Source of the DNA: an uncultured Acetobacteraceae bacterium
GTDB lineage: Bacteria > Pseudomonadota > Alphaproteobacteria > Acetobacterales > Acetobacteraceae
Assembly: GCA_946476985.1 (NCBI GenBank)
Contig: CAMKWS010000001.1
Coordinates: 248,001-312,000 of the forward strand
Direction of reading: 5' to 3'
Length of the DNA stretch: 64,000 bases
The position numbers and the translations under genes are program-made. Position 1 is the first letter of the stretch; each line of letters starts with the position of its first letter. The notes beneath the pieces are model-generated. The model saw only the letters and a program-made list of their open reading frames with translations. It did no database searches and had not been told where the DNA came from. Shown piece after piece: positions 1-64,000 of the stretch.

Positions 1-157
1 CCAAGTCGGGAAAGCTGCTTCTCCTGAAGTCACTGGCGCCTTAGTGATCGCACGCCTTATGGGAAATCATGAAGGTAATCACCGAACAGGCTGGCATATC
101 ACTATGGAGAATAGTGAAGTCCGCATTAATGGCATTAAACTGCCTATTCCCTTCTGA
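1..157 (+). CDS. C-terminal fragment of an unidentified protein (5' end outside window)
   Basis: Open frame from position 2 reading ...QVGKAASPEVTGALVIARLMGNHEGNHRTGWHITMENSEVRINGIKLPIPF*, TGA at 155-157, followed by a terminator hairpin. Family not recognised. Confidence 0.55.
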   Translation, partial: QVGKAASPEVTGALVIARLMGNHEGNHRTGWHITMENSEVRINGIKLPIPF

Positions 158-174
158 GGAGATGCCCTCCTTTT

Positions 175-208
175 TTAAAAAGCGGCAAAACATCTTGCCG
201 CTTTTTAA
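175..208. terminator. Bidirectional intrinsic terminator between upstream CDS and dnaE
   Basis: Inverted repeat ttaaaaagcggcaa...ttgccgctttttaa with T/A tracts on both sides. Confidence 0.8.
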
Positions 209-217
209 ACTAGATCC

Positions 218-3200
218 TTAAACCTGCTCTAAACGACAAACACCTTCTAATGTGCCCATTTGCTCGGCCAGACGTGGTGTGATCCGATATGGCTCTGGCA
301 AGCGAATAGCAACATCTTGCGTCTCCTCAACGGAGGGCATAAGTACCACCCTCCCTCGTCCGCCTTTAACTGTCTCTAACATAGACTGCAAAGGCTCTAG
401 AGCTACTTCACTGTCAATCCAAATACGGAGCTCTCCTTTTTCTTCGGCTGCTGCCTTCTCAAGATCAAGCACAGTATTGGCCGTAATACGAACAGCATCA
501 CCATCTAGCTTAAGCTCGGCATACACCAACACAGCCTGCCCAGCGACCAGAAGCTCCCTACACGAGGCTAAGGTCTCTGAAAACAGAGTGACCTCACACC
601 CACCACTGGCATCTGTTAACGTAACCCATGCCATTTTCTTGCCTGTCTTCGTGGGCCGTTCTTTTTTATCCACCACACAGCCTGCAATACGTACACGAGT
701 TTCGCCTTGATGGGCGACTTGCTCTAGCCGGAAGGCTGGTGTTGTCCCAATACGTCGCAAGACATGGCGATAGGCATCCAACGGATGGGCACTCATATGA
801 AAGCCAATCACCGCAGCCTCATGGGAAAGCCGTTCAAAATCTGGCCACGGACGTACCTTCTTAAGGTGCAAAACCTCACGCAGGCTATCATCCGCACCGC
901 CAAACAGCCCAACTTGGCCGACTTCTTTCTCCTGTGCACGGGACTGCGCACGCCGCAAAACAATTTCTGCACTTGCAAAAACCGTGTGGCGGTCTGGCTC
1001 AATCGAATCAAACGCACCAGCTTTGGCAAGGCTTTCCATCTGAATTTTATTGATATGTTTGGAATCACAACGCTCTGCAAAATCCGTCATATCTTTGAAT
1101 GGTTTTGCCCCACGATCTTTTACAAGACCTTCCATAGCAACAAATCCCACGCGCTTAACCGCAGCCAAGGCAAAACGAATACCCAAGCGGCCATCTTCAA
1201 GATGTTCAATCGAAAAATCAGCCTGAGATTTGTTAATATCCACCGGCAAAACAGGGATATCCATACGGCGCGCCTCTTGGCACAGCGCTGCGAGCTTCTC
1301 TGTTTTTTCTCGTGCAAGAGACATACAGCCCGCTAAGAAGGCAACTGGATGGTTCGCCTTCATCCATGCTGTTTGATAAGACACAAACGCATAAGCGGCC
1401 GCATGAGATTTGTTAAACCCGTAATTGGCGAATTTCGCCATCAGGTCAAAGACCTCTTCAGCCTTTTCAGCTGGAATACCCCGTTTTGTAGCCCCTTCGC
1501 AGAAAATAACGCGTTGCTTCTCCATTTCAGAAGCAATCTTTTTACCCATCGCACGTCGTAGCAAATCTGCTCCACCAAGGCTGTAACCTGCCATCTTCTG
1601 GGCAATCTGCATCACCTGCTCCTGATAGACCATAATCCCGTAGGTCTCTTCAAGGATCGGGCGGATCTCCTCATGCGGTGGCTCCCATGGGGCACCATGC
1701 TTACGACGACAATATTCAGGGATATTTTCCATCGGCCCCGGGCGATAGAGTGACACACCGGCAATGAGGTCCTCTAGCCGGCTGGCCGACATCTGCTTGA
1801 GCATATCCCGCATACCCGCGCCTTCAAACTGGAAGACACCAGCCGTATCGCCGCGGGCCATCATCTCAAAGGTTTTTTTATCATCTAAAGGAATGAGAGA
1901 AAGATCAACTTCCTCACCCAACTGACGTAGGAAATCGACACCTCTTTTAAGAATGGTCAATGTTGTCAAACCGAGGAAGTCGAACTTCACCAAGCCAGCT
2001 TGCTCAACAAATTTCATATTATACTGGGTAACCAGCATTTCACTTCGCGGATCTCGGTAAAGTGGCACGAGCTCTACAAGATCACGATCCCCAATCACAA
2101 CACCTGCAGCATGGGTAGAAGCATGGCGGAACAGGCCCTCAAGCTGCAACGCAATTTCTAGCAGACGACGGATCATCTCATCCGTATCACGCATTTCTTG
2201 CAAGCGCGGCTCTTCTTCAATCGCCTTTGCGAGCGGGGTTGGTTTTGCCGGATTGTTTGGAATTAACTCCGCAACACGGTTTACCATCCCATATGGCAAC
2301 CCTAAAACACGCCCGACATCACGTACCGCAGCTTTTGCTTGCAACTTACCAAAAGTAATGATCTGCGCCACACGTTCATGGCCGTACTCATCCCGCACAT
2401 AGCGGATCACCTCGTCACGCCTATCCTGACAAAAATCGATATCAAAATCAGGCATGGACACACGTTCAGGGTTCAAGAAACGCTCGAACAGCAAGCCAAA
2501 CGGAATAGGATCAATATCGGTAATTGTGAGAGCATACGCCACCAAAGACCCCGCACCGGACCCACGCCCAGGCCCTACGGGGATATCATGCGCCTTAGCC
2601 CACTGAATAAAATCCGCCACGATAAGGAAGTAACCGGGAAAGCCCATACTGGCGATAATGCCAAGCTCGGTCTCTAAACGGGCCTCATATTCGGCCCGGC
2701 GGGCTTCACCATCTGCCATGACAGAAAGGCGCTTCTCCAAACCTTCCTCAGCCATGGCACGGAGTGTTTCTTCCTCCGTACTCCCCTCACGCACTTTAGG
2801 GCACACAGGCAAAAGCGGCTTGCGTGTATTGACCCCCACAGCGCAATGACGAGCAATAACTAACGTATTGTCACACGCTTCTGGGAGGTCATGAAAAAGC
2901 GCACGCATTTCCTCAGGCGTTTTAAACCAGGCCTGAGACGAAACGCGCCAGCGATCCTCCTCTGCCATGGTGCGCCCTTGTGCAATACATAGCAGCGCAT
3001 CATGCGCCTCATGCAGTTCCGGCCGTGGGAAGAAGCACTCATTTGTTGCAACAAGCGGTAGATCAAGCTCATCGGCCAAGGCAATAAGGTGCGGCTCTGT
3101 GATATCCTCACCAGCTTCATCTAGCCGATTAATCTCTACAGCGACATAGCCCTGGAACGCTTCTTTCAAGCGCTTCAACATCTCACGTGCGGCGGGGATC

Positions 3201-3643
3201 TGCTCGCCTAGCAGCAGCTTATTAATTGGCCCACGATTACCGCCCGTCAGCAAAAACAGCCCCTCTGCCCGGCTGCACAGCACATCCAACGGCATGGAAG
3301 GATCTGCCGAATCTCCATTTAAGAAGCCCTGCGTGGATAAGAACTGTAAGTTCTCCAGCCCTTCTTCTGTCCGTGCTAACACAACCAAAGGCTCGGCCGC
3401 TGCGCCAGGCCGCCCTGTGGAAGATGGAAGTGCTAACTGGCACCCAACAATCGGTTGCACACCCGCTTTACGACATGTTTGAGAAAATTCCAGCCCGCCA
3501 AACATATTCCCGCTATCTGTCAAAGCAACAGCGGGCATTTGGTTAGCCGCAGCTAGCTCTACAAGCTCTGAAACACGGATGGCACCCTGACTAAGAGAGT
3601 AAGCAGAGTGATTACGAAGATGGACAAAATCAGCATAGGGCAT
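218..3643 (-). CDS. dnaE: DNA polymerase III subunit alpha
   Basis: 1141 aa; PHP domain start (FVHLRNHSAYSLSQGAI), PDFDIDFCQDRRDEVIRYV, GPGRGSGAGSLVAYAL motifs. Confidence 0.97.
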   Translation of the reverse strand: MPYADFVHLRNHSAYSLSQGAIRVSELVELAAANQMPAVALTDSGNMFGGLEFSQTCRKAGVQPIVGCQLALPSSTGRPGAAAEPLVVLARTEEGLENLQFLSTQGFLNGDSADPSMPLDVLCSRAEGLFLLTGGNRGPINKLLLGEQIPAAREMLKRLKEAFQGYVAVEINRLDEAGEDITEPHLIALADELDLPLVATNECFFPRPELHEAHDALLCIAQGRTMAEEDRWRVSSQAWFKTPEEMRALFHDLPEACDNTLVIARHCAVGVNTRKPLLPVCPKVREGSTEEETLRAMAEEGLEKRLSVMADGEARRAEYEARLETELGIIASMGFPGYFLIVADFIQWAKAHDIPVGPGRGSGAGSLVAYALTITDIDPIPFGLLFERFLNPERVSMPDFDIDFCQDRRDEVIRYVRDEYGHERVAQIITFGKLQAKAAVRDVGRVLGLPYGMVNRVAELIPNNPAKPTPLAKAIEEEPRLQEMRDTDEMIRRLLEIALQLEGLFRHASTHAAGVVIGDRDLVELVPLYRDPRSEMLVTQYNMKFVEQAGLVKFDFLGLTTLTILKRGVDFLRQLGEEVDLSLIPLDDKKTFEMMARGDTAGVFQFEGAGMRDMLKQMSASRLEDLIAGVSLYRPGPMENIPEYCRRKHGAPWEPPHEEIRPILEETYGIMVYQEQVMQIAQKMAGYSLGGADLLRRAMGKKIASEMEKQRVIFCEGATKRGIPAEKAEEVFDLMAKFANYGFNKSHAAAYAFVSYQTAWMKANHPVAFLAGCMSLAREKTEKLAALCQEARRMDIPVLPVDINKSQADFSIEHLEDGRLGIRFALAAVKRVGFVAMEGLVKDRGAKPFKDMTDFAERCDSKHINKIQMESLAKAGAFDSIEPDRHTVFASAEIVLRRAQSRAQEKEVGQVGLFGGADDSLREVLHLKKVRPWPDFERLSHEAAVIGFHMSAHPLDAYRHVLRRIGTTPAFRLEQVAHQGETRVRIAGCVVDKKERPTKTGKKMAWVTLTDASGGCEVTLFSETLASCRELLVAGQAVLVYAELKLDGDAVRITANTVLDLEKAAAEEKGELRIWIDSEVALEPLQSMLETVKGGRGRVVLMPSVEETQDVAIRLPEPYRITPRLAEQMGTLEGVCRLEQV

Positions 3644-3714
3644 GCGCCCTCTTTACCACGGAGCCACAGCAACGGGGAACAGAAAACACACCCTAACAAC
3701 GCAAGAGGATTACC

Positions 3715-4461
3715 TCAGCAGGCGACGAGCTGACCATCTGTTAAGGTTACGGTGCGATCCATTGATGCTGCCAAAGTTTCATTATGTGTAGCAATTAACG
3801 CAGCCACACCCTCTTCTCTTACGACACGCATGAGTTCAACAAAAACAAGATCTGCCGTTTTTGTATCCAAATTTCCCGTTGGCTCATCAGCCAGCAACAC
3901 GCTCGGCTTATTAGCCAACGCACGTGCAATCGCCGTGCGTTGCTGCTCACCACCGGACATACGACCCGGTAAGGCCTCTAGCCTATGCCCTAATCCAAAG
4001 CGCTTTAATAAATCCTCAGCTCGCTCTCTTGCTTGTCGAGGCGCAATACCTGCTGCCAATTGTGGCAACATCACATTCTCAACCGCACTGAACTCACCCA
4101 ACAAATGATGAAACTGGTACACAAACCCAATCTCATCTCTCCGCAAAGCTGTGCGGCCTGCCTCATTTAAGCGAGATGTCTTCTGCCCCTTGATGAGTAC
4201 ATCGCCCGCATTAGGTTTTTCAAGCAATCCCGCCAGATGAAGTAGAGTAGACTTCCCTGTTCCACTTGGTGCCACAAGAGAAACAATTTCCCCCTTTGAA
4301 AGGGTAAACTGCACATTTTTGAGGATCTGAAGCTCCTCATCACCCGAACTAAAAGAGCGCGCCACCCCTTCTAACTCTAATGCAGCCATAGTCTCTGCTA
4401 TGCCTTCCTCCCCTTTAACGGGTGTTTCGGCACTCATATCTCGAGAACTCATCTTACTCAT
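3715..4461 (-). CDS. lolD: Lipoprotein-releasing system ATP-binding protein LolD
   Basis: Walker [10 protein letters not shown], signature SGGEQQR, Walker [12 protein letters not shown]. Start placed at ATG 4461 (overlaps lolC stop) instead of the 4497 ORF start. Confidence 0.92.
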
Positions 4462-5701
4462 GACGCAGAGCCTCAACAGGGTCTGTCTTAGCAGCACGCC
4501 AAGATGGATAAAGCGTTGCCAATAACGATAATGCTAGAGACAACACAACAACTTCGACCACTTGTGACCAAATGATACGAGCAGGCAAACGAGCTAGAAA
4601 ATAAACCTCTGAATTAAAAAGATTTGTCCCTGTTAGGCTCTCTAACACATGGCGAATACGCTCAATATTCAGAGCAAAACAAATCCCTAGCACTGTCCCC
4701 AAACATGTACCCACCACACCAACAGAAGCGCCACACATTAGGAAGATGCGCATCACATTGCCGCGGCTTGCCCCAAATGTTCTCAATATCGCAATATCTC
4801 GTGTCTTATCCTTAACCATCATGATCAATGATGAGATCACATTAAATGCCGCAACAAGAATAATCAGCGTAAGGATCAAGAACATCACATTCTGCTCAAC
4901 TGTGACAGCATCCAAAAAGCCATTTGCGCTTCTTGTCCAATCCAGCACTTGCAACTGTGGGTTATTCAGAGACACGGTAATTTGCCGTGCTATAGGAACA
5001 ATATTTAGTGGATCATTCGTGCTAACTTGAATGAGCGATACAGCATCACCCAACATGAGAAATTTCTGAGAAGCAGCCAACGGCATAAGAATGACATTAC
5101 TATTATAGTCATTCCAGTTCGCATCAAACACCAGTGCGACATGCAACTTACGCACCCGTGGCATTGTGCCAAAAGGTGTCGCTTGCCCGTTGGGAGATAG
5201 TAGCGTGATCGTAGAGCCTGCTTGCAAGCCCGCACGCTCAGCTAATGTCGCCCCTACAGCCACAGCGTCATTACCTGTAAAGGCGTCTAAACTACCTTCA
5301 ATAATGCCTTGGCTAAGAGCTTTCCAATTTTTTAAATCTTCAGGAGCAATACCCTCAAGCATAGCCCCTGTTGAATATTCACCAGCTTCCGCAAGAACTG
5401 TTCCCTGCGTCATGGGGAGGACCTGCGTCACCCCTTTTACTTGGCGAATAAGAGCCGCATCATCACGATATCCCTGAATGCTCCGCCCATAAGCGTAAAC
5501 ATTCAGGTCGCCATGTAAGCCTAAGATCCGCCCCATAAGGTCAGCCTTAAAACCATTCATGACGGCCATCACAATGATAAGCGTCGCAACACCAAGAGCG
5601 ATACCTACCAAAGAAAATAACGCAATAATTGAAGCGAACCGTTCCCCCTTACGGGCACGCAAATACCGTAGAGCAACGGTTCGTTCAAAACGGCCAAACA
5701 T
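4454..5701 (-). CDS. lolC: Lipoprotein-releasing ABC transporter permease LolC/LolE
   Basis: 415 aa; [47 protein letters not shown]; adjacent lolD. Confidence 0.93.
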
Positions 5702-7017
5702 TACCGCAAACCTAGCTTAGCCAATGCTTCATCTAGCGGCAGCTCACTGCGCTCACCCGTGGCGCGATGTTTTAACTCAACCATGCCATTTTTCGCCCCA
5801 CGAGGGCCAACAATGATCTGCCAAGGATGCCCCAGAAGATCAGCATCATTGAACTTCACCCCCGCCCGCTCGGAACGATCATCATACAGCAGCCCTTCTG
5901 GGTCACAGCTATAAATGCTCTCGCACATCGCATCACAAGTTTCATCACCCGGGCGTAAATTCAACAAAGCGGCACGATAAGGGGCAACATCTTCTGGCCA
6001 AATAATACCAGCATCATCGTGAGACGCTTCAATAATCGCTCCCACCAAACGAGATACACCAATACCATAAGACCCCATATGAGGGTGAATAGCAGCACCA
6101 TCAGCGCCATTCACCTCAACACCCATGGCTTCGGTATATTTCGTACCAAAATAGAAAATATGGCCAACTTCAATACCACGTCCACCACGGCGGCGATCCT
6201 CTGGCACAGCCTCCCACGCTGTAAGATCGTGCTTCTCATCGGTTGCAGAATAGGTCTCTTTCACCAAATTCTGTAACTTCTGGAGATCAGCTTCATTCTG
6301 CGGGTTTAACGCCATGGATTCCCAATCCATCTCGTCCCACCCAGCATCATAAAAAACTTCGCTTTCACCCGTTGGGGCTAACACGAGGAATTCATGGCTC
6401 AACTCACCACCAATTGGCCCAGTATCTGCGGCCATTGGTACAGCCTTCACACCAAGACGGCGGAAGATCTTCAAGTAAGAAAGCATCATCCTATAATAGC
6501 TGCTCACAGCTGCTTCATAGGAAAGGTCGAAGGAATAGGCATCCTTCATATAAAATTCACGCCCACGCATCACACCAAAACGAGGGCGAACTTCGTCACG
6601 GAACTTCCATTGGATATGGTAAATCACCTTCGGCAATTCACGGTATGATTTTACCGTACTGCCAAAGAGGTCTGTCACCACTTCTTCATTCGTTGGACCA
6701 TACAGCATCTCACGGCCTTGACGATCCTGAATACGCAGCATTTCAGGGCCATAAGCATCATAACGACCAGAACGCCGCCATAAATCGGCTGATTGTATGG
6801 TCGGCATTAAGACTTCCTGCCCACCAACTTGGTCCTGCTCTTGGCGCACAATATTCGCAATATTGCGCAACACACGCAGCCCTGCCGGCAACCATGTATA
6901 AATACCTGATGATGTCTGCCGCACCAGTCCTGCACGCAGCATCAGACGGTGTGAGGCGATCTGCGCCTCAGCAGGAACTTCTTTTAAAGTAGGCTGGAAA
7001 GCTTGGCTTAACCGCAT
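5701..7017 (-). CDS. proS: Prolyl-tRNA synthetase (short form without the large editing insertion)
   Basis: 438 aa; [71 protein letters not shown] class II aaRS motif. Confidence 0.95.
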
Positions 7018-7029
7018 GCTCTCTTTTCC

Positions 7030-8700
7030 TCAAACGCGCAGAAGGTGAACATCAACCAAAGGACGCTTGCGCAATTTACGTCCTAATGCACGGCGCAATG
7101 CTGTTCGTGCCGCATCACGGAAAGCCTGATCATCCTGCCGGAACTCATCAGGAATTTCATCAATCGCATACGCAAATTCTTCACGAATACGCGTACTTTC
7201 TGGGTCATCTCTTTCCAACAAGCCTGGCGCACTAATACGTGGATCACCGATGACATAACCTTCATCATCCACAGCAAAACTTGCCAAAACAACGCCGTTA
7301 AACAGCATGCGACGGCGTGCAGCTAACACACCACCTGTCATTGGCAGCAAACGATCACCATCAAGAGCCAAACGCCCTGTTGGAGCTGTATCAACAACCT
7401 CAACCGGCCCTGGGCCTAAATTCAAGATATCACCATCTTCAAGCAGAACAGCTTCAGCACCACTCTCACGCGCCACCGCACCATGCGCCGTCAAATGACG
7501 CCATTCACCATGGGTCGGAATACTGTAGCGAGGACGCACCAAGCTATAGAGATGGCGAATATCCCCCCCTGTAGCGTGCCCCGATGTATGAACCATACCG
7601 TCTTTATCTGTCAGCACTGTGACACCACGGCGTGTAAGGTTATCCTGCACCGTCATTACAGCTTGCTCATTACCCGGAATCACACGGGAGCTGTAGATAA
7701 CCGTATCCCCCTCACCCAGAGAAATGCTGGAATGGGTATCATTTGCGATACGTGACAGAGCCGAGCGTGCTTCACCCTGACTACCTGTGATGATCATCAG
7801 CAAATTATCATCCGAGACATTCGCTGCGTCATATTCTGTCAAAAATGGTGGGAGATCGGTAAAGTAACCACACTCACGTGCAGCCGCCTCTAGGTTACGC
7901 AAAGAGCGGCCAATCACCATCACTTCACGCCCCGTTGCCAAAGCGGCCTTTGCAATGCTCTCCACACGCGCAACGTTACTCGCAAAGCATGTCACCGCAA
8001 CGCGTCCTTCAAGACCAGCGATCATCTCCGTCAAGCCAACGCGCACTTCCGCCTCAGATTGAGATGGTCCCTCGCGCATGACATTGGTGCTATCACCAAC
8101 CATAGCCAGCACACCTTCGTCACCTAAAGCACGGAAGGCATCTTCATCTGTCACTGGGCCCACAAGAGGTGTTGGGTCCAGCTTCCAGTCCCCTGTATGA
8201 ACAACAATCCCATGCGGCGTACGAATCGCAACAGATTGAGCCTCAATAATAGAGTGCGTCACTGGAATGAATTGCAGATCAAATGGCCCAACTTCGAATC
8301 GTGATGCAGGCATCACGATATTCAAGACCACCTGATTTTGCAGCCCAGCTTCGCTGAGCTTGCGACGTATCACAGCTGCTGTAAACGGCGTTGCATAGAC
8401 AGGACAGCGCAGATATTTCCACAAATGTGCAATCGCACCGATATGATCTTCATGCGCGTGGGTAATAACCAAGCCGCACAGCGTGTCCTTCCGCTCTGCA
8501 ATAAAACTTGGGTCGGGCATCAATACATCTGCTTCTGGGGTATCATTCCCAGAAAAACCGATGCCGCAGTCAATCGCCAACCAATGTTCTTCCCCATCTT
8601 TACGCAAGCGATACAAGTTGAGATTCATACCAATCTCACCTGTGCCTCCTAGCGGGAGAAAGGCAAAATCATCCTTCTGTTCTGTCATATAATCATCCAC
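7030..8700 (-). CDS. rnj: Ribonuclease J
   Basis: 556 aa; metallo-beta-lactamase motif THAHEDHIGA, beta-CASP region, PTHGEWRHLTAH. Confidence 0.93.
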   Translation of the reverse strand: MDDYMTEQKDDFAFLPLGGTGEIGMNLNLYRLRKDGEEHWLAIDCGIGFSGNDTPEADVLMPDPSFIAERKDTLCGLVITHAHEDHIGAIAHLWKYLRCPVYATPFTAAVIRRKLSEAGLQNQVVLNIVMPASRFEVGPFDLQFIPVTHSIIEAQSVAIRTPHGIVVHTGDWKLDPTPLVGPVTDEDAFRALGDEGVLAMVGDSTNVMREGPSQSEAEVRVGLTEMIAGLEGRVAVTCFASNVARVESIAKAALATGREVMVIGRSLRNLEAAARECGYFTDLPPFLTEYDAANVSDDNLLMIITGSQGEARSALSRIANDTHSSISLGEGDTVIYSSRVIPGNEQAVMTVQDNLTRRGVTVLTDKDGMVHTSGHATGGDIRHLYSLVRPRYSIPTHGEWRHLTAHGAVARESGAEAVLLEDGDILNLGPGPVEVVDTAPTGRLALDGDRLLPMTGGVLAARRRMLFNGVVLASFAVDDEGYVIGDPRISAPGLLERDDPESTRIREEFAYAIDEIPDEFRQDDQAFRDAARTALRRALGRKLRKRPLVDVHLLRV

Positions 8701-8707
8701 ATCATGT

Positions 8708-9556
8708 TTACGTGTTATCTAAACGCCCAAAGGCATTATGGGCCTGCTGCCCAGAAACATCAGTGACGAAACGCGCACTATTCTGCCCCGCAAGTAAGCG
8801 AAGCCCCTCCAACGTGAGGTCCGGTGCCACTTCATCAAATAACGTCGTCCCCTCTGAAAAGAGAGGCGCTAAACCACCTGTCGCCACAACTTTCGCTGGC
8901 TCATCCATCTCGCCGGCTATCCGGCGTACAATTCCCTCAACAAGGCCGACATACCCCCAAAAGAGCCCCGACCTCATAGCCACACTCGTATTGCGGCCAA
9001 TTGCCTCTACAGGCCGCCCAACACTCACACGCGGCAAACGCGCCGCTGCTTTATGCAGCGCGTCCATCGAAAGATTCACTCCTGGAGCAATTGCTCCACC
9101 ACAATAGCGGCCTTCTCTATCCACAACATCAAACGTCGTAGCCGTTCCAAAATCCACAACAATCAACGGCCCACCATAAAGCCGATGAGACGCTAAGCCA
9201 TTCAATAAGCGGTCCGCCCCTAACTCAGAGGGCGTATCCACCAAAACATCCATTTTCCAGTCCAGCTCATGGTTCGCCACCAACGGCTCAGCATGTAGCC
9301 AGAAACGGCATAAACGCCGCAATTCATACAAGGCTGCTGGCACAACCGTGCCAATAATGGCCCTTTTCACACAGCTTGGGCTCAGTCCGGCTCGTTCCAT
9401 CAAATTCAACAGCCAAACGGCATATTCATCCGCCGTTCTACGATCATCTGTTGAGATGCGCCAGCGCCCTACCCACGCACTGCCATCATGAATGGCAAAA
9501 ACGACATTTGTATTGCCGGCGTCGATAACGAGCAGCACACCTTTTCCTTCACTCAC
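8708..9556 (-). CDS. coaX: Type III pantothenate kinase
   Basis: 282 aa; [43 protein letters not shown]. Confidence 0.95.
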
Positions 9557-10355
9557 AAATAATATCGCCTGTCACAATCGAGGTTACAGTGCCATCATCC
9601 AATGTGAGCAACAGGTGCCCCTGCATATCCAGTCCGGCAAATTGACCCTTTATGTCTCTATCATGTCTTCGGACAATCAGTCGAGTGCCTATAGGATGAG
9701 CTCGCTCCATCCAGCCCTGCCATATAGCCTGATCCCCACCCTGCTGCCAGCATTGCCGCCATTTATCCAAGGCACATAAAATTTCCTTGGCGCATTTTTC
9801 TGCCGTAGGAGGCGATATAATATCCGCTAAAGCAGCAAGACTACGCCCTTCAACATGGGGCGCTTTACATAAATTAGCGCCGACCCCAATCACCGCCCAT
9901 GCTTGCTCATCAACAAAAGAGCCCTTCTCAGAAGAGGCAGATACGCCAGAACCACCAGTCTCAATTAAAATACCAGCCATCTTCCGCCCCATTAAGAGCA
10001 GATCATTCGGCCATTTTAAACTGAGAGACAAATCGATCTCATTCTTCGGTACATATGCCGCATTAGGCTCATACATCTTTGAACCAACAGATGCAGCATA
10101 AACACCATCATAGACAGCCACTGCAACGAGATACGGCAAAACAGACCGAAACGAACTTTTTTCTGAAAAATGAAGCAAAAAGGAAAAAGCTAAATTTCCT
10201 TCTCCACTCTCCCAGTTGCGACCACGACTTCCTCGTGCCGCACTCTGTCGTCTTGCGAGAACAGCTAGACCCTCATTCTCGCCGGCCTCAGCTCGTTCCC
10301 GACAAAAATCGGAAGTGGATGCCAGCGTTTCATAAATTTCGAAACGCCAGTTCAT
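9549..10355 (-). CDS. birA: Biotin--[acetyl-CoA-carboxylase] ligase
   Basis: 268 aa; [48 protein letters not shown]. Confidence 0.93.
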
Positions 10356-10375
10356 AAAAACACTTCAAAAGAAGA

Positions 10376-10450
10376 TGGTGGGCAATGACGGGATCGAACC
10401 GCCGACCCTCTCGGTGTAAACGAGACGCTCTACCGCTGAGCTAATTGCCC
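10376..10450 (-). tRNA. tRNA-Val (anticodon TAC), CCA encoded
   Basis: Reverse strand GGGCAATTAGCTCAGCGGTAGAGCGTCTCGTTTACACCGAGAGGGTCGGCGGTTCGATCCCGTCATTGCCCACCA folds as a cloverleaf; anticodon loop TTTACAC. Confidence 0.95.
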
Positions 10451-10540
10451 GCCCCGATATATATGCAAAAGCATCTTGGAGCGCAACAGGAAAATGTTAT
10501 TTTTTAATAAAAAATGACATTTTCCTGTTTTAGCATGAGC

Positions 10541-10831
10541 TTATTTGCCGCTCACAGCATCCTTCAGGCCTTTACCAGGCTTGAAACGCACAGAAGTAGA
10601 AGCAGGGATATCAATCTCCTCACCTGTGCGTGGGTTACGACCTTTTGCAGCCTTACGAGTTGCTGTCACAAAGCTACCAAAGCCAACCAGACGAACTTCC
10701 TGCCCCTTAGAAAGTGTCTTCTCGATGGTGCCGAAAACAGCATCAACAACGTCGCTAGCCTTAGCTTTAGGAAGATCAGCAGCCTCAGCTACAGAAGCGA
10801 TGAGTTCCTGCTTGTTCAGAGGTTTCTCCAT
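10541..10831 (-). CDS. hupB: HU family DNA-binding protein
   Basis: 96 aa; MEKPLNKQELIASVAEAADLPKAKASDVVDAVF, VRLVGFGSF, RNPRTGEEI. Confidence 0.95.
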   Translation of the reverse strand: MEKPLNKQELIASVAEAADLPKAKASDVVDAVFGTIEKTLSKGQEVRLVGFGSFVTATRKAAKGRNPRTGEEIDIPASTSVRFKPGKGLKDAVSGK

Positions 10832-10957
10832 GGTAAGCCTTTCTAATATTCTCGTGATCTATCCCTAAGAGACATAGAATCACACACTACGATTTACATC
10901 TGCACTATGAAGCGGATTTTCCCCGCGTCAACCGTGCGAATGCCTTAAAACAGCAAC

Positions 10958-13537
10958 TTAATGCCGAAATGGGCGAGAAATATTCTCTCCCCCTCCTTTA
11001 TCACCCTCCGCACCTACAATATGACCTGCAGGCAAAGGCTTAGGAGATTGCGTCAAAGCAACACCCAAAACATCATCCATGTGCTGGACAGGAATGATTT
11101 CTAACCCCTGTTTCACATTATCAGGGATTTCAGCAAGGTCTTTTACGTTCATTTCAGGAATTAAAACAGTTTTAATTCCTGCACGTAGAGCCGCCAGAAG
11201 CTTCTCTTTTAGACCGCCAATTTCTAACACACGTCCCCGTAGAGTAACTTCACCCGTCATCGCAACATCATGTCGCACAGGAATACGCGCTAGAACACTT
11301 ACCAGAGACGTCGTCAGAGCTGTACCAGCTGAAGGACCATCCTTCGGCACCGCCCCTTCAGGTAGATGCACATGGATATCTGTTTTCTCTAGAACAGACG
11401 GGTCAATCCCAAATTCTTCAGCTCGTGATTTTACATATGAGAATGCCGCAGAGACACTCTCCTTCATAACATCACCTAGCTTACCTGTCTGTCGGATTTG
11501 CCCCTTACCAGGCATTGTCAGACTTTCGATCGTGAGAATCTCTCCTCCAACCTGAGTCCAAGCAAGCCCCGTAACAATCCCAACCTGATCCACCACGTCA
11601 GCCTCACTATGACGATAGCGCGGCACGCCGGCGAAAGCCTCTAATGTCTCTGGAGTTACCTCAACCCGTTTTACTTTTTCCGTCAAAATCTTACGGACAG
11701 CCTTACGAGCAAGACGCGCAATCATGCGCTCTAGATTACGTACACCAGCTTCACGCGTGTATGAGCGAATCAGCTCTAGGAGAGCTTCATCAGAAACATG
11801 CCACTCACCCGGTTTCAGATTATGCTCTTTAGCCTGTTTACCAAGAAGATGGCGCTTAGATATCTCTAGTTTTTCCTCTTCTGTGTAACCGGAGAGACGA
11901 ATAATCTCCATGCGGTCCAACAATGGCTGAGGCATATCTAAAGAGTTCGCCGTCGTGACAAACATAATATCTGAAAGATCATAATCGACCTCCAGATAAT
12001 GATCCCCAAAAGAGCTATTCTGCTCTGGGTCCAATACTTCTAAAAGTGCAGAAGATGGATCCCCTCGCCAATCCGCTCCTAGCTTATCAATTTCATCAAG
12101 CAAGAAGAGCGGATTATTCACGCCAACCTTTTTGAGGCCCTGAATAATCTTACCCGGCATTGCCCCAATATAAGTACGGCGGTGGCCACGGATTTCCGAT
12201 TCGTCACGCATGCCACCAAGAGACATGCGCACATATTTCCGACCCGTTGCCCGTGCGATAGAGCGTGCAAGGGATGTTTTACCAACACCTGGCGGCCCTA
12301 CGAGACACAGAATTGGTCCTTTTAGCTTCTTCGCGCGGCTCTGAACTGCAAGATATTCAAGAATACGCTCTTTGATTTTCTCCAGTCCGTAGTGATCCGC
12401 CTCCAACACATCTTCGGCTTTCTGCAAAGACTTTGCCAAGCGAGACTGCTGCTTCCAAGGCAATCCTACCAGCCAGTCTAAATAACTCCGGACAACTGTC
12501 CCCTCAGCAGACATTGGGCTCATGCCGCGCAATTTTTTCAACTCGGCACGCGCTTTATGTTTAGCTTCTTGGCTAAGGCCTTGAGATTCGATTTTATCTT
12601 CAATCTCACTCAGTTCATCACGGCCATCTTCACCTTCACCCAACTCTTTCTGAATCGCCTTCATCTGCTCATTCAGATAGTATTCCCGCTGGGTTTTCTC
12701 CATCTGCTTCTTAACGCGTGTCCGGATACGTTTTTCCACCTGGAAAACATCAATTTCAGCCTCCATATGTGCAAAAACGCGCTCCAAACGCTGCTCAACA
12801 GACAATGTCTCAAGCAGTTCCTGGCGCTCTGGAATACGCAAATTCAGATGACTTGCAATCGTATCGGCCAAACGTGATGGATCTTCTAGCTGACTAACAG
12901 ATGCCACAACCTCTGGTGCAACCTTCTTATTCAGCCGAGCATAATCTTCAAAACGCCCCAATGTAGAGCGTGCTAGAGCTTCTCGCTCCCCTTTACGTGA
13001 AGAAAATTCGTCCTCAATATCCTCTATCGAGCTTTGAAAATACCCATCCCGCTCCTGCAGGTCCGTAAGACGCACACGACGTAACCCCTCAACAAGCACT
13101 TTGACAGTACCGTCAGGCAGTTTCAGAAGCTGCAAGACACTCGCAACTGTCCCCACACGGAATACATCATCGACCGCGGGTTCATCTTCTGCGACATCTT
13201 TCTGTGAAACGAGGATAATCTCCCGCTCGTCCTCCACCATTTTATCCAACGCATGGATGGACTTCTCGCGCCCAACAAATAGCGGAACGATCATATGGGG
13301 AAAGACAACGATATTGCGCAGTGGCAGCACAGGCAGCATAGGTTTAGCCACTTTTTTAGCGGCAGCCTTTTTGCTCTGGGCCGATTTTTTGGCAGCTATA
13401 TCTTCTACCACCTGCTGCTTAGCCACTATATCCGCAACTCGCCGACGAGGGCGTGTTGTCGTCTTTTTAGACGCACCCTCAATCTTCTTCGCAGCCGTGC
13501 GACGTGCTGTCGTTTTTGGCTTCTTTTCGTCACTCAT
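10958..13537 (-). CDS. lon: ATP-dependent protease Lon with basic N-terminal extension
   Basis: 859 aa; LPVLPLRNIVVFPHMIVPLFVGR, GPPGVGKTSLARSIA, catalytic PKDGPSAGTALTTSL. Confidence 0.97.
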   Translation of the reverse strand: MSDEKKPKTTARRTAAKKIEGASKKTTTRPRRRVADIVAKQQVVEDIAAKKSAQSKKAAAKKVAKPMLPVLPLRNIVVFPHMIVPLFVGREKSIHALDKMVEDEREIILVSQKDVAEDEPAVDDVFRVGTVASVLQLLKLPDGTVKVLVEGLRRVRLTDLQERDGYFQSSIEDIEDEFSSRKGEREALARSTLGRFEDYARLNKKVAPEVVASVSQLEDPSRLADTIASHLNLRIPERQELLETLSVEQRLERVFAHMEAEIDVFQVEKRIRTRVKKQMEKTQREYYLNEQMKAIQKELGEGEDGRDELSEIEDKIESQGLSQEAKHKARAELKKLRGMSPMSAEGTVVRSYLDWLVGLPWKQQSRLAKSLQKAEDVLEADHYGLEKIKERILEYLAVQSRAKKLKGPILCLVGPPGVGKTSLARSIARATGRKYVRMSLGGMRDESEIRGHRRTYIGAMPGKIIQGLKKVGVNNPLFLLDEIDKLGADWRGDPSSALLEVLDPEQNSSFGDHYLEVDYDLSDIMFVTTANSLDMPQPLLDRMEIIRLSGYTEEEKLEISKRHLLGKQAKEHNLKPGEWHVSDEALLELIRSYTREAGVRNLERMIARLARKAVRKILTEKVKRVEVTPETLEAFAGVPRYRHSEADVVDQVGIVTGLAWTQVGGEILTIESLTMPGKGQIRQTGKLGDVMKESVSAAFSYVKSRAEEFGIDPSVLEKTDIHVHLPEGAVPKDGPSAGTALTTSLVSVLARIPVRHDVAMTGEVTLRGRVLEIGGLKEKLLAALRAGIKTVLIPEMNVKDLAEIPDNVKQGLEIIPVQHMDDVLGVALTQSPKPLPAGHIVGAEGDKGGGENISRPFRH

Positions 13538-13673
13538 CTTCCAAGATCTCCATAACGGACGATCAAGCCACCACCTCGCCCTACCTCAGGCACGAGGGGT
13601 GACTTTTTCTCTCTTTATATCAATGTGGTGCGCAAGGGCGTGTCGGGCAATACCCCAGAGGCAAGAAGCCGTA

Positions 13674-13704
13674 TCAAAAAAAACTTTCTGCCTTATTTTA
13701 GGCG
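13674..13704 (-). terminator. Possible intrinsic terminator at the clpX 3' end
   Basis: Reverse strand GCCTaaaataAGGC followed within a few nt by an 8-T run; overlaps the clpX stop codon. Confidence 0.4.
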
Positions 13705-14966
13705 GTTTTTTCTGCCTGTTCTTCCCCGACATCTTGCCCATAAACATACACGGGGCTGGCTTTACCCTCGGCAACATCCCGATTAACAACGACCTTCTCA
13801 ACGTCCTTCTTACCAGGCAAGTCGAACATCGTCTCCATAAGGATTTTCTCCATAATGGAACGTAGGCCACGCGCACCGGTCTGACGTTCTATGGCACGGT
13901 GGGCAATACCCTTTACAGCATCATCTGTGAACACCAGCTCAACGCCATCCATTTGGAAAAGACGCTGATACTGTTTCACAAGAGCATTTCTCGGCTCTGT
14001 GAGAATCTGGACCAAGGCTTCTTCATCCAAATCTTCCAATGTTGCGATAACAGGAAGGCGGCCAATAAATTCAGGAATGAGGCCATATTTCATCAGATCT
14101 TCTGGCTCAATATCCTTTAATATCTCGCCAAGCTTACGGCTATCTTCTGAGCGAACATCAGCTCCAAAGCCAATCCCGCTACCCTTTCCGCGAGCACTAA
14201 TAACCTTATCAAGCCCAGCAAATGCACCACCACAAATAAAGAGCATATTTGTGGTATCAACTTGCACAAACTCTTGTTGAGGATGTTTGCGCCCACCCTG
14301 CGGAGGAACAGACGCAACCGTTCCTTCCATTAATTTAAGAAGGGCCTGTTGCACCCCCTCACCAGATACATCACGCGTGATGGAAGGATTTTCAGCCTTA
14401 CGTGAAATCTTATCAATTTCATCAATATAGACGATACCACGCTGTGCACGCTCCACATCGTAATCACACGCCTGCAACAACTTCAGAATAATATTTTCAA
14501 CATCCTCACCAACGTAACCAGCCTCGGTTAACGTTGTCGCATCAGCCATTGTGAAAGGTACATCAAGAATACGCGCTAACGTCTGCGCCAATAATGTCTT
14601 ACCCGTTCCTGTCGGGCCGATCATCATAATATTGGCTTTACCAATCTCAACATCATTGGTCTTATCAGACTGCCCAAGACGCTTATAATGATTATGCACT
14701 GCCACAGAGAGAACCTTTTTAGCCTCGCTCTGGCCAATGACGTAATCATCTAAAATCTTGCATATCTCGCGTGGCGTGGGCACACCTTCCCCGTTATTAA
14801 TCGGGTTTGAGCCGCGCTCTTCACGAATAATGTCTGTACACAGCTCGACACATTCGTTGCATATAAAAACGGTCGGCCCTGCAATCAGCTTTTTCACTTC
14901 ATGCTGAGACTTCCCACAGAACGAACAATAAAGCGTATTTTTGGAGTCGCTATCTTTTCCGCTCAT
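13698..14966 (-). CDS. clpX: ATP-dependent Clp protease ATP-binding subunit ClpX
   Basis: 422 aa; zinc finger [48 protein letters not shown]. Confidence 0.98.
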
Positions 14967-15036
14967 TACAGCTCCTCATACCCACATAAAATATGGGCGC
15001 ATTCAGGCTAGTTGTACCCTACTGAAACTATTTAAC

Positions 15037-15678
15037 TTACGCACCCGTCTTATCAGTTGGGTGCCGGATGACAACTTCATCCACCAAGCCAAACTCTTTT
15101 GCCTCTGTCGCAGACAGATAACGGTCACGCTCTAGCGCCTCTTCGATCTCTTCCAGAGCTCGCCCCGTATGCTCCCGATAAATTTCATTCAACCGGCGAC
15201 GGATTTGCAAAATCTCACGTGCCTGAATTTCAATATCAGACGCTTGCCCTTGCGCACCACCTGATGGCTGATGAACCATGACACGTGCATTCGGCAAACA
15301 AAAACGACGCCCAGCTTCCCCCGCAGCAAGCAGGAGCGACCCCATTGATGCCGCTTGGCCAATACACACCGTACTTACAGGAGAACGGATGTACTGCATT
15401 GTATCGTACATCGCCAACCCAGCAGAGACGACCCCACCAGGGCTATTGATATAGAACGAAATTTCTTTCGTAGGGTTCACACTCTCAAGGTACAGAAGCT
15501 GGGCACAAATCAACGACGAAACCTGGTCATACACCGGCCCCGTTAAGAAAATGATTCTCTCCTGCAATAGGCGCGAGAAGATATCAAAAGAACGCTCCCC
15601 TCTTGAGGTCTGCTCCACCACCATTGGTACAAGCGTGTTACTAAAAACATCCAAAGGATTACGATCTTCAATGCCCAT
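15037..15678 (-). CDS. clpP: ATP-dependent Clp protease proteolytic subunit ClpP
   Basis: 213 aa; [54 protein letters not shown]. Confidence 0.98.
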
Positions 15679-15793
15679 GATTACTTTCCCTTACAATTCC
15701 CTATGACCTAGCACAGATCATAAGGGTCTGTCCCATGTAGAAATGAAGGCAAGACAGCCTTATGCCAAAGGAATTTATTACAAAAAGCAAAAA

Positions 15794-15820
15794 AAAGGGG
15801 CAGCGGCTGCTGCCCCTTTC
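15794..15820 (-). terminator. Intrinsic terminator downstream of tig
   Basis: Reverse strand aaaggggcagcagccgctgcccctt followed by T-rich tract. Confidence 0.8.
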
Positions 15821-15836
15821 TTATTAAACGCCTCAA

Positions 15837-17165
15837 TTAGTCAGCGTCTGGCATATCAGCCAATTCCTCTGGCGTCACTTCCTTTTCTGTAACCTTGACC
15901 AGCTCGATCAGGTAATCAACAACCTTCTCTTCAAGAATCGGGCCACGCAAGCTCTCGATAGCCTGAGGATTCTTCGTAAAGAATTCAAAAACCATCTGCT
16001 CCTGACCAGGGTAACGGCGAGCTTCCTGCTGCATAGCCCCCAGAAGCTCTTCCTGAGCAACTTGAATATCCTGCTTACGACCAATTTCTGCCAACAGAAG
16101 ACCGAGCTTTACACGACGCTCAGCAATCTTGCGGTAGTCAGCGCGCAGCGTATCTTCATCTTTCGCTGCATCTTTCTCGTCTAGACCGCCATTCTTGCGC
16201 TCTTGCTCGATACGGCTCCAGATCTGACCAAACTCTGCATCCACCATACCTTGAGGTGCTTCAAAGTCTGTTTTCTCAGCCAGGGCATCCAACAGCTCGC
16301 GCTTAATACGAACGCGAGAAATCTGCTTATACTCACCCTCTGCTTGCTCTGTGATCAGCTTACGCATCTGCTCAATGCTTTCCAGACCCAGAGTTTTTGC
16401 AAACTCATCATCCAGTGTTGGGTCAACTGGCTTCTTCAAAGCATTTGCCTTGATATCGAAGGTTGCTTCCTTGCCCGCCAAGTCAGCAGCCTGATAATTC
16501 TCAGGGAAAGTCACTGTAATCACGCGCTCTTCGCCCGCTTTCATGCCTTCCATTTGCTCAGAGAAGCCTGGGATAAAGCCCTGACCACCAATCTCTACGT
16601 TAACATCCTCAGCTGTACCGCCCTCAAATGGTGTACCATCTTTTTTGCCGACGAAGTTTACGTTTAGAACATCACCCTTAACGGCAGCGCGATCTTCTTT
16701 AACATCTTCAAAGCTACGATTCCGCTGAGCAACCTCAGCCATAGCTTTCTCCACCACCTCATCAGAGACTTTCGCCGTCAGGCGTGTAAGCTCGACACCG
16801 GAAACATCTGGTACGGTGATCTCAGGCAGAACTTCCATCTCAAGTGTGAACTCAAGATCTTTACCTTCAAGACCAGTAGAAACCAGATCAACCTTTGGCT
16901 GCATAGCTGGACGAATATTCTGCTCTTCAAGCAGATTCTTCACACTGTCCTGAACCACCTTCTCGGTAACTTCAGCTTGAACAGACTCACCAAAACGCTG
17001 CTTAACAACACTCGCAGGCACTTTACCCGGACGGAAACCAGGCAGCTTAACATCACGACCCAGCTCTGCCAGGCGAGCATCACAACGAGCCTGCAGGTCA
17101 GCAGACGGAACAACAACCGTGAAGGAGCGTTTTAGACCTTCGTTGAGTGTGGGCGTAACCTGCAT
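15837..17165 (-). CDS. tig: Trigger factor
   Basis: 442 aa; LKLPGFRPGKVPASVVKQRFG-type N-terminus, PPIase FPENYQAADLAGKEATFD. Confidence 0.97.
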   Translation of the reverse strand: MQVTPTLNEGLKRSFTVVVPSADLQARCDARLAELGRDVKLPGFRPGKVPASVVKQRFGESVQAEVTEKVVQDSVKNLLEEQNIRPAMQPKVDLVSTGLEGKDLEFTLEMEVLPEITVPDVSGVELTRLTAKVSDEVVEKAMAEVAQRNRSFEDVKEDRAAVKGDVLNVNFVGKKDGTPFEGGTAEDVNVEIGGQGFIPGFSEQMEGMKAGEERVITVTFPENYQAADLAGKEATFDIKANALKKPVDPTLDDEFAKTLGLESIEQMRKLITEQAEGEYKQISRVRIKRELLDALAEKTDFEAPQGMVDAEFGQIWSRIEQERKNGGLDEKDAAKDEDTLRADYRKIAERRVKLGLLLAEIGRKQDIQVAQEELLGAMQQEARRYPGQEQMVFEFFTKNPQAIESLRGPILEEKVVDYLIELVKVTEKEVTPEELADMPDAD

Positions 17166-17224
17166 GAACCTGACGTTCCTTTTATTGAGGGGTAATTAAA
17201 AACTTATTCAGGTGGAGAGTGCCT

Positions 17225-17309
<85 letters not shown>

Positions 17310-17458
17310 ATAAACCAGACGGCATATCTCCAGAAATGACCTCTTCTACTGGGCCAAACCTGTCAGTGACAGGGGATTTAGCGCATGATGCTTTCCCCTA
17401 CAAGGGGCTTACTGCAAATAAACATAAAAAACTTTCTCTCCGCCCCTATTCCCCTCGT

Positions 17459-18907
17459 TTACTTCCCTTCAAAACCTGCCGCACACCGGGCACGCCCTAA
17501 CGCACCATACAAATCTTCTACAGTAATCCAGTTACCTTTAGCCGCAGATGCCTTCATGGCAGCATCCCCATGCACCCAAACACCCGCCGCAGCGGCATCC
17601 CAGGGAGACATACCTGCAGCGAGAAAGGTCGCAATCACACCACTCAATACATCCCCAGAACCCGCAATCGCTAAAGCCGAACTTGCATGTGTGTTAATAG
17701 CCACACGCCCATCTGGCGCTGCAATAAGGGTATCTGCTCCCTTTAAAACCACCACAGCTCCTAAAAAACGAGCCGCCTGTTTTACAGCCCCCAACTTCCC
17801 TGCGGGCATATTTCCAAACAGCTTAGAAAACTCTCCCGCATGCGGTGTTATAACTGAAACACCCTTTAACTTCTCTGGAGCCCCTGCGGCCCAGGACAAC
17901 GCACCAGCATCAGCTAAGACAGATTTTTCTGCTGCTAAAAGAAGAGGTAAAGCACTATTCACCTCATGCTCGCTTAACCCCGGCCCGCAAATCCATACTT
18001 TCCTACGAATATCGCTCAACACGTGATCCAAAGGTTGCGTGTCGACAATGAGAGCCGGCGAGGCGACTCGATATTTGTTCACGGCATCTTCCGACACAAC
18101 GAGCCGCAACATCCCAGCTCCAACATGCCGCGCAGCTTCTGCTGCCAAAAGAGCAGCCCCTGGCATATCTTTGCCACCACATACACTCACAACACCACGC
18201 GTATATTTATGATCCCCTACATCCTGTTGAGGAATGGACCATAAGTGCGGAGTATTTTCCCAGATCCGAGGCACAACCTGCTCAAGAATAGATTCCGGCA
18301 CAGCAAGATCAGCGCATACAACACGCCCACACATTGAACTCCCCGGTTGCAAAACATGCCCAGGCCTTTTGCGAATCAGTGCAATTGTCATGAAACAAGC
18401 TGGCATCTTCCCCATAAGACAACCCGTTTGCCCGTCCACAACAGAAGGAACATCAAGAGCTATAAGCTTCTGTGCCGCAGCAAAAAAACGCTCCACCTCA
18501 ACAGGTAAAGCCTTATTCATCCCAGCACCAAACACTGCATCAATTACGAGAGCAGCTCTCTGCGCCTCGGCCTCCGAGAAAGCAACCATAGGCCCTCTCC
18601 ATTGCCCAGCGGCGGCTGCCGCTAGGCTACCCTCCCGAGGCGCTTGGTAAGCAGCAACACAAACAGACCATCCATATGCCTGCAAATGGCGAGCAAGAAC
18701 GTAACCATCCCCACCATTATTCCCTGGCCCGCATGCGACCAAAACACGACAAGGACGTACATATTGCCGTATGATTCGCGCTGCCATCATACCCGCACGC
18801 TCCATCACATCACCTAAAATCGATGCCATGCTGCGATCCATTCTGCGGGTATCTTCCGGCGTTAGAAGCGCAAAAGGGGATAAATTATCTCGGTTAGAGC
18901 AGGACAT
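17459..18907 (-). CDS. nnr: Bifunctional NAD(P)H-hydrate epimerase / ADP-dependent NAD(P)H-hydrate dehydratase
   Basis: 482 aa; VACGPGNNGGDGYVLARHLQAYGW (epimerase) and VITPHAGEFSKLFG / AIAGSGDVLSGVIATFLAAGM (dehydratase). Confidence 0.93.
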   Translation of the reverse strand: MSCSNRDNLSPFALLTPEDTRRMDRSMASILGDVMERAGMMAARIIRQYVRPCRVLVACGPGNNGGDGYVLARHLQAYGWSVCVAAYQAPREGSLAAAAAGQWRGPMVAFSEAEAQRAALVIDAVFGAGMNKALPVEVERFFAAAQKLIALDVPSVVDGQTGCLMGKMPACFMTIALIRKRPGHVLQPGSSMCGRVVCADLAVPESILEQVVPRIWENTPHLWSIPQQDVGDHKYTRGVVSVCGGKDMPGAALLAAEAARHVGAGMLRLVVSEDAVNKYRVASPALIVDTQPLDHVLSDIRRKVWICGPGLSEHEVNSALPLLLAAEKSVLADAGALSWAAGAPEKLKGVSVITPHAGEFSKLFGNMPAGKLGAVKQAARFLGAVVVLKGADTLIAAPDGRVAINTHASSALAIAGSGDVLSGVIATFLAAGMSPWDAAAAGVWVHGDAAMKASAAKGNWITVEDLYGALGRARCAAGFEGK

Positions 18908-18970
18908 GGAATGATCTTCCCTCTATAAGGAGCAAGACTTTATGTAATTACACCTTAAACTAGGCCGAAC

Positions 18971-19414
18971 ATGACCAGCAATTTTCTTTGGAGTCTTGTG
19001 CTCGCTCTGCATCTTCTCTGCATCACCTATTGGGTTGGTGGGGCTGTTTTTTGCCTTCAATCACGTCGCGCCACACGTCTATTAGAAGCCCCTCAGGCCA
19101 CTATCGTACTTCTGCAAAGCTATGGGCGCTTCTTTAGGGCACTATGGCATGTCGTACCCTTAGCCGTTATTAGCGGTGCGGCGTTGTTCATTCGCTCCGG
19201 CGGGCATCTCCCATGGCCTTACCACCTTATGAGCCTTTGCGGCGTTAGTATGATTGTACTCTTCCTGAGCGCCTTCTTCGGCCCATTGCGTGCCGCACGC
19301 CGTGCTATCCGCCCTCAACCTCACCTTTTCACCTCACTACACCGCCGTGCTGCAGCAATGGCCCTCTTAGGTTTCATCGCTATTATTGCCGGCGCTATAG
19401 GCCATAGCGTATAA
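18971..19414 (+). CDS. Small multi-pass membrane protein, CopD/DUF2269-like
   Basis: 147 aa; four predicted TM segments, ALHLLCITYWVGGAVF ... WHVVPLAVISGAALF. Family assignment by eye only. Confidence 0.55.
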   Translation: MTSNFLWSLVLALHLLCITYWVGGAVFCLQSRRATRLLEAPQATIVLLQSYGRFFRALWHVVPLAVISGAALFIRSGGHLPWPYHLMSLCGVSMIVLFLSAFFGPLRAARRAIRPQPHLFTSLHRRAAAMALLGFIAIIAGAIGHSV

Positions 19415-19493
19415 ATTGACACAATCATCCTATAGAGCTGCACGACGCTGTCATCTTGCCAAAAACGGCTTTTGACGATAACGGATGATAGAA

Positions 19494-19550
19494 ACCCGAG
19501 TGGTAAGTACTCCACTTCTACTCGGGTATGACCTATGGAGACTATCTCCC
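19494..19550 (+). promoter_or_regulatory. Structured 5' leader of the DEAD-box helicase gene (two hairpins)
   Basis: ACCCGAGTGG...CCA...ACTCGGGT hairpin (19494-19527) followed by GGAGactatCTCC. Confidence 0.45.
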
Positions 19551-19592
19551 TCTGGGTAATTTGGACCTTAACAACAACATTCCGAGAATCAT

Positions 19593-21887
19593 TTGAGCGC
19601 CAAAACAACTTCCGCTTCTTCAACAACCCGCAGCAGCACAAGCCGCACGCGGAAGACTACTTCCTCACGCACGAAGGCGGCACGCATTGCTGATACGTCC
19701 ACCAGCGAGACACCGGCAGATAAGGCCCCACAAGAAGTGACCGAGGCGCCAAAAGCAAAAAAAACAACCACTCGCCGACGCAGCACCGCAAAAGCCACCG
19801 CTAAAAAAGCAGATGACGCATCGGCCTCTCTAGCGAGCAATGACACCAGCTTAGAGGAAACACCCCAAAAACGTGCTCCTCGCCGCAAAACAACGAAAGC
19901 AGAAACCAGCCCTGCCGCTGAAAAAGACACCCCAAAACCAGTCGTAAAACGCACACGTCGAAAGAGCAAAACGGCCGAGACAACAGCTGAAGAAACAGCA
20001 GTTGATAGCCCAGAAGACGCACTGGTGGACGCAACGCCCAAAGCTACACGTCGTAAAACAAGTGGAACAAAAACAACCCGCACACGCAGGAAGAAAAGTG
20101 ATGATTCTGCTGTAGAAACTACGGCAGATACCGCTCCTATCCCTTCTGCAATAGAAGGGGATACCCCTCAGGACGCTGCGGAAGACGCTGAAAAAGCACC
20201 TGCAAAGAAGCGTGCCACGCGCCGCCGTTCCCCTCGCAAAACAGACAACACACCAGCCTCTGAAACGGCCATCTCTACCGCCACAGATTCTTCCAACATA
20301 AGTGAAGAAACGAGCGCAGATACCGAAGAATCGGCACCACCAAAACGCCGACAGACTCGTAGAAAACCAAAGACCAATAGCGTACAGGCAACAGAATCCG
20401 ACACGCCAACGGTAGAAGCCTCAGAAGAAATCATTTCTGATGCAACTGTCTCCGCACCTGAGAATGATCCCAAGCCGCTCTTTACAGAGCTCGCTCTCTC
20501 CGCGCCTATTTTAAAGGCTGTAGAGGAGATGGGGTACTCACACCCTACACCTATCCAGGCGCAGGCTATTCCTGAGATCTTGGCAGGCCACGATGTTCTT
20601 GGTGTCGCCCAGACAGGAACAGGGAAAACAGCATCCTTTACCCTTCCCCTCCTTGAAAAACTTTCAAAATCTCGGGCACGAGCACGTATGCCACGCTCCC
20701 TTATTCTGGAGCCAACACGTGAACTCGCTCTACAGGTAGCTGAGAATTTTGAGCGTTACGGAGCGCATCTGCGTCTTACCCATGCGCTCCTAATTGGTGG
20801 CGGAAGCATGAATGAGCAGCGCGACCTACTAAACCGTGGGGTAGATGTTCTTATCGCAACACCTGGCCGCCTTCTGGATATGTTCGAGCGAGGGGGGCTA
20901 CTTCTCACGCAGACAGACCTCCTTGTGATTGATGAAGCCGACCGCATGTTAGATATGGGCTTTATCCCTGATATCGAACGTATCGTAAGTTTATTATCTC
21001 GCCGCCGTCAGACATTGTTCTTTTCTGCCACTATGGCACCAGAGATCCGTCGGCTTGCGGATAACTTCTTAAAAGCTCCTAAGGAAATCACCGTTGCGCG
21101 GCAATCTTCAGTTGCCACCACGATTACCGAAGGGCTCTTGATTGTAGAACGCCGCGCCAAAAACAGTGCGCTAAAGGCGCTTCTGCAGCGTGATGACGTC
21201 CAAAATGCTATTGTCTTTTGTAACCGCAAACGTGACGTGGATATTTTACAGCGCTATCTAACCCGGCAAAACTTCGCCGTGGGGCATCTTCACGGGGACC
21301 TTACACAATCCCTTCGTTTCGAAACATTAGAACGTTTCCGCTCTGGTGAGCTGAAGATTCTCGTCTGCTCTGACGTGGCCGCACGCGGCATTGACATCGG
21401 CGGTCTGTCACACGTTTTCAATTACGACCTCCCCTTTAATGCGGAGGACTACGTTCACCGTATCGGCCGCACAGGACGTGCCGGCAAAGAAGGAACAGCA
21501 TATAGCTTTGCATCACCTGATGAGCAGAACTTGCTAGAGGCTGTTGAGAAGCTGACCGACAAAAAAATTGCGCCTATTACGTTAGAGGGCTTCCCATCTC
21601 TTACATGGCAGAGCGATTCAGACGACACAGCTACAAGCAGTGATAAGAAACGCAGCCACGATAACAAGGGCAACCAGAACAAACGTAACGCTAACAAAAA
21701 ACAAGCTGATCGTGAGCAGGAACTCCTTCCTGAAGCACGCAAGCACGACCACCGTCGTTCAGGTCGCGCTGAGCTCCTCCCTCCTGTTCCGGAGAAAAAC
21801 GGCATTCAGGATGGATTTGGCGAGCATGTCCCTGCCTTTATGAAGGTTAGCTTCCTCCCAGGACCACGCGATACATCTGAACAATGA
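19593..21887 (+). CDS. rhlE: DEAD/DEAH-box RNA helicase (RhlE-like) with long basic/acidic N-terminal extension; TTG start
   Basis: 764 aa; Q motif PTPIQAQAIPEIL, AQTGTGKTASF, VIDEADRMLDMGF, SAT, HRIGRTGRAG. Start codon is TTG at 19593. Confidence 0.92.
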   Translation: MSAKTTSASSTTRSSTSRTRKTTSSRTKAARIADTSTSETPADKAPQEVTEAPKAKKTTTRRRSTAKATAKKADDASASLASNDTSLEETPQKRAPRRKTTKAETSPAAEKDTPKPVVKRTRRKSKTAETTAEETAVDSPEDALVDATPKATRRKTSGTKTTRTRRKKSDDSAVETTADTAPIPSAIEGDTPQDAAEDAEKAPAKKRATRRRSPRKTDNTPASETAISTATDSSNISEETSADTEESAPPKRRQTRRKPKTNSVQATESDTPTVEASEEIISDATVSAPENDPKPLFTELALSAPILKAVEEMGYSHPTPIQAQAIPEILAGHDVLGVAQTGTGKTASFTLPLLEKLSKSRARARMPRSLILEPTRELALQVAENFERYGAHLRLTHALLIGGGSMNEQRDLLNRGVDVLIATPGRLLDMFERGGLLLTQTDLLVIDEADRMLDMGFIPDIERIVSLLSRRRQTLFFSATMAPEIRRLADNFLKAPKEITVARQSSVATTITEGLLIVERRAKNSALKALLQRDDVQNAIVFCNRKRDVDILQRYLTRQNFAVGHLHGDLTQSLRFETLERFRSGELKILVCSDVAARGIDIGGLSHVFNYDLPFNAEDYVHRIGRTGRAGKEGTAYSFASPDEQNLLEAVEKLTDKKIAPITLEGFPSLTWQSDSDDTATSSDKKRSHDNKGNQNKRNANKKQADREQELLPEARKHDHRRSGRAELLPPVPEKNGIQDGFGEHVPAFMKVSFLPGPRDTSEQ

Positions 21888-23182
21888 CTTCATCCCCTTT
21901 ACAGTGCCACGCCACTGTCGAGCTGCTTGGGCGCTCGGGAGACGGTATGGTTCGCCATGCTAACCAAAGCTTTTATATACCCGGCACCCTTCCCGGTGAG
22001 CAGCTTCACCTGCGTCTTACCGACGGAAAGGCCGAACTTATCGAAAGAGAAACAGACGCCCCTAATCGTGTCGTCCCTCTCTGCTCATTAGCCAATACCT
22101 GCGGAGGCTGTGCCTTACAGCATATGTCACCGGACTCTTTGCTAAGCTGGAAGGTAGAGCAAGTTCAACGAGCTTTGACAAAGAGTGGTTTTGAGAAACT
22201 CCCCACACCACGTATTTATCAAACAGCTCCGCAGAGTCGGCAAAGAATCGACCTTGCATTGCAGCGCGTCCCTGGTGGAATTACTTTAGGGCTTCACCAA
22301 CGTGGGGGAGACCCTGTCGATATGACAGAGTGTCACCTTATTCATCCTAAGCTTCTGGAACTCTTACCTCCTTTACGCCAGTGCCTAGCCTCTTTAGGCG
22401 CACTTACCGGCCGTGGCAGCCTTGCTATTAACCTTCTTGATAGTGGGCCAGATCTTACATTAGAAACCCCCGCCCCTCTCACAAGTTCAGATAAAGAAAA
22501 GCTGGCTGCTTTTGCTCGGGCTCATCATATTCCCCGTATCACATGGCGCCCTGCCCCGGGGAAAGAGACAGAAACGGCCGTACAAAATGCCCCTGTCATC
22601 CACCATTTTGCCGATGTAAAAGTTAGCCCTCCACCAGCGAGCTTTTTGCAAGCAAGCCATGAAGGGGAAGAGGCAATTGTCTCAAGCGTGTTAGAGGGGC
22701 TCCCTCCCCTTAACCGTAAAGATCGCATCATTGAGCTTTATGCGGGTTGCGGCACTTTAACTTTCCCTCTCTCACAAAAAGGACAGGTTAAAGCTTATGA
22801 AGGGGATAGCGCCGCAATCTCCGCCCTGCGCACTGCCTCTCATGGCACACGAGCAGAAGGCTTTGAGCGCGACTTAAACCGCCAGCCCCTTTTACCGCAG
22901 GAGCTTAACCAAGCGCGCGTACTTGTCTTAGATCCCCCCTATAGCGGGGCAGGTAAACAGATTGGGACCATTTCTCGCTCAACCGTACGCGATATCGTCT
23001 ATGTTAGCTGCAACCCTGCGGCCCTAGAAAAAGACCTTTCCAGCCTGAAAAAAGCTGGATTCGCTCTTATCTCTTGGGCTGTGGTCGATCAATTCCTATG
23101 GTCTACAGAGGTGGAGGCCGTACTGACACTTTCCCGAGACCCAAAACGTATTCGCAAAGCAGAAAAAAAGCGGAAGGAATAA
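21884..23182 (+). CDS. Class I SAM-dependent RNA m5U methyltransferase (RlmD/RumA-like) with Fe-S cysteines
   Basis: 432 aa; CSLANTCGGCALQHM cysteine cluster, IELYAGCGTLTFPL, VLDPPYSGAG, VYVSCNPAALEKDL. Confidence 0.9.
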   Translation: MTSSPLQCHATVELLGRSGDGMVRHANQSFYIPGTLPGEQLHLRLTDGKAELIERETDAPNRVVPLCSLANTCGGCALQHMSPDSLLSWKVEQVQRALTKSGFEKLPTPRIYQTAPQSRQRIDLALQRVPGGITLGLHQRGGDPVDMTECHLIHPKLLELLPPLRQCLASLGALTGRGSLAINLLDSGPDLTLETPAPLTSSDKEKLAAFARAHHIPRITWRPAPGKETETAVQNAPVIHHFADVKVSPPPASFLQASHEGEEAIVSSVLEGLPPLNRKDRIIELYAGCGTLTFPLSQKGQVKAYEGDSAAISALRTASHGTRAEGFERDLNRQPLLPQELNQARVLVLDPPYSGAGKQIGTISRSTVRDIVYVSCNPAALEKDLSSLKKAGFALISWAVVDQFLWSTEVEAVLTLSRDPKRIRKAEKKRKE

Positions 23183-23193
23183 ATCCTTCCGCT
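23169..23193. terminator. Intrinsic terminator overlapping the methyltransferase stop codon
   Basis: agcggaaggaataaatccttccgct inverted repeat followed by tcattctt. Confidence 0.6.
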
Positions 23194-23258
23194 TCATTCT
23201 TCAGCAGATCCCAGCCCGTTTAAATTCTACTCCTGAGCTGGGCTCATATAGATAGACA

Positions 23259-23615
23259 TTAAACGTGGAAGCTCTCGCCACAACCGCAACGCCCTTTTTC
23301 ATTCGGATTATTGAAGGTGAAACCTGCTTCTAACTCTTTCACTTCATAATCCATAACTGTTCCAATCAAGAACAATGTTGCTTTACGGTCCACAAGTAAG
23401 AGTAAATCGTGATCCCGTACATGCTCGTCACCATTTTGAGCTTCTGAGACAAAATTCATCTCATACGACATACCTGAGCAGCCACGTGTACCAACACTGA
23501 TACGTAGAATCTTACCTTGTTCAGCACCATCATAAAGTGTTTTCAAACGCTCTGCGGCACGATCTGTTAATGTCATCAAAGGTGGCAAAGAGCGTTTAGG
23601 CGATGTACCAGACAT
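23259..23615 (-). CDS. sufA: Iron-sulfur cluster assembly A-type scaffold/carrier
   Basis: 118 aa; LRISVGTRGCSGMSYEM, FNNPNEKGRCGCGESF. Confidence 0.93.
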   Translation of the reverse strand: MSGTSPKRSLPPLMTLTDRAAERLKTLYDGAEQGKILRISVGTRGCSGMSYEMNFVSEAQNGDEHVRDHDLLLLVDRKATLFLIGTVMDYEVKELEAGFTFNNPNEKGRCGCGESFHV

Positions 23616-23636
23616 AACGTGCTCCTCTCCTTTTTA

Positions 23637-24098
23637 TTAGAACATATTGAGGGCAAGCCGTGCATTATCGCTCATACGGCTCATATCCCACGGGGGATCC
23701 CAAACAACTTTAACGTTCACTTCCTTCACCGTCGGTACAGACAGAACAGCATATCGCACCATCTGCGGTAGCTCTTGCGCACTAGGGCAGTTCGGCGCTG
23801 TGAGGGACATTTCAATATCCACACGCCCATTATCATGTAAGTCTATCGTGTAAATCAGCCCAAGTTCATACACATTTACGGGAATTTCCGGGTCAAAGAC
23901 CGTCTCAATCGCCGCAATGACTTCATCCTGCTGCGGAGGAGCATCCACTGGTGGAGGAACAAGTTCTTCTTCCCCTTCATATGCCTGCTCCTTCGTTACA
24001 AGAGGCATATCTTCAGGCTGCGTCCCTATCTCTGAGGAAGAGACTATGTCGTCTTGCTTTAAATCGTGATCTGTTTCGCTTGTCATCTCTATCCTCAC
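23637..24098 (-). CDS. sufT: SUF system protein SufT (DUF59/MIP18-like)
   Basis: 153 aa; VFDPEIPVNVYELGLIYTIDLHDNGRVDIEMSLTAPNCPSAQELP. Confidence 0.92.
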   Translation of the reverse strand: MRIEMTSETDHDLKQDDIVSSSEIGTQPEDMPLVTKEQAYEGEEELVPPPVDAPPQQDEVIAAIETVFDPEIPVNVYELGLIYTIDLHDNGRVDIEMSLTAPNCPSAQELPQMVRYAVLSVPTVKEVNVKVVWDPPWDMSRMSDNARLALNMF

Positions 24099-25321
24099 AC
24101 GAGTAAAGCACGTGCACGCTCAATGCCTTTTGCCAGAACGTCTATTTCATCATGAGTTGTATAAACAGCAAAACTTGCGCGCGCAGTGGAGGCCACACCC
24201 AAGCATGACATCAACGGTTCTGCACAATGCTGCCCTGCACGAATAGCAATCCCTTGCTGATCTAACAACACGGCGAGGTCATGCGGGTGGGCACCATCCA
24301 CCACAAGAGAGAAAACGCCTCCTCTCTCCTTTGGCGCACCGAGAACTTTCACCCCATCTAAAGAGGTAAAAACTTTCTCCGCATAGGCGACTAAATCTTG
24401 CTCATGCTGTTCGATCTTATCCCGACCTAAAGATTCAACAAACCGAATAGCCGCCCCCAAGCCAAGAACCTCTAAAATAGCGGGCGTTCCTGCCTCAAAG
24501 CGATGTGGTACATCTGCCCATGTCGCTTCCTTAAACGACACGGTCCGGATCATATCTCCACCGCCTAGGAAAGGTGGCATATCCTCTAAAAGAGCAAGAC
24601 GCCCCCAGAGTACACCTACCCCAGTCGGGCCATAAAGTTTGTGCCCCGTGAAGGCAAAGAAATCGACATCTAAAGCCTGCACATCAATCTTGCGATGCAC
24701 CGCAGATTGTGAGCCATCAACGATAATCTTCGCACCATACTGGTGAGCAAGCTCTGCTAGACGCCGCACAGGGGTGATTGTCCCCAATACATTCGACATA
24801 TGCGTAATAGATACAAGAGCAACCTTGCCGTCTTCTAGCAAAGCTTCATAGGCTGCGAGATCAATATCTCCCTGAGCATTCATCGGCGCGACACGCAACT
24901 CAATGCCAACACGGTCTCGCAGCATTAACCACGGGACAATATTCGCATGATGCTCCAACTCAGAAATCAATACAGCTTGGCCGGGCTTTAGCTGCCCACC
25001 CAAAGAATGAGCCAGCAAGTTAAAGGCTTCCGTACTGTTTTTGGTAAAAACAATCTCTCGCCGGTCTGCTGCATTTAAGAAGCGTGCCACATCATCCCGC
25101 ACGGCCTCATAAGCCTGAGTGGCTTTCTCACTCATCTCATAAAGACCGCGATGGATATTTGCATAACAATGCCGCGCCGCATTGCTCATCGCCTCAATGA
25201 CACATTCCGGCTTTTGAGCGGATGCTGCACTATCCAAAAAGACGAGCGGACGACCGTTCATCGTTTCAGATAGGATCGGAAAAGAAGCGCGGACAGTATT
25301 AAGCATGGGGGTATCAGACAT
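24095..25321 (-). CDS. sufS: Cysteine desulfurase SufS
   Basis: 408 aa; RPLVFLDSAASAQKP, FTGHKLYGPTGVGVLWG, RAGQHCAEPLM. Confidence 0.96.
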   Translation of the reverse strand: MSDTPMLNTVRASFPILSETMNGRPLVFLDSAASAQKPECVIEAMSNAARHCYANIHRGLYEMSEKATQAYEAVRDDVARFLNAADRREIVFTKNSTEAFNLLAHSLGGQLKPGQAVLISELEHHANIVPWLMLRDRVGIELRVAPMNAQGDIDLAAYEALLEDGKVALVSITHMSNVLGTITPVRRLAELAHQYGAKIIVDGSQSAVHRKIDVQALDVDFFAFTGHKLYGPTGVGVLWGRLALLEDMPPFLGGGDMIRTVSFKEATWADVPHRFEAGTPAILEVLGLGAAIRFVESLGRDKIEQHEQDLVAYAEKVFTSLDGVKVLGAPKERGGVFSLVVDGAHPHDLAVLLDQQGIAIRAGQHCAEPLMSCLGVASTARASFAVYTTHDEIDVLAKGIERARALLV

Positions 25322-26513
25322 AACCAGGCAGTGCTTTTAGAAGATGCTCACGCAAAGTCTCATCCTCAATCAGCTCTACTGTTTCAAACAAGAATGCTTG
25401 TACAAGAGCATCACGCGCCTGAGCCTCTGGCACACCACGAGAGCGCATATAGAAGAGCTGGTCTTCATCCAACGCACCAACGGTAGCCCCGTGGCTACAT
25501 TTTACGTCATCAGCATAAATCTCAAGCTCTGGCTTGCTGTTCATCTGACCTTTTTCAGAGAGTAACAGGGCCTGATTCATCTGATAACCATCTGTCTTCT
25601 GAGCGACCTGATCAACTAAGATCTTCCCTTGGAAGACCCCTTGCCCAGCCTCAGACAGCACCGTGCGAACCGTCTGACGAGATGTACAATCAGGTGACGC
25701 ATGATGGATCATGGAGGTCAGATCATTCAATCTTGCTCCATCAATCAACTGAATGGCATTTACATTCACATTAGCAAACGCTCCTTCAAGACGGCTGACA
25801 ACCTCTTGCCGTGCCAATGCCCCACCTTGATTAAGCGTAAAGCTATCGTAATTTCCACGCCCTTCAATACGCGCACCGGAAATCCCTAGGCGAATAGCCT
25901 CTGCACTCTCATCTTGGCGGGTAACATGTGTCAGATGCGCACCTTCTGCACACTCAACATCAAGCTGTGGGTTTGTGAAATAACGCCCACGCCCTAATTG
26001 AACATCCAATAAGGAAAGCCGTGCACCCTTCTCCAGGGTGATACGATGATGAAGATGTGTCGAGACCTCATCACCTTCTGTCAAGCTAACTAAAACCAGC
26101 AAGCCTGCATCACATCCTTCAGGGACATGAAGATTCAGCCCTGGCTGGCGCAAAGCAGCATTAAGCTGTGCTGCAAAGCGATCAGCTAATAAGGCCGGCT
26201 CATTGGCCTCATCCTCACCACTTCCCTGCTTCACTGTCTCAGGCAAGGAGGAAAGCCCAGCGCAGAACCGTCCATTAGCAAAAACAACAAGCCCTTGCCC
26301 TTTTGGCAGGTTAAGCTCGGATAACCGCGCACCAACCTGTGCTTCATCCAACGCTGGGGCAGCTTGCCATTTTACCTGATTAAGCGGCTGAAGTGATGTG
26401 TAATGCCATGCTTCCACACGTTTGGTTGGCACGCCCTCTGCGCCAAGGAGAGCAGCCCGCTCTCCTGCACGCTCCCGCAGGGCCTGCCAAGCTAATGACG
26501 TTTCTCCGCTCAC
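25314..26513 (-). CDS. sufD: Fe-S cluster assembly protein SufD
   Basis: 399 aa; YHYTSLQPLNQ-like N-terminus, HHASPDCTSRQTVRTVLSEAGQGVFQGKILV, CSHGATVGALDEDQLFYMRSRG. Confidence 0.95.
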   Translation of the reverse strand: MSGETSLAWQALRERAGERAALLGAEGVPTKRVEAWHYTSLQPLNQVKWQAAPALDEAQVGARLSELNLPKGQGLVVFANGRFCAGLSSLPETVKQGSGEDEANEPALLADRFAAQLNAALRQPGLNLHVPEGCDAGLLVLVSLTEGDEVSTHLHHRITLEKGARLSLLDVQLGRGRYFTNPQLDVECAEGAHLTHVTRQDESAEAIRLGISGARIEGRGNYDSFTLNQGGALARQEVVSRLEGAFANVNVNAIQLIDGARLNDLTSMIHHASPDCTSRQTVRTVLSEAGQGVFQGKILVDQVAQKTDGYQMNQALLLSEKGQMNSKPELEIYADDVKCSHGATVGALDEDQLFYMRSRGVPEAQARDALVQAFLFETVELIEDETLREHLLKALPGYV

Positions 26514-27280
26514 TGTGCAGCCTCAAGAAACTGTTTATAGCCTTGTTTTTCTAGCTGCGTAGCTACTTCTGGGCCACCACTATGGATGATCCGGCCATGT
26601 GCCATCACATGCACACGGTCTGGCACGATATATTCCAACAAACGTTGGTGATGGGTGATGACCAAAGCAGAGAAGTCTGGCCCACGCAGGGAGTTCACCC
26701 CCTCTGCCACAATACGCAAGGCATCAATATCCAGACCACTATCCGTCTCATCAAGGATCGCTAAAGACGGCTGAAGCAGGCGCATTTGCAACACCTCATT
26801 CCGCTTCTTCTCACCGCCAGAGAAACCAACATTCACCGCACGTTTTAGCATCTCACCAGACATGGAAAGACGCGCTGTTTCTTCTCGCGCTAGCTTTAGA
26901 AAAGCAACGGCATCTAGCTCTTCTTCCCCTCGAGCACGACGTACGGCATTCACCGCTGTGCGTAAGAAGTTCGCATTATTTACCCCAGGCAATTCAACAG
27001 GGGATTGAAATGCAAGGAATACCCCTAAAGCCGCGCGTTCTTCTGGCTCCAGCTCAAGGAGATCTTGGCCTTTAAAAGAAGCCGTACCGCCAGTGACTTC
27101 ATACTCCTCACGCCCAGCGAGAACGTAAGAGAGAGTCGACTTACCAGAGCCATTTGGCCCCATAATGGCGTGAACTTCCCCTTTAGGGATGTTGAGATCC
27201 AAACCTTTTAGGATTTCTTTGGGGGTACCATCAGCATCGATCTGGGCTTTTAACCCCTCAATCTTCAGAAAATCATTCAT
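26510..27280 (-). CDS. sufC: Fe-S cluster assembly ATPase SufC
   Basis: 256 aa; AIMGPNGSGKSTLSYVLAGR, GFSGGEKKRNEVLQM, ILDETDSGLDIDAL. Confidence 0.97.
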   Translation of the reverse strand: MNDFLKIEGLKAQIDADGTPKEILKGLDLNIPKGEVHAIMGPNGSGKSTLSYVLAGREEYEVTGGTASFKGQDLLELEPEERAALGVFLAFQSPVELPGVNNANFLRTAVNAVRRARGEEELDAVAFLKLAREETARLSMSGEMLKRAVNVGFSGGEKKRNEVLQMRLLQPSLAILDETDSGLDIDALRIVAEGVNSLRGPDFSALVITHHQRLLEYIVPDRVHVMAHGRIIHSGGPEVATQLEKQGYKQFLEAAQ

Positions 27281-27283
27281 AGC

Positions 27284-28765
27284 TTAACCCACACTTCCTT
27301 CTAGGCTGATCTGAAGCAGTTTTTGTGCTTCCACAGCAAATTCCATCGGTAATTCTTTAAGCACTTCACGGCAGAAGCCATTTACAATCAGCCCGACAGC
27401 TTCTTCTTCTGAGAACCCACGAGACCGACAATAGAAAAGCTGGTCTTCAGAAATTTTCGATGTCGTGGCTTCATGCTCAACACGTGCGCTCATATTCCGG
27501 CTCTCAATATAAGGGACGGTATGCGCCCCACATTGATCCCCAATCAACAAGCTATCACACTGCGTAAAATTACGCCCATTGCGCGCTTTAGGCTGCATAC
27601 GCACCAAACCACGATACGTGCTATCAGACTCACCCGCTGAGATTGTCTTGGCAATAATTGTTGAACGTGTATCTGGTGCGAGATGGATCATCTTCGTGCC
27701 TGTATCGGCCTGTTGATGTCCATTCGTCACCGCAACAGAATAGAACTCACCCACAGAGCCCTTCCCTGCCAAAATGCAGGAAGGGTATTTCCATGTAATA
27801 GCGGACCCTGTTTCAACCTGTGTCCAAGAAATACGCGCACGGTCGCCTTTGCAAATGCCACGCTTGGTCACAAAGTTATAAATACCGCCTTTACCGTTTT
27901 CATCACCGGGGTACCAGTTCTGCACGGTGGAATACTTAATGGAGGCATCCTCCATTGCTACCAGTTCAACCACTGCCGCATGAAGCTGATTTTCATCACG
28001 CTGCGGCGCTGTGCAACCCTCAAGATAAGAAACCGTAGCTTGATCTTCAGCAATAATTAATGTCCGCTCAAACTGCCCTGTATTACGCGCATTGATGCGG
28101 AAATAGGTTGAAAGCTCCATCGGGCAACGCACCCCTTTGGGTACATATACAAAGGAACCATCAGTAAACACGGCAGAGTTCAACGCTGAGAAGAAATTAT
28201 CCCCTACAGGCACAACCGAACCAAGATACTGTTTTACAAGCTCAGGATGCTCAATAATTGCTTCTGAAATCGGGCAGAAAATCACCCCGGCTTCAGCCAG
28301 CGTTTTGCGGAATGTGGTTGCAACAGACACACTATCGAAAACAGCATCCACAGCCACAGGCGTACGTTCGCCAGCGCCTTCCACACCAGCAAGCATTTCT
28401 TGCTCATGTAGAGGAATGCCGAGTTTTTCGTAGGTTTTCAAAAGTTCTGGATCGACTTCATCCAAACTTTTAGGACCAGGTTTTTTCTTTGGTTGTGCAA
28501 AATAATGCGCATCTTGGAAATCAATTGGAGGATGCTTAATTTTCGCCCATTGCGGCTCATCCATCTCCTGCCATTGCCGAAAAGCCTTCAGGCGCCATTC
28601 CAGCATCCATTGTGGCTCATTCTTACGTGCAGAGATCAGGCGGACAATATCTTCATTTAGCCCTTTAGGGGCTAGGTCCATTTCCACATCCGTTTCGAAA
28701 CCCCACTCATATTTAGAACGAGCGAGTTTCTCGACGGCTTCACGGGTTTCCGATACGGCCGGCAT
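27284..28765 (-). CDS. sufB: Fe-S cluster assembly protein SufB
   Basis: 493 aa; [54 protein letters not shown]. Confidence 0.97.
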
Positions 28766-29231
28766 GACATCCTCCCTGTTTCTCAGGCATACCTATTGCC
28801 TCCTCTATAACGGCAGAGGAGTGATCAAAATTTAGTTCCGGGTTCGCCATATCCGCCAATGTGATATTTTCTAACGCAGTGCGAACGGCCCTATTGACCA
28901 TATCCCACTGGCCAGACAAACCACATGTCTCACCATGGCTACATTCTTTACCATCACAACACGCAGTGACGCAGATAGGCCCGTCAACCACGGTAATCAC
29001 ACGAGCAACTGAAATACTCTCCAATGTCTCAGCAAGCTTGTATCCACCTCGTGCTCCACGAAAAGATAGAACAAGATCTCCCGCAGCAAGCCCTTTGAGA
29101 AGCTTTGCTACTGTTGGCTCCGGCACGCCTGTTTCCTGTGCAAGCGCAGCAGCTGTTGCCAAATCTCCCCGCAGCCCTAAGCGCACGAGAATAACAGTTG
29201 CATAATCAGCCAATTTGGACAGTCTCAGCAC
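28740..29231 (-). CDS. Rrf2 family Fe-S responsive regulator of the SUF operon
   Basis: 163 aa; [18 protein letters not shown], three clustered Cys ([15 protein letters not shown]); overlaps sufB by 26 nt. Confidence 0.93.
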
Positions 29232-29402
29232 AATATAAAATCCATAAACCTGATTACTATTCTAATTTAAGACTACATAGGTCCTTATTCAAGGAAATGG
29301 CCCAAATTTTCTCAGGGGTCAAGCTATTATCCCGTTTTCACCTATAATCACATAATACACAGCTCATATGAGGTAAAAAAACGAGAGATAGCATTCCAAT
29401 TC

Positions 29403-30659
29403 CTATGGGACGAACCATCCCAGCAGCACTTCGAGTACCGCTCCTACCACAAAGCCAACAACAGTGCCATTCACCCGAATATAAGCAAGGTCCCGCCCAA
29501 TACCGGCCTCTAACTTGGCGGACAAACTTTCCGCATCCCAGCCTTTTATAACACGGGCAATCATATTCTCAGCAGCTTGCTGAATACTCGGGAGCGACTG
29601 TTTAATCGCTTGGCGAATGGTTTGGTCCATTTGATACGCAAACTCTGTACGAGACCCTAACCCCTTCACCACTTGTTGGTACATCGTACTTAACGCCTGT
29701 TGGCTTAACCCATCTTCACGGTAACTATCTTCTTTCACCATTAAGCAGAGGCGCTGCCACAAGCCACTACTCCACACTCTCACACTGTCATGTGAAAAGA
29801 AGACTGCAATACGCTCCATTAATTCTTGAGCGCTCTGTGGATCCTTATCTAGCTGATAAATCTTTTTACGCACCCACTTGGTAAAACCATGTCTCAAATC
29901 AGAATCCATAGGGTCAACACGCCCTAACTCTGCTTTGAGTGCAGTTAAAACCTGTGTTGCAACGGAAGCTCCAATCGCCCAGCCAATTAATCTTCCCCCC
30001 TGCTCCCGCACGCGCTCTTGCACGAACTGATGCAGTTCAACTTCCCGCGTGATGACAAGCTGTTTAAATTGGGCAAGAAAAAACGAAAAAACCTCTTGGT
30101 GAATATCCTCATCCACCATCGCTTTTAGCCCTCGTACTACCAAAAGGGCTACATCCTCGCGCCGCACCAAAACAGGAAAGAGCTGCGCAATAAACGAGCC
30201 CCCTCGTCCATCCCCCAGCCCTTCTACCAGCTCCGGCACAAGTGCGCCTAATTGGTCCAAGATGCGCTTTTCCGTTGCTGGCTTTTGTAAAAGACGCGCA
30301 ATAACAACGGGAAACTCAATACGCTCTAAAAAGCGTGTAACCTCTTCTTCACTTAAAAAATGCTCAGCCATAAAGCGCCCCAGAGCTTGGCCAAGCTGTT
30401 CCTTGCGTCGGGGAAGAATCGCTGTATGCGGTATCGGCAACCCTAATGGCTGGCGGAAGAGAGCCGTCACAGCGAACCAATCTGCCAGCCCACCTACGAC
30501 ACCAGCCTGACTGCCTGCGCGCACCATTTCTAGCCATAACGGCGTACCAAACATGCGCTGCCAAATCGGCAATCGACTTGCCACTGCAAGACCAGATACA
30601 GCGCCAAGTAGAGCTGTAGCCCAAAGAGAAGCTCTATTTTTGGGTCTTATATCAGACAT
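29403..30659 (-). CDS. DUF445 family membrane protein
   Basis: 418 aa; GLADWFAVTALFRQPLGLPIPHTAILPRRKEQLGQALGRFMAEHFLS. Confidence 0.85.
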   Translation of the reverse strand: MSDIRPKNRASLWATALLGAVSGLAVASRLPIWQRMFGTPLWLEMVRAGSQAGVVGGLADWFAVTALFRQPLGLPIPHTAILPRRKEQLGQALGRFMAEHFLSEEEVTRFLERIEFPVVIARLLQKPATEKRILDQLGALVPELVEGLGDGRGGSFIAQLFPVLVRREDVALLVVRGLKAMVDEDIHQEVFSFFLAQFKQLVITREVELHQFVQERVREQGGRLIGWAIGASVATQVLTALKAELGRVDPMDSDLRHGFTKWVRKKIYQLDKDPQSAQELMERIAVFFSHDSVRVWSSGLWQRLCLMVKEDSYREDGLSQQALSTMYQQVVKGLGSRTEFAYQMDQTIRQAIKQSLPSIQQAAENMIARVIKGWDAESLSAKLEAGIGRDLAYIRVNGTVVGFVVGAVLEVLLGWFVP

Positions 30660-30886
30660 ATCTCAGCCTCGGCACCAACCTGCACATGGCAATAAAGAAG
30701 CCCCATTTGCTATGCCACGTTACAAACAAATACAGGCGCATTCTAAAAAACAGTCTCTTAACGCTACTGGTCCTCTAGCACGAATACGCCTATACAGAAA
30801 ACGACCGCACCGGAAATAGGCCTTAAACGCCTCATATTTTCCTCCTGCCTGATTGATAGATACGACGACAAGCGAGACCATTCCCC

Positions 30887-33679
30887 ATGACAGACTGCGC
30901 CTCCCTGCCTGACGCATCACCTGCCGAGTTGATCAACGCCCTCAACGTGGACCTCACACGTGCGCCTCATGATCTCTCAAGCCTCATTATCTCGCTCGCA
31001 GCCAAAACAGGCTCTGATGCAGGAATGGACACGATTGAAGAAACAGTCCGCCTTCTGCGAGATCGTAACTTCATTACACGTGCAACAGCTTTGCGCCGTT
31101 ACATTGGGCTCGAAAAAGATGGTGCGGAATGTCCACCAGAACCACGCCTCCGCAAAGTAGCTGAACAGCTTGTCGCTCAAGCAAAAACCCCTAAAGCTCT
31201 TTCTACCACTGGCTTTGCGGCTGTCTTTACCGCTCACCCTACCTTTGCGCTGGCAAACGAAGTTTATGAACTCCTCGCCCACCGTGCAGAGGACCCTTCA
31301 CACCCTGTCCCCAAACTGCCGACCCACCGTCGCGCAGCCCCTCCGACATTGGATGAAGAACAAAGTCTTGCACTTGCTGCAATTACACGCGGCCGCGATG
31401 CTCTAGACGCACTTGCGTTAGAAATTTTTCGTGCTGCACGCAAACGCTGGCCAGATGCTAAAAACCTCACACCAGCCCCTATCAAACTTGCAAGCTGGGT
31501 TGGATTTGATACAGACGGCCGTAACGACATTGGCTGGTGGGACACTATCCGTATCCGCCTCGGCCTGAAGGTCGCCCAACTTCAACGCCTACTCGATGGC
31601 TTATATGAGCTAAAGCTTGAAGGCTCCTCTCTTGCAAAACGCACTGCAGAGGCTCTTAAAGCTACACAAGAACAGCATGAGGCATGCCCACGCTCTATCC
31701 CCGGCCAGCAACTTGCTCCTGAGGATATTGCAAGCTTCTCTCATCAGCTCATTAAGCTACGTGATACAGCCCTCCTCCATGCTGAAGAGCTTCTTCCTTT
31801 CTTTGAAGAAACAGCTGCCTCTCTCGCTCCGGAACAGGCTGAGAAGCTGGATGTCATCCGTAGTGGGTTCCTTAATCATGGGTTGGGCATTTCTCACATC
31901 CACACACGGCTAAATGCGGCACAAATTTACAATGTCGCCCGTACACGTCTTGGCCTGACAGATGATCCAACCCTCCCCTTCCACCGTCATGCGCTCCTCA
32001 GCCGCATTGATGCCGCGATGGATGATCTCTCTCCATTAGCGATAGATTTTGGCGCACTGCTGATCGAGCCTAGCGCTGCTGCCCGTCTGATGATGACGAT
32101 GGCGCAGATCCTCAAACATATCGATTCCGGCTCCCCTATCCGTTTCCTTATTGCAGAAACAGAAAGTGGCTACACGCTGCTCGCCACTCTGTGGTTGGCA
32201 CGCTTATTTGGAATTAAGGATAGCCAAATTGAAATCTCTCCACTTTTTGAGACAGAAAGTGCGCTCGAAAATGGTGAGACAATTCTGGAAGAAGCCTTCC
32301 GCTCACCTCATTGGCGCTCTTACCTCCGTGCCAATGGGCGGCTATCCCTCCAATTTGGGTACTCCGACTCTGGCCGTTATGTGGGGCAACTTGCCGCAGG
32401 GCCCATGGTTGAAAGACTACGCCTGCGTACATTAGAGCTTATGAAAGAACATGGGCTGGATGATATTGCCCTCACTATGTTCGACACACACGGCGAAAGC
32501 ATCGGCCGTGGGGCTCACCCTTTCAGCCTAAAAGAACGTCTCAGCTACTTCTCACCGGCCAACACACGCCAAGCCCTGCGTAATGCAAAAATTACCAGCC
32601 GTGTTGAAGCTGCCTTCCAAGGGGGAGATGGCTACCTTCCTTTTGGCACCGATAAATTAGCCGCATCCACCATCGCAACCCTTGCTGAATTCGTTGCAGC
32701 TCAAGATGAACCCATCACAGAAGCCGAGCTAAAAGATCCGCTCTTTAGCAAACCCGACTTCGCAATGGACTTCTTCTCCACGATCGCCTTGAAGATGGGC
32801 GATCTTGTAAATGATCCCGGCTATACGGCTCTGCTGAGTGCTTTTGGCCCTGCTTTAATCGATAAAACAGGCTCACGCCCTTCTGCTCGGCAATCCGACA
32901 CCGCACGGGTGACACGCATCACCCATCCAAGCCAGATCCGCGCTATTCCCAATAATGCGATCCTTCAGCAGCTTGGTTGGTGGGCCAATGTGTTGCATGG
33001 CCTTGGTGGGGCAGCACGTCGCCACACAGAAAATTTTGAGCGCCTGCGCCATAGTTCACCACGCTTCCGCCAGCTTATGGACTTTGCTTCTCAGGCTCTC
33101 GCTCATTCTGACCTGAGCGTCCTCCGGGCAACAATTCACCAACTAGACCCCGGCACATGGCTTAACCGTGCTGCAGAATGTGACGATGCCGACCAGCGTG
33201 TGCATTTCCTCAGCATCGCACGAGACCTTGAGGAGCTTGAATTCTGGAAGAGTGTTCCAGCTCTCTTCCGCCGTATTCAACGTGAAGATATCGCACTACG
33301 TTCTGCTTGGCCAAAAGCCCCTCGCATGGAAACGGAAGAGAAGCTTCTTCATGTCATTCGTTTTGCCTTGATGGAACGCCTCTGGACCCTAGGTACATTA
33401 ATTCCGTATTTCGGCCCACGAGGAAGCCTCACGCGAGAATCAATCAATACACTTATTCTCTGCTTGGATATTCCCCGTGCTCTGCGTTTGCTAGATGACC
33501 TCTTCCCTATCACCACACCAAGCATTGCCGACCTCGACTTCGGTGAACCAGGTGGGGCTGGTGCCGCGCAGGGTTTTGCTCGCGAGCATCAAGAAATCTT
33601 CAAGCCTATGCAGCGCACTTTTGACCTCCTCCGTGAGGTCGGTATAGCCATTATGCACGCTAACCACTGCTTCGGCTAA
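30887..33679 (+). CDS. Phosphoenolpyruvate carboxylase-like protein with altered catalytic motifs
   Basis: 930 aa; full-length Ppc-like order of motifs (FTAHPTF, SWVGFDTDGRND, SPLFETESAL, GYSDSGRYVG, FDTHGESIGRGAHP, IRAIPNNAILQQLGWWANVLHGLGGA), but several invariant residues are substituted. Confidence 0.85.
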   Translation: MTDCASLPDASPAELINALNVDLTRAPHDLSSLIISLAAKTGSDAGMDTIEETVRLLRDRNFITRATALRRYIGLEKDGAECPPEPRLRKVAEQLVAQAKTPKALSTTGFAAVFTAHPTFALANEVYELLAHRAEDPSHPVPKLPTHRRAAPPTLDEEQSLALAAITRGRDALDALALEIFRAARKRWPDAKNLTPAPIKLASWVGFDTDGRNDIGWWDTIRIRLGLKVAQLQRLLDGLYELKLEGSSLAKRTAEALKATQEQHEACPRSIPGQQLAPEDIASFSHQLIKLRDTALLHAEELLPFFEETAASLAPEQAEKLDVIRSGFLNHGLGISHIHTRLNAAQIYNVARTRLGLTDDPTLPFHRHALLSRIDAAMDDLSPLAIDFGALLIEPSAAARLMMTMAQILKHIDSGSPIRFLIAETESGYTLLATLWLARLFGIKDSQIEISPLFETESALENGETILEEAFRSPHWRSYLRANGRLSLQFGYSDSGRYVGQLAAGPMVERLRLRTLELMKEHGLDDIALTMFDTHGESIGRGAHPFSLKERLSYFSPANTRQALRNAKITSRVEAAFQGGDGYLPFGTDKLAASTIATLAEFVAAQDEPITEAELKDPLFSKPDFAMDFFSTIALKMGDLVNDPGYTALLSAFGPALIDKTGSRPSARQSDTARVTRITHPSQIRAIPNNAILQQLGWWANVLHGLGGAARRHTENFERLRHSSPRFRQLMDFASQALAHSDLSVLRATIHQLDPGTWLNRAAECDDADQRVHFLSIARDLEELEFWKSVPALFRRIQREDIALRSAWPKAPRMETEEKLLHVIRFALMERLWTLGTLIPYFGPRGSLTRESINTLILCLDIPRALRLLDDLFPITTPSIADLDFGEPGGAGAAQGFAREHQEIFKPMQRTFDLLREVGIAIMHANHCFG

Positions 33680-33704
33680 GAACCATTTAACTTACAGCTC
33701 TTAA

Positions 33705-33750
33705 ATAGCCCCCTCTCTCCATAAAAAGAGAAAGGGGGCTATTTTTATTC
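33705..33750 (+). terminator. Intrinsic terminator after the PEPC-like gene
   Basis: atagccccct...agggggctat followed by ttttta. Confidence 0.75.
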
Positions 33751-33798
33751 CGTAAACCAAACATTATACAGACAAATACCGACGTCTCTTTTGAAAGC

Positions 33799-35430
33799 TT
33801 GTCTATGCTGTCCAAACTTCTTGCCCTCGGCACAACTCTTACGGGAATCACATTTTCTCACCTTCCCGCACACGCAACGACTACCGCTCCCGTTGCCTCC
33901 CTCACAGCCCCAGCTGATAGTGTCAGCACAGGGACCCTCAAACTGGGTAAACAACTTATCCCCTATCATACCGTTGCAGGGACATTGCTTATCCACGGGC
34001 AGCATTATGATGATTCACATGATGTCCTAAAACAACGCCACGAACTTCCCGAAAGCACAGGGGAACATAAAGACGACAGCACCACAAAAGCACCGCCTGT
34101 CGCCTCTATGTTCTACACGGCTTATTTCCGTGACGTAGCCGCCACAGAGAAACGCCCTATCATCTTTTTTTATAATGGCGGGCCCGGCTCTGCGAGCGTA
34201 TGGCTTCATATGGGCTCTTTCGGCCCTCTCCGCGTTTCAACACCCGGTGATACGCATCTCCCAGCACCACCCTATAGCCTCATCAATAACCAGCAATCTC
34301 TCTTAGATATTGCCGATCTCGTCTTTATCGATGCCCCCGGCACAGGCTTTTCCCGCATTAATGGGACAGACGCCCAAAAAGAATTTTACAGCTTAGATGG
34401 CGATGCTGCAGCATTTACGCATTTCATTACACAATTCCTAGCACGCTATCACCGTTTCAATTCCCCTCGCTATCTTTTTGGAGAAAGCTACGGCACCCTA
34501 CGCTCTGCTGTTGTGGCGAATAAACTTGCCCAAGATGAAAGCCTCGACCTCAACGGCATCATCCTCCTTTCCCAAATTCTCAGCTACGATAACGACCCGG
34601 ATGGCGTAACACTTCACCCAGGGATGGACCTTCCCTATGTTCTAGCTCTGCCAACCTACGCTGCAACCGCTTGGTATCATCATAGCCTGCCAAAGCAGCC
34701 CAAAGAGCTCAAAACCTTCCTCAAAGAGGTCGAACATTTCGCCAGCACTGATTATCTCCTCGCTCTTCAACAAGGCAGTGATTTATCAGATGCAGATAAG
34801 CAAAAAATTGCTGAAACTCTGCACCGTTATACAGGCATCTCCACCTCTTATATTCTTCGTGCCAACCTACGGCTTTCTGGCGGTATGTTTGAGCATGAAT
34901 TGCTGCAAGATCGTGGCCTTACAACAGGGCGGTTAGACACACGCTATAGCTCCCCCAGCATCGACCCACTGGGCAAAGAGCCACTTTATGATGCACAATC
35001 CAGCGCACTCAGCTCTGCCTATCTCTCTCTCTTTAATGACTATATTCGCCGTGACCTTCACTACGGTGCAGAGACCCCGTATCTCTCCATTAGCTATGAT
35101 GCAAATAACAACTGGGATACACACCACGACATCCCACTACCAGGTGGTCAACACGCCAGCACAACGCCTAATGTCATGCCAGATCTCGCTATGGCCCTTA
35201 AAACTAACCCTAACCTAAAAGTTATGCTAAATGGCGGGTATTACGATATGGCGACCCCATATTACCAAGGTGTCTATGAAATGAAGCACCTGCCTATCCC
35301 CGCGTCCTTGCAAAAGAATATCTCTTTTTACCAATACCCTGTTGGGCACATGGTCTATGTCGATCAACAAACCCTACAGCAACTGCATGACAATGTTGCA
35401 GCTTTCATCCAGAACTCTGTCTCTCACTAA
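33799..35430 (+). CDS. S10 family serine carboxypeptidase-like protein, predicted exported
   Basis: 543 aa; N-terminal signal-like segment (...LLALGTTLTGITFSHLPAHA), FFYNGGPGSASVWLHMGSFGPLRV, FGESYGTLRSA nucleophile motif. Confidence 0.9.
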   Translation: MSMLSKLLALGTTLTGITFSHLPAHATTTAPVASLTAPADSVSTGTLKLGKQLIPYHTVAGTLLIHGQHYDDSHDVLKQRHELPESTGEHKDDSTTKAPPVASMFYTAYFRDVAATEKRPIIFFYNGGPGSASVWLHMGSFGPLRVSTPGDTHLPAPPYSLINNQQSLLDIADLVFIDAPGTGFSRINGTDAQKEFYSLDGDAAAFTHFITQFLARYHRFNSPRYLFGESYGTLRSAVVANKLAQDESLDLNGIILLSQILSYDNDPDGVTLHPGMDLPYVLALPTYAATAWYHHSLPKQPKELKTFLKEVEHFASTDYLLALQQGSDLSDADKQKIAETLHRYTGISTSYILRANLRLSGGMFEHELLQDRGLTTGRLDTRYSSPSIDPLGKEPLYDAQSSALSSAYLSLFNDYIRRDLHYGAETPYLSISYDANNNWDTHHDIPLPGGQHASTTPNVMPDLAMALKTNPNLKVMLNGGYYDMATPYYQGVYEMKHLPIPASLQKNISFYQYPVGHMVYVDQQTLQQLHDNVAAFIQNSVSH

Positions 35431-35469
35431 AGGTTAGAAAACAGAGAGAGCATCGTCTCTGTATGACAA

Positions 35470-35509
35470 TAAAAAACGCTGTGAGAACTATCTCTCACAG
35501 CGTTTTTTA
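35470..35509. terminator. Bidirectional terminator
   Basis: aaaaaacgctgtgaga...tctcacagcgtttttt between convergent genes. Confidence 0.85.
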
Positions 35510-35545
35510 TTACCCTATATGCACAGCCACATAAGACCGCACTCT

Positions 35546-36874
35546 TTACAGCTTACACATTCCCTCACGTGCGCGCCGCAACAACACACCTGGTTTAAAA
35601 CCAGCGTGCCAGATTTTAGGAATAGCTACCCGCTGGGATAGATAAATCCCTGTATGTCCGGATGCCAAATAGGCCACAAAGCAGCCCGTTGCATAATAGA
35701 CGATATTCACACCACCAAATAACTCAACAGCCATAATCGTACAGGCCAACGGGGTATTCGCCGCCCCTGCAAACACCGCAACGAAACCAACGCCTGCAAG
35801 AAGATCCACTGGCACATCCAACTCTGGGGCCAGCGCATTACCCAACCCAGCTCCTATGAAGAACAGAGGGGTAACCTCTCCCCCTTTAAAACCAGTAGAG
35901 AGCGCAAGCACCGTAAAGAGCAATTTAAGCAACCAGCTCCATTCATAATGTGTTGTAGAGAAGAAATTCACAATGGAGGCTCCGCCCACATCAGGAGCGG
36001 TCACACCGAGGCCCAGATAATCTCTCGTGCCAAAAACAAACACCAACAAAATAGTCACGACACCGCCAATAGCGGGTCTTAACCATGGCTGCGGGCAAAA
36101 TTTCTTCACAATTGGTGAAAGCCTATGCACACCCTCGGCAAAGGCACGGCTAGCTAAGCCAAAGGCGATAGAAGCAACAATGACCTTAAGCCACAAAATA
36201 GCATCTACATGAAACGCCGTACCATCTGGCCCCAGTACCCCTTGAAAGCCCACATGATATGCTGCGTGGTGAATACCCCATTGATGACATCCCCAATCCG
36301 CCACAATAGAGGCCACCGCCACCGGCAATAATGCTGCGTAATCCAACGCACCTAATGTAACGACTTCTAGCCCAAATATCGCCCCAGCAATGGGGGTACC
36401 AAACACGGCCCCAAACCCCGCTGCAATACCCGCCATGAGTAGAATACGGGTACTACGTGCATCTAAACGGAAGAGCCGAGCAAACCCAGCTGCAACACTA
36501 CCGCCCATTTGCACAGCAGTACCTTCCCGTCCTACAGAGGCCCCAAATAAATGGCTTATGACCGTTCCTGCAAAAACAAGAGGCGCCATCCGTAACGGCA
36601 CGCCCCCCCCAGGTTGGTGAATCTCATCAATGATAAGATTATTCCCCCCTTCAGAGCGGCCCCCCCACCAGAAATATGACAGCGCCACCGCCATACCCGC
36701 CAGAGGCAGAGCATATAAAATAGCAGGATGGGTTATCCTATAATCGGTAACCTCTTCTAACAGCCACAGAAACAATGCACAGAAGCTTCCCACAATGAGA
36801 GCCATCGGCACAAGTACGCAGCACCAGCGTAAAAATCTCATCAACACATAACCAGATTGTTTTTGTAAAAACAT
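35546..36874 (-). CDS. CLC-type transporter, predicted CLC-F fluoride/proton antiporter
   Basis: Start placed at ATG 36874 (preceded by GGGAGGAG), not the 36922 ORF start. GGNNLIIDEIH in place of the usual GSGIP, GASVGREGTAVQMGG, GFKGGEVTPLFFIGAGLGNAL; downstream of a fluoride riboswitch. Confidence 0.88.
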   Translation of the reverse strand: MFLQKQSGYVLMRFLRWCCVLVPMALIVGSFCALFLWLLEEVTDYRITHPAILYALPLAGMAVALSYFWWGGRSEGGNNLIIDEIHQPGGGVPLRMAPLVFAGTVISHLFGASVGREGTAVQMGGSVAAGFARLFRLDARSTRILLMAGIAAGFGAVFGTPIAGAIFGLEVVTLGALDYAALLPVAVASIVADWGCHQWGIHHAAYHVGFQGVLGPDGTAFHVDAILWLKVIVASIAFGLASRAFAEGVHRLSPIVKKFCPQPWLRPAIGGVVTILLVFVFGTRDYLGLGVTAPDVGGASIVNFFSTTHYEWSWLLKLLFTVLALSTGFKGGEVTPLFFIGAGLGNALAPELDVPVDLLAGVGFVAVFAGAANTPLACTIMAVELFGGVNIVYYATGCFVAYLASGHTGIYLSQRVAIPKIWHAGFKPGVLLRRAREGMCKL

Positions 36875-36923
36875 AAACAGACTCCTCCCGCACCCTTCAC
36901 CTACTTTAGGTGAAAGCATCATT

Positions 36924-36996
36924 GGCAGGAATCATCAGCCTTCCCTCATATGGGTGGCGGTTTGGCCATAAAAGGCCCGGTGGTAATCCATCACCG
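36924..36996 (-). ncRNA. Fluoride riboswitch (crcB motif) aptamer
   Basis: Reverse strand GGTGATGGATTACCACC-GGGCCTTTTATGGCC-AAACCGCCACCCATATGAGGGAAGGCTGATGATTCCTGCC matches the crcB consensus elements (GGnGAUGG..UUnCC, AACCGCC, GGCUGAUG, UCCU). Confidence 0.88.
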
Positions 36997-37059
36997 TTAC
37001 AAGCAAGATAGCATTAATCTTATAAAGACTGTCAAGCAATACAGCCCAACACCCACAAA

Positions 37060-37095
37060 AGAAAACCCTCCGCCAGATCATTCCAGCGGAGGGCT
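37060..37095 (-). terminator. Intrinsic terminator downstream of fusA
   Basis: Reverse strand CCCTCCGC...GCGGAGGG TTTTCTTTT. Confidence 0.75.
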
Positions 37096-37127
37096 CCCCC
37101 TCATGCTTTGTTCAGCACAAAGACGTC

Positions 37128-39236
37128 TTAGACGCGCTCTGCGATGATCTCTTCCTGAACATTACGTGGCACAGGCTCGTAATGATGGAACTGCATGGTG
37201 AAGGATGCACGACCCTTCGTTGCAGAACGCAGGTGAGAAATGTAGCCGAACATTTCTTTCAGAGGTACCTGAGAGCGGATCAGAACAGTGGAGCCAGATG
37301 TCTCCTGGTTCTGAATGATACCACGGCGGCGGTTAAGGTCACCCACAACGTCACCCACGTGATCGTTCGGTGTGGTGATCTCCACATCCATGATTGGCTC
37401 AAGAATAACTGGACCAGCCTTCTTCATACCTTCACGGAAGCAAGCCTTAGCTGCGATTTCGAAGGCCAGAGCCGAGGAGTCGACATCATGGTACTTACCG
37501 TCTTCCAGCGTGAACTTGAAGTCCACTGTCTCAAAGCCAGCCAGAACACCTGTTGTTGCCTGAACGCGAACGCCCTTCTCAACAGCTGGGATATATTCCT
37601 TAGGAACAGCACCACCGACGATCTTGTTCTCGAAGGAGATCTCTTCGTCCTTGCTATCAGTAGGTTCGAAAGTGATCTTAACTTCAGCGAACTGACCAGA
37701 ACCACCAGACTGTTTCTTATGAGTGTAGGTCTCTGTGTGGGACTGAGTGATTGTCTCACGGTAAGCAACCTGCGGGGCACCGATGTTTGCATCAACGCCA
37801 TATTCACGGCGCAGACGGTCCACGATGATGTCCAGATGCAGCTCACCCATACCAGACAGAATGGTCTGACCTGTTTCTTGGTCTGTGCGCAGCTGTAGGG
37901 AAGGATCTTCCGCTGTCAGCTTCTGCAGAGCCAATGTCATCTTCTCAACAGCATCCTTGGTCTTCGGCTCGACAGAAATGTCGATCACCGGAACCGGGAA
38001 CTGCATGCGCTCCAGAATGACCGGATCAGCTGCATCGGCCAGCGTGTCACCTGTCACGGTGTCTTTCAGACCAACGAAGGCAGCAATATCACCAGCCCCA
38101 ACGGACTTCACTTCCTGACGCTTATCAGCGTGCATCTGGAACATACGGCCAACACGCTCTTTCGTGCCCTTGGTCGTGTTCAGAACGGTATCACCCGTGT
38201 TCAGCACACCACGATAAACACGAACGAATGTCAGTGTACCGTATTTGTCGGAGATGATCTTAAATGCCAGACCAGCAAACTTACCTTCTGGGTCAACCGG
38301 AACGATTGGCAGGAAGTTCTCGTCAACTTCTTCATCTTCTGGTGGAGCAATACGGATGCCCTCAACCTCATCAGGAGCTGGCAGATAGTCGATAACAGCA
38401 TCCAGAAGTGGCTGCACCCCTTTGTTTTTAAAGGCAGTACCACACAGAACCGGACGGAACTCACCAGAGATCGTCCCTTTCTTGATGCACTTCTTCAGGG
38501 TTGCAATATCAACTTCACCCTTCTCGAAGTACTCTTCCATTGCGTCTGTATCAACGCTCAGAGCTGTATCAAGAAGGTTCTGACGTGCTTCCTCAGCACG
38601 TTCCTTCATATCAGCTGGAATTTCTTCGTAGTGGAACTTCGCACCGAGCTCACCACCTTCCCAGACGATAGCGCGCATTTCCACAAGGTCGACAACACCG
38701 ACCATATTTTCTTCAGCACCGATTGGCAGCTGCAGAGGAATCGCAACGATGTCCAGCTTTTCCTTCAGGGTGCTGAAAGCGTAGTCGAAGTCAGCGCCTG
38801 TACGGTCAAGCTTGTTGATGAAGATGATACGAGGCACGCTGTAGCGGTCTGCTAGACGCCAGTTTGTCTCGGACTGTGGCTGCACACCAGCAACACCTTC
38901 GATCACGAAGATAGCACCGTCAAGCACGCGCAGGGAGCGGTTCACTTCGATGTTGAAGTCAATATGGCCTGGGGTGTCGATGATGTTGATGCGGTGCTCG
39001 TTCCACTCACATGTCACAGCAGCGGAGGTAATGGTAATACCACGCTCACGCTCCTGAGCCATATAGTCAGTTGTGGTGTTCCCGTCATGCACTTCACCGA
39101 TACGGTGGGACATACCGGTGTAATAGAGCATACGCTCTGTTGTCGTGGTCTTACCGGCGTCAATATGCGCAGTAATACCAATATTACGGATCTTCGAAAG
39201 AGCGGACTTCGCGCCCTGGACGCTAGCGTCGGTCAC
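37128..39236 (-). CDS. fusA: Elongation factor G
   Basis: 702 aa; [44 protein letters not shown]. Confidence 0.98.
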
Positions 39237-39388
39237 GGGAAACCTCCAAAATGCAAGGAAAGGTGTTCCAGTTTAAACCGGAACACCCTCATCAAACCCT
39301 GTAAAAATTCTCAAAAGCAACTCTCTCCGGCAGGGTCGCCCCAGAGAGAAAGGTTACCTAACATGTAGGCAACCTATCCAGCTCACAA

Positions 39389-39694
39389 TTAAGCTGCTGG
39401 CTGAGCTGCCTTACGCTCCTGCACGCGCAGGATACGGCGCTTAATCACCAGAGCTTCTGGTGTCAGCTTACGGTTTGGTGTGCCCAGCAGGAAGGAATCC
39501 AGACCGCCATTATGCTCAACCGTACGGATACCCTTAGCGGACAGACGCATACGTACTGGAGCACCAAGAATATCAGAAAGGAGTGTAGCTTCCTGAAGGT
39601 TTGGCAGGAAACGACGACGGGATTTATTATTGGCGTGGCTGACGTTATTGCCCGTCAGCACCCCTTTGCCCGTGACATGGCAACGGCGAGACAT
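39389..39694 (-). CDS. rpmB: 50S ribosomal protein L28
   Basis: [34 protein letters not shown]; start at internal Met (39694). Confidence 0.96.
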
Positions 39695-39824
39695 AGAACT
39701 TCCTCGATACTGTGATACGCGAGCCGCAAAGCCCAACGTGTTCCGTAAATAAGGCGGGCTTATGACTTAGAAACGACGATACGTCAAGTCTTTCCTGCCT
39801 TTTTCAACCGACAGAAGCAGCCCG

Positions 39825-41636
39825 TTACTCATCTACAACCGAATGGCCTCGGGCGAAACCCCCTCTCGCCTGTAATGACCACATTCCCGCATAAACTTTT
39901 CCTTTTTCTAGCAATTCAGCGTGGGTTCCCTCCTCTGCGACCTCTCCCTTTTCCATCACGAGTATGTGATCAGCCATCTGGATAGTCGAAAGCCGGTGCG
40001 CAATAACAAGGGTCGTGCGTCCCGCGGAAAGGGCAAGCAGCTCCTTTTGAATGGCATCTTCCGTTTTTGTATCAAGCGCGCTAGTCGCTTCATCTAATAT
40101 AAGCAAACGTGGATCTCTTAGGATGACACGTGCGATTGCCATCCTCTGCCGCTCCCCTCCAGAGAGCCGTACACCCCGCTCACCTACAAGAGTGTCATAC
40201 CCCTCTGGTAATGCCTCAATAAATGTTGCTAGCTGCGCTTTTTCTGCTGCTTGCCGTACCTCTTCTCTTGAAGCGCCTACACGCCCATAGGCAATATTTT
40301 CTAAAATCGTTGCGTTAAACAAAGAAGTTTCTTGTGCGACAACCCCCATTTGAGCACGCACGTTTTCTACAGAAAGCTGTGGCAGAGGAATAGAATCAAG
40401 CAGAATCCTTCCCCCACTCGGATCATATTGGCGGCTCACAAGCTTTGCGAGGGTTGATTTCCCCGAGCCGCTACGCCCTACGATAGCGAGCATTTTCCCA
40501 GCCTCTAACCGGAAACTTACATTCTTTAATATCGCTTGCCCGGAAACATATTCAAAGCACAGTTTCTGCGCCTCTAAGCGCACTCCCCCAGCAGCCTGCC
40601 GCCCTACTGGCAGCTTAACTGCATCAAAGGGGGAGCTAATCTCAGGTTCCAAGGCAAGAAGCTCCAAATAAGCTTCAATATCCACACGAGCATTACGCCA
40701 GCCTGCCCCTACATAATTAAGGGCCCCTACCGCACTATAAACGCTCCGCAAATAGGTTCCTATCAGCACAAACTGCGCCACACCGATTCGGTGGGCAAGA
40801 ATATCCTCTATCGCCAAACCTAGTAGCGCTGCTGTTGCGATAGCGATAAGAATATTCCGTACGGCTTGCGAGCCACCAATAAGCCACTGTAAGCGACACT
40901 CCGCAGCTGTAAGCTCTCTCCACGCTATATTCTGCCGCTTAACCTCATAATCCGCATTACCAAAAGCGCGAACAACATCAGCATTTAATAAACTATCCAC
41001 CAAGTTTCGGTGTACAATGCCGTTTGCATGGTTCCGCTCCCGGCGCGCCTGCATCCTCCAACGCGTAAAGAGAAATGAAATCCCGCTATAGAGGATAATC
41101 GTTCCGCCTAAGAGACATAAATAAACGCCAGAAAACACATGGAACACAACAAAGAAGGTCAACAAAAGCCCTGTTAGATTAGGCAAAACATTTGATAAAA
41201 ACATATCAATAATCGTGCTTGCCGCATCTGCCCCACGATCAATCACTCTTGTCAAAGCACCTGTCTGCTTTGTTTGGTGAAAACGCGCACTCAACTCATG
41301 AATCTTCGCCAAACCCAAAAGACTAATTCGTTCTTTTAGTGCCATACGTATAGGCATCATCAGGAGGCTACGCACTGGTCCAGCAAGAGCAGCTAAACCT
41401 CGCATAATGGTATATTGCGCCAGCAAAGCTAACACCGCCGCTACGACAGCCGTCCCATCAGAAAGCTGCCCAACCATACGACTAAACAACCAAGGTGTCG
41501 CAACAGCTGTACCGCTTTCTACAGCAAGCAACAAAAAAGACCCCAAGGAGCGCAGCCTCCAGTTTCCTAAATGCTTGGGACGTATTTTTTTCCAAAACAC
41601 CCTAAGCGATAAACGCTCTATTTTTGTCGTTGTCAT
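39825..41636 (-). CDS. ABC transporter, fused permease/ATP-binding exporter
   Basis: 603 aa; TM domain plus VGRSGSGKSTLAKLVSRQYDPSGG, LSGGERQRMAIARVILRDPRLLILDEATSALD. Confidence 0.93.
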   Translation of the reverse strand: MTTTKIERLSLRVFWKKIRPKHLGNWRLRSLGSFLLLAVESGTAVATPWLFSRMVGQLSDGTAVVAAVLALLAQYTIMRGLAALAGPVRSLLMMPIRMALKERISLLGLAKIHELSARFHQTKQTGALTRVIDRGADAASTIIDMFLSNVLPNLTGLLLTFFVVFHVFSGVYLCLLGGTIILYSGISFLFTRWRMQARRERNHANGIVHRNLVDSLLNADVVRAFGNADYEVKRQNIAWRELTAAECRLQWLIGGSQAVRNILIAIATAALLGLAIEDILAHRIGVAQFVLIGTYLRSVYSAVGALNYVGAGWRNARVDIEAYLELLALEPEISSPFDAVKLPVGRQAAGGVRLEAQKLCFEYVSGQAILKNVSFRLEAGKMLAIVGRSGSGKSTLAKLVSRQYDPSGGRILLDSIPLPQLSVENVRAQMGVVAQETSLFNATILENIAYGRVGASREEVRQAAEKAQLATFIEALPEGYDTLVGERGVRLSGGERQRMAIARVILRDPRLLILDEATSALDTKTEDAIQKELLALSAGRTTLVIAHRLSTIQMADHILVMEKGEVAEEGTHAELLEKGKVYAGMWSLQARGGFARGHSVVDE

Positions 41637-41789
41637 AATACCCTGATAACGTAACTGTACTGCGTAATAAATTTACACGGCCTTCTGGCGCCCTATATCT
41701 CCCTGTCATTTAGATATGGGGAGACCAATACAAACAATTTGTTATATAATTGTTTCATAGATCATTCTTCAGAGATACCACATACCATT

Positions 41790-42623
41790 ATGCCTGCATC
41801 AACTCCCCTACCTCCCCTTCGCCATATAGAGCGCTGTCACAACATCTCCTTACCGGCTGGCCGCACACCCCTTACCTTCAAGGACGATATCATCGGCTGG
41901 GTAGATCCCTCCTGCATATCATGGCTAAAAACAGCTCCATGCCACTCCCTTGTCCATATCAAAAAAGACCATATCACCCTCTCCCACAAAGATAACTTAC
42001 GCGACATCAGCAACGCTTTAGTTCAACAAAAACGCTTTAATCCTTTTAACGAATGGTTTGATGTTCGCAGCCCCAAAGGCGATATTCTTGGCCAGATTGA
42101 TCGCGCACTTATTCCTATTTTAGGTGTTGAAGCTTCGGGCGTACATATGAATGGGCTTGTCCAGAAAAGAGAGGGCTTACATCTTTGGGTTGCCCGCCGT
42201 AGCCCACACAAACGCCTAGACCCCGGTAAATTAGATCATCTTGTCGCTGGGGGAATGAGTACTGGCTTAACGCCAGATGAAACTGTTATTAAAGAGGCTG
42301 AGGAGGAAGCTGCCATCCCCGCTCATCTTGCTCGGCAAGCAAAACAAGTCAGCCGCCTCCATTATGCTATGTCCCGGCCTGAAGGGCTACGTCGTGACTG
42401 CCTGTACTGCTATGACCTCATCTTACCAGAAAGCTTCACCCCCCGCGCAAATGATGGAGAGGTCGAATCTTTTCAGCTCCTGCCGATAAAGAAAGTATTC
42501 CAGCAGGTTTGGGATACAGATGATTTTAAATTTAACGTCAATCTTGTACTGCTAGACCTTTTCCTGCGTTTAAAGATGTTCAATAAACAGGATGCACAAA
42601 AGCTAGCAGAGGCCCTATACTAA
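41790..42623 (+). CDS. Nudix hydrolase with DUF4743-like N-terminal domain
   Basis: AGGMSTGLTPDETVIKEAEEEAAIP Nudix-like box; start uncertain (ATG 41790 vs TTG 41739). Confidence 0.8.
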   Translation: MPASTPLPPLRHIERCHNISLPAGRTPLTFKDDIIGWVDPSCISWLKTAPCHSLVHIKKDHITLSHKDNLRDISNALVQQKRFNPFNEWFDVRSPKGDILGQIDRALIPILGVEASGVHMNGLVQKREGLHLWVARRSPHKRLDPGKLDHLVAGGMSTGLTPDETVIKEAEEEAAIPAHLARQAKQVSRLHYAMSRPEGLRRDCLYCYDLILPESFTPRANDGEVESFQLLPIKKVFQQVWDTDDFKFNVNLVLLDLFLRLKMFNKQDAQKLAEALY

Positions 42624-42707
42624 GGTTTTCATGGCTCAATACACTCACGTATGGGCCATTTCGCCTAGGGGCAAACATTCTTTGGCCATCACCGAGAACC
42701 ATTCATA

Positions 42708-43820
42708 ATGACAAACGACACATCATCCAATACTCAACTTACCCCACCTACACCTTCTAAAACGCTTCAAAAACGGGCACGTGCCTGCTTGGCGATCTTC
42801 TTCATCCTCATCACACTTTGGACATTAAGAGGGCTATTCCCTGCTCTACTATGGGGAGGAATATTCGCTATTGCTTTATGGCCACTGTACAAACGTGCTG
42901 AAAAACGTTTTGGCACGTCCATTTGGCTACCTTTAATCTTTACCGGTATTTTAACACTTATCTTTCTTGTGCCTGTTTCTTTTGTCAGCTTTAAAACGGC
43001 CGATGAAATTCATAGTGCTATTTTGTGGCTTGATAGCATCCGCCACCGTGGCATTCCTGCCCCCCATTGGTTGGAAAGTCTACCTATTGCCTCCGCACAA
43101 ATTCGTACATTCTGGGCAGAGCATCTTAGCAACCCAGAGGGGCTAAATAACCTCTTCCACTCTATCAATGCCGGTCATGGCGTTGCTGTTGGTAAACAGT
43201 TCGGTTCCCACCTGATTGACATCGCCCATCGCGGCATCCTCTTCGGCTTTTCTATGCTGACACTTTTCTTCTTACTGAAAGATGGTCACAAGATTATCGA
43301 AAAGTGCCTCATCGGTTCCGAGCGCCTCTTTGGCGCCCAAGGAGAAAGCCTAGCTAAGCAGATTATTTCCTCTGTCCACGGAACTGTTTCTGGCCTCGTT
43401 CTCGTGGGGTTAGGAGAAGGTATTGTGATGGGAATCTGCTATATCATTGCAGGCGCCCCACAGCCTCTTATCTTCGGTCTGGCTACAGCCATCGCAGCAA
43501 TGGTGCCTCTCTTAGGTTGGGTTGCCATTACGATTGTCTGCCTACTAATTGCCTTTAAAAGCAGTATGATTGCCGCAACTATTGTGTGGATCATCGGCGC
43601 CATTATGCTCTTCATCGCCGATCATTTTATCCGCCCCGTACTTATTGGCGGAACAACCAAAGTTCCCTTCTTATGGGTTTTATTGGGAATTTTGGGCGGT
43701 GCAGAAACATGGCACCTGATGGGGCTCTTTATCGGCCCTGCTGTAATGGCTGCGACGCATCTTCTTTGGACGATTTGGACAAGCCCAAAGGATCACAAAA
43801 CAACTAAAAACACATTGTAA
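42708..43820 (+). CDS. AI-2E family (PerM/YdiK-like) transporter
   Basis: 370 aa; multi-TM, GLFPALLWGGIFAIALWPLYKRAEKRFG, ADHFIRPVLIGGTTKVPFLWVLLGILGGAETWHLMGLFIGPAVMA. Confidence 0.88.
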   Translation: MTNDTSSNTQLTPPTPSKTLQKRARACLAIFFILITLWTLRGLFPALLWGGIFAIALWPLYKRAEKRFGTSIWLPLIFTGILTLIFLVPVSFVSFKTADEIHSAILWLDSIRHRGIPAPHWLESLPIASAQIRTFWAEHLSNPEGLNNLFHSINAGHGVAVGKQFGSHLIDIAHRGILFGFSMLTLFFLLKDGHKIIEKCLIGSERLFGAQGESLAKQIISSVHGTVSGLVLVGLGEGIVMGICYIIAGAPQPLIFGLATAIAAMVPLLGWVAITIVCLLIAFKSSMIAATIVWIIGAIMLFIADHFIRPVLIGGTTKVPFLWVLLGILGGAETWHLMGLFIGPAVMAATHLLWTIWTSPKDHKTTKNTL

Positions 43821-43842
43821 GAAAAATAGAAACCGCAGGAGA

Positions 43843-43919
43843 TGGTCGGGCAGGCGGGATTCGAACCCACGACCCCCAGTCCCCCAGACTGATGCGCTAC
43901 CAGGCTGCGCTACTGCCCG
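43843..43919 (-). tRNA. tRNA-Pro (anticodon GGG), CCA encoded
   Basis: Reverse strand CGGGCAGTAGCGCAGCCTGGTAGCGCATCAGTCTGGGGGACTGGGGGTCGTGGGTTCGAATCCCGCCTGCCCGACCA. Confidence 0.95.
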
Positions 43920-43947
43920 TCGTCCTGCGGTGAAAGTTCCTCTAGCA

Positions 43948-43988
43948 GCCCCAAACCATTACTGCAATGGTTTGGGGTTCTTTTTTAG
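43948..43988 (+). terminator. Intrinsic terminator
   Basis: ccccaaaccattactgcaatggtttgggg followed by ttctttttt on the + strand. Confidence 0.75.
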
Positions 43989-43995
43989 ATGTTTT

Positions 43996-45114
43996 TCAAT
44001 GAGAGAGACTTTTCTTCATCGCTGTCACCTCTTCTATGACAGCGCGCAGGACAGCTTTCACTTCATTCTGCCCCACTTTATAGGCACGAGCTCGCCGTTC
44101 ATACGCAGCCAGCTTCTGCCTGAGGGACATATTGTCTGACTCTAAAGAAGCCAAACGCTCCGCACCCTGAGCCTGCGAAGCCGCCTCTTTCTTCGCAATA
44201 TCCAGTCTTTGTTTAAGCTGGGTAATTTCTGCCTCAAGTGCCTTATATTCTTCCGACACATTACCTTGAGCCGTTTGCCCCTCAAGAGCATCATGAAGTG
44301 AGCGCTTAAGACGAATATTCTCATCCTCAAGGGACTGCATAATCAAAACAGCTTTCTCAAGCTTTTCAACCAGAACCCTCCGCTCTTCTTCTATTTTTTC
44401 CTGCCGCAAACGCCGCTGCTCACTTTCTTCACCACCGGGAGCTGATGCAGCCCGAAGATCCTGATGAGCCTTTTCCAACGCACGATACCGCTCAGTATGA
44501 CGCTCCAGCTCGGCCTCAAGCGTTTTCAAGCGCACTGTGTCCTGTTTCTGCCGCTCTACTAACGAGGTAAGCTGCTCTATATTTTCTTGCAGCTGAAGAT
44601 TTTCGCTCTCCAACTCAGCAAGATATGCAGCACTATCCGTGCCTCCTGAGGAACTTTTACTTCCTTCTCCAGAAGAACGCTCTGCCGCCAATTCAGCCTT
44701 CAACTGCTGATTTTCGTCCTCAAGGGCCTTTAGCGATAGCGCAATATGGCCAAAGTCTTCTAACTGTTTACCTAAGCGTGCATTTTCTTCACGCAAGGCG
44801 GTCATCGTCTCTTCCAAATTCGTCGGCTCCTGCCTGCCAGAAATACCCCCCATTTGCCCAAAACCTTCTTTCTGCAAACGAGACATCACTTCATGGCTCT
44901 TCACACCATCACGGTATAATAACTCTGCTATGCGCCGCGCCACACTAACAGCATACTCACTATAGTAACGCTGGCCGCCTTCCTCTTTCTCCGCCCGGAA
45001 AAGAGGATAAAAATTCTCCCACGAACGCAAGCGATGTAAAGGAATATCAAGCTCCGTTGCCACGTTTGCAGCTAAACGTAGCTCCCGCCCTTTATTCAAT
45101 TGTACTTTCGTCAT
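43996..45114 (-). CDS. MerR-type HTH protein with long C-terminal coiled coil
   Basis: 372 aa; MerR-like HTH (LRSWENFYPLFRAEKEEGGQRYYSEYAVSVARRIAELLYRDG) downstream of ihfA; repeated L-E-x-[DE]-N-x-x-L units. Confidence 0.85.
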   Translation of the reverse strand: MTKVQLNKGRELRLAANVATELDIPLHRLRSWENFYPLFRAEKEEGGQRYYSEYAVSVARRIAELLYRDGVKSHEVMSRLQKEGFGQMGGISGRQEPTNLEETMTALREENARLGKQLEDFGHIALSLKALEDENQQLKAELAAERSSGEGSKSSSGGTDSAAYLAELESENLQLQENIEQLTSLVERQKQDTVRLKTLEAELERHTERYRALEKAHQDLRAASAPGGEESEQRRLRQEKIEEERRVLVEKLEKAVLIMQSLEDENIRLKRSLHDALEGQTAQGNVSEEYKALEAEITQLKQRLDIAKKEAASQAQGAERLASLESDNMSLRQKLAAYERRARAYKVGQNEVKAVLRAVIEEVTAMKKSLSH

Positions 45115-45422
45115 GAAGAAGAACCTTGAGACACATCTCGCGCCGTCACACTCTCACGCAACAGCCGAGACGGGCGGAAAAAAGGGACACGCCTCGCCGT
45201 AATAACGGCTTCTTTCCCCGTAAGGGGATTACGCCCCAGTCTCGTCGCCTTATCTCGCACACCGAAAGTGCCAAAACCGCTTATTTTCAACGGCTTTCCT
45301 TCTTCCAGCGTCTGAACAAACAAGCTAAACATCTCCTCCAGCAGCGAAATCGCCTGCTGTCGAGAGAGGCCATTCTGCTCCTGAAGGAGCTCAATAAGGT
45401 CTGCGCGTGCGATTGTCTCCAT
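45111..45422 (-). CDS. ihfA: Integration host factor subunit alpha
   Basis: 103 aa; LIELLQEQNGLSRQQAISLLEEMFSLF, LKISGFGTFGVRDKATRLGRNPLTGKE; between fabH and merR. Confidence 0.92.
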   Translation of the reverse strand: METIARADLIELLQEQNGLSRQQAISLLEEMFSLFVQTLEEGKPLKISGFGTFGVRDKATRLGRNPLTGKEAVITARRVPFFRPSRLLRESVTARDVSQGSSS

Positions 45423-45467
45423 AATTTAGACGTATCATGAGATTTCACATCGTCACACTGAAAAAAT

Positions 45468-45500
45468 CAAAAACCCCCCAGCATAATGCTGAAGGGCTCT
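45468..45500 (-). terminator. Intrinsic terminator downstream of ihfA/fabH boundary
   Basis: Reverse strand CCCTTCAGCATTATGCTGGGGGGTTTTT downstream of fabH. Confidence 0.6.
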
Positions 45501-45531
45501 TAATATCACGCAAAAGTGTTTGAATGGACAC

Positions 45532-46521
45532 CTACATTCGAACCAAAGCAGAGCCCCATGTCAGGCCACCACCAAGAGCTTCCATCAAAACAAGGTCACC
45601 CTTCTTAATGCGCCCATCCTCTACAGCCTCAGCTAACGCTAGAGGAATCGAGGCAGCAGACGTATTCGCATGGCGGTCGACCGTTACAACAACACGATCC
45701 GATGGCAATGCCAACTTTTTAGCCATCCCATCAATAATACGCAGGTTAGCTTGATGAGGAACCATCCATTGAATGTCGCTCCCCTTCAACCCGTTGGTCT
45801 CCAATGCTTCATCAACCGCGGCTGCTAGATTCACCACAGCATGGCGGAAAACTTCACGCCCCTGCATCTTCAAAGCAACCTTGCCTGAGCAACAGCCAAC
45901 AGCACCATCAACGTAAAGAAGATCCCCTAAGCGGCCATCAGAGTGAAGATGCGTTGAGAGAATACCCTCACCTTCTCCAGCCCCTTTTTCTAAAAGCACA
46001 GCCCCTGCACCATCACCAAAAAGCACACATGTTGAGCGATCTTCCCAGTCCAGAAGACGGGAGAAAACCTCAACACCGATGACCAAAACAGACGCAGCTT
46101 GCCCAGAACGAATCAAAGAATCCGCCATGGATAGTGCATATACAAAGCCGGAGCATGCAGCACTAACATCAAACCCAAAACCACGTTCCATCCCTAAAGC
46201 TGCCTGTACACGCACTGCAACAGAAGGGAACACTTGGTCTGGCGTTGATGTAGCTACAATTATAGCTTCTACATCTGCGGCTGTTTTGCCTGCATTTTCT
46301 AAGGCACGCTTGGCAGCATCACGAGCGAGAGACACAGCTCCCTCATCCCCTGAAACAAGATGCCGCTGGCGGATACCTGTCCGTGTGCGAATCCACTCAT
46401 CAGACGTATCAAGCCGTGCTGCCAGCTCATCATTCGTTACAACCTGTTTAGGGAGTGCCCCACCCACGCCGATTAAGCGAGCAGCAAGCCGTTTCTGTTG
46501 AGATGTTTCATCATACGCCAT
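45532..46521 (-). CDS. fabH: 3-oxoacyl-ACP synthase III
   Basis: 329 aa; DTSDEWIRTRTGIRQRH, DVSAACSGFVYAL, VPHQANLRIID, GGGLTWGSALVRM. Confidence 0.97.
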   Translation of the reverse strand: MAYDETSQQKRLAARLIGVGGALPKQVVTNDELAARLDTSDEWIRTRTGIRQRHLVSGDEGAVSLARDAAKRALENAGKTAADVEAIIVATSTPDQVFPSVAVRVQAALGMERGFGFDVSAACSGFVYALSMADSLIRSGQAASVLVIGVEVFSRLLDWEDRSTCVLFGDGAGAVLLEKGAGEGEGILSTHLHSDGRLGDLLYVDGAVGCCSGKVALKMQGREVFRHAVVNLAAAVDEALETNGLKGSDIQWMVPHQANLRIIDGMAKKLALPSDRVVVTVDRHANTSAASIPLALAEAVEDGRIKKGDLVLMEALGGGLTWGSALVRM

Positions 46522-46530
46522 GAATGGACG

Positions 46531-47694
46531 TCACTCCTGCACATTATTTTCCGCAGCCTGCCCCAACATACCTAGTTGGTCCAGACGGTGGCGAATCTTA
46601 GCATTGAGGTTATTTTCAACGGCATCAATGGCCACATCCACAGCGGAAGCAAAACCTTCAGAATCCGCTCCACCGTGAGACTTCACAACAATACCATTCA
46701 ACCCAACAAATAGTGCGCCATTATAGCGAGCCGGATCAATCCACTCTCTCATACGACGCAAACCTGGGCGGACAAGCATATAACCTAGCTTTGTCAGCCA
46801 GTTTGACTCAAACACGCTTTTTAACAAACCAAAAGCTAACTTCAACGCACCTTCGCCTGTTTTCAGCGCGACATTCCCAGTGAAGCCATCCGTAACGACA
46901 ACATCCGTCACCCCAGCTGTGATATCGTGCCCTTCAACAAAGCCATAGAAGCTGTCTGCCAGAACGCTATCACGCAGCCTCTCAGCAGCTTGTTTTAATC
47001 TCTCATCGCCCTTTAGCTCTTCCGAACCAACATTTAATAAGCCAATTGTTGGAGCCTTCAACGCAAGAGCAGCCTGTGCAAAGGCTTCACCCATTACAGC
47101 AAATTCTACAAGATTACGTGCATCACAAAGGATATTCGCACCGAGGTCCAACATCACCACATCACCACGTGCAGACGGCTGTACCGCAGCCATAGCAGGG
47201 CGTGAAATACCGGGAAGAGCTTTCACAATAATCTTCGCAAGGGCTAGCATAGCTCCGCTGTTACCCGCAGAGACAACACCTAGCGCCTCCCCAGAAGCAA
47301 CAGCCTGCATAGCCACACGCATAGATGATCCACGCACCCGCAAGGCCGCCGTTGGCTTCATCTCCATAGGGATACTCTCCGGCGCATGGCGCACGGTGCA
47401 TATCTCAGCAGCTTTTGGGTAATTCTTTAATGAACTCTCAAGAACTTCTTGATCGCCAATCAATAAGATTCGCACCTTAGGATGGCGAATGGCGGCAATC
47501 TCTAAACCAGCCAAAACGATCTCGGGGGCGTGATCTCCCCCCATGGCATCAACAGCCAGGGTAAAAGGAACCGAAGATGTTGCTTCCACCGTAGCGGCCC
47601 CACCCTCAGCTTGAACGACAGACGCCTCCGTCATGAGTGCAGCCCCCGAATAGTCTTCTAACATTCCTGCTCTGGCAGGAAGAAACTTCATCAC
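46531..47694 (-). CDS. plsX: Phosphate acyltransferase PlsX
   Basis: 387 aa; TLAVDAMGGDHAPEIVLAGLE, SAGNSGAMLALAK, LLNVGSEELKG, VTDGFTGNVALKT. Confidence 0.96.
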   Translation of the reverse strand: MMKFLPARAGMLEDYSGAALMTEASVVQAEGGAATVEATSSVPFTLAVDAMGGDHAPEIVLAGLEIAAIRHPKVRILLIGDQEVLESSLKNYPKAAEICTVRHAPESIPMEMKPTAALRVRGSSMRVAMQAVASGEALGVVSAGNSGAMLALAKIIVKALPGISRPAMAAVQPSARGDVVMLDLGANILCDARNLVEFAVMGEAFAQAALALKAPTIGLLNVGSEELKGDERLKQAAERLRDSVLADSFYGFVEGHDITAGVTDVVVTDGFTGNVALKTGEGALKLAFGLLKSVFESNWLTKLGYMLVRPGLRRMREWIDPARYNGALFVGLNGIVVKSHGGADSEGFASAVDVAIDAVENNLNAKIRHRLDQLGMLGQAAENNVQE

Positions 47695-47733
47695 ACACTC
47701 CCGAACACAAGCTCGGGAGTATGCTTATTATAA

Positions 47734-47940
47734 TTAGGCGCGCACAGCTGTCTTCAGTGCACGACCTTCTGCGCTGACAACCTCACGGCCATCATAATGC
47801 CCGCAGTGGCTGCAAACGTGGTGAGGACGTTTCATCTCACCGCAATTAGCGCATTCTGCGTGTGCTTCAACACGAAGAGCCTGGTGGCTGCGACGCATGC
47901 CACGACGGGACGGCGTAGTCTTTCTCTTAGGGACGGCCAT
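47734..47940 (-). CDS. rpmF: 50S ribosomal protein L32
   Basis: [47 protein letters not shown]. Confidence 0.97.
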
Positions 47941-48156
47941 GGTTCTCTGCCTCTCACTGGGTTACATATCCGGCTTCTGCAACCGCATAGCGCGGCCTCA
48001 AGCCAGAGGAATCTCACTAACTCACCACCGCCACAAACTACGGTGTTCAGGCGTGCGGCTCTAGCAGACAGAACGCCCGCCTGCAAGAGATCAATGTCAT
48101 TCAGACATTATTCTTTCGGCTTTCTTTATCAGGAAGCCACGCCGCTGGCTACTCTT

Positions 48157-48771
48157 TCACTGTTTTTCCTGAAGTTTTTTCAACGCAGCAAAGGGACTTT
48201 CTTTTGCTGCCGCACTTTGTTCATCCAATTTATCATCTGAAGGCGTGACATCTACAAAAGAGTCTAAACCACTTCCTGCTCGGCGCGGGTAAGGGTCTAG
48301 GCACAAAGCTAGCTGCTCTGCTGTTGCCTCACCAAGATCAATAGCACGGCCATCATGAGGGACATCATCAGCTTCCTCCTGCAAGAGAGCTTCAATATCA
48401 ATCTCATCATCATTTAACATCTCACTCTCCGGTACGAACCGAAGATGAAAATGCTCATCGATTATCTCAGCCACTGGCTCACCTGTAATGATACAAGGCT
48501 GTTCCACCTGAGCATGTAAATGCCCATCAGCTAGCACCGTGTTGCCTTTTCCTTCCTTTATCCGGAAGGTACAAACCAACTCTGCCAACGACAGCAAGCC
48601 AAATCGTTCCATTAAAGCTTGACGTTCTTTTTCACTCGCCTCCACGGTTTCCTCTAAAGGGCGCCCAACCTTCGCAAGAGGAATACGCCTTGAGAGTTCT
48701 AGCGTCTGGCGTGTTTCACCCTGCATGGCTGATGCAGGCTTCTCCCCTTTAGATGACATAAAACCTCTCAT
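48157..48771 (-). CDS. DUF177 (YceD) family protein
   Basis: 204 aa; acidic LAELVCTFRIKEGKGNTVLADGHLHAQVEQPCIITGEPVAEIIDEHFHLRFVPE; upstream of rpmF. Confidence 0.85.
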   Translation of the reverse strand: MRGFMSSKGEKPASAMQGETRQTLELSRRIPLAKVGRPLEETVEASEKERQALMERFGLLSLAELVCTFRIKEGKGNTVLADGHLHAQVEQPCIITGEPVAEIIDEHFHLRFVPESEMLNDDEIDIEALLQEEADDVPHDGRAIDLGEATAEQLALCLDPYPRRAGSGLDSFVDVTPSDDKLDEQSAAAKESPFAALKKLQEKQ

Positions 48772-48960
48772 CTTTATCTATAAACAATAAAACTATTAGC
48801 TCCTTTCAGAATGCAGGCTAAGCGAAGTCAAGATAATTCTCCTCCACACTCCCCCTCCTACGCAGAAGCCTATGAAAAAGATTGACATAACAGCCTCTCT
48901 AAGGCACCGAAAATAACAAGACGGCATGCCCATTATCCCATTTAGGACACCCCGCCCTTC

Positions 48961-49584
48961 ATGATTGATTTTTCTTCAGCAACACACGACATGCAGGGAA
49001 ACACTCCCTCTCGTTTAGTTCGCCATCTCGGTGCACTGCGCCAGCATTGGGCTGGAGCCATCGCTGGAGGTTTTTTACTCTTAAGTGGCTGCGAGGCCGT
49101 TAGCCCCCCTCCCATTCCTCGTGGGGCCTTAGTCGAAAAGCTGGATTATGAGCAGCTTGTCCTAAACTCAAGCACACAAAATGATGCTTTAAGCCTACTT
49201 GGCTCTCCTACAGCACATGCCACATTTAATGATAACCGCTGGATATACGTCTCTATGACAAAGGATCTTGTTCCGCTGGCGCATCCTGTTATCGATAAAC
49301 AGCAAGTTGTCATTCTTGATTTTGATACTAAAGGCATCCTGCGCAACTTAAATGTGCTTGATAAGCGTCACGCTATTCCCATTGCTATGGCACAGGGTAT
49401 TACCCCAACACCGGGTACACATATTTCTGTTATTCAAGAGCTGCTTGGCAATGTCGGCCGTTACAATCCTATGAACAGCATGGGCAGCACTTTTGGTGGC
49501 ATGAGCAATGGTATGGGAGGTATGGGAGGCCCAATGAGCGGCCAAGGGACGGGCAATGGCGGTGTTGGCAACACAATGCCATAA
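48961..49584 (+). CDS. bamE: Outer membrane assembly lipoprotein BamE with Gly/Met-rich tail
   Basis: 207 aa; lipobox LLLSGC, GALVEKLDYEQLVLNSSTQNDALSLLGSPTAHATFNDNRWIYVS SmpA/OmlA-like. Confidence 0.88.
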   Translation: MIDFSSATHDMQGNTPSRLVRHLGALRQHWAGAIAGGFLLLSGCEAVSPPPIPRGALVEKLDYEQLVLNSSTQNDALSLLGSPTAHATFNDNRWIYVSMTKDLVPLAHPVIDKQQVVILDFDTKGILRNLNVLDKRHAIPIAMAQGITPTPGTHISVIQELLGNVGRYNPMNSMGSTFGGMSNGMGGMGGPMSGQGTGNGGVGNTMP

Positions 49585-49615
49585 TACACCTCTGCTCCAA
49601 CCCACCCTACTCAAC

Positions 49616-49642
49616 AAGGAGCACTTCGATGCTCCTTTTTTA
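49616..49642 (+). terminator. Intrinsic terminator after bamE
   Basis: aaggagcacttcgatgctccttttttaa. Confidence 0.8.
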
Positions 49643-49678
49643 ATACCCTGCGGATCCTTTAGCGCAGAGCCTCTAAAA

Positions 49679-50158
49679 TTAATCAGCCAACGCCGTTTGA
49701 CCAGAGAGCTCTATAGCACGCAAAACACGCCGGAAACCATCCACAGCCGTCCCATCTACCTGCCGATAAGCAACCATCATCACATGGCGGATCCCTGCAA
49801 AAAGACGCGCCTCAACTTCTTTGCCTGTCTCCGTAAGAAAAACAGGGCGCCGGCGGCGGTCCTTCTTATCATTCCGCTGCTCTATAAGCCCCTTATTCTT
49901 CAAATCACTCAGGGCCCGCCCTAATGACTGCTTTGTGATCCCTAAGCGCATACAAAGCTCCGAGGGCAAAATAGCCTTATGGCTTCCTACCAGAAAAAGG
50001 ATACGGTAATGCGCCATCCCTAACCCGTATTGTTCTAACATTCCCTCACATACCAAGGAAATATGACGCCACACGCTGAGCAATCCTTCAAAAGATTGTC
50101 TCATGGATTCTTCACGCAAATAAAGATGCGTCTCTAACACGCCACGATCAGGACGCAT
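49679..50158 (-). CDS. MarR family transcriptional regulator
   Basis: 159 aa; GLGMAHYRILFLVGSHKAILPSELCMRLGITKQSLGRALSDLKNKGLIEQRNDKKDRRRRPVFLTETG. Confidence 0.9.
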   Translation of the reverse strand: MRPDRGVLETHLYLREESMRQSFEGLLSVWRHISLVCEGMLEQYGLGMAHYRILFLVGSHKAILPSELCMRLGITKQSLGRALSDLKNKGLIEQRNDKKDRRRRPVFLTETGKEVEARLFAGIRHVMMVAYRQVDGTAVDGFRRVLRAIELSGQTALAD

Positions 50159-50427
50159 TATCCTTCACTCCCTTTTCTCAGAACGCTTTTAAGGCATAAT
50201 AGTGTCATGCCCGAAAATATGCTCCTACTCAGCTATCTATCTCTTCAATAAACCGTTTTGAAAGCGTTGTTTCAACACTTCTATGACACCACTTTAACAG
50301 AAACTATTGTTTCCTGTTTTAGAGTATGTTACGCCATCCAACACTGTAATCGGATCCGTGTCCTTCGATAGGTGTTGTGATAGCCACCACTCGGAAGGAT
50401 CAGAACCCCAAAGGAGATGACGACACC

Positions 50428-50631
50428 GTGCAGGTTCTCGTTCGTGATAATAATGTTGACCAGGCTCTGAAAGCCCTCAAAAAGAAAATGCAGCGCGAAG
50501 GCGTCTTCCGTGAAATGAAGCTGCGCCGCCACTTCGAAAAGCCTTCTGAGCGCCGCGCTCGCGAAGTCGCTGAGGCTGTTCGCCGCGCTCGTAAGATGGA
50601 GCGTAAGCGTCTGGAGCGTGAGGGCTTCTAA
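50428..50631 (+). CDS. rpsU: 30S ribosomal protein S21 (GTG start)
   Basis: (M)[62 protein letters not shown] upstream of GTG 50428. Confidence 0.95.
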
Positions 50632-50656
50632 GAAGTCTTTTCGTTTTACGAATGAG

Positions 50657-50685
50657 AAAGCCACTCAATTCTGAGTGGCTTTTTT
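50657..50685 (+). terminator. Intrinsic terminator after rpsU
   Basis: aaagccactcaattctgagtggctttttt. Confidence 0.85.
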
Positions 50686-50734
50686 CATATCTAATCTCTT
50701 AAAACGCTTTATTCACATAAGCCCTACATAAAAC

Positions 50735-52186
50735 TCATTTAAGTAACTTACCCTCTACACCTTCTCTCAACTCCAACCGATAATAACGCACAACCTGCCC
50801 CGCATTATGGCGCGCTATAAAACTCTCTCCTGGCAATGGAGCTTTATAATGAGCATCCTCTATATAGAGGGCCTTCGTCATCTTTTTAGCAGGCAAAGCT
50901 GCAATAAATGTCCAGCGTCGGTCTGTTCCTAGTATAGAAACCCCTCCTGCTGGCTTATAAAAAAACAAAATTGACGCTAGGGCGTAATCATCTGTCGCAA
51001 TGACATTTACCCCCTGATCCCGGGCCCTTACAGACAGCTCAGCCGCAAGCTCTTTCCAACCAGAAGTAAGCCTAACTGCTGGATTCCAATGCGAGGGAAG
51101 AGGGACAATATTCGTGAGCAATTGCACATAAAGAAAAGCAACACAGGCAATCCCACTAGCGGCAGCTTTCATAGGCTGCCGCCCATATGCCGCAGCTACA
51201 AGCACGCAGGCAGGGTACAACACCCAAACCCAATTTGCCTGCACACGATCTCCACACGCATGAAGCAGAAAAACAAGTCCTCCGGGGACGAACAACCATA
51301 AAATCAATGGCTGCTCTCGTCGTGCCCTCCACAAGCCTACACAGAAGAGACACGCAACCCACGGTGTTACTAAAGCAAACTGCCCCGCCCATAATTCACT
51401 TAAAAACTGCACCGCTCTCTGTGGGTGCCACACAGCTGTTCGCCCGCCCTGCTTTAGAAAGCCAGCCCAATTATGCGTGATGTTCCACCCTATGGCAGGG
51501 AGACATATGAACAACGTACATAATGCCCCCACCCACGGCCCAGCCCGCTTCCATAAGGCACGAGGGGCCCTCATAACAAACCCACATAGCCCAACACCCA
51601 ACAACACTGCTGTATATTTAGATTCTACAGCACACCCCAAACTCCCCCCTACTCCACTCCACCACGCACACTGCAGGCGCGTACCTTCTGCCTCTAAGGC
51701 ATAGGCCAAAGCCCAGAGCATCACACAAACAAAAAAAATCAGTGGAGTATCCGGCGTCATGGGGAGTACCCCCACTCCGGTCACTAACAGCGCATTCAGC
51801 AACAAAATCGCATATGCACCTACATTCTTCCTTTCAGGGAAAAATCGTTTCGCTGCGTAGTAAATAAATATATTTTCAAGGAAGGACGCTACCAGCCCAC
51901 ATAGCCGTATCGCGAGAGGATAATCCCCAAAGCACCACGTTCCCACGCGCCCCCATACCGCCACCATAAGAGGGTGATCGAGATAGCCCCACTGAAGATG
52001 CCGCGACCATATCCAGTAATAAGCTTCATCCGGCACAAGCGGTAAAGTGCCAGCCACCACAATGCGTAAAAAGAACAACAGCATGCAGGCAGCATACAGG
52101 GGCCGTACATCCCCTCTAGGCCATTTATAAGACGGTACCAAATATCGTAACGCTCTAGCAAAAAGCTCCCTTAGTCGCCCCAACAT
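50735..52186 (-). CDS. Glycosyltransferase family 39 / ArnT-like membrane protein
   Basis: 483 aa; LVPDEAYYWIWSRHLQWGYLDHPLMVAV typical of GT39/ArnT-like proteins, many TM segments. Confidence 0.88.
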   Translation of the reverse strand: MLGRLRELFARALRYLVPSYKWPRGDVRPLYAACMLLFFLRIVVAGTLPLVPDEAYYWIWSRHLQWGYLDHPLMVAVWGRVGTWCFGDYPLAIRLCGLVASFLENIFIYYAAKRFFPERKNVGAYAILLLNALLVTGVGVLPMTPDTPLIFFVCVMLWALAYALEAEGTRLQCAWWSGVGGSLGCAVESKYTAVLLGVGLCGFVMRAPRALWKRAGPWVGALCTLFICLPAIGWNITHNWAGFLKQGGRTAVWHPQRAVQFLSELWAGQFALVTPWVACLFCVGLWRARREQPLILWLFVPGGLVFLLHACGDRVQANWVWVLYPACVLVAAAYGRQPMKAAASGIACVAFLYVQLLTNIVPLPSHWNPAVRLTSGWKELAAELSVRARDQGVNVIATDDYALASILFFYKPAGGVSILGTDRRWTFIAALPAKKMTKALYIEDAHYKAPLPGESFIARHNAGQVVRYYRLELREGVEGKLLK

Positions 52187-52191
52187 CCCCT

Positions 52192-52680
52192 TTAGAAAGG
52201 AACGCCTGCGCGCTCACAACTTTTCCGAATAGTTTGAAATGTTTGCACACGAACAACATGCGGCACTTCAATTAAATCCCGTGTTAGGCGATTCTGATGT
52301 TCCGCATCCCGTGCCATGAGACGCAGCAAGAAATCTTCACCACCACGAATCATGGTGCACTCACGTGTTTCTGGCCACTCCGCAACGAGTCTTTCAAACT
52401 CATCAAGGACGCTACCTTTCTGGCTATCCAGCCCAATAAGTGCATAAAAACTAATAGACCACCCCAAAAGAGCGGGCTCTAATTGGGCATAATAACCGCG
52501 AACAAACCCCATTTCTTCTAAACGGCGAACCCGACGCAAACAAGGCGGAGCTGAGATTCCAACCCGCCGGGCTAACTCTACATTTGTTACCCTACCATCC
52601 TTCTGAAGCTCAGAGAGGATGCTACGATCAATGTCATCCAAATCTAGAATACTCATGCAGCGTCTGGGAACTTTCTTCAC
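52192..52680 (-). CDS. Lrp/AsnC family transcriptional regulator
   Basis: 162 aa; LDDIDRSILSELQKDGRVTNVELARRVGISAPPCLRRVRRLEEMGFVRGYYA. Confidence 0.95.
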   Translation of the reverse strand: MKKVPRRCMSILDLDDIDRSILSELQKDGRVTNVELARRVGISAPPCLRRVRRLEEMGFVRGYYAQLEPALLGWSISFYALIGLDSQKGSVLDEFERLVAEWPETRECTMIRGGEDFLLRLMARDAEHQNRLTRDLIEVPHVVRVQTFQTIRKSCERAGVPF

Positions 52681-52928
52681 TAGAGACCAAAATAAGGACC
52701 ATATGCCCCAAAAGGGCAGCCGAGGGTTTTTCTAACTGTAATCTGCTTGCTTTGTTTTATGAAACATTATTTCGCAAAATAACGCATTTTATGATTATTT
52801 TTACCGAAAAGACCCATCTATCATTTTTGTTACCCTTTCACCTCGTAAAGAAATAATAATGCCGCCCCTCGAAAAGAACTCCTTTTGTCCTCTATAGTCA
52901 CAGCAGTTTTAAGAAGCTGGAGCTTTCA

Positions 52929-53900
52929 ATGGCACATACACACCAAACCGACATGCTTATCGTCGGGGCAGGCCCTGCAGGATACACCGCCGCTATCTAT
53001 GCCGCTCGCGCCGGGATGAACCCCATGCTCGTAACCGGCTTGCAACCTGGTGGCCAGCTCACCATTACCGACGAAATTGAAAACTTTCCCGGCTTTGCAA
53101 AACCTATCCAAGGCCCATGGCTCATGGAACAGATGCGCGAACAAGCCGAACATGTCGGCACACGTTTGCAGTATGACATCATCACCCATGCTGCCCTCAA
53201 AGATGGTCCAGATGAGAACGGCTACTTCCACCTCACTGGAGATTCGGGTGATACATTCCTCGCCCGCACCGTTGTGATCGCTACAGGCGCACAAGCAAAA
53301 TGGTTGGGCCTAGAATCTGAAAAAACCTATCAAGGAAGTGGTGTTTCTGCCTGCGCTACATGCGATGGCTTTTTCTATCGTGGTAAAACAGTCGCAGTCA
53401 TTGGCGGCGGGAATACCGCTGTAGAGGAAGCTCTCTACCTTACACATCATGCTGAGACCGTTCACCTCATTCACCGGCGTGATAGCCTCAAAGCCGAGCA
53501 GATTCTACAAAAACGCCTTGCAGCAAACCCTAAAATCAAAGTTCATTGGAATCGTGCCGTTCGTGAAATCGTTGGGGCAGGTTCCCCTGCTGTGGTCACA
53601 GGGATCGACCTCACCAACACACAAGACCCCACACAGACAGAACATCTAGCTCTTGATGGTGTGTTTGTTGCGATTGGACATAGTCCCAGCACCGGACCTT
53701 TCCGTAACGAAGTCGCATGTGATGATGAAGGGTACGTCATCACTGCACCAGGCACTGCTAGCACGTCTATCAAAGGCGTTTTTGCTGCTGGTGATATTCA
53801 AGACAAAACCTATCGCCAAGCCATTACTGCTGCGGGAACAGGCTGTATGGCCGCATTAGAAGCTGAGCGTTATCTCGCAGAAAAAAACATTAATCACTAA
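52929..53900 (+). CDS. trxB: Thioredoxin-disulfide reductase
   Basis: 323 aa; LIVGAGPAGYTAAIYAARAGM, redox CATC (SACATCDGFFYRGK), GVFAAGDIQDKTYRQAITAAGTGCMAALEAERYL. Confidence 0.97.
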   Translation: MAHTHQTDMLIVGAGPAGYTAAIYAARAGMNPMLVTGLQPGGQLTITDEIENFPGFAKPIQGPWLMEQMREQAEHVGTRLQYDIITHAALKDGPDENGYFHLTGDSGDTFLARTVVIATGAQAKWLGLESEKTYQGSGVSACATCDGFFYRGKTVAVIGGGNTAVEEALYLTHHAETVHLIHRRDSLKAEQILQKRLAANPKIKVHWNRAVREIVGAGSPAVVTGIDLTNTQDPTQTEHLALDGVFVAIGHSPSTGPFRNEVACDDEGYVITAPGTASTSIKGVFAAGDIQDKTYRQAITAAGTGCMAALEAERYLAEKNINH

Positions 53901-54173
53901 CAGCTTTATGGTGTTCTCTTCCCTATCTGTGGCGGAGAACACCAGATCTATCTCATTAATTGAGGCGCATACACTTCACAAAAGGCAGTGTTCTGCTAAT
54001 TATAGTACCAAATTACTCTGGTAACGTTAAATGTGAAGAAGCTGAATTAGTCTCTTGACCAGCCATGGCTTTTCAGGGATTTTTTGCCAGAAACCATATA
54101 AGAGACTATAATACGGGGCGTTATGAGTAGAGCTGGCCATGATTACTGTGAGGGAGCATACGGGAATCAGAAA

Positions 54174-55118
54174 ATGGATTGGGATAAGCTCCGCATCTTT
54201 CATACCGTCGCCGAAGCTGGATCTTTCACGCACGCTGGAGATCGCTTAAACCTCAGCCAATCTGCCGTCTCTCGGCAAATTTCTGCTTTAGAGGACGTTC
54301 TCGGCGTACCTTTATTCCACCGGCATGCACGTGGTCTCATTCTGACTGAGCAAGGCGAGGTCCTTCATCGTACAGCCCGTGAGGTCTTCTCCAAGCTCGC
54401 CCTAACGCAAGCTTTCCTAAGTGAAAATAGAGAGAAAGCCGCAGGAAAAATCAAAGTCACCACAACATCCGGCTTTGGTCTCTCATGGTTAACCCCTCGT
54501 CTCCATCGCTTTATTGAGCATCACCCTCATGTTGAGGTAACCCTCCTGCTGGAAGATTCCGATCTCGATCTCAGTATGCGTGAGGCTGATGTCGCCATTC
54601 GTCTTCATCCCCCCACTCAGCCAGACCTGATCCAGCGCCATTTAGCCAGCTTCCACATGCCTATTTACGCAAGTAAAGAATATCTGGAAGAACATGGCAC
54701 GCCGACTTCTCTAAAAGACCTCGCCAACCATAACCTTATTGGCTTTGCTGGGTGGCACCTCCCCTTACCTCACGTAAACTGGCTGATTGATCGACTTGTA
54801 AAAGACAATATCGTCCCACAACCTAAGATCAGGCTTGCCGTGAACAATATTGCCGCTGTCGGCATGGCGATTGCCCAAGGCAATGGTATCGGCACTTTGC
54901 CTTTCTATACAGCATCAGCTCATCCGAATCTTGTGCGGATTCTACCCGATGTACACGGCCCTCTAGCCGAGGCCTTCTTCGTTTACCCTGAAGAATTACG
55001 CAGCTCTAAACGCATCTCCGTTTTCAGAGACTTCCTCTTGGAAGAGCTAAATACGGCACGTACTGGAAAAGACACACCGTCGCACAGTGCAGAACCTTTT
55101 ATTTCTTCTGCTGATTAA
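54174..55118 (+). CDS. LysR family transcriptional regulator
   Basis: MDWDKLRIFHTVAEAGSFTHAGDRLNLSQSAVSRQISALEDVLGVPLFHRHARGLILTEQGE; start placed at ATG 54174. Confidence 0.94.
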   Translation: MDWDKLRIFHTVAEAGSFTHAGDRLNLSQSAVSRQISALEDVLGVPLFHRHARGLILTEQGEVLHRTAREVFSKLALTQAFLSENREKAAGKIKVTTTSGFGLSWLTPRLHRFIEHHPHVEVTLLLEDSDLDLSMREADVAIRLHPPTQPDLIQRHLASFHMPIYASKEYLEEHGTPTSLKDLANHNLIGFAGWHLPLPHVNWLIDRLVKDNIVPQPKIRLAVNNIAAVGMAIAQGNGIGTLPFYTASAHPNLVRILPDVHGPLAEAFFVYPEELRSSKRISVFRDFLLEELNTARTGKDTPSHSAEPFISSAD

Positions 55119-55386
55119 CCCTCTCGCGCAGCTCTTTGCCTGCGCGAAAAAACGGTACACGCTTGGCTTTCACATCAACCGATTGGCCTGTCCGAGGGTT
55201 TCTCCCTTGGTGAGCTGTATGCTGGCGTGTACCAAAACTCCCCACACCACGCAGCTCTACCCGCCCGCCTTCTGCTAGACTTTGAGCAATTTTGCCAAAA
55301 ACAGCATCAACAGACTGATCAACCTTCTCTTTAGAGATGCCCTCAAGACGGGACGTTAATAAAGCGACGAACTCCGAACGTGTCAT
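55099..55386 (-). CDS. ihfB: Integration host factor subunit beta
   Basis: 95 aa; MTRSEFVALLTSRLEGISKEKVDQSVDAVFGKI, VELRGVGSFGTRQHTAHQGRNPRTG. Confidence 0.93.
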   Translation of the reverse strand: MTRSEFVALLTSRLEGISKEKVDQSVDAVFGKIAQSLAEGGRVELRGVGSFGTRQHTAHQGRNPRTGQSVDVKAKRVPFFRAGKELRERVNQQKK

Positions 55387-55455
55387 CTACTATCTCCCAT
55401 CTAAATGGTGTCAGTATTTGAAGAGTGGCAAGCTAAGGGCTTAACAGTCAAGCAA

Positions 55456-55486
55456 AAATAAAGGGTCGAGAAAACTCGACCCCTTA
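55456..55486 (-). terminator. Intrinsic terminator between ihfB promoter region and mucR
   Basis: aagggtcgagaaaactcgacccctt inverted repeat; reverse strand followed by TTTATTTTTG. Confidence 0.7.
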
Positions 55487-55527
55487 CCATGCCCGTAGAT
55501 AACTGAATAACTATCACTCAATATCAT

Positions 55528-55983
55528 TCAGTCTTCTGTTGCAATATTGCGCCCCAGACCAATTGTTTTAGCGAGTTCTGAGCGGCGTGCAGCATAAGAT
55601 GGTGCCACCATAGGATAATTAGCCGGCAACCCCCATTTCTCGCGATACTGCTCTGGCGTCATATTATACGTACTCTTCAGATGACGCTTCAGCATTTTCA
55701 GCTTCTTGCCATCTTCTAAGCAAACGATATAGTCGGATGTTACAGACTTTTTGATAGGCACAGCAGGCTGCTGCTTCTTTTGTACTGTTTCTATCTCTTG
55801 AGCAGGCTTAGATTCCCCTGCAAGAGCATCATATACATTCCGAATGAGAGATGGCAGAGCATCTGCAGAGATATCCGCACCAGATAATTGTGCGACAACA
55901 ATATCTGTTGTTAATTCCAGAAGCTTCTTCCGCTCAGCGTTGGAACTTTTTTGTTCCCTTTCAGGAACTACATTGTCTGTCAT
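55528..55983 (-). CDS. mucR: MucR/Ros family transcriptional regulator
   Basis: 151 aa; YIVCLEDGKKLKMLKRHLKSTYNMTPEQYREKWGLPANYPMVAPSYAARRSELAKTIGLGR. Confidence 0.93.
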   Translation of the reverse strand: MTDNVVPEREQKSSNAERKKLLELTTDIVVAQLSGADISADALPSLIRNVYDALAGESKPAQEIETVQKKQQPAVPIKKSVTSDYIVCLEDGKKLKMLKRHLKSTYNMTPEQYREKWGLPANYPMVAPSYAARRSELAKTIGLGRNIATED

Positions 55984-56196
55984 TTACAACCTTCACAATT
56001 ATAAATCGCCAAAGAAAGATTTATAAAATCCTTACTATTTTTCAACTCAATTACAAAGCTAAATATATTAAATCTTAAAATTTAAAATTTTATTTCCAAA
56101 CTACATTCCCTTCATAACAGCTCATTTAAGCTAAATTATAAATGCGTTATCTCTCGCATAATCAGAAAAAGAACAGTACCTTACCCGCAGACGATA

Positions 56197-58425
56197 ATGG
56201 ACTGCATAATGATACCTGCTGCCTTTTCCAATCTACTTTCCAGCCTGCGCTTCCAGACTTTCCCTATTCTACCGTGGCTCTTCACGCCACCACTTAAGAA
56301 TCTTGTCTTCGCCTTACGCACCACCATTGCGGCATGCCTCGCCTTAGGAATCGCCCTTTGGCTAGAACTCGATAGCCCCGTTTGGTCAGCTATGACAGTA
56401 TGGTCTGTCGCGCAGCTTACACGAGGTGAAAGCCTCTCAAAAGCACGTTGGCGTATCATAGGCACTCTCACAGGTGCTGCAGCCTCTATTGTTTTTATGA
56501 GCCTCTACCCGCAAGCACCCTGGCTTTTTATACCCATGGTCGCTTTATGGATTGGCATCTGTAGCGGCCTCGCAACCTTTGTTAGCAATTTCCGCTCTTA
56601 CGCCCTCGTACTCTCCGGCTATACATGCGCTATTATTTGCATGGACGTTGTCCCCAATACAGGAAACGTCTTTATTTTTGCTGTATCACGCGCCAGCTAC
56701 ATTATTCTAGGTGTGCTATGCGAAGCCTTTGTTGGGCTCCTCTTCGCCTTTAACCAAGAACGTGCCGCCCACCTAAAAATTCGCGAAAAACTACAAACAG
56801 CCCTTACCCTTGTTGCCGACACACTCTACCATATTCTCCACCAAGATAGCGGCGTCCTCCCTAAAGCCCGTAGCCTTTTTGGAACCATCCTCACAATCAA
56901 CGATCAGATTGAATTTGCTGAGCTCGAAATGGGTGCCCACGGGCATGAAGGTGATCATGCCCGTGCAGCTCTAGCCGCGGTCTCTGCTCTGCTATCCCGT
57001 GGGTTTGGTATGGCCACACGCCTCCAGCTCCTATCTTCTCAGCACAAAGATTTCGACACGGTTTCTTCAGCCTTTTTACACTTCCTACAGCAATTTCCTA
57101 AACGCCTCCCCCGACCAGAAGAAACATCAGAACTCCTTGCAGAACTTCAGCATCTACGCGACCTATGCCGCCAATATGCCACTCCACATCGCCGTAAAAC
57201 TATCCCCGTTTCAGAAACAGAATCCTCTCAAGAAAAAACTACCATCATCACCAACTCCGCACTGGATGAGCGTATTCTCTTTTCATCATTAGGGGACCTC
57301 ATTGGTGATCTAGAACAAGCGATTTCCGAATATCACGCAAGTACACATTCAATCCGTGGAGATCATTTCCAGTTCCAACGCCATACTCACCGTGATGGGA
57401 AACTTGCTCTTAATAATGGCTTCCGTGCATCACTCGCCATTATTGTTACAGCACTAATATATGAAGTCACAGCGTGGTCTAACGGCAATACACTTATTAG
57501 TATTACTGCATTAATATGTGGCCTCTTCGCAACCAAGGAAAACCCCGTCCTTGGCACAATGAAATTCCTTAAAGGCATCATTGCTGCATGGTGCACGGCT
57601 TGGATCTTGTGTTTTGTATTTATTCCAATGGTCAAAACATTCGAACCCATGGCATTAGTCCTCGCATGTGCCATGATGGCTGGTGGGTTGGCGCGCTCTA
57701 ACCCCTCAACATCAGCAGCGGCCTCCGCCTTTTGTCTTCTCATGCCTCTGATGCTGGGGCTTCAAAACCACCATGTCATCAATGAGATAGAATTTTATAA
57801 TGTAAATCTCGCTGTCGTCCTCTCTAGCGTGACAGCTGTTGTGATTTTCCGCAGCATCTTACCATTTAATAGCCGCGCAGAAGGCTTCCGCCTACGCAAA
57901 GCCACATTGAAGGAACTGCGTAATCTCGCAAGCCTACATAATAAACCAGAAATCAGCACATGGGTTGGTCATAGTACAGACCGCTTTTCTCGCCTACTGA
58001 GACATTCCGCACCAGAACATACCCCTCTTGTTGAAGCTGCAATTCAAGGCACATTGGCTACATTAACATTGGGGCTCAATATTATCCGATTACGCACGTT
58101 ACTGGACCGTGAATATCTCCCTGAAAGCGCTCGTCGCCCCATTATACTTGTTCTCTATTATGTCGAACATTCATCACGCCGTCATGACCGTGCTGCCCGC
58201 CTCGCCCGTGCAGCTATCAGTCGCCTACGAGAGCTTGATACACAAGACCACGAAGCTATTATCCGCCTTGAAATTACCCGCGCACTCACCCACCTCGTGG
58301 TGATCGAACACACATTGCAAACGAACATGAACTTTTTAGACGCAAGCCGCCCCTTCACAGGGGAGGATACCCATGCCATTACCGGCGGCTCAGCTCCCCT
58401 TCCTCAAGAGCTGGTCCGTGTTTAA
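56197..58425 (+). CDS. FUSC/aromatic acid exporter-family membrane protein
   Basis: 742 aa; FALRTTIAACLALGIALWLELDSPVWSAMTVWSVAQLTRGESLSKARWRIIGTLTGAAAS, second TM block. Confidence 0.88.
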   Translation: MDCIMIPAAFSNLLSSLRFQTFPILPWLFTPPLKNLVFALRTTIAACLALGIALWLELDSPVWSAMTVWSVAQLTRGESLSKARWRIIGTLTGAAASIVFMSLYPQAPWLFIPMVALWIGICSGLATFVSNFRSYALVLSGYTCAIICMDVVPNTGNVFIFAVSRASYIILGVLCEAFVGLLFAFNQERAAHLKIREKLQTALTLVADTLYHILHQDSGVLPKARSLFGTILTINDQIEFAELEMGAHGHEGDHARAALAAVSALLSRGFGMATRLQLLSSQHKDFDTVSSAFLHFLQQFPKRLPRPEETSELLAELQHLRDLCRQYATPHRRKTIPVSETESSQEKTTIITNSALDERILFSSLGDLIGDLEQAISEYHASTHSIRGDHFQFQRHTHRDGKLALNNGFRASLAIIVTALIYEVTAWSNGNTLISITALICGLFATKENPVLGTMKFLKGIIAAWCTAWILCFVFIPMVKTFEPMALVLACAMMAGGLARSNPSTSAAASAFCLLMPLMLGLQNHHVINEIEFYNVNLAVVLSSVTAVVIFRSILPFNSRAEGFRLRKATLKELRNLASLHNKPEISTWVGHSTDRFSRLLRHSAPEHTPLVEAAIQGTLATLTLGLNIIRLRTLLDREYLPESARRPIILVLYYVEHSSRRHDRAARLARAAISRLRELDTQDHEAIIRLEITRALTHLVVIEHTLQTNMNFLDASRPFTGEDTHAITGGSAPLPQELVRV

Positions 58426-58469
58426 CTCCCCCGTGCCTTTCTTCACTTCGCATCAAGAGTACCCGCCCT

Positions 58470-59552
58470 ATGAAAATTCATTATCTAGTTACAAGCTTAG
58501 AAACCGGCGGTGCTGAATTTGCTATCCCTAATATCGTAAAAGCCCTTGAACATTTTGGGCATCATATTGATGTCACCGCTTGCGAACCAAGAGATATGGG
58601 AGCGGCTCCGCATCTTGATCGTGCGGGCGTACCATATCGCCTGCTCGACAAAAAACGGCGTAATTTCTTTCTAACACTTTTCCGGCTGATTCAGCTTCTT
58701 CGCCAGAATCGTCCTGATGTCATCTGGACATCCCTTAGCCGTGCTACATTGTTAGGCCAGCTCGCCGGAAAGCTCCTCAATATTCCCGTTGTCAGTTGGA
58801 AAAACAGCGCGAGCATCCGCTTCACAACCACAGCGGGCCGTCGCATCACGAAATTATGGATCGCCGACTCCCCTTCCGTGGCACAATTCTTGCATGAAAA
58901 AATGAATATCCCACATGCGAGAATCACCACCTGGCCTCTTTATGCAGCAGAGCCACCTGAAAACTTTCCGACATACTGGAACGGCACATCCCCCCTACAT
59001 ATCGGCAGCACAGGCCGCTTGCATGAGGTCAAAAACTATCCCCTTCTTATTGAAGCCATAGCCCTCTTTTGCCAACGCCACCCAGAATGGGCAAACCTCA
59101 TACAACTCTCCCTCGCAGGAGACGGGCCCCAGCGCGCCGAACTTGAGTCACTCATAAAAACCCATCATTTAGAAGGAAAGATTCATCTTAGAGGCTTTTT
59201 AGAAGACGTTCCCTCCTTCCTAACCACCCTGCATTTGTACGCACAGCCCTCTCGTTACGAAGGAATGTGCCTTGCCGCACACGAGGCCATGAACGCTGGC
59301 CTCCCTATCATCGCAACGCCTGTAGGCGAAATGCGTAATAGTGTCCAAGAAAAAGCAACAGGCTTTATCGTTACAGCCCCTCTTGCTGAGAGCATCTGCG
59401 CTACTTTGGAAAAAATTTTCCAGGATCCAGCCATATTACAAACATATGGCCAGAATGCGCACAACTATATCCAGCAACATTACGGGAAAGAGGCATTCCT
59501 GAAACGATGTGCAGAGGTATTAGAAAGAATTAAAGAAAATACAGCACAATAA
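58470..59552 (+). CDS. Glycosyltransferase family 4
   Basis: 360 aa; SLETGGAEFAIPNI, GSTGRLHEVKNYPLLIEAI, QPSRYEGMCLAAHEAMNAGLPIIATPVGEM. Confidence 0.92.
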   Translation: MKIHYLVTSLETGGAEFAIPNIVKALEHFGHHIDVTACEPRDMGAAPHLDRAGVPYRLLDKKRRNFFLTLFRLIQLLRQNRPDVIWTSLSRATLLGQLAGKLLNIPVVSWKNSASIRFTTTAGRRITKLWIADSPSVAQFLHEKMNIPHARITTWPLYAAEPPENFPTYWNGTSPLHIGSTGRLHEVKNYPLLIEAIALFCQRHPEWANLIQLSLAGDGPQRAELESLIKTHHLEGKIHLRGFLEDVPSFLTTLHLYAQPSRYEGMCLAAHEAMNAGLPIIATPVGEMRNSVQEKATGFIVTAPLAESICATLEKIFQDPAILQTYGQNAHNYIQQHYGKEAFLKRCAEVLERIKENTAQ

Positions 59553-59577
59553 GACTGTAGTTCATTTGCATGGATGA

Positions 59578-59667
59578 TGGCGGAGAGAGAGGGATTCGAA
59601 CCCTCGGAACGCTTGCACGCTCAACGGTTTTCGAGACCGCCCCAATCGACCACTCTGGCACCTCTCC
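59578..59667 (-). tRNA. tRNA-Ser (anticodon CGA), CCA encoded
   Basis: Reverse strand GGAGAGGTGCCAGAGTGGTCGATTGGGGCGGTCTCGAAAACCGTTGAGCGTGCAAGCGTTCCGAGGGTTCGAATCCCTCTCTCTCCGCCA. Confidence 0.95.
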
Positions 59668-59888
59668 TAGGGCTTTATATGTAAAGCATACTCACTATGA
59701 ATGGCACGCCTACATCCAACACAGGTCTTATGACGATTTTTCATCCTCATGACAAGAGGCCAATACCTCTCTCAAATAGCTTTTTAATTGACGAAACCAA
59801 GAAGACACTGTATGCGAACCTTCTGTCCTTTCTATCTCCTTCGCTTTTATGTGAGGAAAGAACGGACCAACGACAAAAAGCGAGCAGG

Positions 59889-59925
59889 GCTTCCCCTAAA
59901 TATGCTGCGAGCAGCGTAGGAAGTC
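59889..59925 (+). promoter_or_regulatory. Structured element in the rplU 5' leader
   Basis: CTTCC..GCTGCgaGCAGC..GGAAG nested hairpin about 30 nt upstream of the rplU start. Confidence 0.4.
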
Positions 59926-59956
59926 AGAGGCTTCGGTAACATAAAGAGAGTTTTGC

Positions 59957-60271
59957 ATGTTTGCAGTCATCCGCACGGGCGGGAAACAGTATCGCGTTGC
60001 AAAAGACGCTATCCTGAAAGTTGAAAAACTGGATGCCGAAGCTGGCAGCACAGTGACCTTCTCCGACGTTCTTATGGTCGGTGGTGATAAAGGTGTGCAG
60101 ATTGGTGCGCCTCTGGTTGAGGGTGCAACAGTTACAGCTGAGGTTGTCGCACAGGATCGTCTGCCGACAGTTATCATCTTCAAGAAACGTCGCCGTCAGA
60201 ACAGCCGCCGCAAGAATGGGCATCGTCAGCCTATTACTGTTCTGCGCGTTAAAGAGATCAACGCCGCGTAA
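59957..60271 (+). CDS. rplU: 50S ribosomal protein L21
   Basis: [43 protein letters not shown]. Confidence 0.98.
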
Positions 60272-60298
60272 TTCGGCCCCGTTTAAGGAGACACAATC

Positions 60299-60565
60299 AT
60301 GGCACAAAAAAAAGCAGGCGGTTCAAGTCGTAACGGACGCGATAGCGCCGGTCGTCGTCTTGGTGTGAAGAAATTCGGTGGCCAGAGCGTCATCGCTGGT
60401 AACATCATCATGCGTCAGCGTGGCACAAAGGTGCATCCTGGTGAGAATGTTGGCATGGGCCGCGACCATACCCTCTTCTCCCTCGTGGATGGCCGTGTTC
60501 GCTTCCAGCGTCGCGCTGGTGGCAAGGTGCATGTTTCCGTTGCACTGGCAGAAGCTGCAGAATAA
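60299..60565 (+). CDS. rpmA: 50S ribosomal protein L27
   Basis: [60 protein letters not shown]. Confidence 0.98.
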
Positions 60566-60604
60566 CGGTTTTTGTTATCCCAGTTTAGGGAAGCAAACCA
60601 GTAT

Positions 60605-60640
60605 AGAGGGTCGGCCCCATTATGGCGCCGGCCCTTTGTC
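60605..60640 (+). terminator. Terminator-like hairpin after rpmA
   Basis: agggtcggc...gccggccct followed by ttgtctt. Confidence 0.5.
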
Positions 60641-60644
60641 TTAA

Positions 60645-61700
<1,056 letters not shown>

Positions 61701-61757
61701 AGAAAACACGCCCCTTCTTCTGTAGAAGAGAGATGAGGCTTCATATTTCACCTATAT

Positions 61758-61794
61758 AAAACGGGAGCGAGAACATAAATCTCACTCCCGTTTT
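61758..61794. terminator. Bidirectional terminator between obgE and lutC
   Basis: aaaacgggagcgaga...tctcactcccgtttt. Confidence 0.85.
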
Positions 61795-61841
61795 ATGTAT
61801 CTCTTCAAACAGACTGTGTGATTACACGTCTCTCTGAATCT

Positions 61842-62450
61842 TTAATCCCAAATAACAGAGAGGCTTCTTACACCCTGTGCGCCACGGATCAGAACCCCCT
61901 GAATATCAGCTGTGGCTGAAGGTCCACTCATAACGACACCATAACCAGCCGTCTTAAATTCCGAACGATCTCGATACGCTGTGTGCATATTACCTGTCAG
62001 CTCCGCTTGAGAAAGCAGTACAACAAGGTGCTGCGCAAGGTGTACATCCGCTAAATGTTCTTTTAGCTCTACCTCACTCAAAAATATGCCACCAACTTCT
62101 GCAATGCCAAACGCGGCACGCACCACCATAACATCGACTTTATTTGCCTGATAATGATCCTCAAGATCTTCTATCCGTAATGTTCCTTCTACTTCAGGAA
62201 CAGCCGTACACAGGTTTTGCCGCGCAGGGAAAGCCGCATCTATGACATGCGCGATGCTTTCCCCAGGCTTCCGAGGAAGTAACTTGCCTCCCATCTGTGC
62301 CAGATTTTTTGCAAAACGCTCAGGGCTAGCATCACAATCCCCAAATACAGCGACTGGCGGCAAAGGATAAGCGTCTTCCTGAGGAGATTTATGTTCGCGC
62401 AATTTAGCGAAAATGGCATCTCGTGCTGTCATATTCATTCCATCACTCAT
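61842..62450 (-). CDS. lutC: Lactate utilization protein C (LUD domain)
   Basis: 202 aa; VMVVRAAFGIAEVGGIFLSEVELKEHLADVHLAQHLVVLL, MSGPSATADIQGVLIRGAQGVRSLSV. Confidence 0.9.
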   Translation of the reverse strand: MSDGMNMTARDAIFAKLREHKSPQEDAYPLPPVAVFGDCDASPERFAKNLAQMGGKLLPRKPGESIAHVIDAAFPARQNLCTAVPEVEGTLRIEDLEDHYQANKVDVMVVRAAFGIAEVGGIFLSEVELKEHLADVHLAQHLVVLLSQAELTGNMHTAYRDRSEFKTAGYGVVMSGPSATADIQGVLIRGAQGVRSLSVIWD

Positions 62451-63862
62451 GCCTCTGTCTCCTCTTTTTCTGCGCCCTTCTCCTTATTCAAACGATTCTT
62501 TTTATACCAGCTATGGAATGTTTCTTTCACCGGATGAGGTAATTCACGATGTTTCCCCCATTGGTTGAAGTAATTATACAGCGCAAACCTTGGAACAGTC
62601 TTTAACGCAACTTCTGCCCCACTGATAGAAAGGCGGTATAAGGCAGGCTGAGCCAGCAAACGCCCTGCCATCTTCATAAGAGCCCGCTTTACAAAAGGTA
62701 TCTCATGCCGCTCGGCAAGAACTTGGCGCCATTTGTAAAGTTGATCATGAATATTAATCTTCACCGGGCAAACATTTGTACAACTACCATTCATTGTTGA
62801 TGCAAAAGGCAATGTACTAAATTTCTTTGCATTAAATGTTGGATCAATAATCGCGCCAATTGGTCCCGAATACACAGCTCCATAAGACTGCCCACCAGAC
62901 CGACGATATACAGGACACGTATTCATACACGCACCACAGCGTATACATTTGAGAGACGACCAAAAATCATCCATCGCCAGCCGGTCTGAACGGCCATTAT
63001 CAACTAAAATCACATGCATTTCCCCACCCTTTTTAGGTTTCCGGAAATGCGTCGTATATTGCGTTATAGGTGACCCCAGAGCACTACGAGACAATAAACG
63101 AATAAATACACCTAGATCCGCCATGCGAGGGATAAGACGCTCAATCCCCAATGTCGCAATATGCAAATCTGGCAAATTCGCACTAAGATCGGCATTGCCT
63201 TCATTCGTACAGACCACAAAGGTCCCCGTCTCTGCGACAAGGAAATTACCCCCTGTCATCCCTGTATCGCCCGTCAGCAATGCGGGACGAGCAGCAATAC
63301 GCTGTGCCTCAGCAAGCTCATGGGGATCATCACTCGCCGGGTCTGTATCATAATATTTTGCAAAAAGCTGAGCGACATCGCCTGTAAGTTTCTGCACAGC
63401 AGGCACCACAACATGGCTTGGCATCTGTCCATCAAGCTGCTGGATACGCTCCCCAAGATCTGTTTCCGTCACGCTATATCCGCGCGGCTCCAGATACTCT
63501 CTCATCTCACATTCGTCTGTAATCATCGACTTACTTTTGATGATAGACGTCTTATTATGTTTTTTTAGGAGGCTCTCGACAATTCGATTATGCTCGGCGC
63601 CATCCCGCGCCCAATGAACATGTATCCCGTTACGACGGGCATTTTCTTCAAATTGTTCTAAATAATGTGGCAAATGTGCCAGTGTATGTTCTTTTAAGCG
63701 CGAAGCCTGCTCGCGTAAGTCTTGCCACTCTGGGAGAAGGTGCATCTGCTCATCACGTTTCTGACGCATATCCCATAAACGCTCATCATGAAACGTGTAA
63801 TGATCCTCCTTCTCAATCCATTCCGCCGCAGACTTCGCATGAGGAATGGGTTTATTACTCAT
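62447..63862 (-). CDS. lutB: Lactate utilization iron-sulfur protein B
   Basis: 471 aa; IRCGACMNTCPVYRRSGGQSYGAVYSGPIGAII, GSCTNVCPVKINIHDQLYKWR, LUD domain. Confidence 0.94.
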   Translation of the reverse strand: MSNKPIPHAKSAAEWIEKEDHYTFHDERLWDMRQKRDEQMHLLPEWQDLREQASRLKEHTLAHLPHYLEQFEENARRNGIHVHWARDGAEHNRIVESLLKKHNKTSIIKSKSMITDECEMREYLEPRGYSVTETDLGERIQQLDGQMPSHVVVPAVQKLTGDVAQLFAKYYDTDPASDDPHELAEAQRIAARPALLTGDTGMTGGNFLVAETGTFVVCTNEGNADLSANLPDLHIATLGIERLIPRMADLGVFIRLLSRSALGSPITQYTTHFRKPKKGGEMHVILVDNGRSDRLAMDDFWSSLKCIRCGACMNTCPVYRRSGGQSYGAVYSGPIGAIIDPTFNAKKFSTLPFASTMNGSCTNVCPVKINIHDQLYKWRQVLAERHEIPFVKRALMKMAGRLLAQPALYRLSISGAEVALKTVPRFALYNYFNQWGKHRELPHPVKETFHSWYKKNRLNKEKGAEKEETEA

Positions 63863-64000
63863 GCCTTTGCTCCATTCAAAATCTCCGCGATATGAATGAA
63901 GCGGATTGGCACCCCATTCCTCTCAGCACACCCCTGCTGGTGCATCATGCAGGATGTATCGGCAGAGACGATATATTCCGCACCCGCTTCATGATGGTCG
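63859..64000 (-). CDS. lutA: Lactate utilization protein A, C-terminal fragment (runs off the right edge)
   Basis: Reverse-strand frame ...DHHEAGAEYIVSADTSCMMHQQGCAERNGVPIRFIHIAEILNGAKA*, overlapping the lutB start by ATGA; CCG-domain-like. Confidence 0.85.
   Translation of the reverse strand, partial: DHHEAGAEYIVSADTSCMMHQQGCAERNGVPIRFIHIAEILNGAKA

Follow-up and report, generated by a model that had tools for sequence, protein, structure and literature searches.

A divergent PEP carboxylase homologue with a remodelled active site in acetic acid bacteria

Introduction

PEP carboxylase (PEPC) is a textbook enzyme of carbon metabolism. In canonical Ppc the arginines of the PEP phosphate site are Arg396, Arg581 and Arg713; in E. 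coli, Arg581, Lys546 and His579 are considered contacts of the PEP phosphate or of bicarbonate, and all three are regarded as belonging to the conserved active site of PEPC. A review names four main PEPC types, the type presented here not being described there, and gives for the archaeal-type enzyme a size of about 55-60 kDa and the lack of the classical allosteric site (PMC8100219). Methylosinus carries two PEPCs (PMC3615186). Gluconacetobacter xylinus has a measured PEPC activity (PMC4047042), and Asp and malate inhibit an Acetobacter PEPC that is sold commercially (PMC5259782); neither enzyme could be linked by sequence to the protein studied here. The ppc gene of Gluconobacter oxydans is GOX0102, with low expression (PMC6191907), and in A. 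pasteurianus 386B the annotation treats the PEPC gene as a pseudogene with a frameshift (PMC6915089). Our literature search found no discussion of the clade described below, no assayed purified member of it and no assay of GOX0102.

Results

The divPpc gene and its product

The window, i.e. the whole stretch of 64,000 nucleotides that was analysed, contains an open frame of 930 aa encoding a PEPC homologue, named here divPpc. The gene and its borders are as follows:

29403..30659, minus strand: DUF445 protein, divergently oriented neighbour of divPpc, conserved in acetic acid bacteria
30887..33679, plus strand: divPpc gene, from the open frame, the Pfam match and the alignments
33707..33746, plus strand: inverted repeat AGCCCCCTCTCT...AGAAAGGGGGCT followed by T5, read directly from the sequence

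The host is a Bombella-like acetic acid bacterium with a genome of 1.88 Mb, and the best named protein relatives are from Bombella species (83-85% identity), followed by those of Saccharibacter, Gluconobacter, Neokomagataea and Asaia. A single Pfam family, PEPcase PF00311, was matched by divPpc, with 74.6 bits (E=5.8e-21) against a gathering threshold of 22.4 bits, a match far beyond chance. The NCBIfam ppc equivalog NF000584 gave 79.3 bits, which is under its curated cut-off of 815, and the amino acid identity with E. coli Ppc is about 24%. When the profile of 26 relatives was compared with that of 13 canonical PEPCs, residues 82-753 aligned with E=1.1e-23, while the last approximately 175 residues (~754-930) gave no alignment with the canonical C-terminal regulatory part. 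The initial annotation had proposed an end-to-end alignment with Ppc, which thus holds for residues 82-753 but not for the C-terminus; its by-eye pairing of HTRLNA with the canonical DIRQES is the one obtained in the profile-profile alignment.

Among Bombella orthologues dN/dS is about 0.04-0.06, part of the dS values being saturated. The divPpc clade is an old constrained subfamily under strong purifying selection and not a decaying copy. The repeat at 33707-33746 is absent from the list of a simple terminator scan, its loop being too long for that scan. It is likely the intrinsic terminator of divPpc, which suggests that the gene forms a single-gene unit.

An AlphaFold model (window-related sequences) presented a mean pLDDT of 83 and a pTM of 0.88, with low confidence at the loops 537-543 and 658-689, both of them active-site loops. 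Its best 50 matches in the PDB were all PEPCs, E. coli 1jqn among them, with moderate TM-scores of about 0.55-0.61, and the predicted fold is that of PEPC.

Active-site residues

The residues were surveyed in an alignment of 131 non-redundant divPpc sequences and 25 canonical PEPCs, in E. coli numbering. In the window protein the motifs lie at:

31229..31246, plus strand: TAHPTF; His117 equals E. coli His138 (kept), Phe120 equals Glu141 (changed, fixed in the clade)
31493..31528, plus strand: SWVGFDTDGRND, counterpart of SWMGGDRDGNP
31895..31918, plus strand: HIHTRLNA; Arg341 equals E. coli Arg396 (kept)
32240..32254, plus strand: PLFET; Glu455 equals the metal ligand Glu506 (kept)
32357..32386, plus strand: GYSDSGRYVG; Asp494 equals the metal ligand Asp543 (kept), Arg497 equals Lys546 (changed)
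32480..32527, plus strand: FDTHGESIGRGAHPFS; Asp533/His535/Glu537 stand for His579/Arg581/Gly583, Arg541 equals Arg587 (kept)
32870..32959, plus strand: GSRPSARQ ... RAIPNNA; Arg664/Arg668/Arg685 equal Arg699/Arg703/Arg713 (kept)
33665-33676, plus strand: HCFG, C-terminal motif, position located in the sequence

All the motif changes named in the initial annotation are present at these positions, and its coordinates were essentially correct, except that the FDTHGESIGRGAHPFS stretch had been given as 32479-32520. His138, Arg396, Glu506, Asp543, Arg587, Arg699, Arg703 and Arg713 are common to the 131 divPpc and the 25 canonical sequences, with few gapped rows, and the catalytic His138 and Arg587 and the metal ligands Glu506 and Asp543 are invariant in the 131 divPpc sequences wherever the position is covered. 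The persistence of the TAHP histidine and of the metal ligands, noticed before in the window protein, extends to the whole set of relatives.

The changed positions are also fixed or nearly so. Glu141 is Phe in 128/131 sequences, the remaining 3 being gapped; Lys546 is Arg and Arg581 is His in 131/131; Gly583 is Glu in 130/131; and His579 is replaced by Asp in 125, by Asn in 5 and by Ser in 1. The first conserved arginine of the loop (Arg581) had been reported as replaced, and it is indeed a histidine, but the second (Arg587) is retained together with Arg396, Arg699, Arg703 and Arg713. The PEP phosphate site thus keeps Arg396 and Arg713 and loses Arg581, and does not present the full canonical set of arginines. 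The same residue pattern is found in the plasmid members of Phyllobacterium, Sphingobium, Burkholderia and Methylobacterium (n=4), with Asn at position 579 in 2/4. The conversion of the glycine-rich loop HGRGG into DTHGE suggests, at the level of sequence, coordinated changes of one unit more than drift. divPpc shows no conservation of the inhibitor-site residues Lys773, Arg832 and Asn881, which lie in a C-terminal part where the alignment is weak.

In the Flaveria enzyme, replacement of the bicarbonate-site Lys600 by Arg is reported to raise the Km for PEP and for bicarbonate (PMC6363079), so that this variant was still measurable. We take Lys600 as the equivalent of E. coli Lys546.

Distribution and phylogeny

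The initial annotation had called the gene a paralogue and proposed to look for a second canonical ppc. The PF00311 search of the host genome returned one match, divPpc itself, and each of 14 genomes reached via named loci, including Gluconobacter oxydans NBRC 14819, Asaia siamensis, Saccharibacter floricola and Bombella intestini, has exactly one PF00311 gene, always of the divergent type, which argues against a paralogue. Pyruvate carboxylase (PF02436) and ATP-PEPCK (PF01293) were not found in the host genome; malic enzyme is present.

With a profile of the 26 relatives, divPpc was detected in 222/300 Acetobacteraceae genomes, a few of the matches being weak or partial, and in 51/289 genomes of the Alphaproteobacteria; the class-wide profile matches 52/289, of which G473 was left out as its match is its canonical PEPC. 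Tree building separated the divergent sequences from 25 canonical PEPCs by a fully supported and very long branch, of about 8.8 changes per column. Judged by its sequences, the divPpc clade is ancient and distinct, a sister subfamily of bacterial PEPC.

Co-occurrence with other anaplerotic enzymes

In the 289 class genomes, divPpc is present in 51, regulated-type PEPC in 28, pyruvate carboxylase in 51 and SRGG-type PEPC in 4 (G542, G484, G582 and G434, assigned by score and profile range alone). Co-occurrence of divPpc with regulated-type PEPC was observed in 0/289 genomes for 4.9 expected (one-sided p=0.003) and with pyruvate carboxylase in 1/289 for 9.0 expected (p=2.5e-4), p-values which ignore shared ancestry. 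None of divPpc, canonical PEPC or pyruvate carboxylase is present in 160/289 genomes, so that other routes, or absence, are common. Six families hold both PEPC types in different species and in 5/6 of them the two are never in one genome; the sole class-sample genome with both types is G542, where the score of the other PEPC resembles that of the SRGG type.

In the same way, among the 300 Acetobacteraceae the 7 genomes with a full-length regulated-type PEPC all lack divPpc, as does G313, which has a partial canonical PEPC. This exclusion pattern is what interchangeable enzymes give. Five Acetobacteraceae genomes (G133, G189, G231, G082 and G209) have both divPpc and an SRGG-type PEPC. The SRGG-type sequences of these five genomes end in GFGTTG and resemble serine-cycle enzymes.

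Gene neighbourhoods

The synteny of the suf-DUF445 block around divPpc is conserved across acetic acid bacteria. We considered whether the operon logic of the window (SUF operon, DUF445, S10 peptidase, CLC channel) speaks for a function, and set it aside as conserved by descent and uninformative in this respect. The serine carboxypeptidase (S10) gene at 33799-35430 (plus strand) follows divPpc, likewise in Gluconobacter and Neokomagataea, and is missing at that place in all the compared Bombella relatives. A fluoride riboswitch (Rfam RF01734, 39.2 bits) at 36919-37004 (minus strand) lies directly upstream of a CLC-family channel gene at 35546-36922 (minus strand), which suggests that the latter encodes a predicted fluoride-exporting CLC.

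On the Sphingobium plasmid AP027342.1 (2079-9454) the order is 2-hydroxyacid dehydrogenase, APH-like kinase, enolase, FAH-family protein and divPpc, the last one, annotated as hypothetical, lying directly downstream in a compact cluster. As enolase makes PEP, this cluster points to PEP as the substrate of divPpc, and it is possibly an undescribed glycerate-to-C4 route. On the 848 kb plasmid NZ_CP150851.1 of Burkholderia pyrrocinia, divPpc lies beside genes for D-glycerate dehydrogenase, an RraA-family protein and 5-oxoprolinase; this is also a second case outside the Alphaproteobacteria. On a Phyllobacterium plasmid divPpc is found directly behind sucC/sucD-like genes, with the same order in genome G335. 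The pair resembles a serine-cycle malate thiokinase, a reading not taken as evidence here, the SucD-like protein being 64% identical to E. coli SucD; by sequence, the pair may equally be a plain succinyl-CoA ligase. Most of the wider class divPpc neighbourhoods showed no conserved partner.

Apparent transfer to Neisseriaceae

The bee-gut "Neisseriaceae bacterium ESL0693" carries at 6001-8784 of its locus a divPpc that is 66% identical to the window protein. No other PF00311 gene is present in this genome. In the tree the ESL0693 protein is sister, with full support, to the divPpc of ESL0709, an Acetobacteraceae isolate. In the group of ESL0693 canonical PEPC is present in 66/83 genomes, and 16 have neither type. 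The locus does not show the suf-DUF445 neighbourhood of acetic acid bacteria. One neighbour shares 79% identity with a gene located close to ppc in a different Neisseriaceae genome, in agreement with a true Neisseriaceae contig. By these data ESL0693 apparently acquired its divPpc by horizontal transfer, with an acetic acid bacterium as the donor. That the transferred gene is found where canonical PEPC is absent agrees with a functional replacement; ppc could also have been lost earlier. Replacement in place was considered and rejected, as the divPpc locus differs from that of canonical ppc, although the genes near canonical ppc in relatives sit about 8-10 kb from the ESL0693 divPpc. In ESL0693 divPpc adjoins a gene of the AAA/OLD-like kind whose G+C is low (0.33).

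Discussion

Proposed function and alternatives

We favour, with a probability of about 0.68, that divPpc is an alternative, probably active PEPC subfamily occupying the anaplerotic niche. The protein would catalyse PEP + HCO3- -> oxaloacetate + Pi. In favour are the kept catalytic and metal residues, the purifying selection, the structural matches to PEPCs, the exclusion pattern, the sole copy in ESL0693, the enolase and dehydrogenase neighbours, and a host genome in which pyruvate carboxylase and ATP-PEPCK were not found; the activity measured in G. xylinus (PMC4047042) also speaks for it. Following the known PEPC mechanism, Glu455 and Asp494 would bind Mg/Mn, Arg341 and Arg685 would bind the PEP phosphate, His117, Arg541 and Arg664 would serve the bicarbonate/carboxyphosphate step, and the Asp533-x-His535-x-Glu537 segment together with Arg497 may take over the work of canonical His579, Arg581 and Lys546. 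As the classical Asp/malate inhibitor site is missing, control must differ.

Several observations speak against this assignment. Arg581, Lys546 and His579 are all changed and the NF000584 equivalog is missed by far. The inhibition of Acetobacter PEPC by Asp and malate (PMC5259782) is not predicted by the loss of the inhibitor site, unless that enzyme is of another type or is inhibited elsewhere. The malic enzyme of the host and the low expression of ppc in G. oxydans (PMC6191907) also count against it.

The principal alternative, to which we give a clearly smaller but real share, is the repurposing proposed in the initial annotation, in which PEP and metal would still be bound and a different reaction catalysed, for instance PEP hydrolysis that depends on bicarbonate, a carboxylation or transfer with some other acceptor, or use of a related phospho-enol substrate. 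Five active-site positions fixed in the clade to other residues, three of them within one loop, and the length of the branch to canonical PEPC are in line with such a change, as are the few genomes where divPpc and SRGG-type PEPC co-occur (five genomes of the family sample and G542 of the class sample) and the plasmid copies with RraA-family, FAH-family and sucCD-like genes. However, every other catalytic residue is kept, two PEPC types are also found together in Methylosinus (PMC3615186), and the enolase and D-glycerate dehydrogenase neighbours fit PEP-to-C4 chemistry. The near-total exclusion with regulated-type PEPC and pyruvate carboxylase is a prediction of functional equivalence, and together with the neighbours in other genomes it favours the same PEP-to-oxaloacetate reaction. 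In its strict form, that the clade is no PEPC at all and that the fixed Asp/Glu/His/Arg replacements make it an enzyme that uses PEP but has another acceptor or product, this alternative is unlikely. Were it true, a reaction not yet described would take the place of the PEPC that is now assumed in many acetic acid bacteria.

A catalytically dead regulatory paralogue, in line with the regulatory alternative of the initial annotation, would account for the altered active-site loop and for an inhibitor site that is not conserved. We regard it as very improbable, since the genome has no canonical Ppc left to regulate and since a dead scaffold would not keep the metal ligands, the catalytic histidine and the arginines throughout the 131 sequences. 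A pseudogene or sequencing artefact, for which the window offers no support and of which the only hint is the frameshift annotation in A. pasteurianus 386B (PMC6915089), can be dismissed, as it had been at the outset, on a frame that is intact both here and in the relatives, a dN/dS of about 0.05, the substitutions fixed in 131 relatives and the conserved suf-DUF445 synteny.

As an apparent stand-in for PEPC and pyruvate carboxylase, the divPpc clade is a natural experiment on which residues the chemistry needs. It bears on the metabolic models of industrial acetic acid bacteria and bee symbionts, in which divPpc appears to be entered as a standard PEPC solely on the strength of its name, and may provide a PEPC without Asp/malate feedback.

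Comparison with known PEPCs

The regulated-type bacterial PEPC (E. coli Ppc, EC 4.1.1.31; PF00311) has fold and motif order in common with divPpc, which keeps His138, Arg396, Arg587, Arg699, Arg703, Arg713, Glu506 and Asp543 and differs by E141F, K546R, H579D (nearly always), R581H and G583E. The Ppc1-type unregulated serine-cycle PEPC of Methylosinus (PMC3615186) is of the same family and also lacks parts of the Asp/malate site. We infer that the SRGG-type sequences are of this Ppc1-like kind; unlike divPpc, they keep Lys546, His579, Arg581 and Gly583 (L094-L098) and group in the tree with the canonical sequences. The archaeal-type PEPC is, like divPpc, without the classical inhibitor-binding residues, but it has about 500 aa, whereas divPpc has 930 aa and PF00311 as its sole Pfam match, and does not belong to that type.

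GOX0102 of Gluconobacter oxydans 621H, annotated ppc, is very probably the divPpc orthologue, because divPpc is the sole PF00311 gene in G. oxydans NBRC 14819; the name of GOX0102 presumably rests on similarity. The description of a PEPC-like 930-aa protein with a remodelled active site, from which this study started, is supported by the PF00311 match and by the fixation of the substitutions in the 131 relatives. Proteins of the divPpc type are already called PEPC in some annotation, and the fixed remodelling of their active site is the new part.
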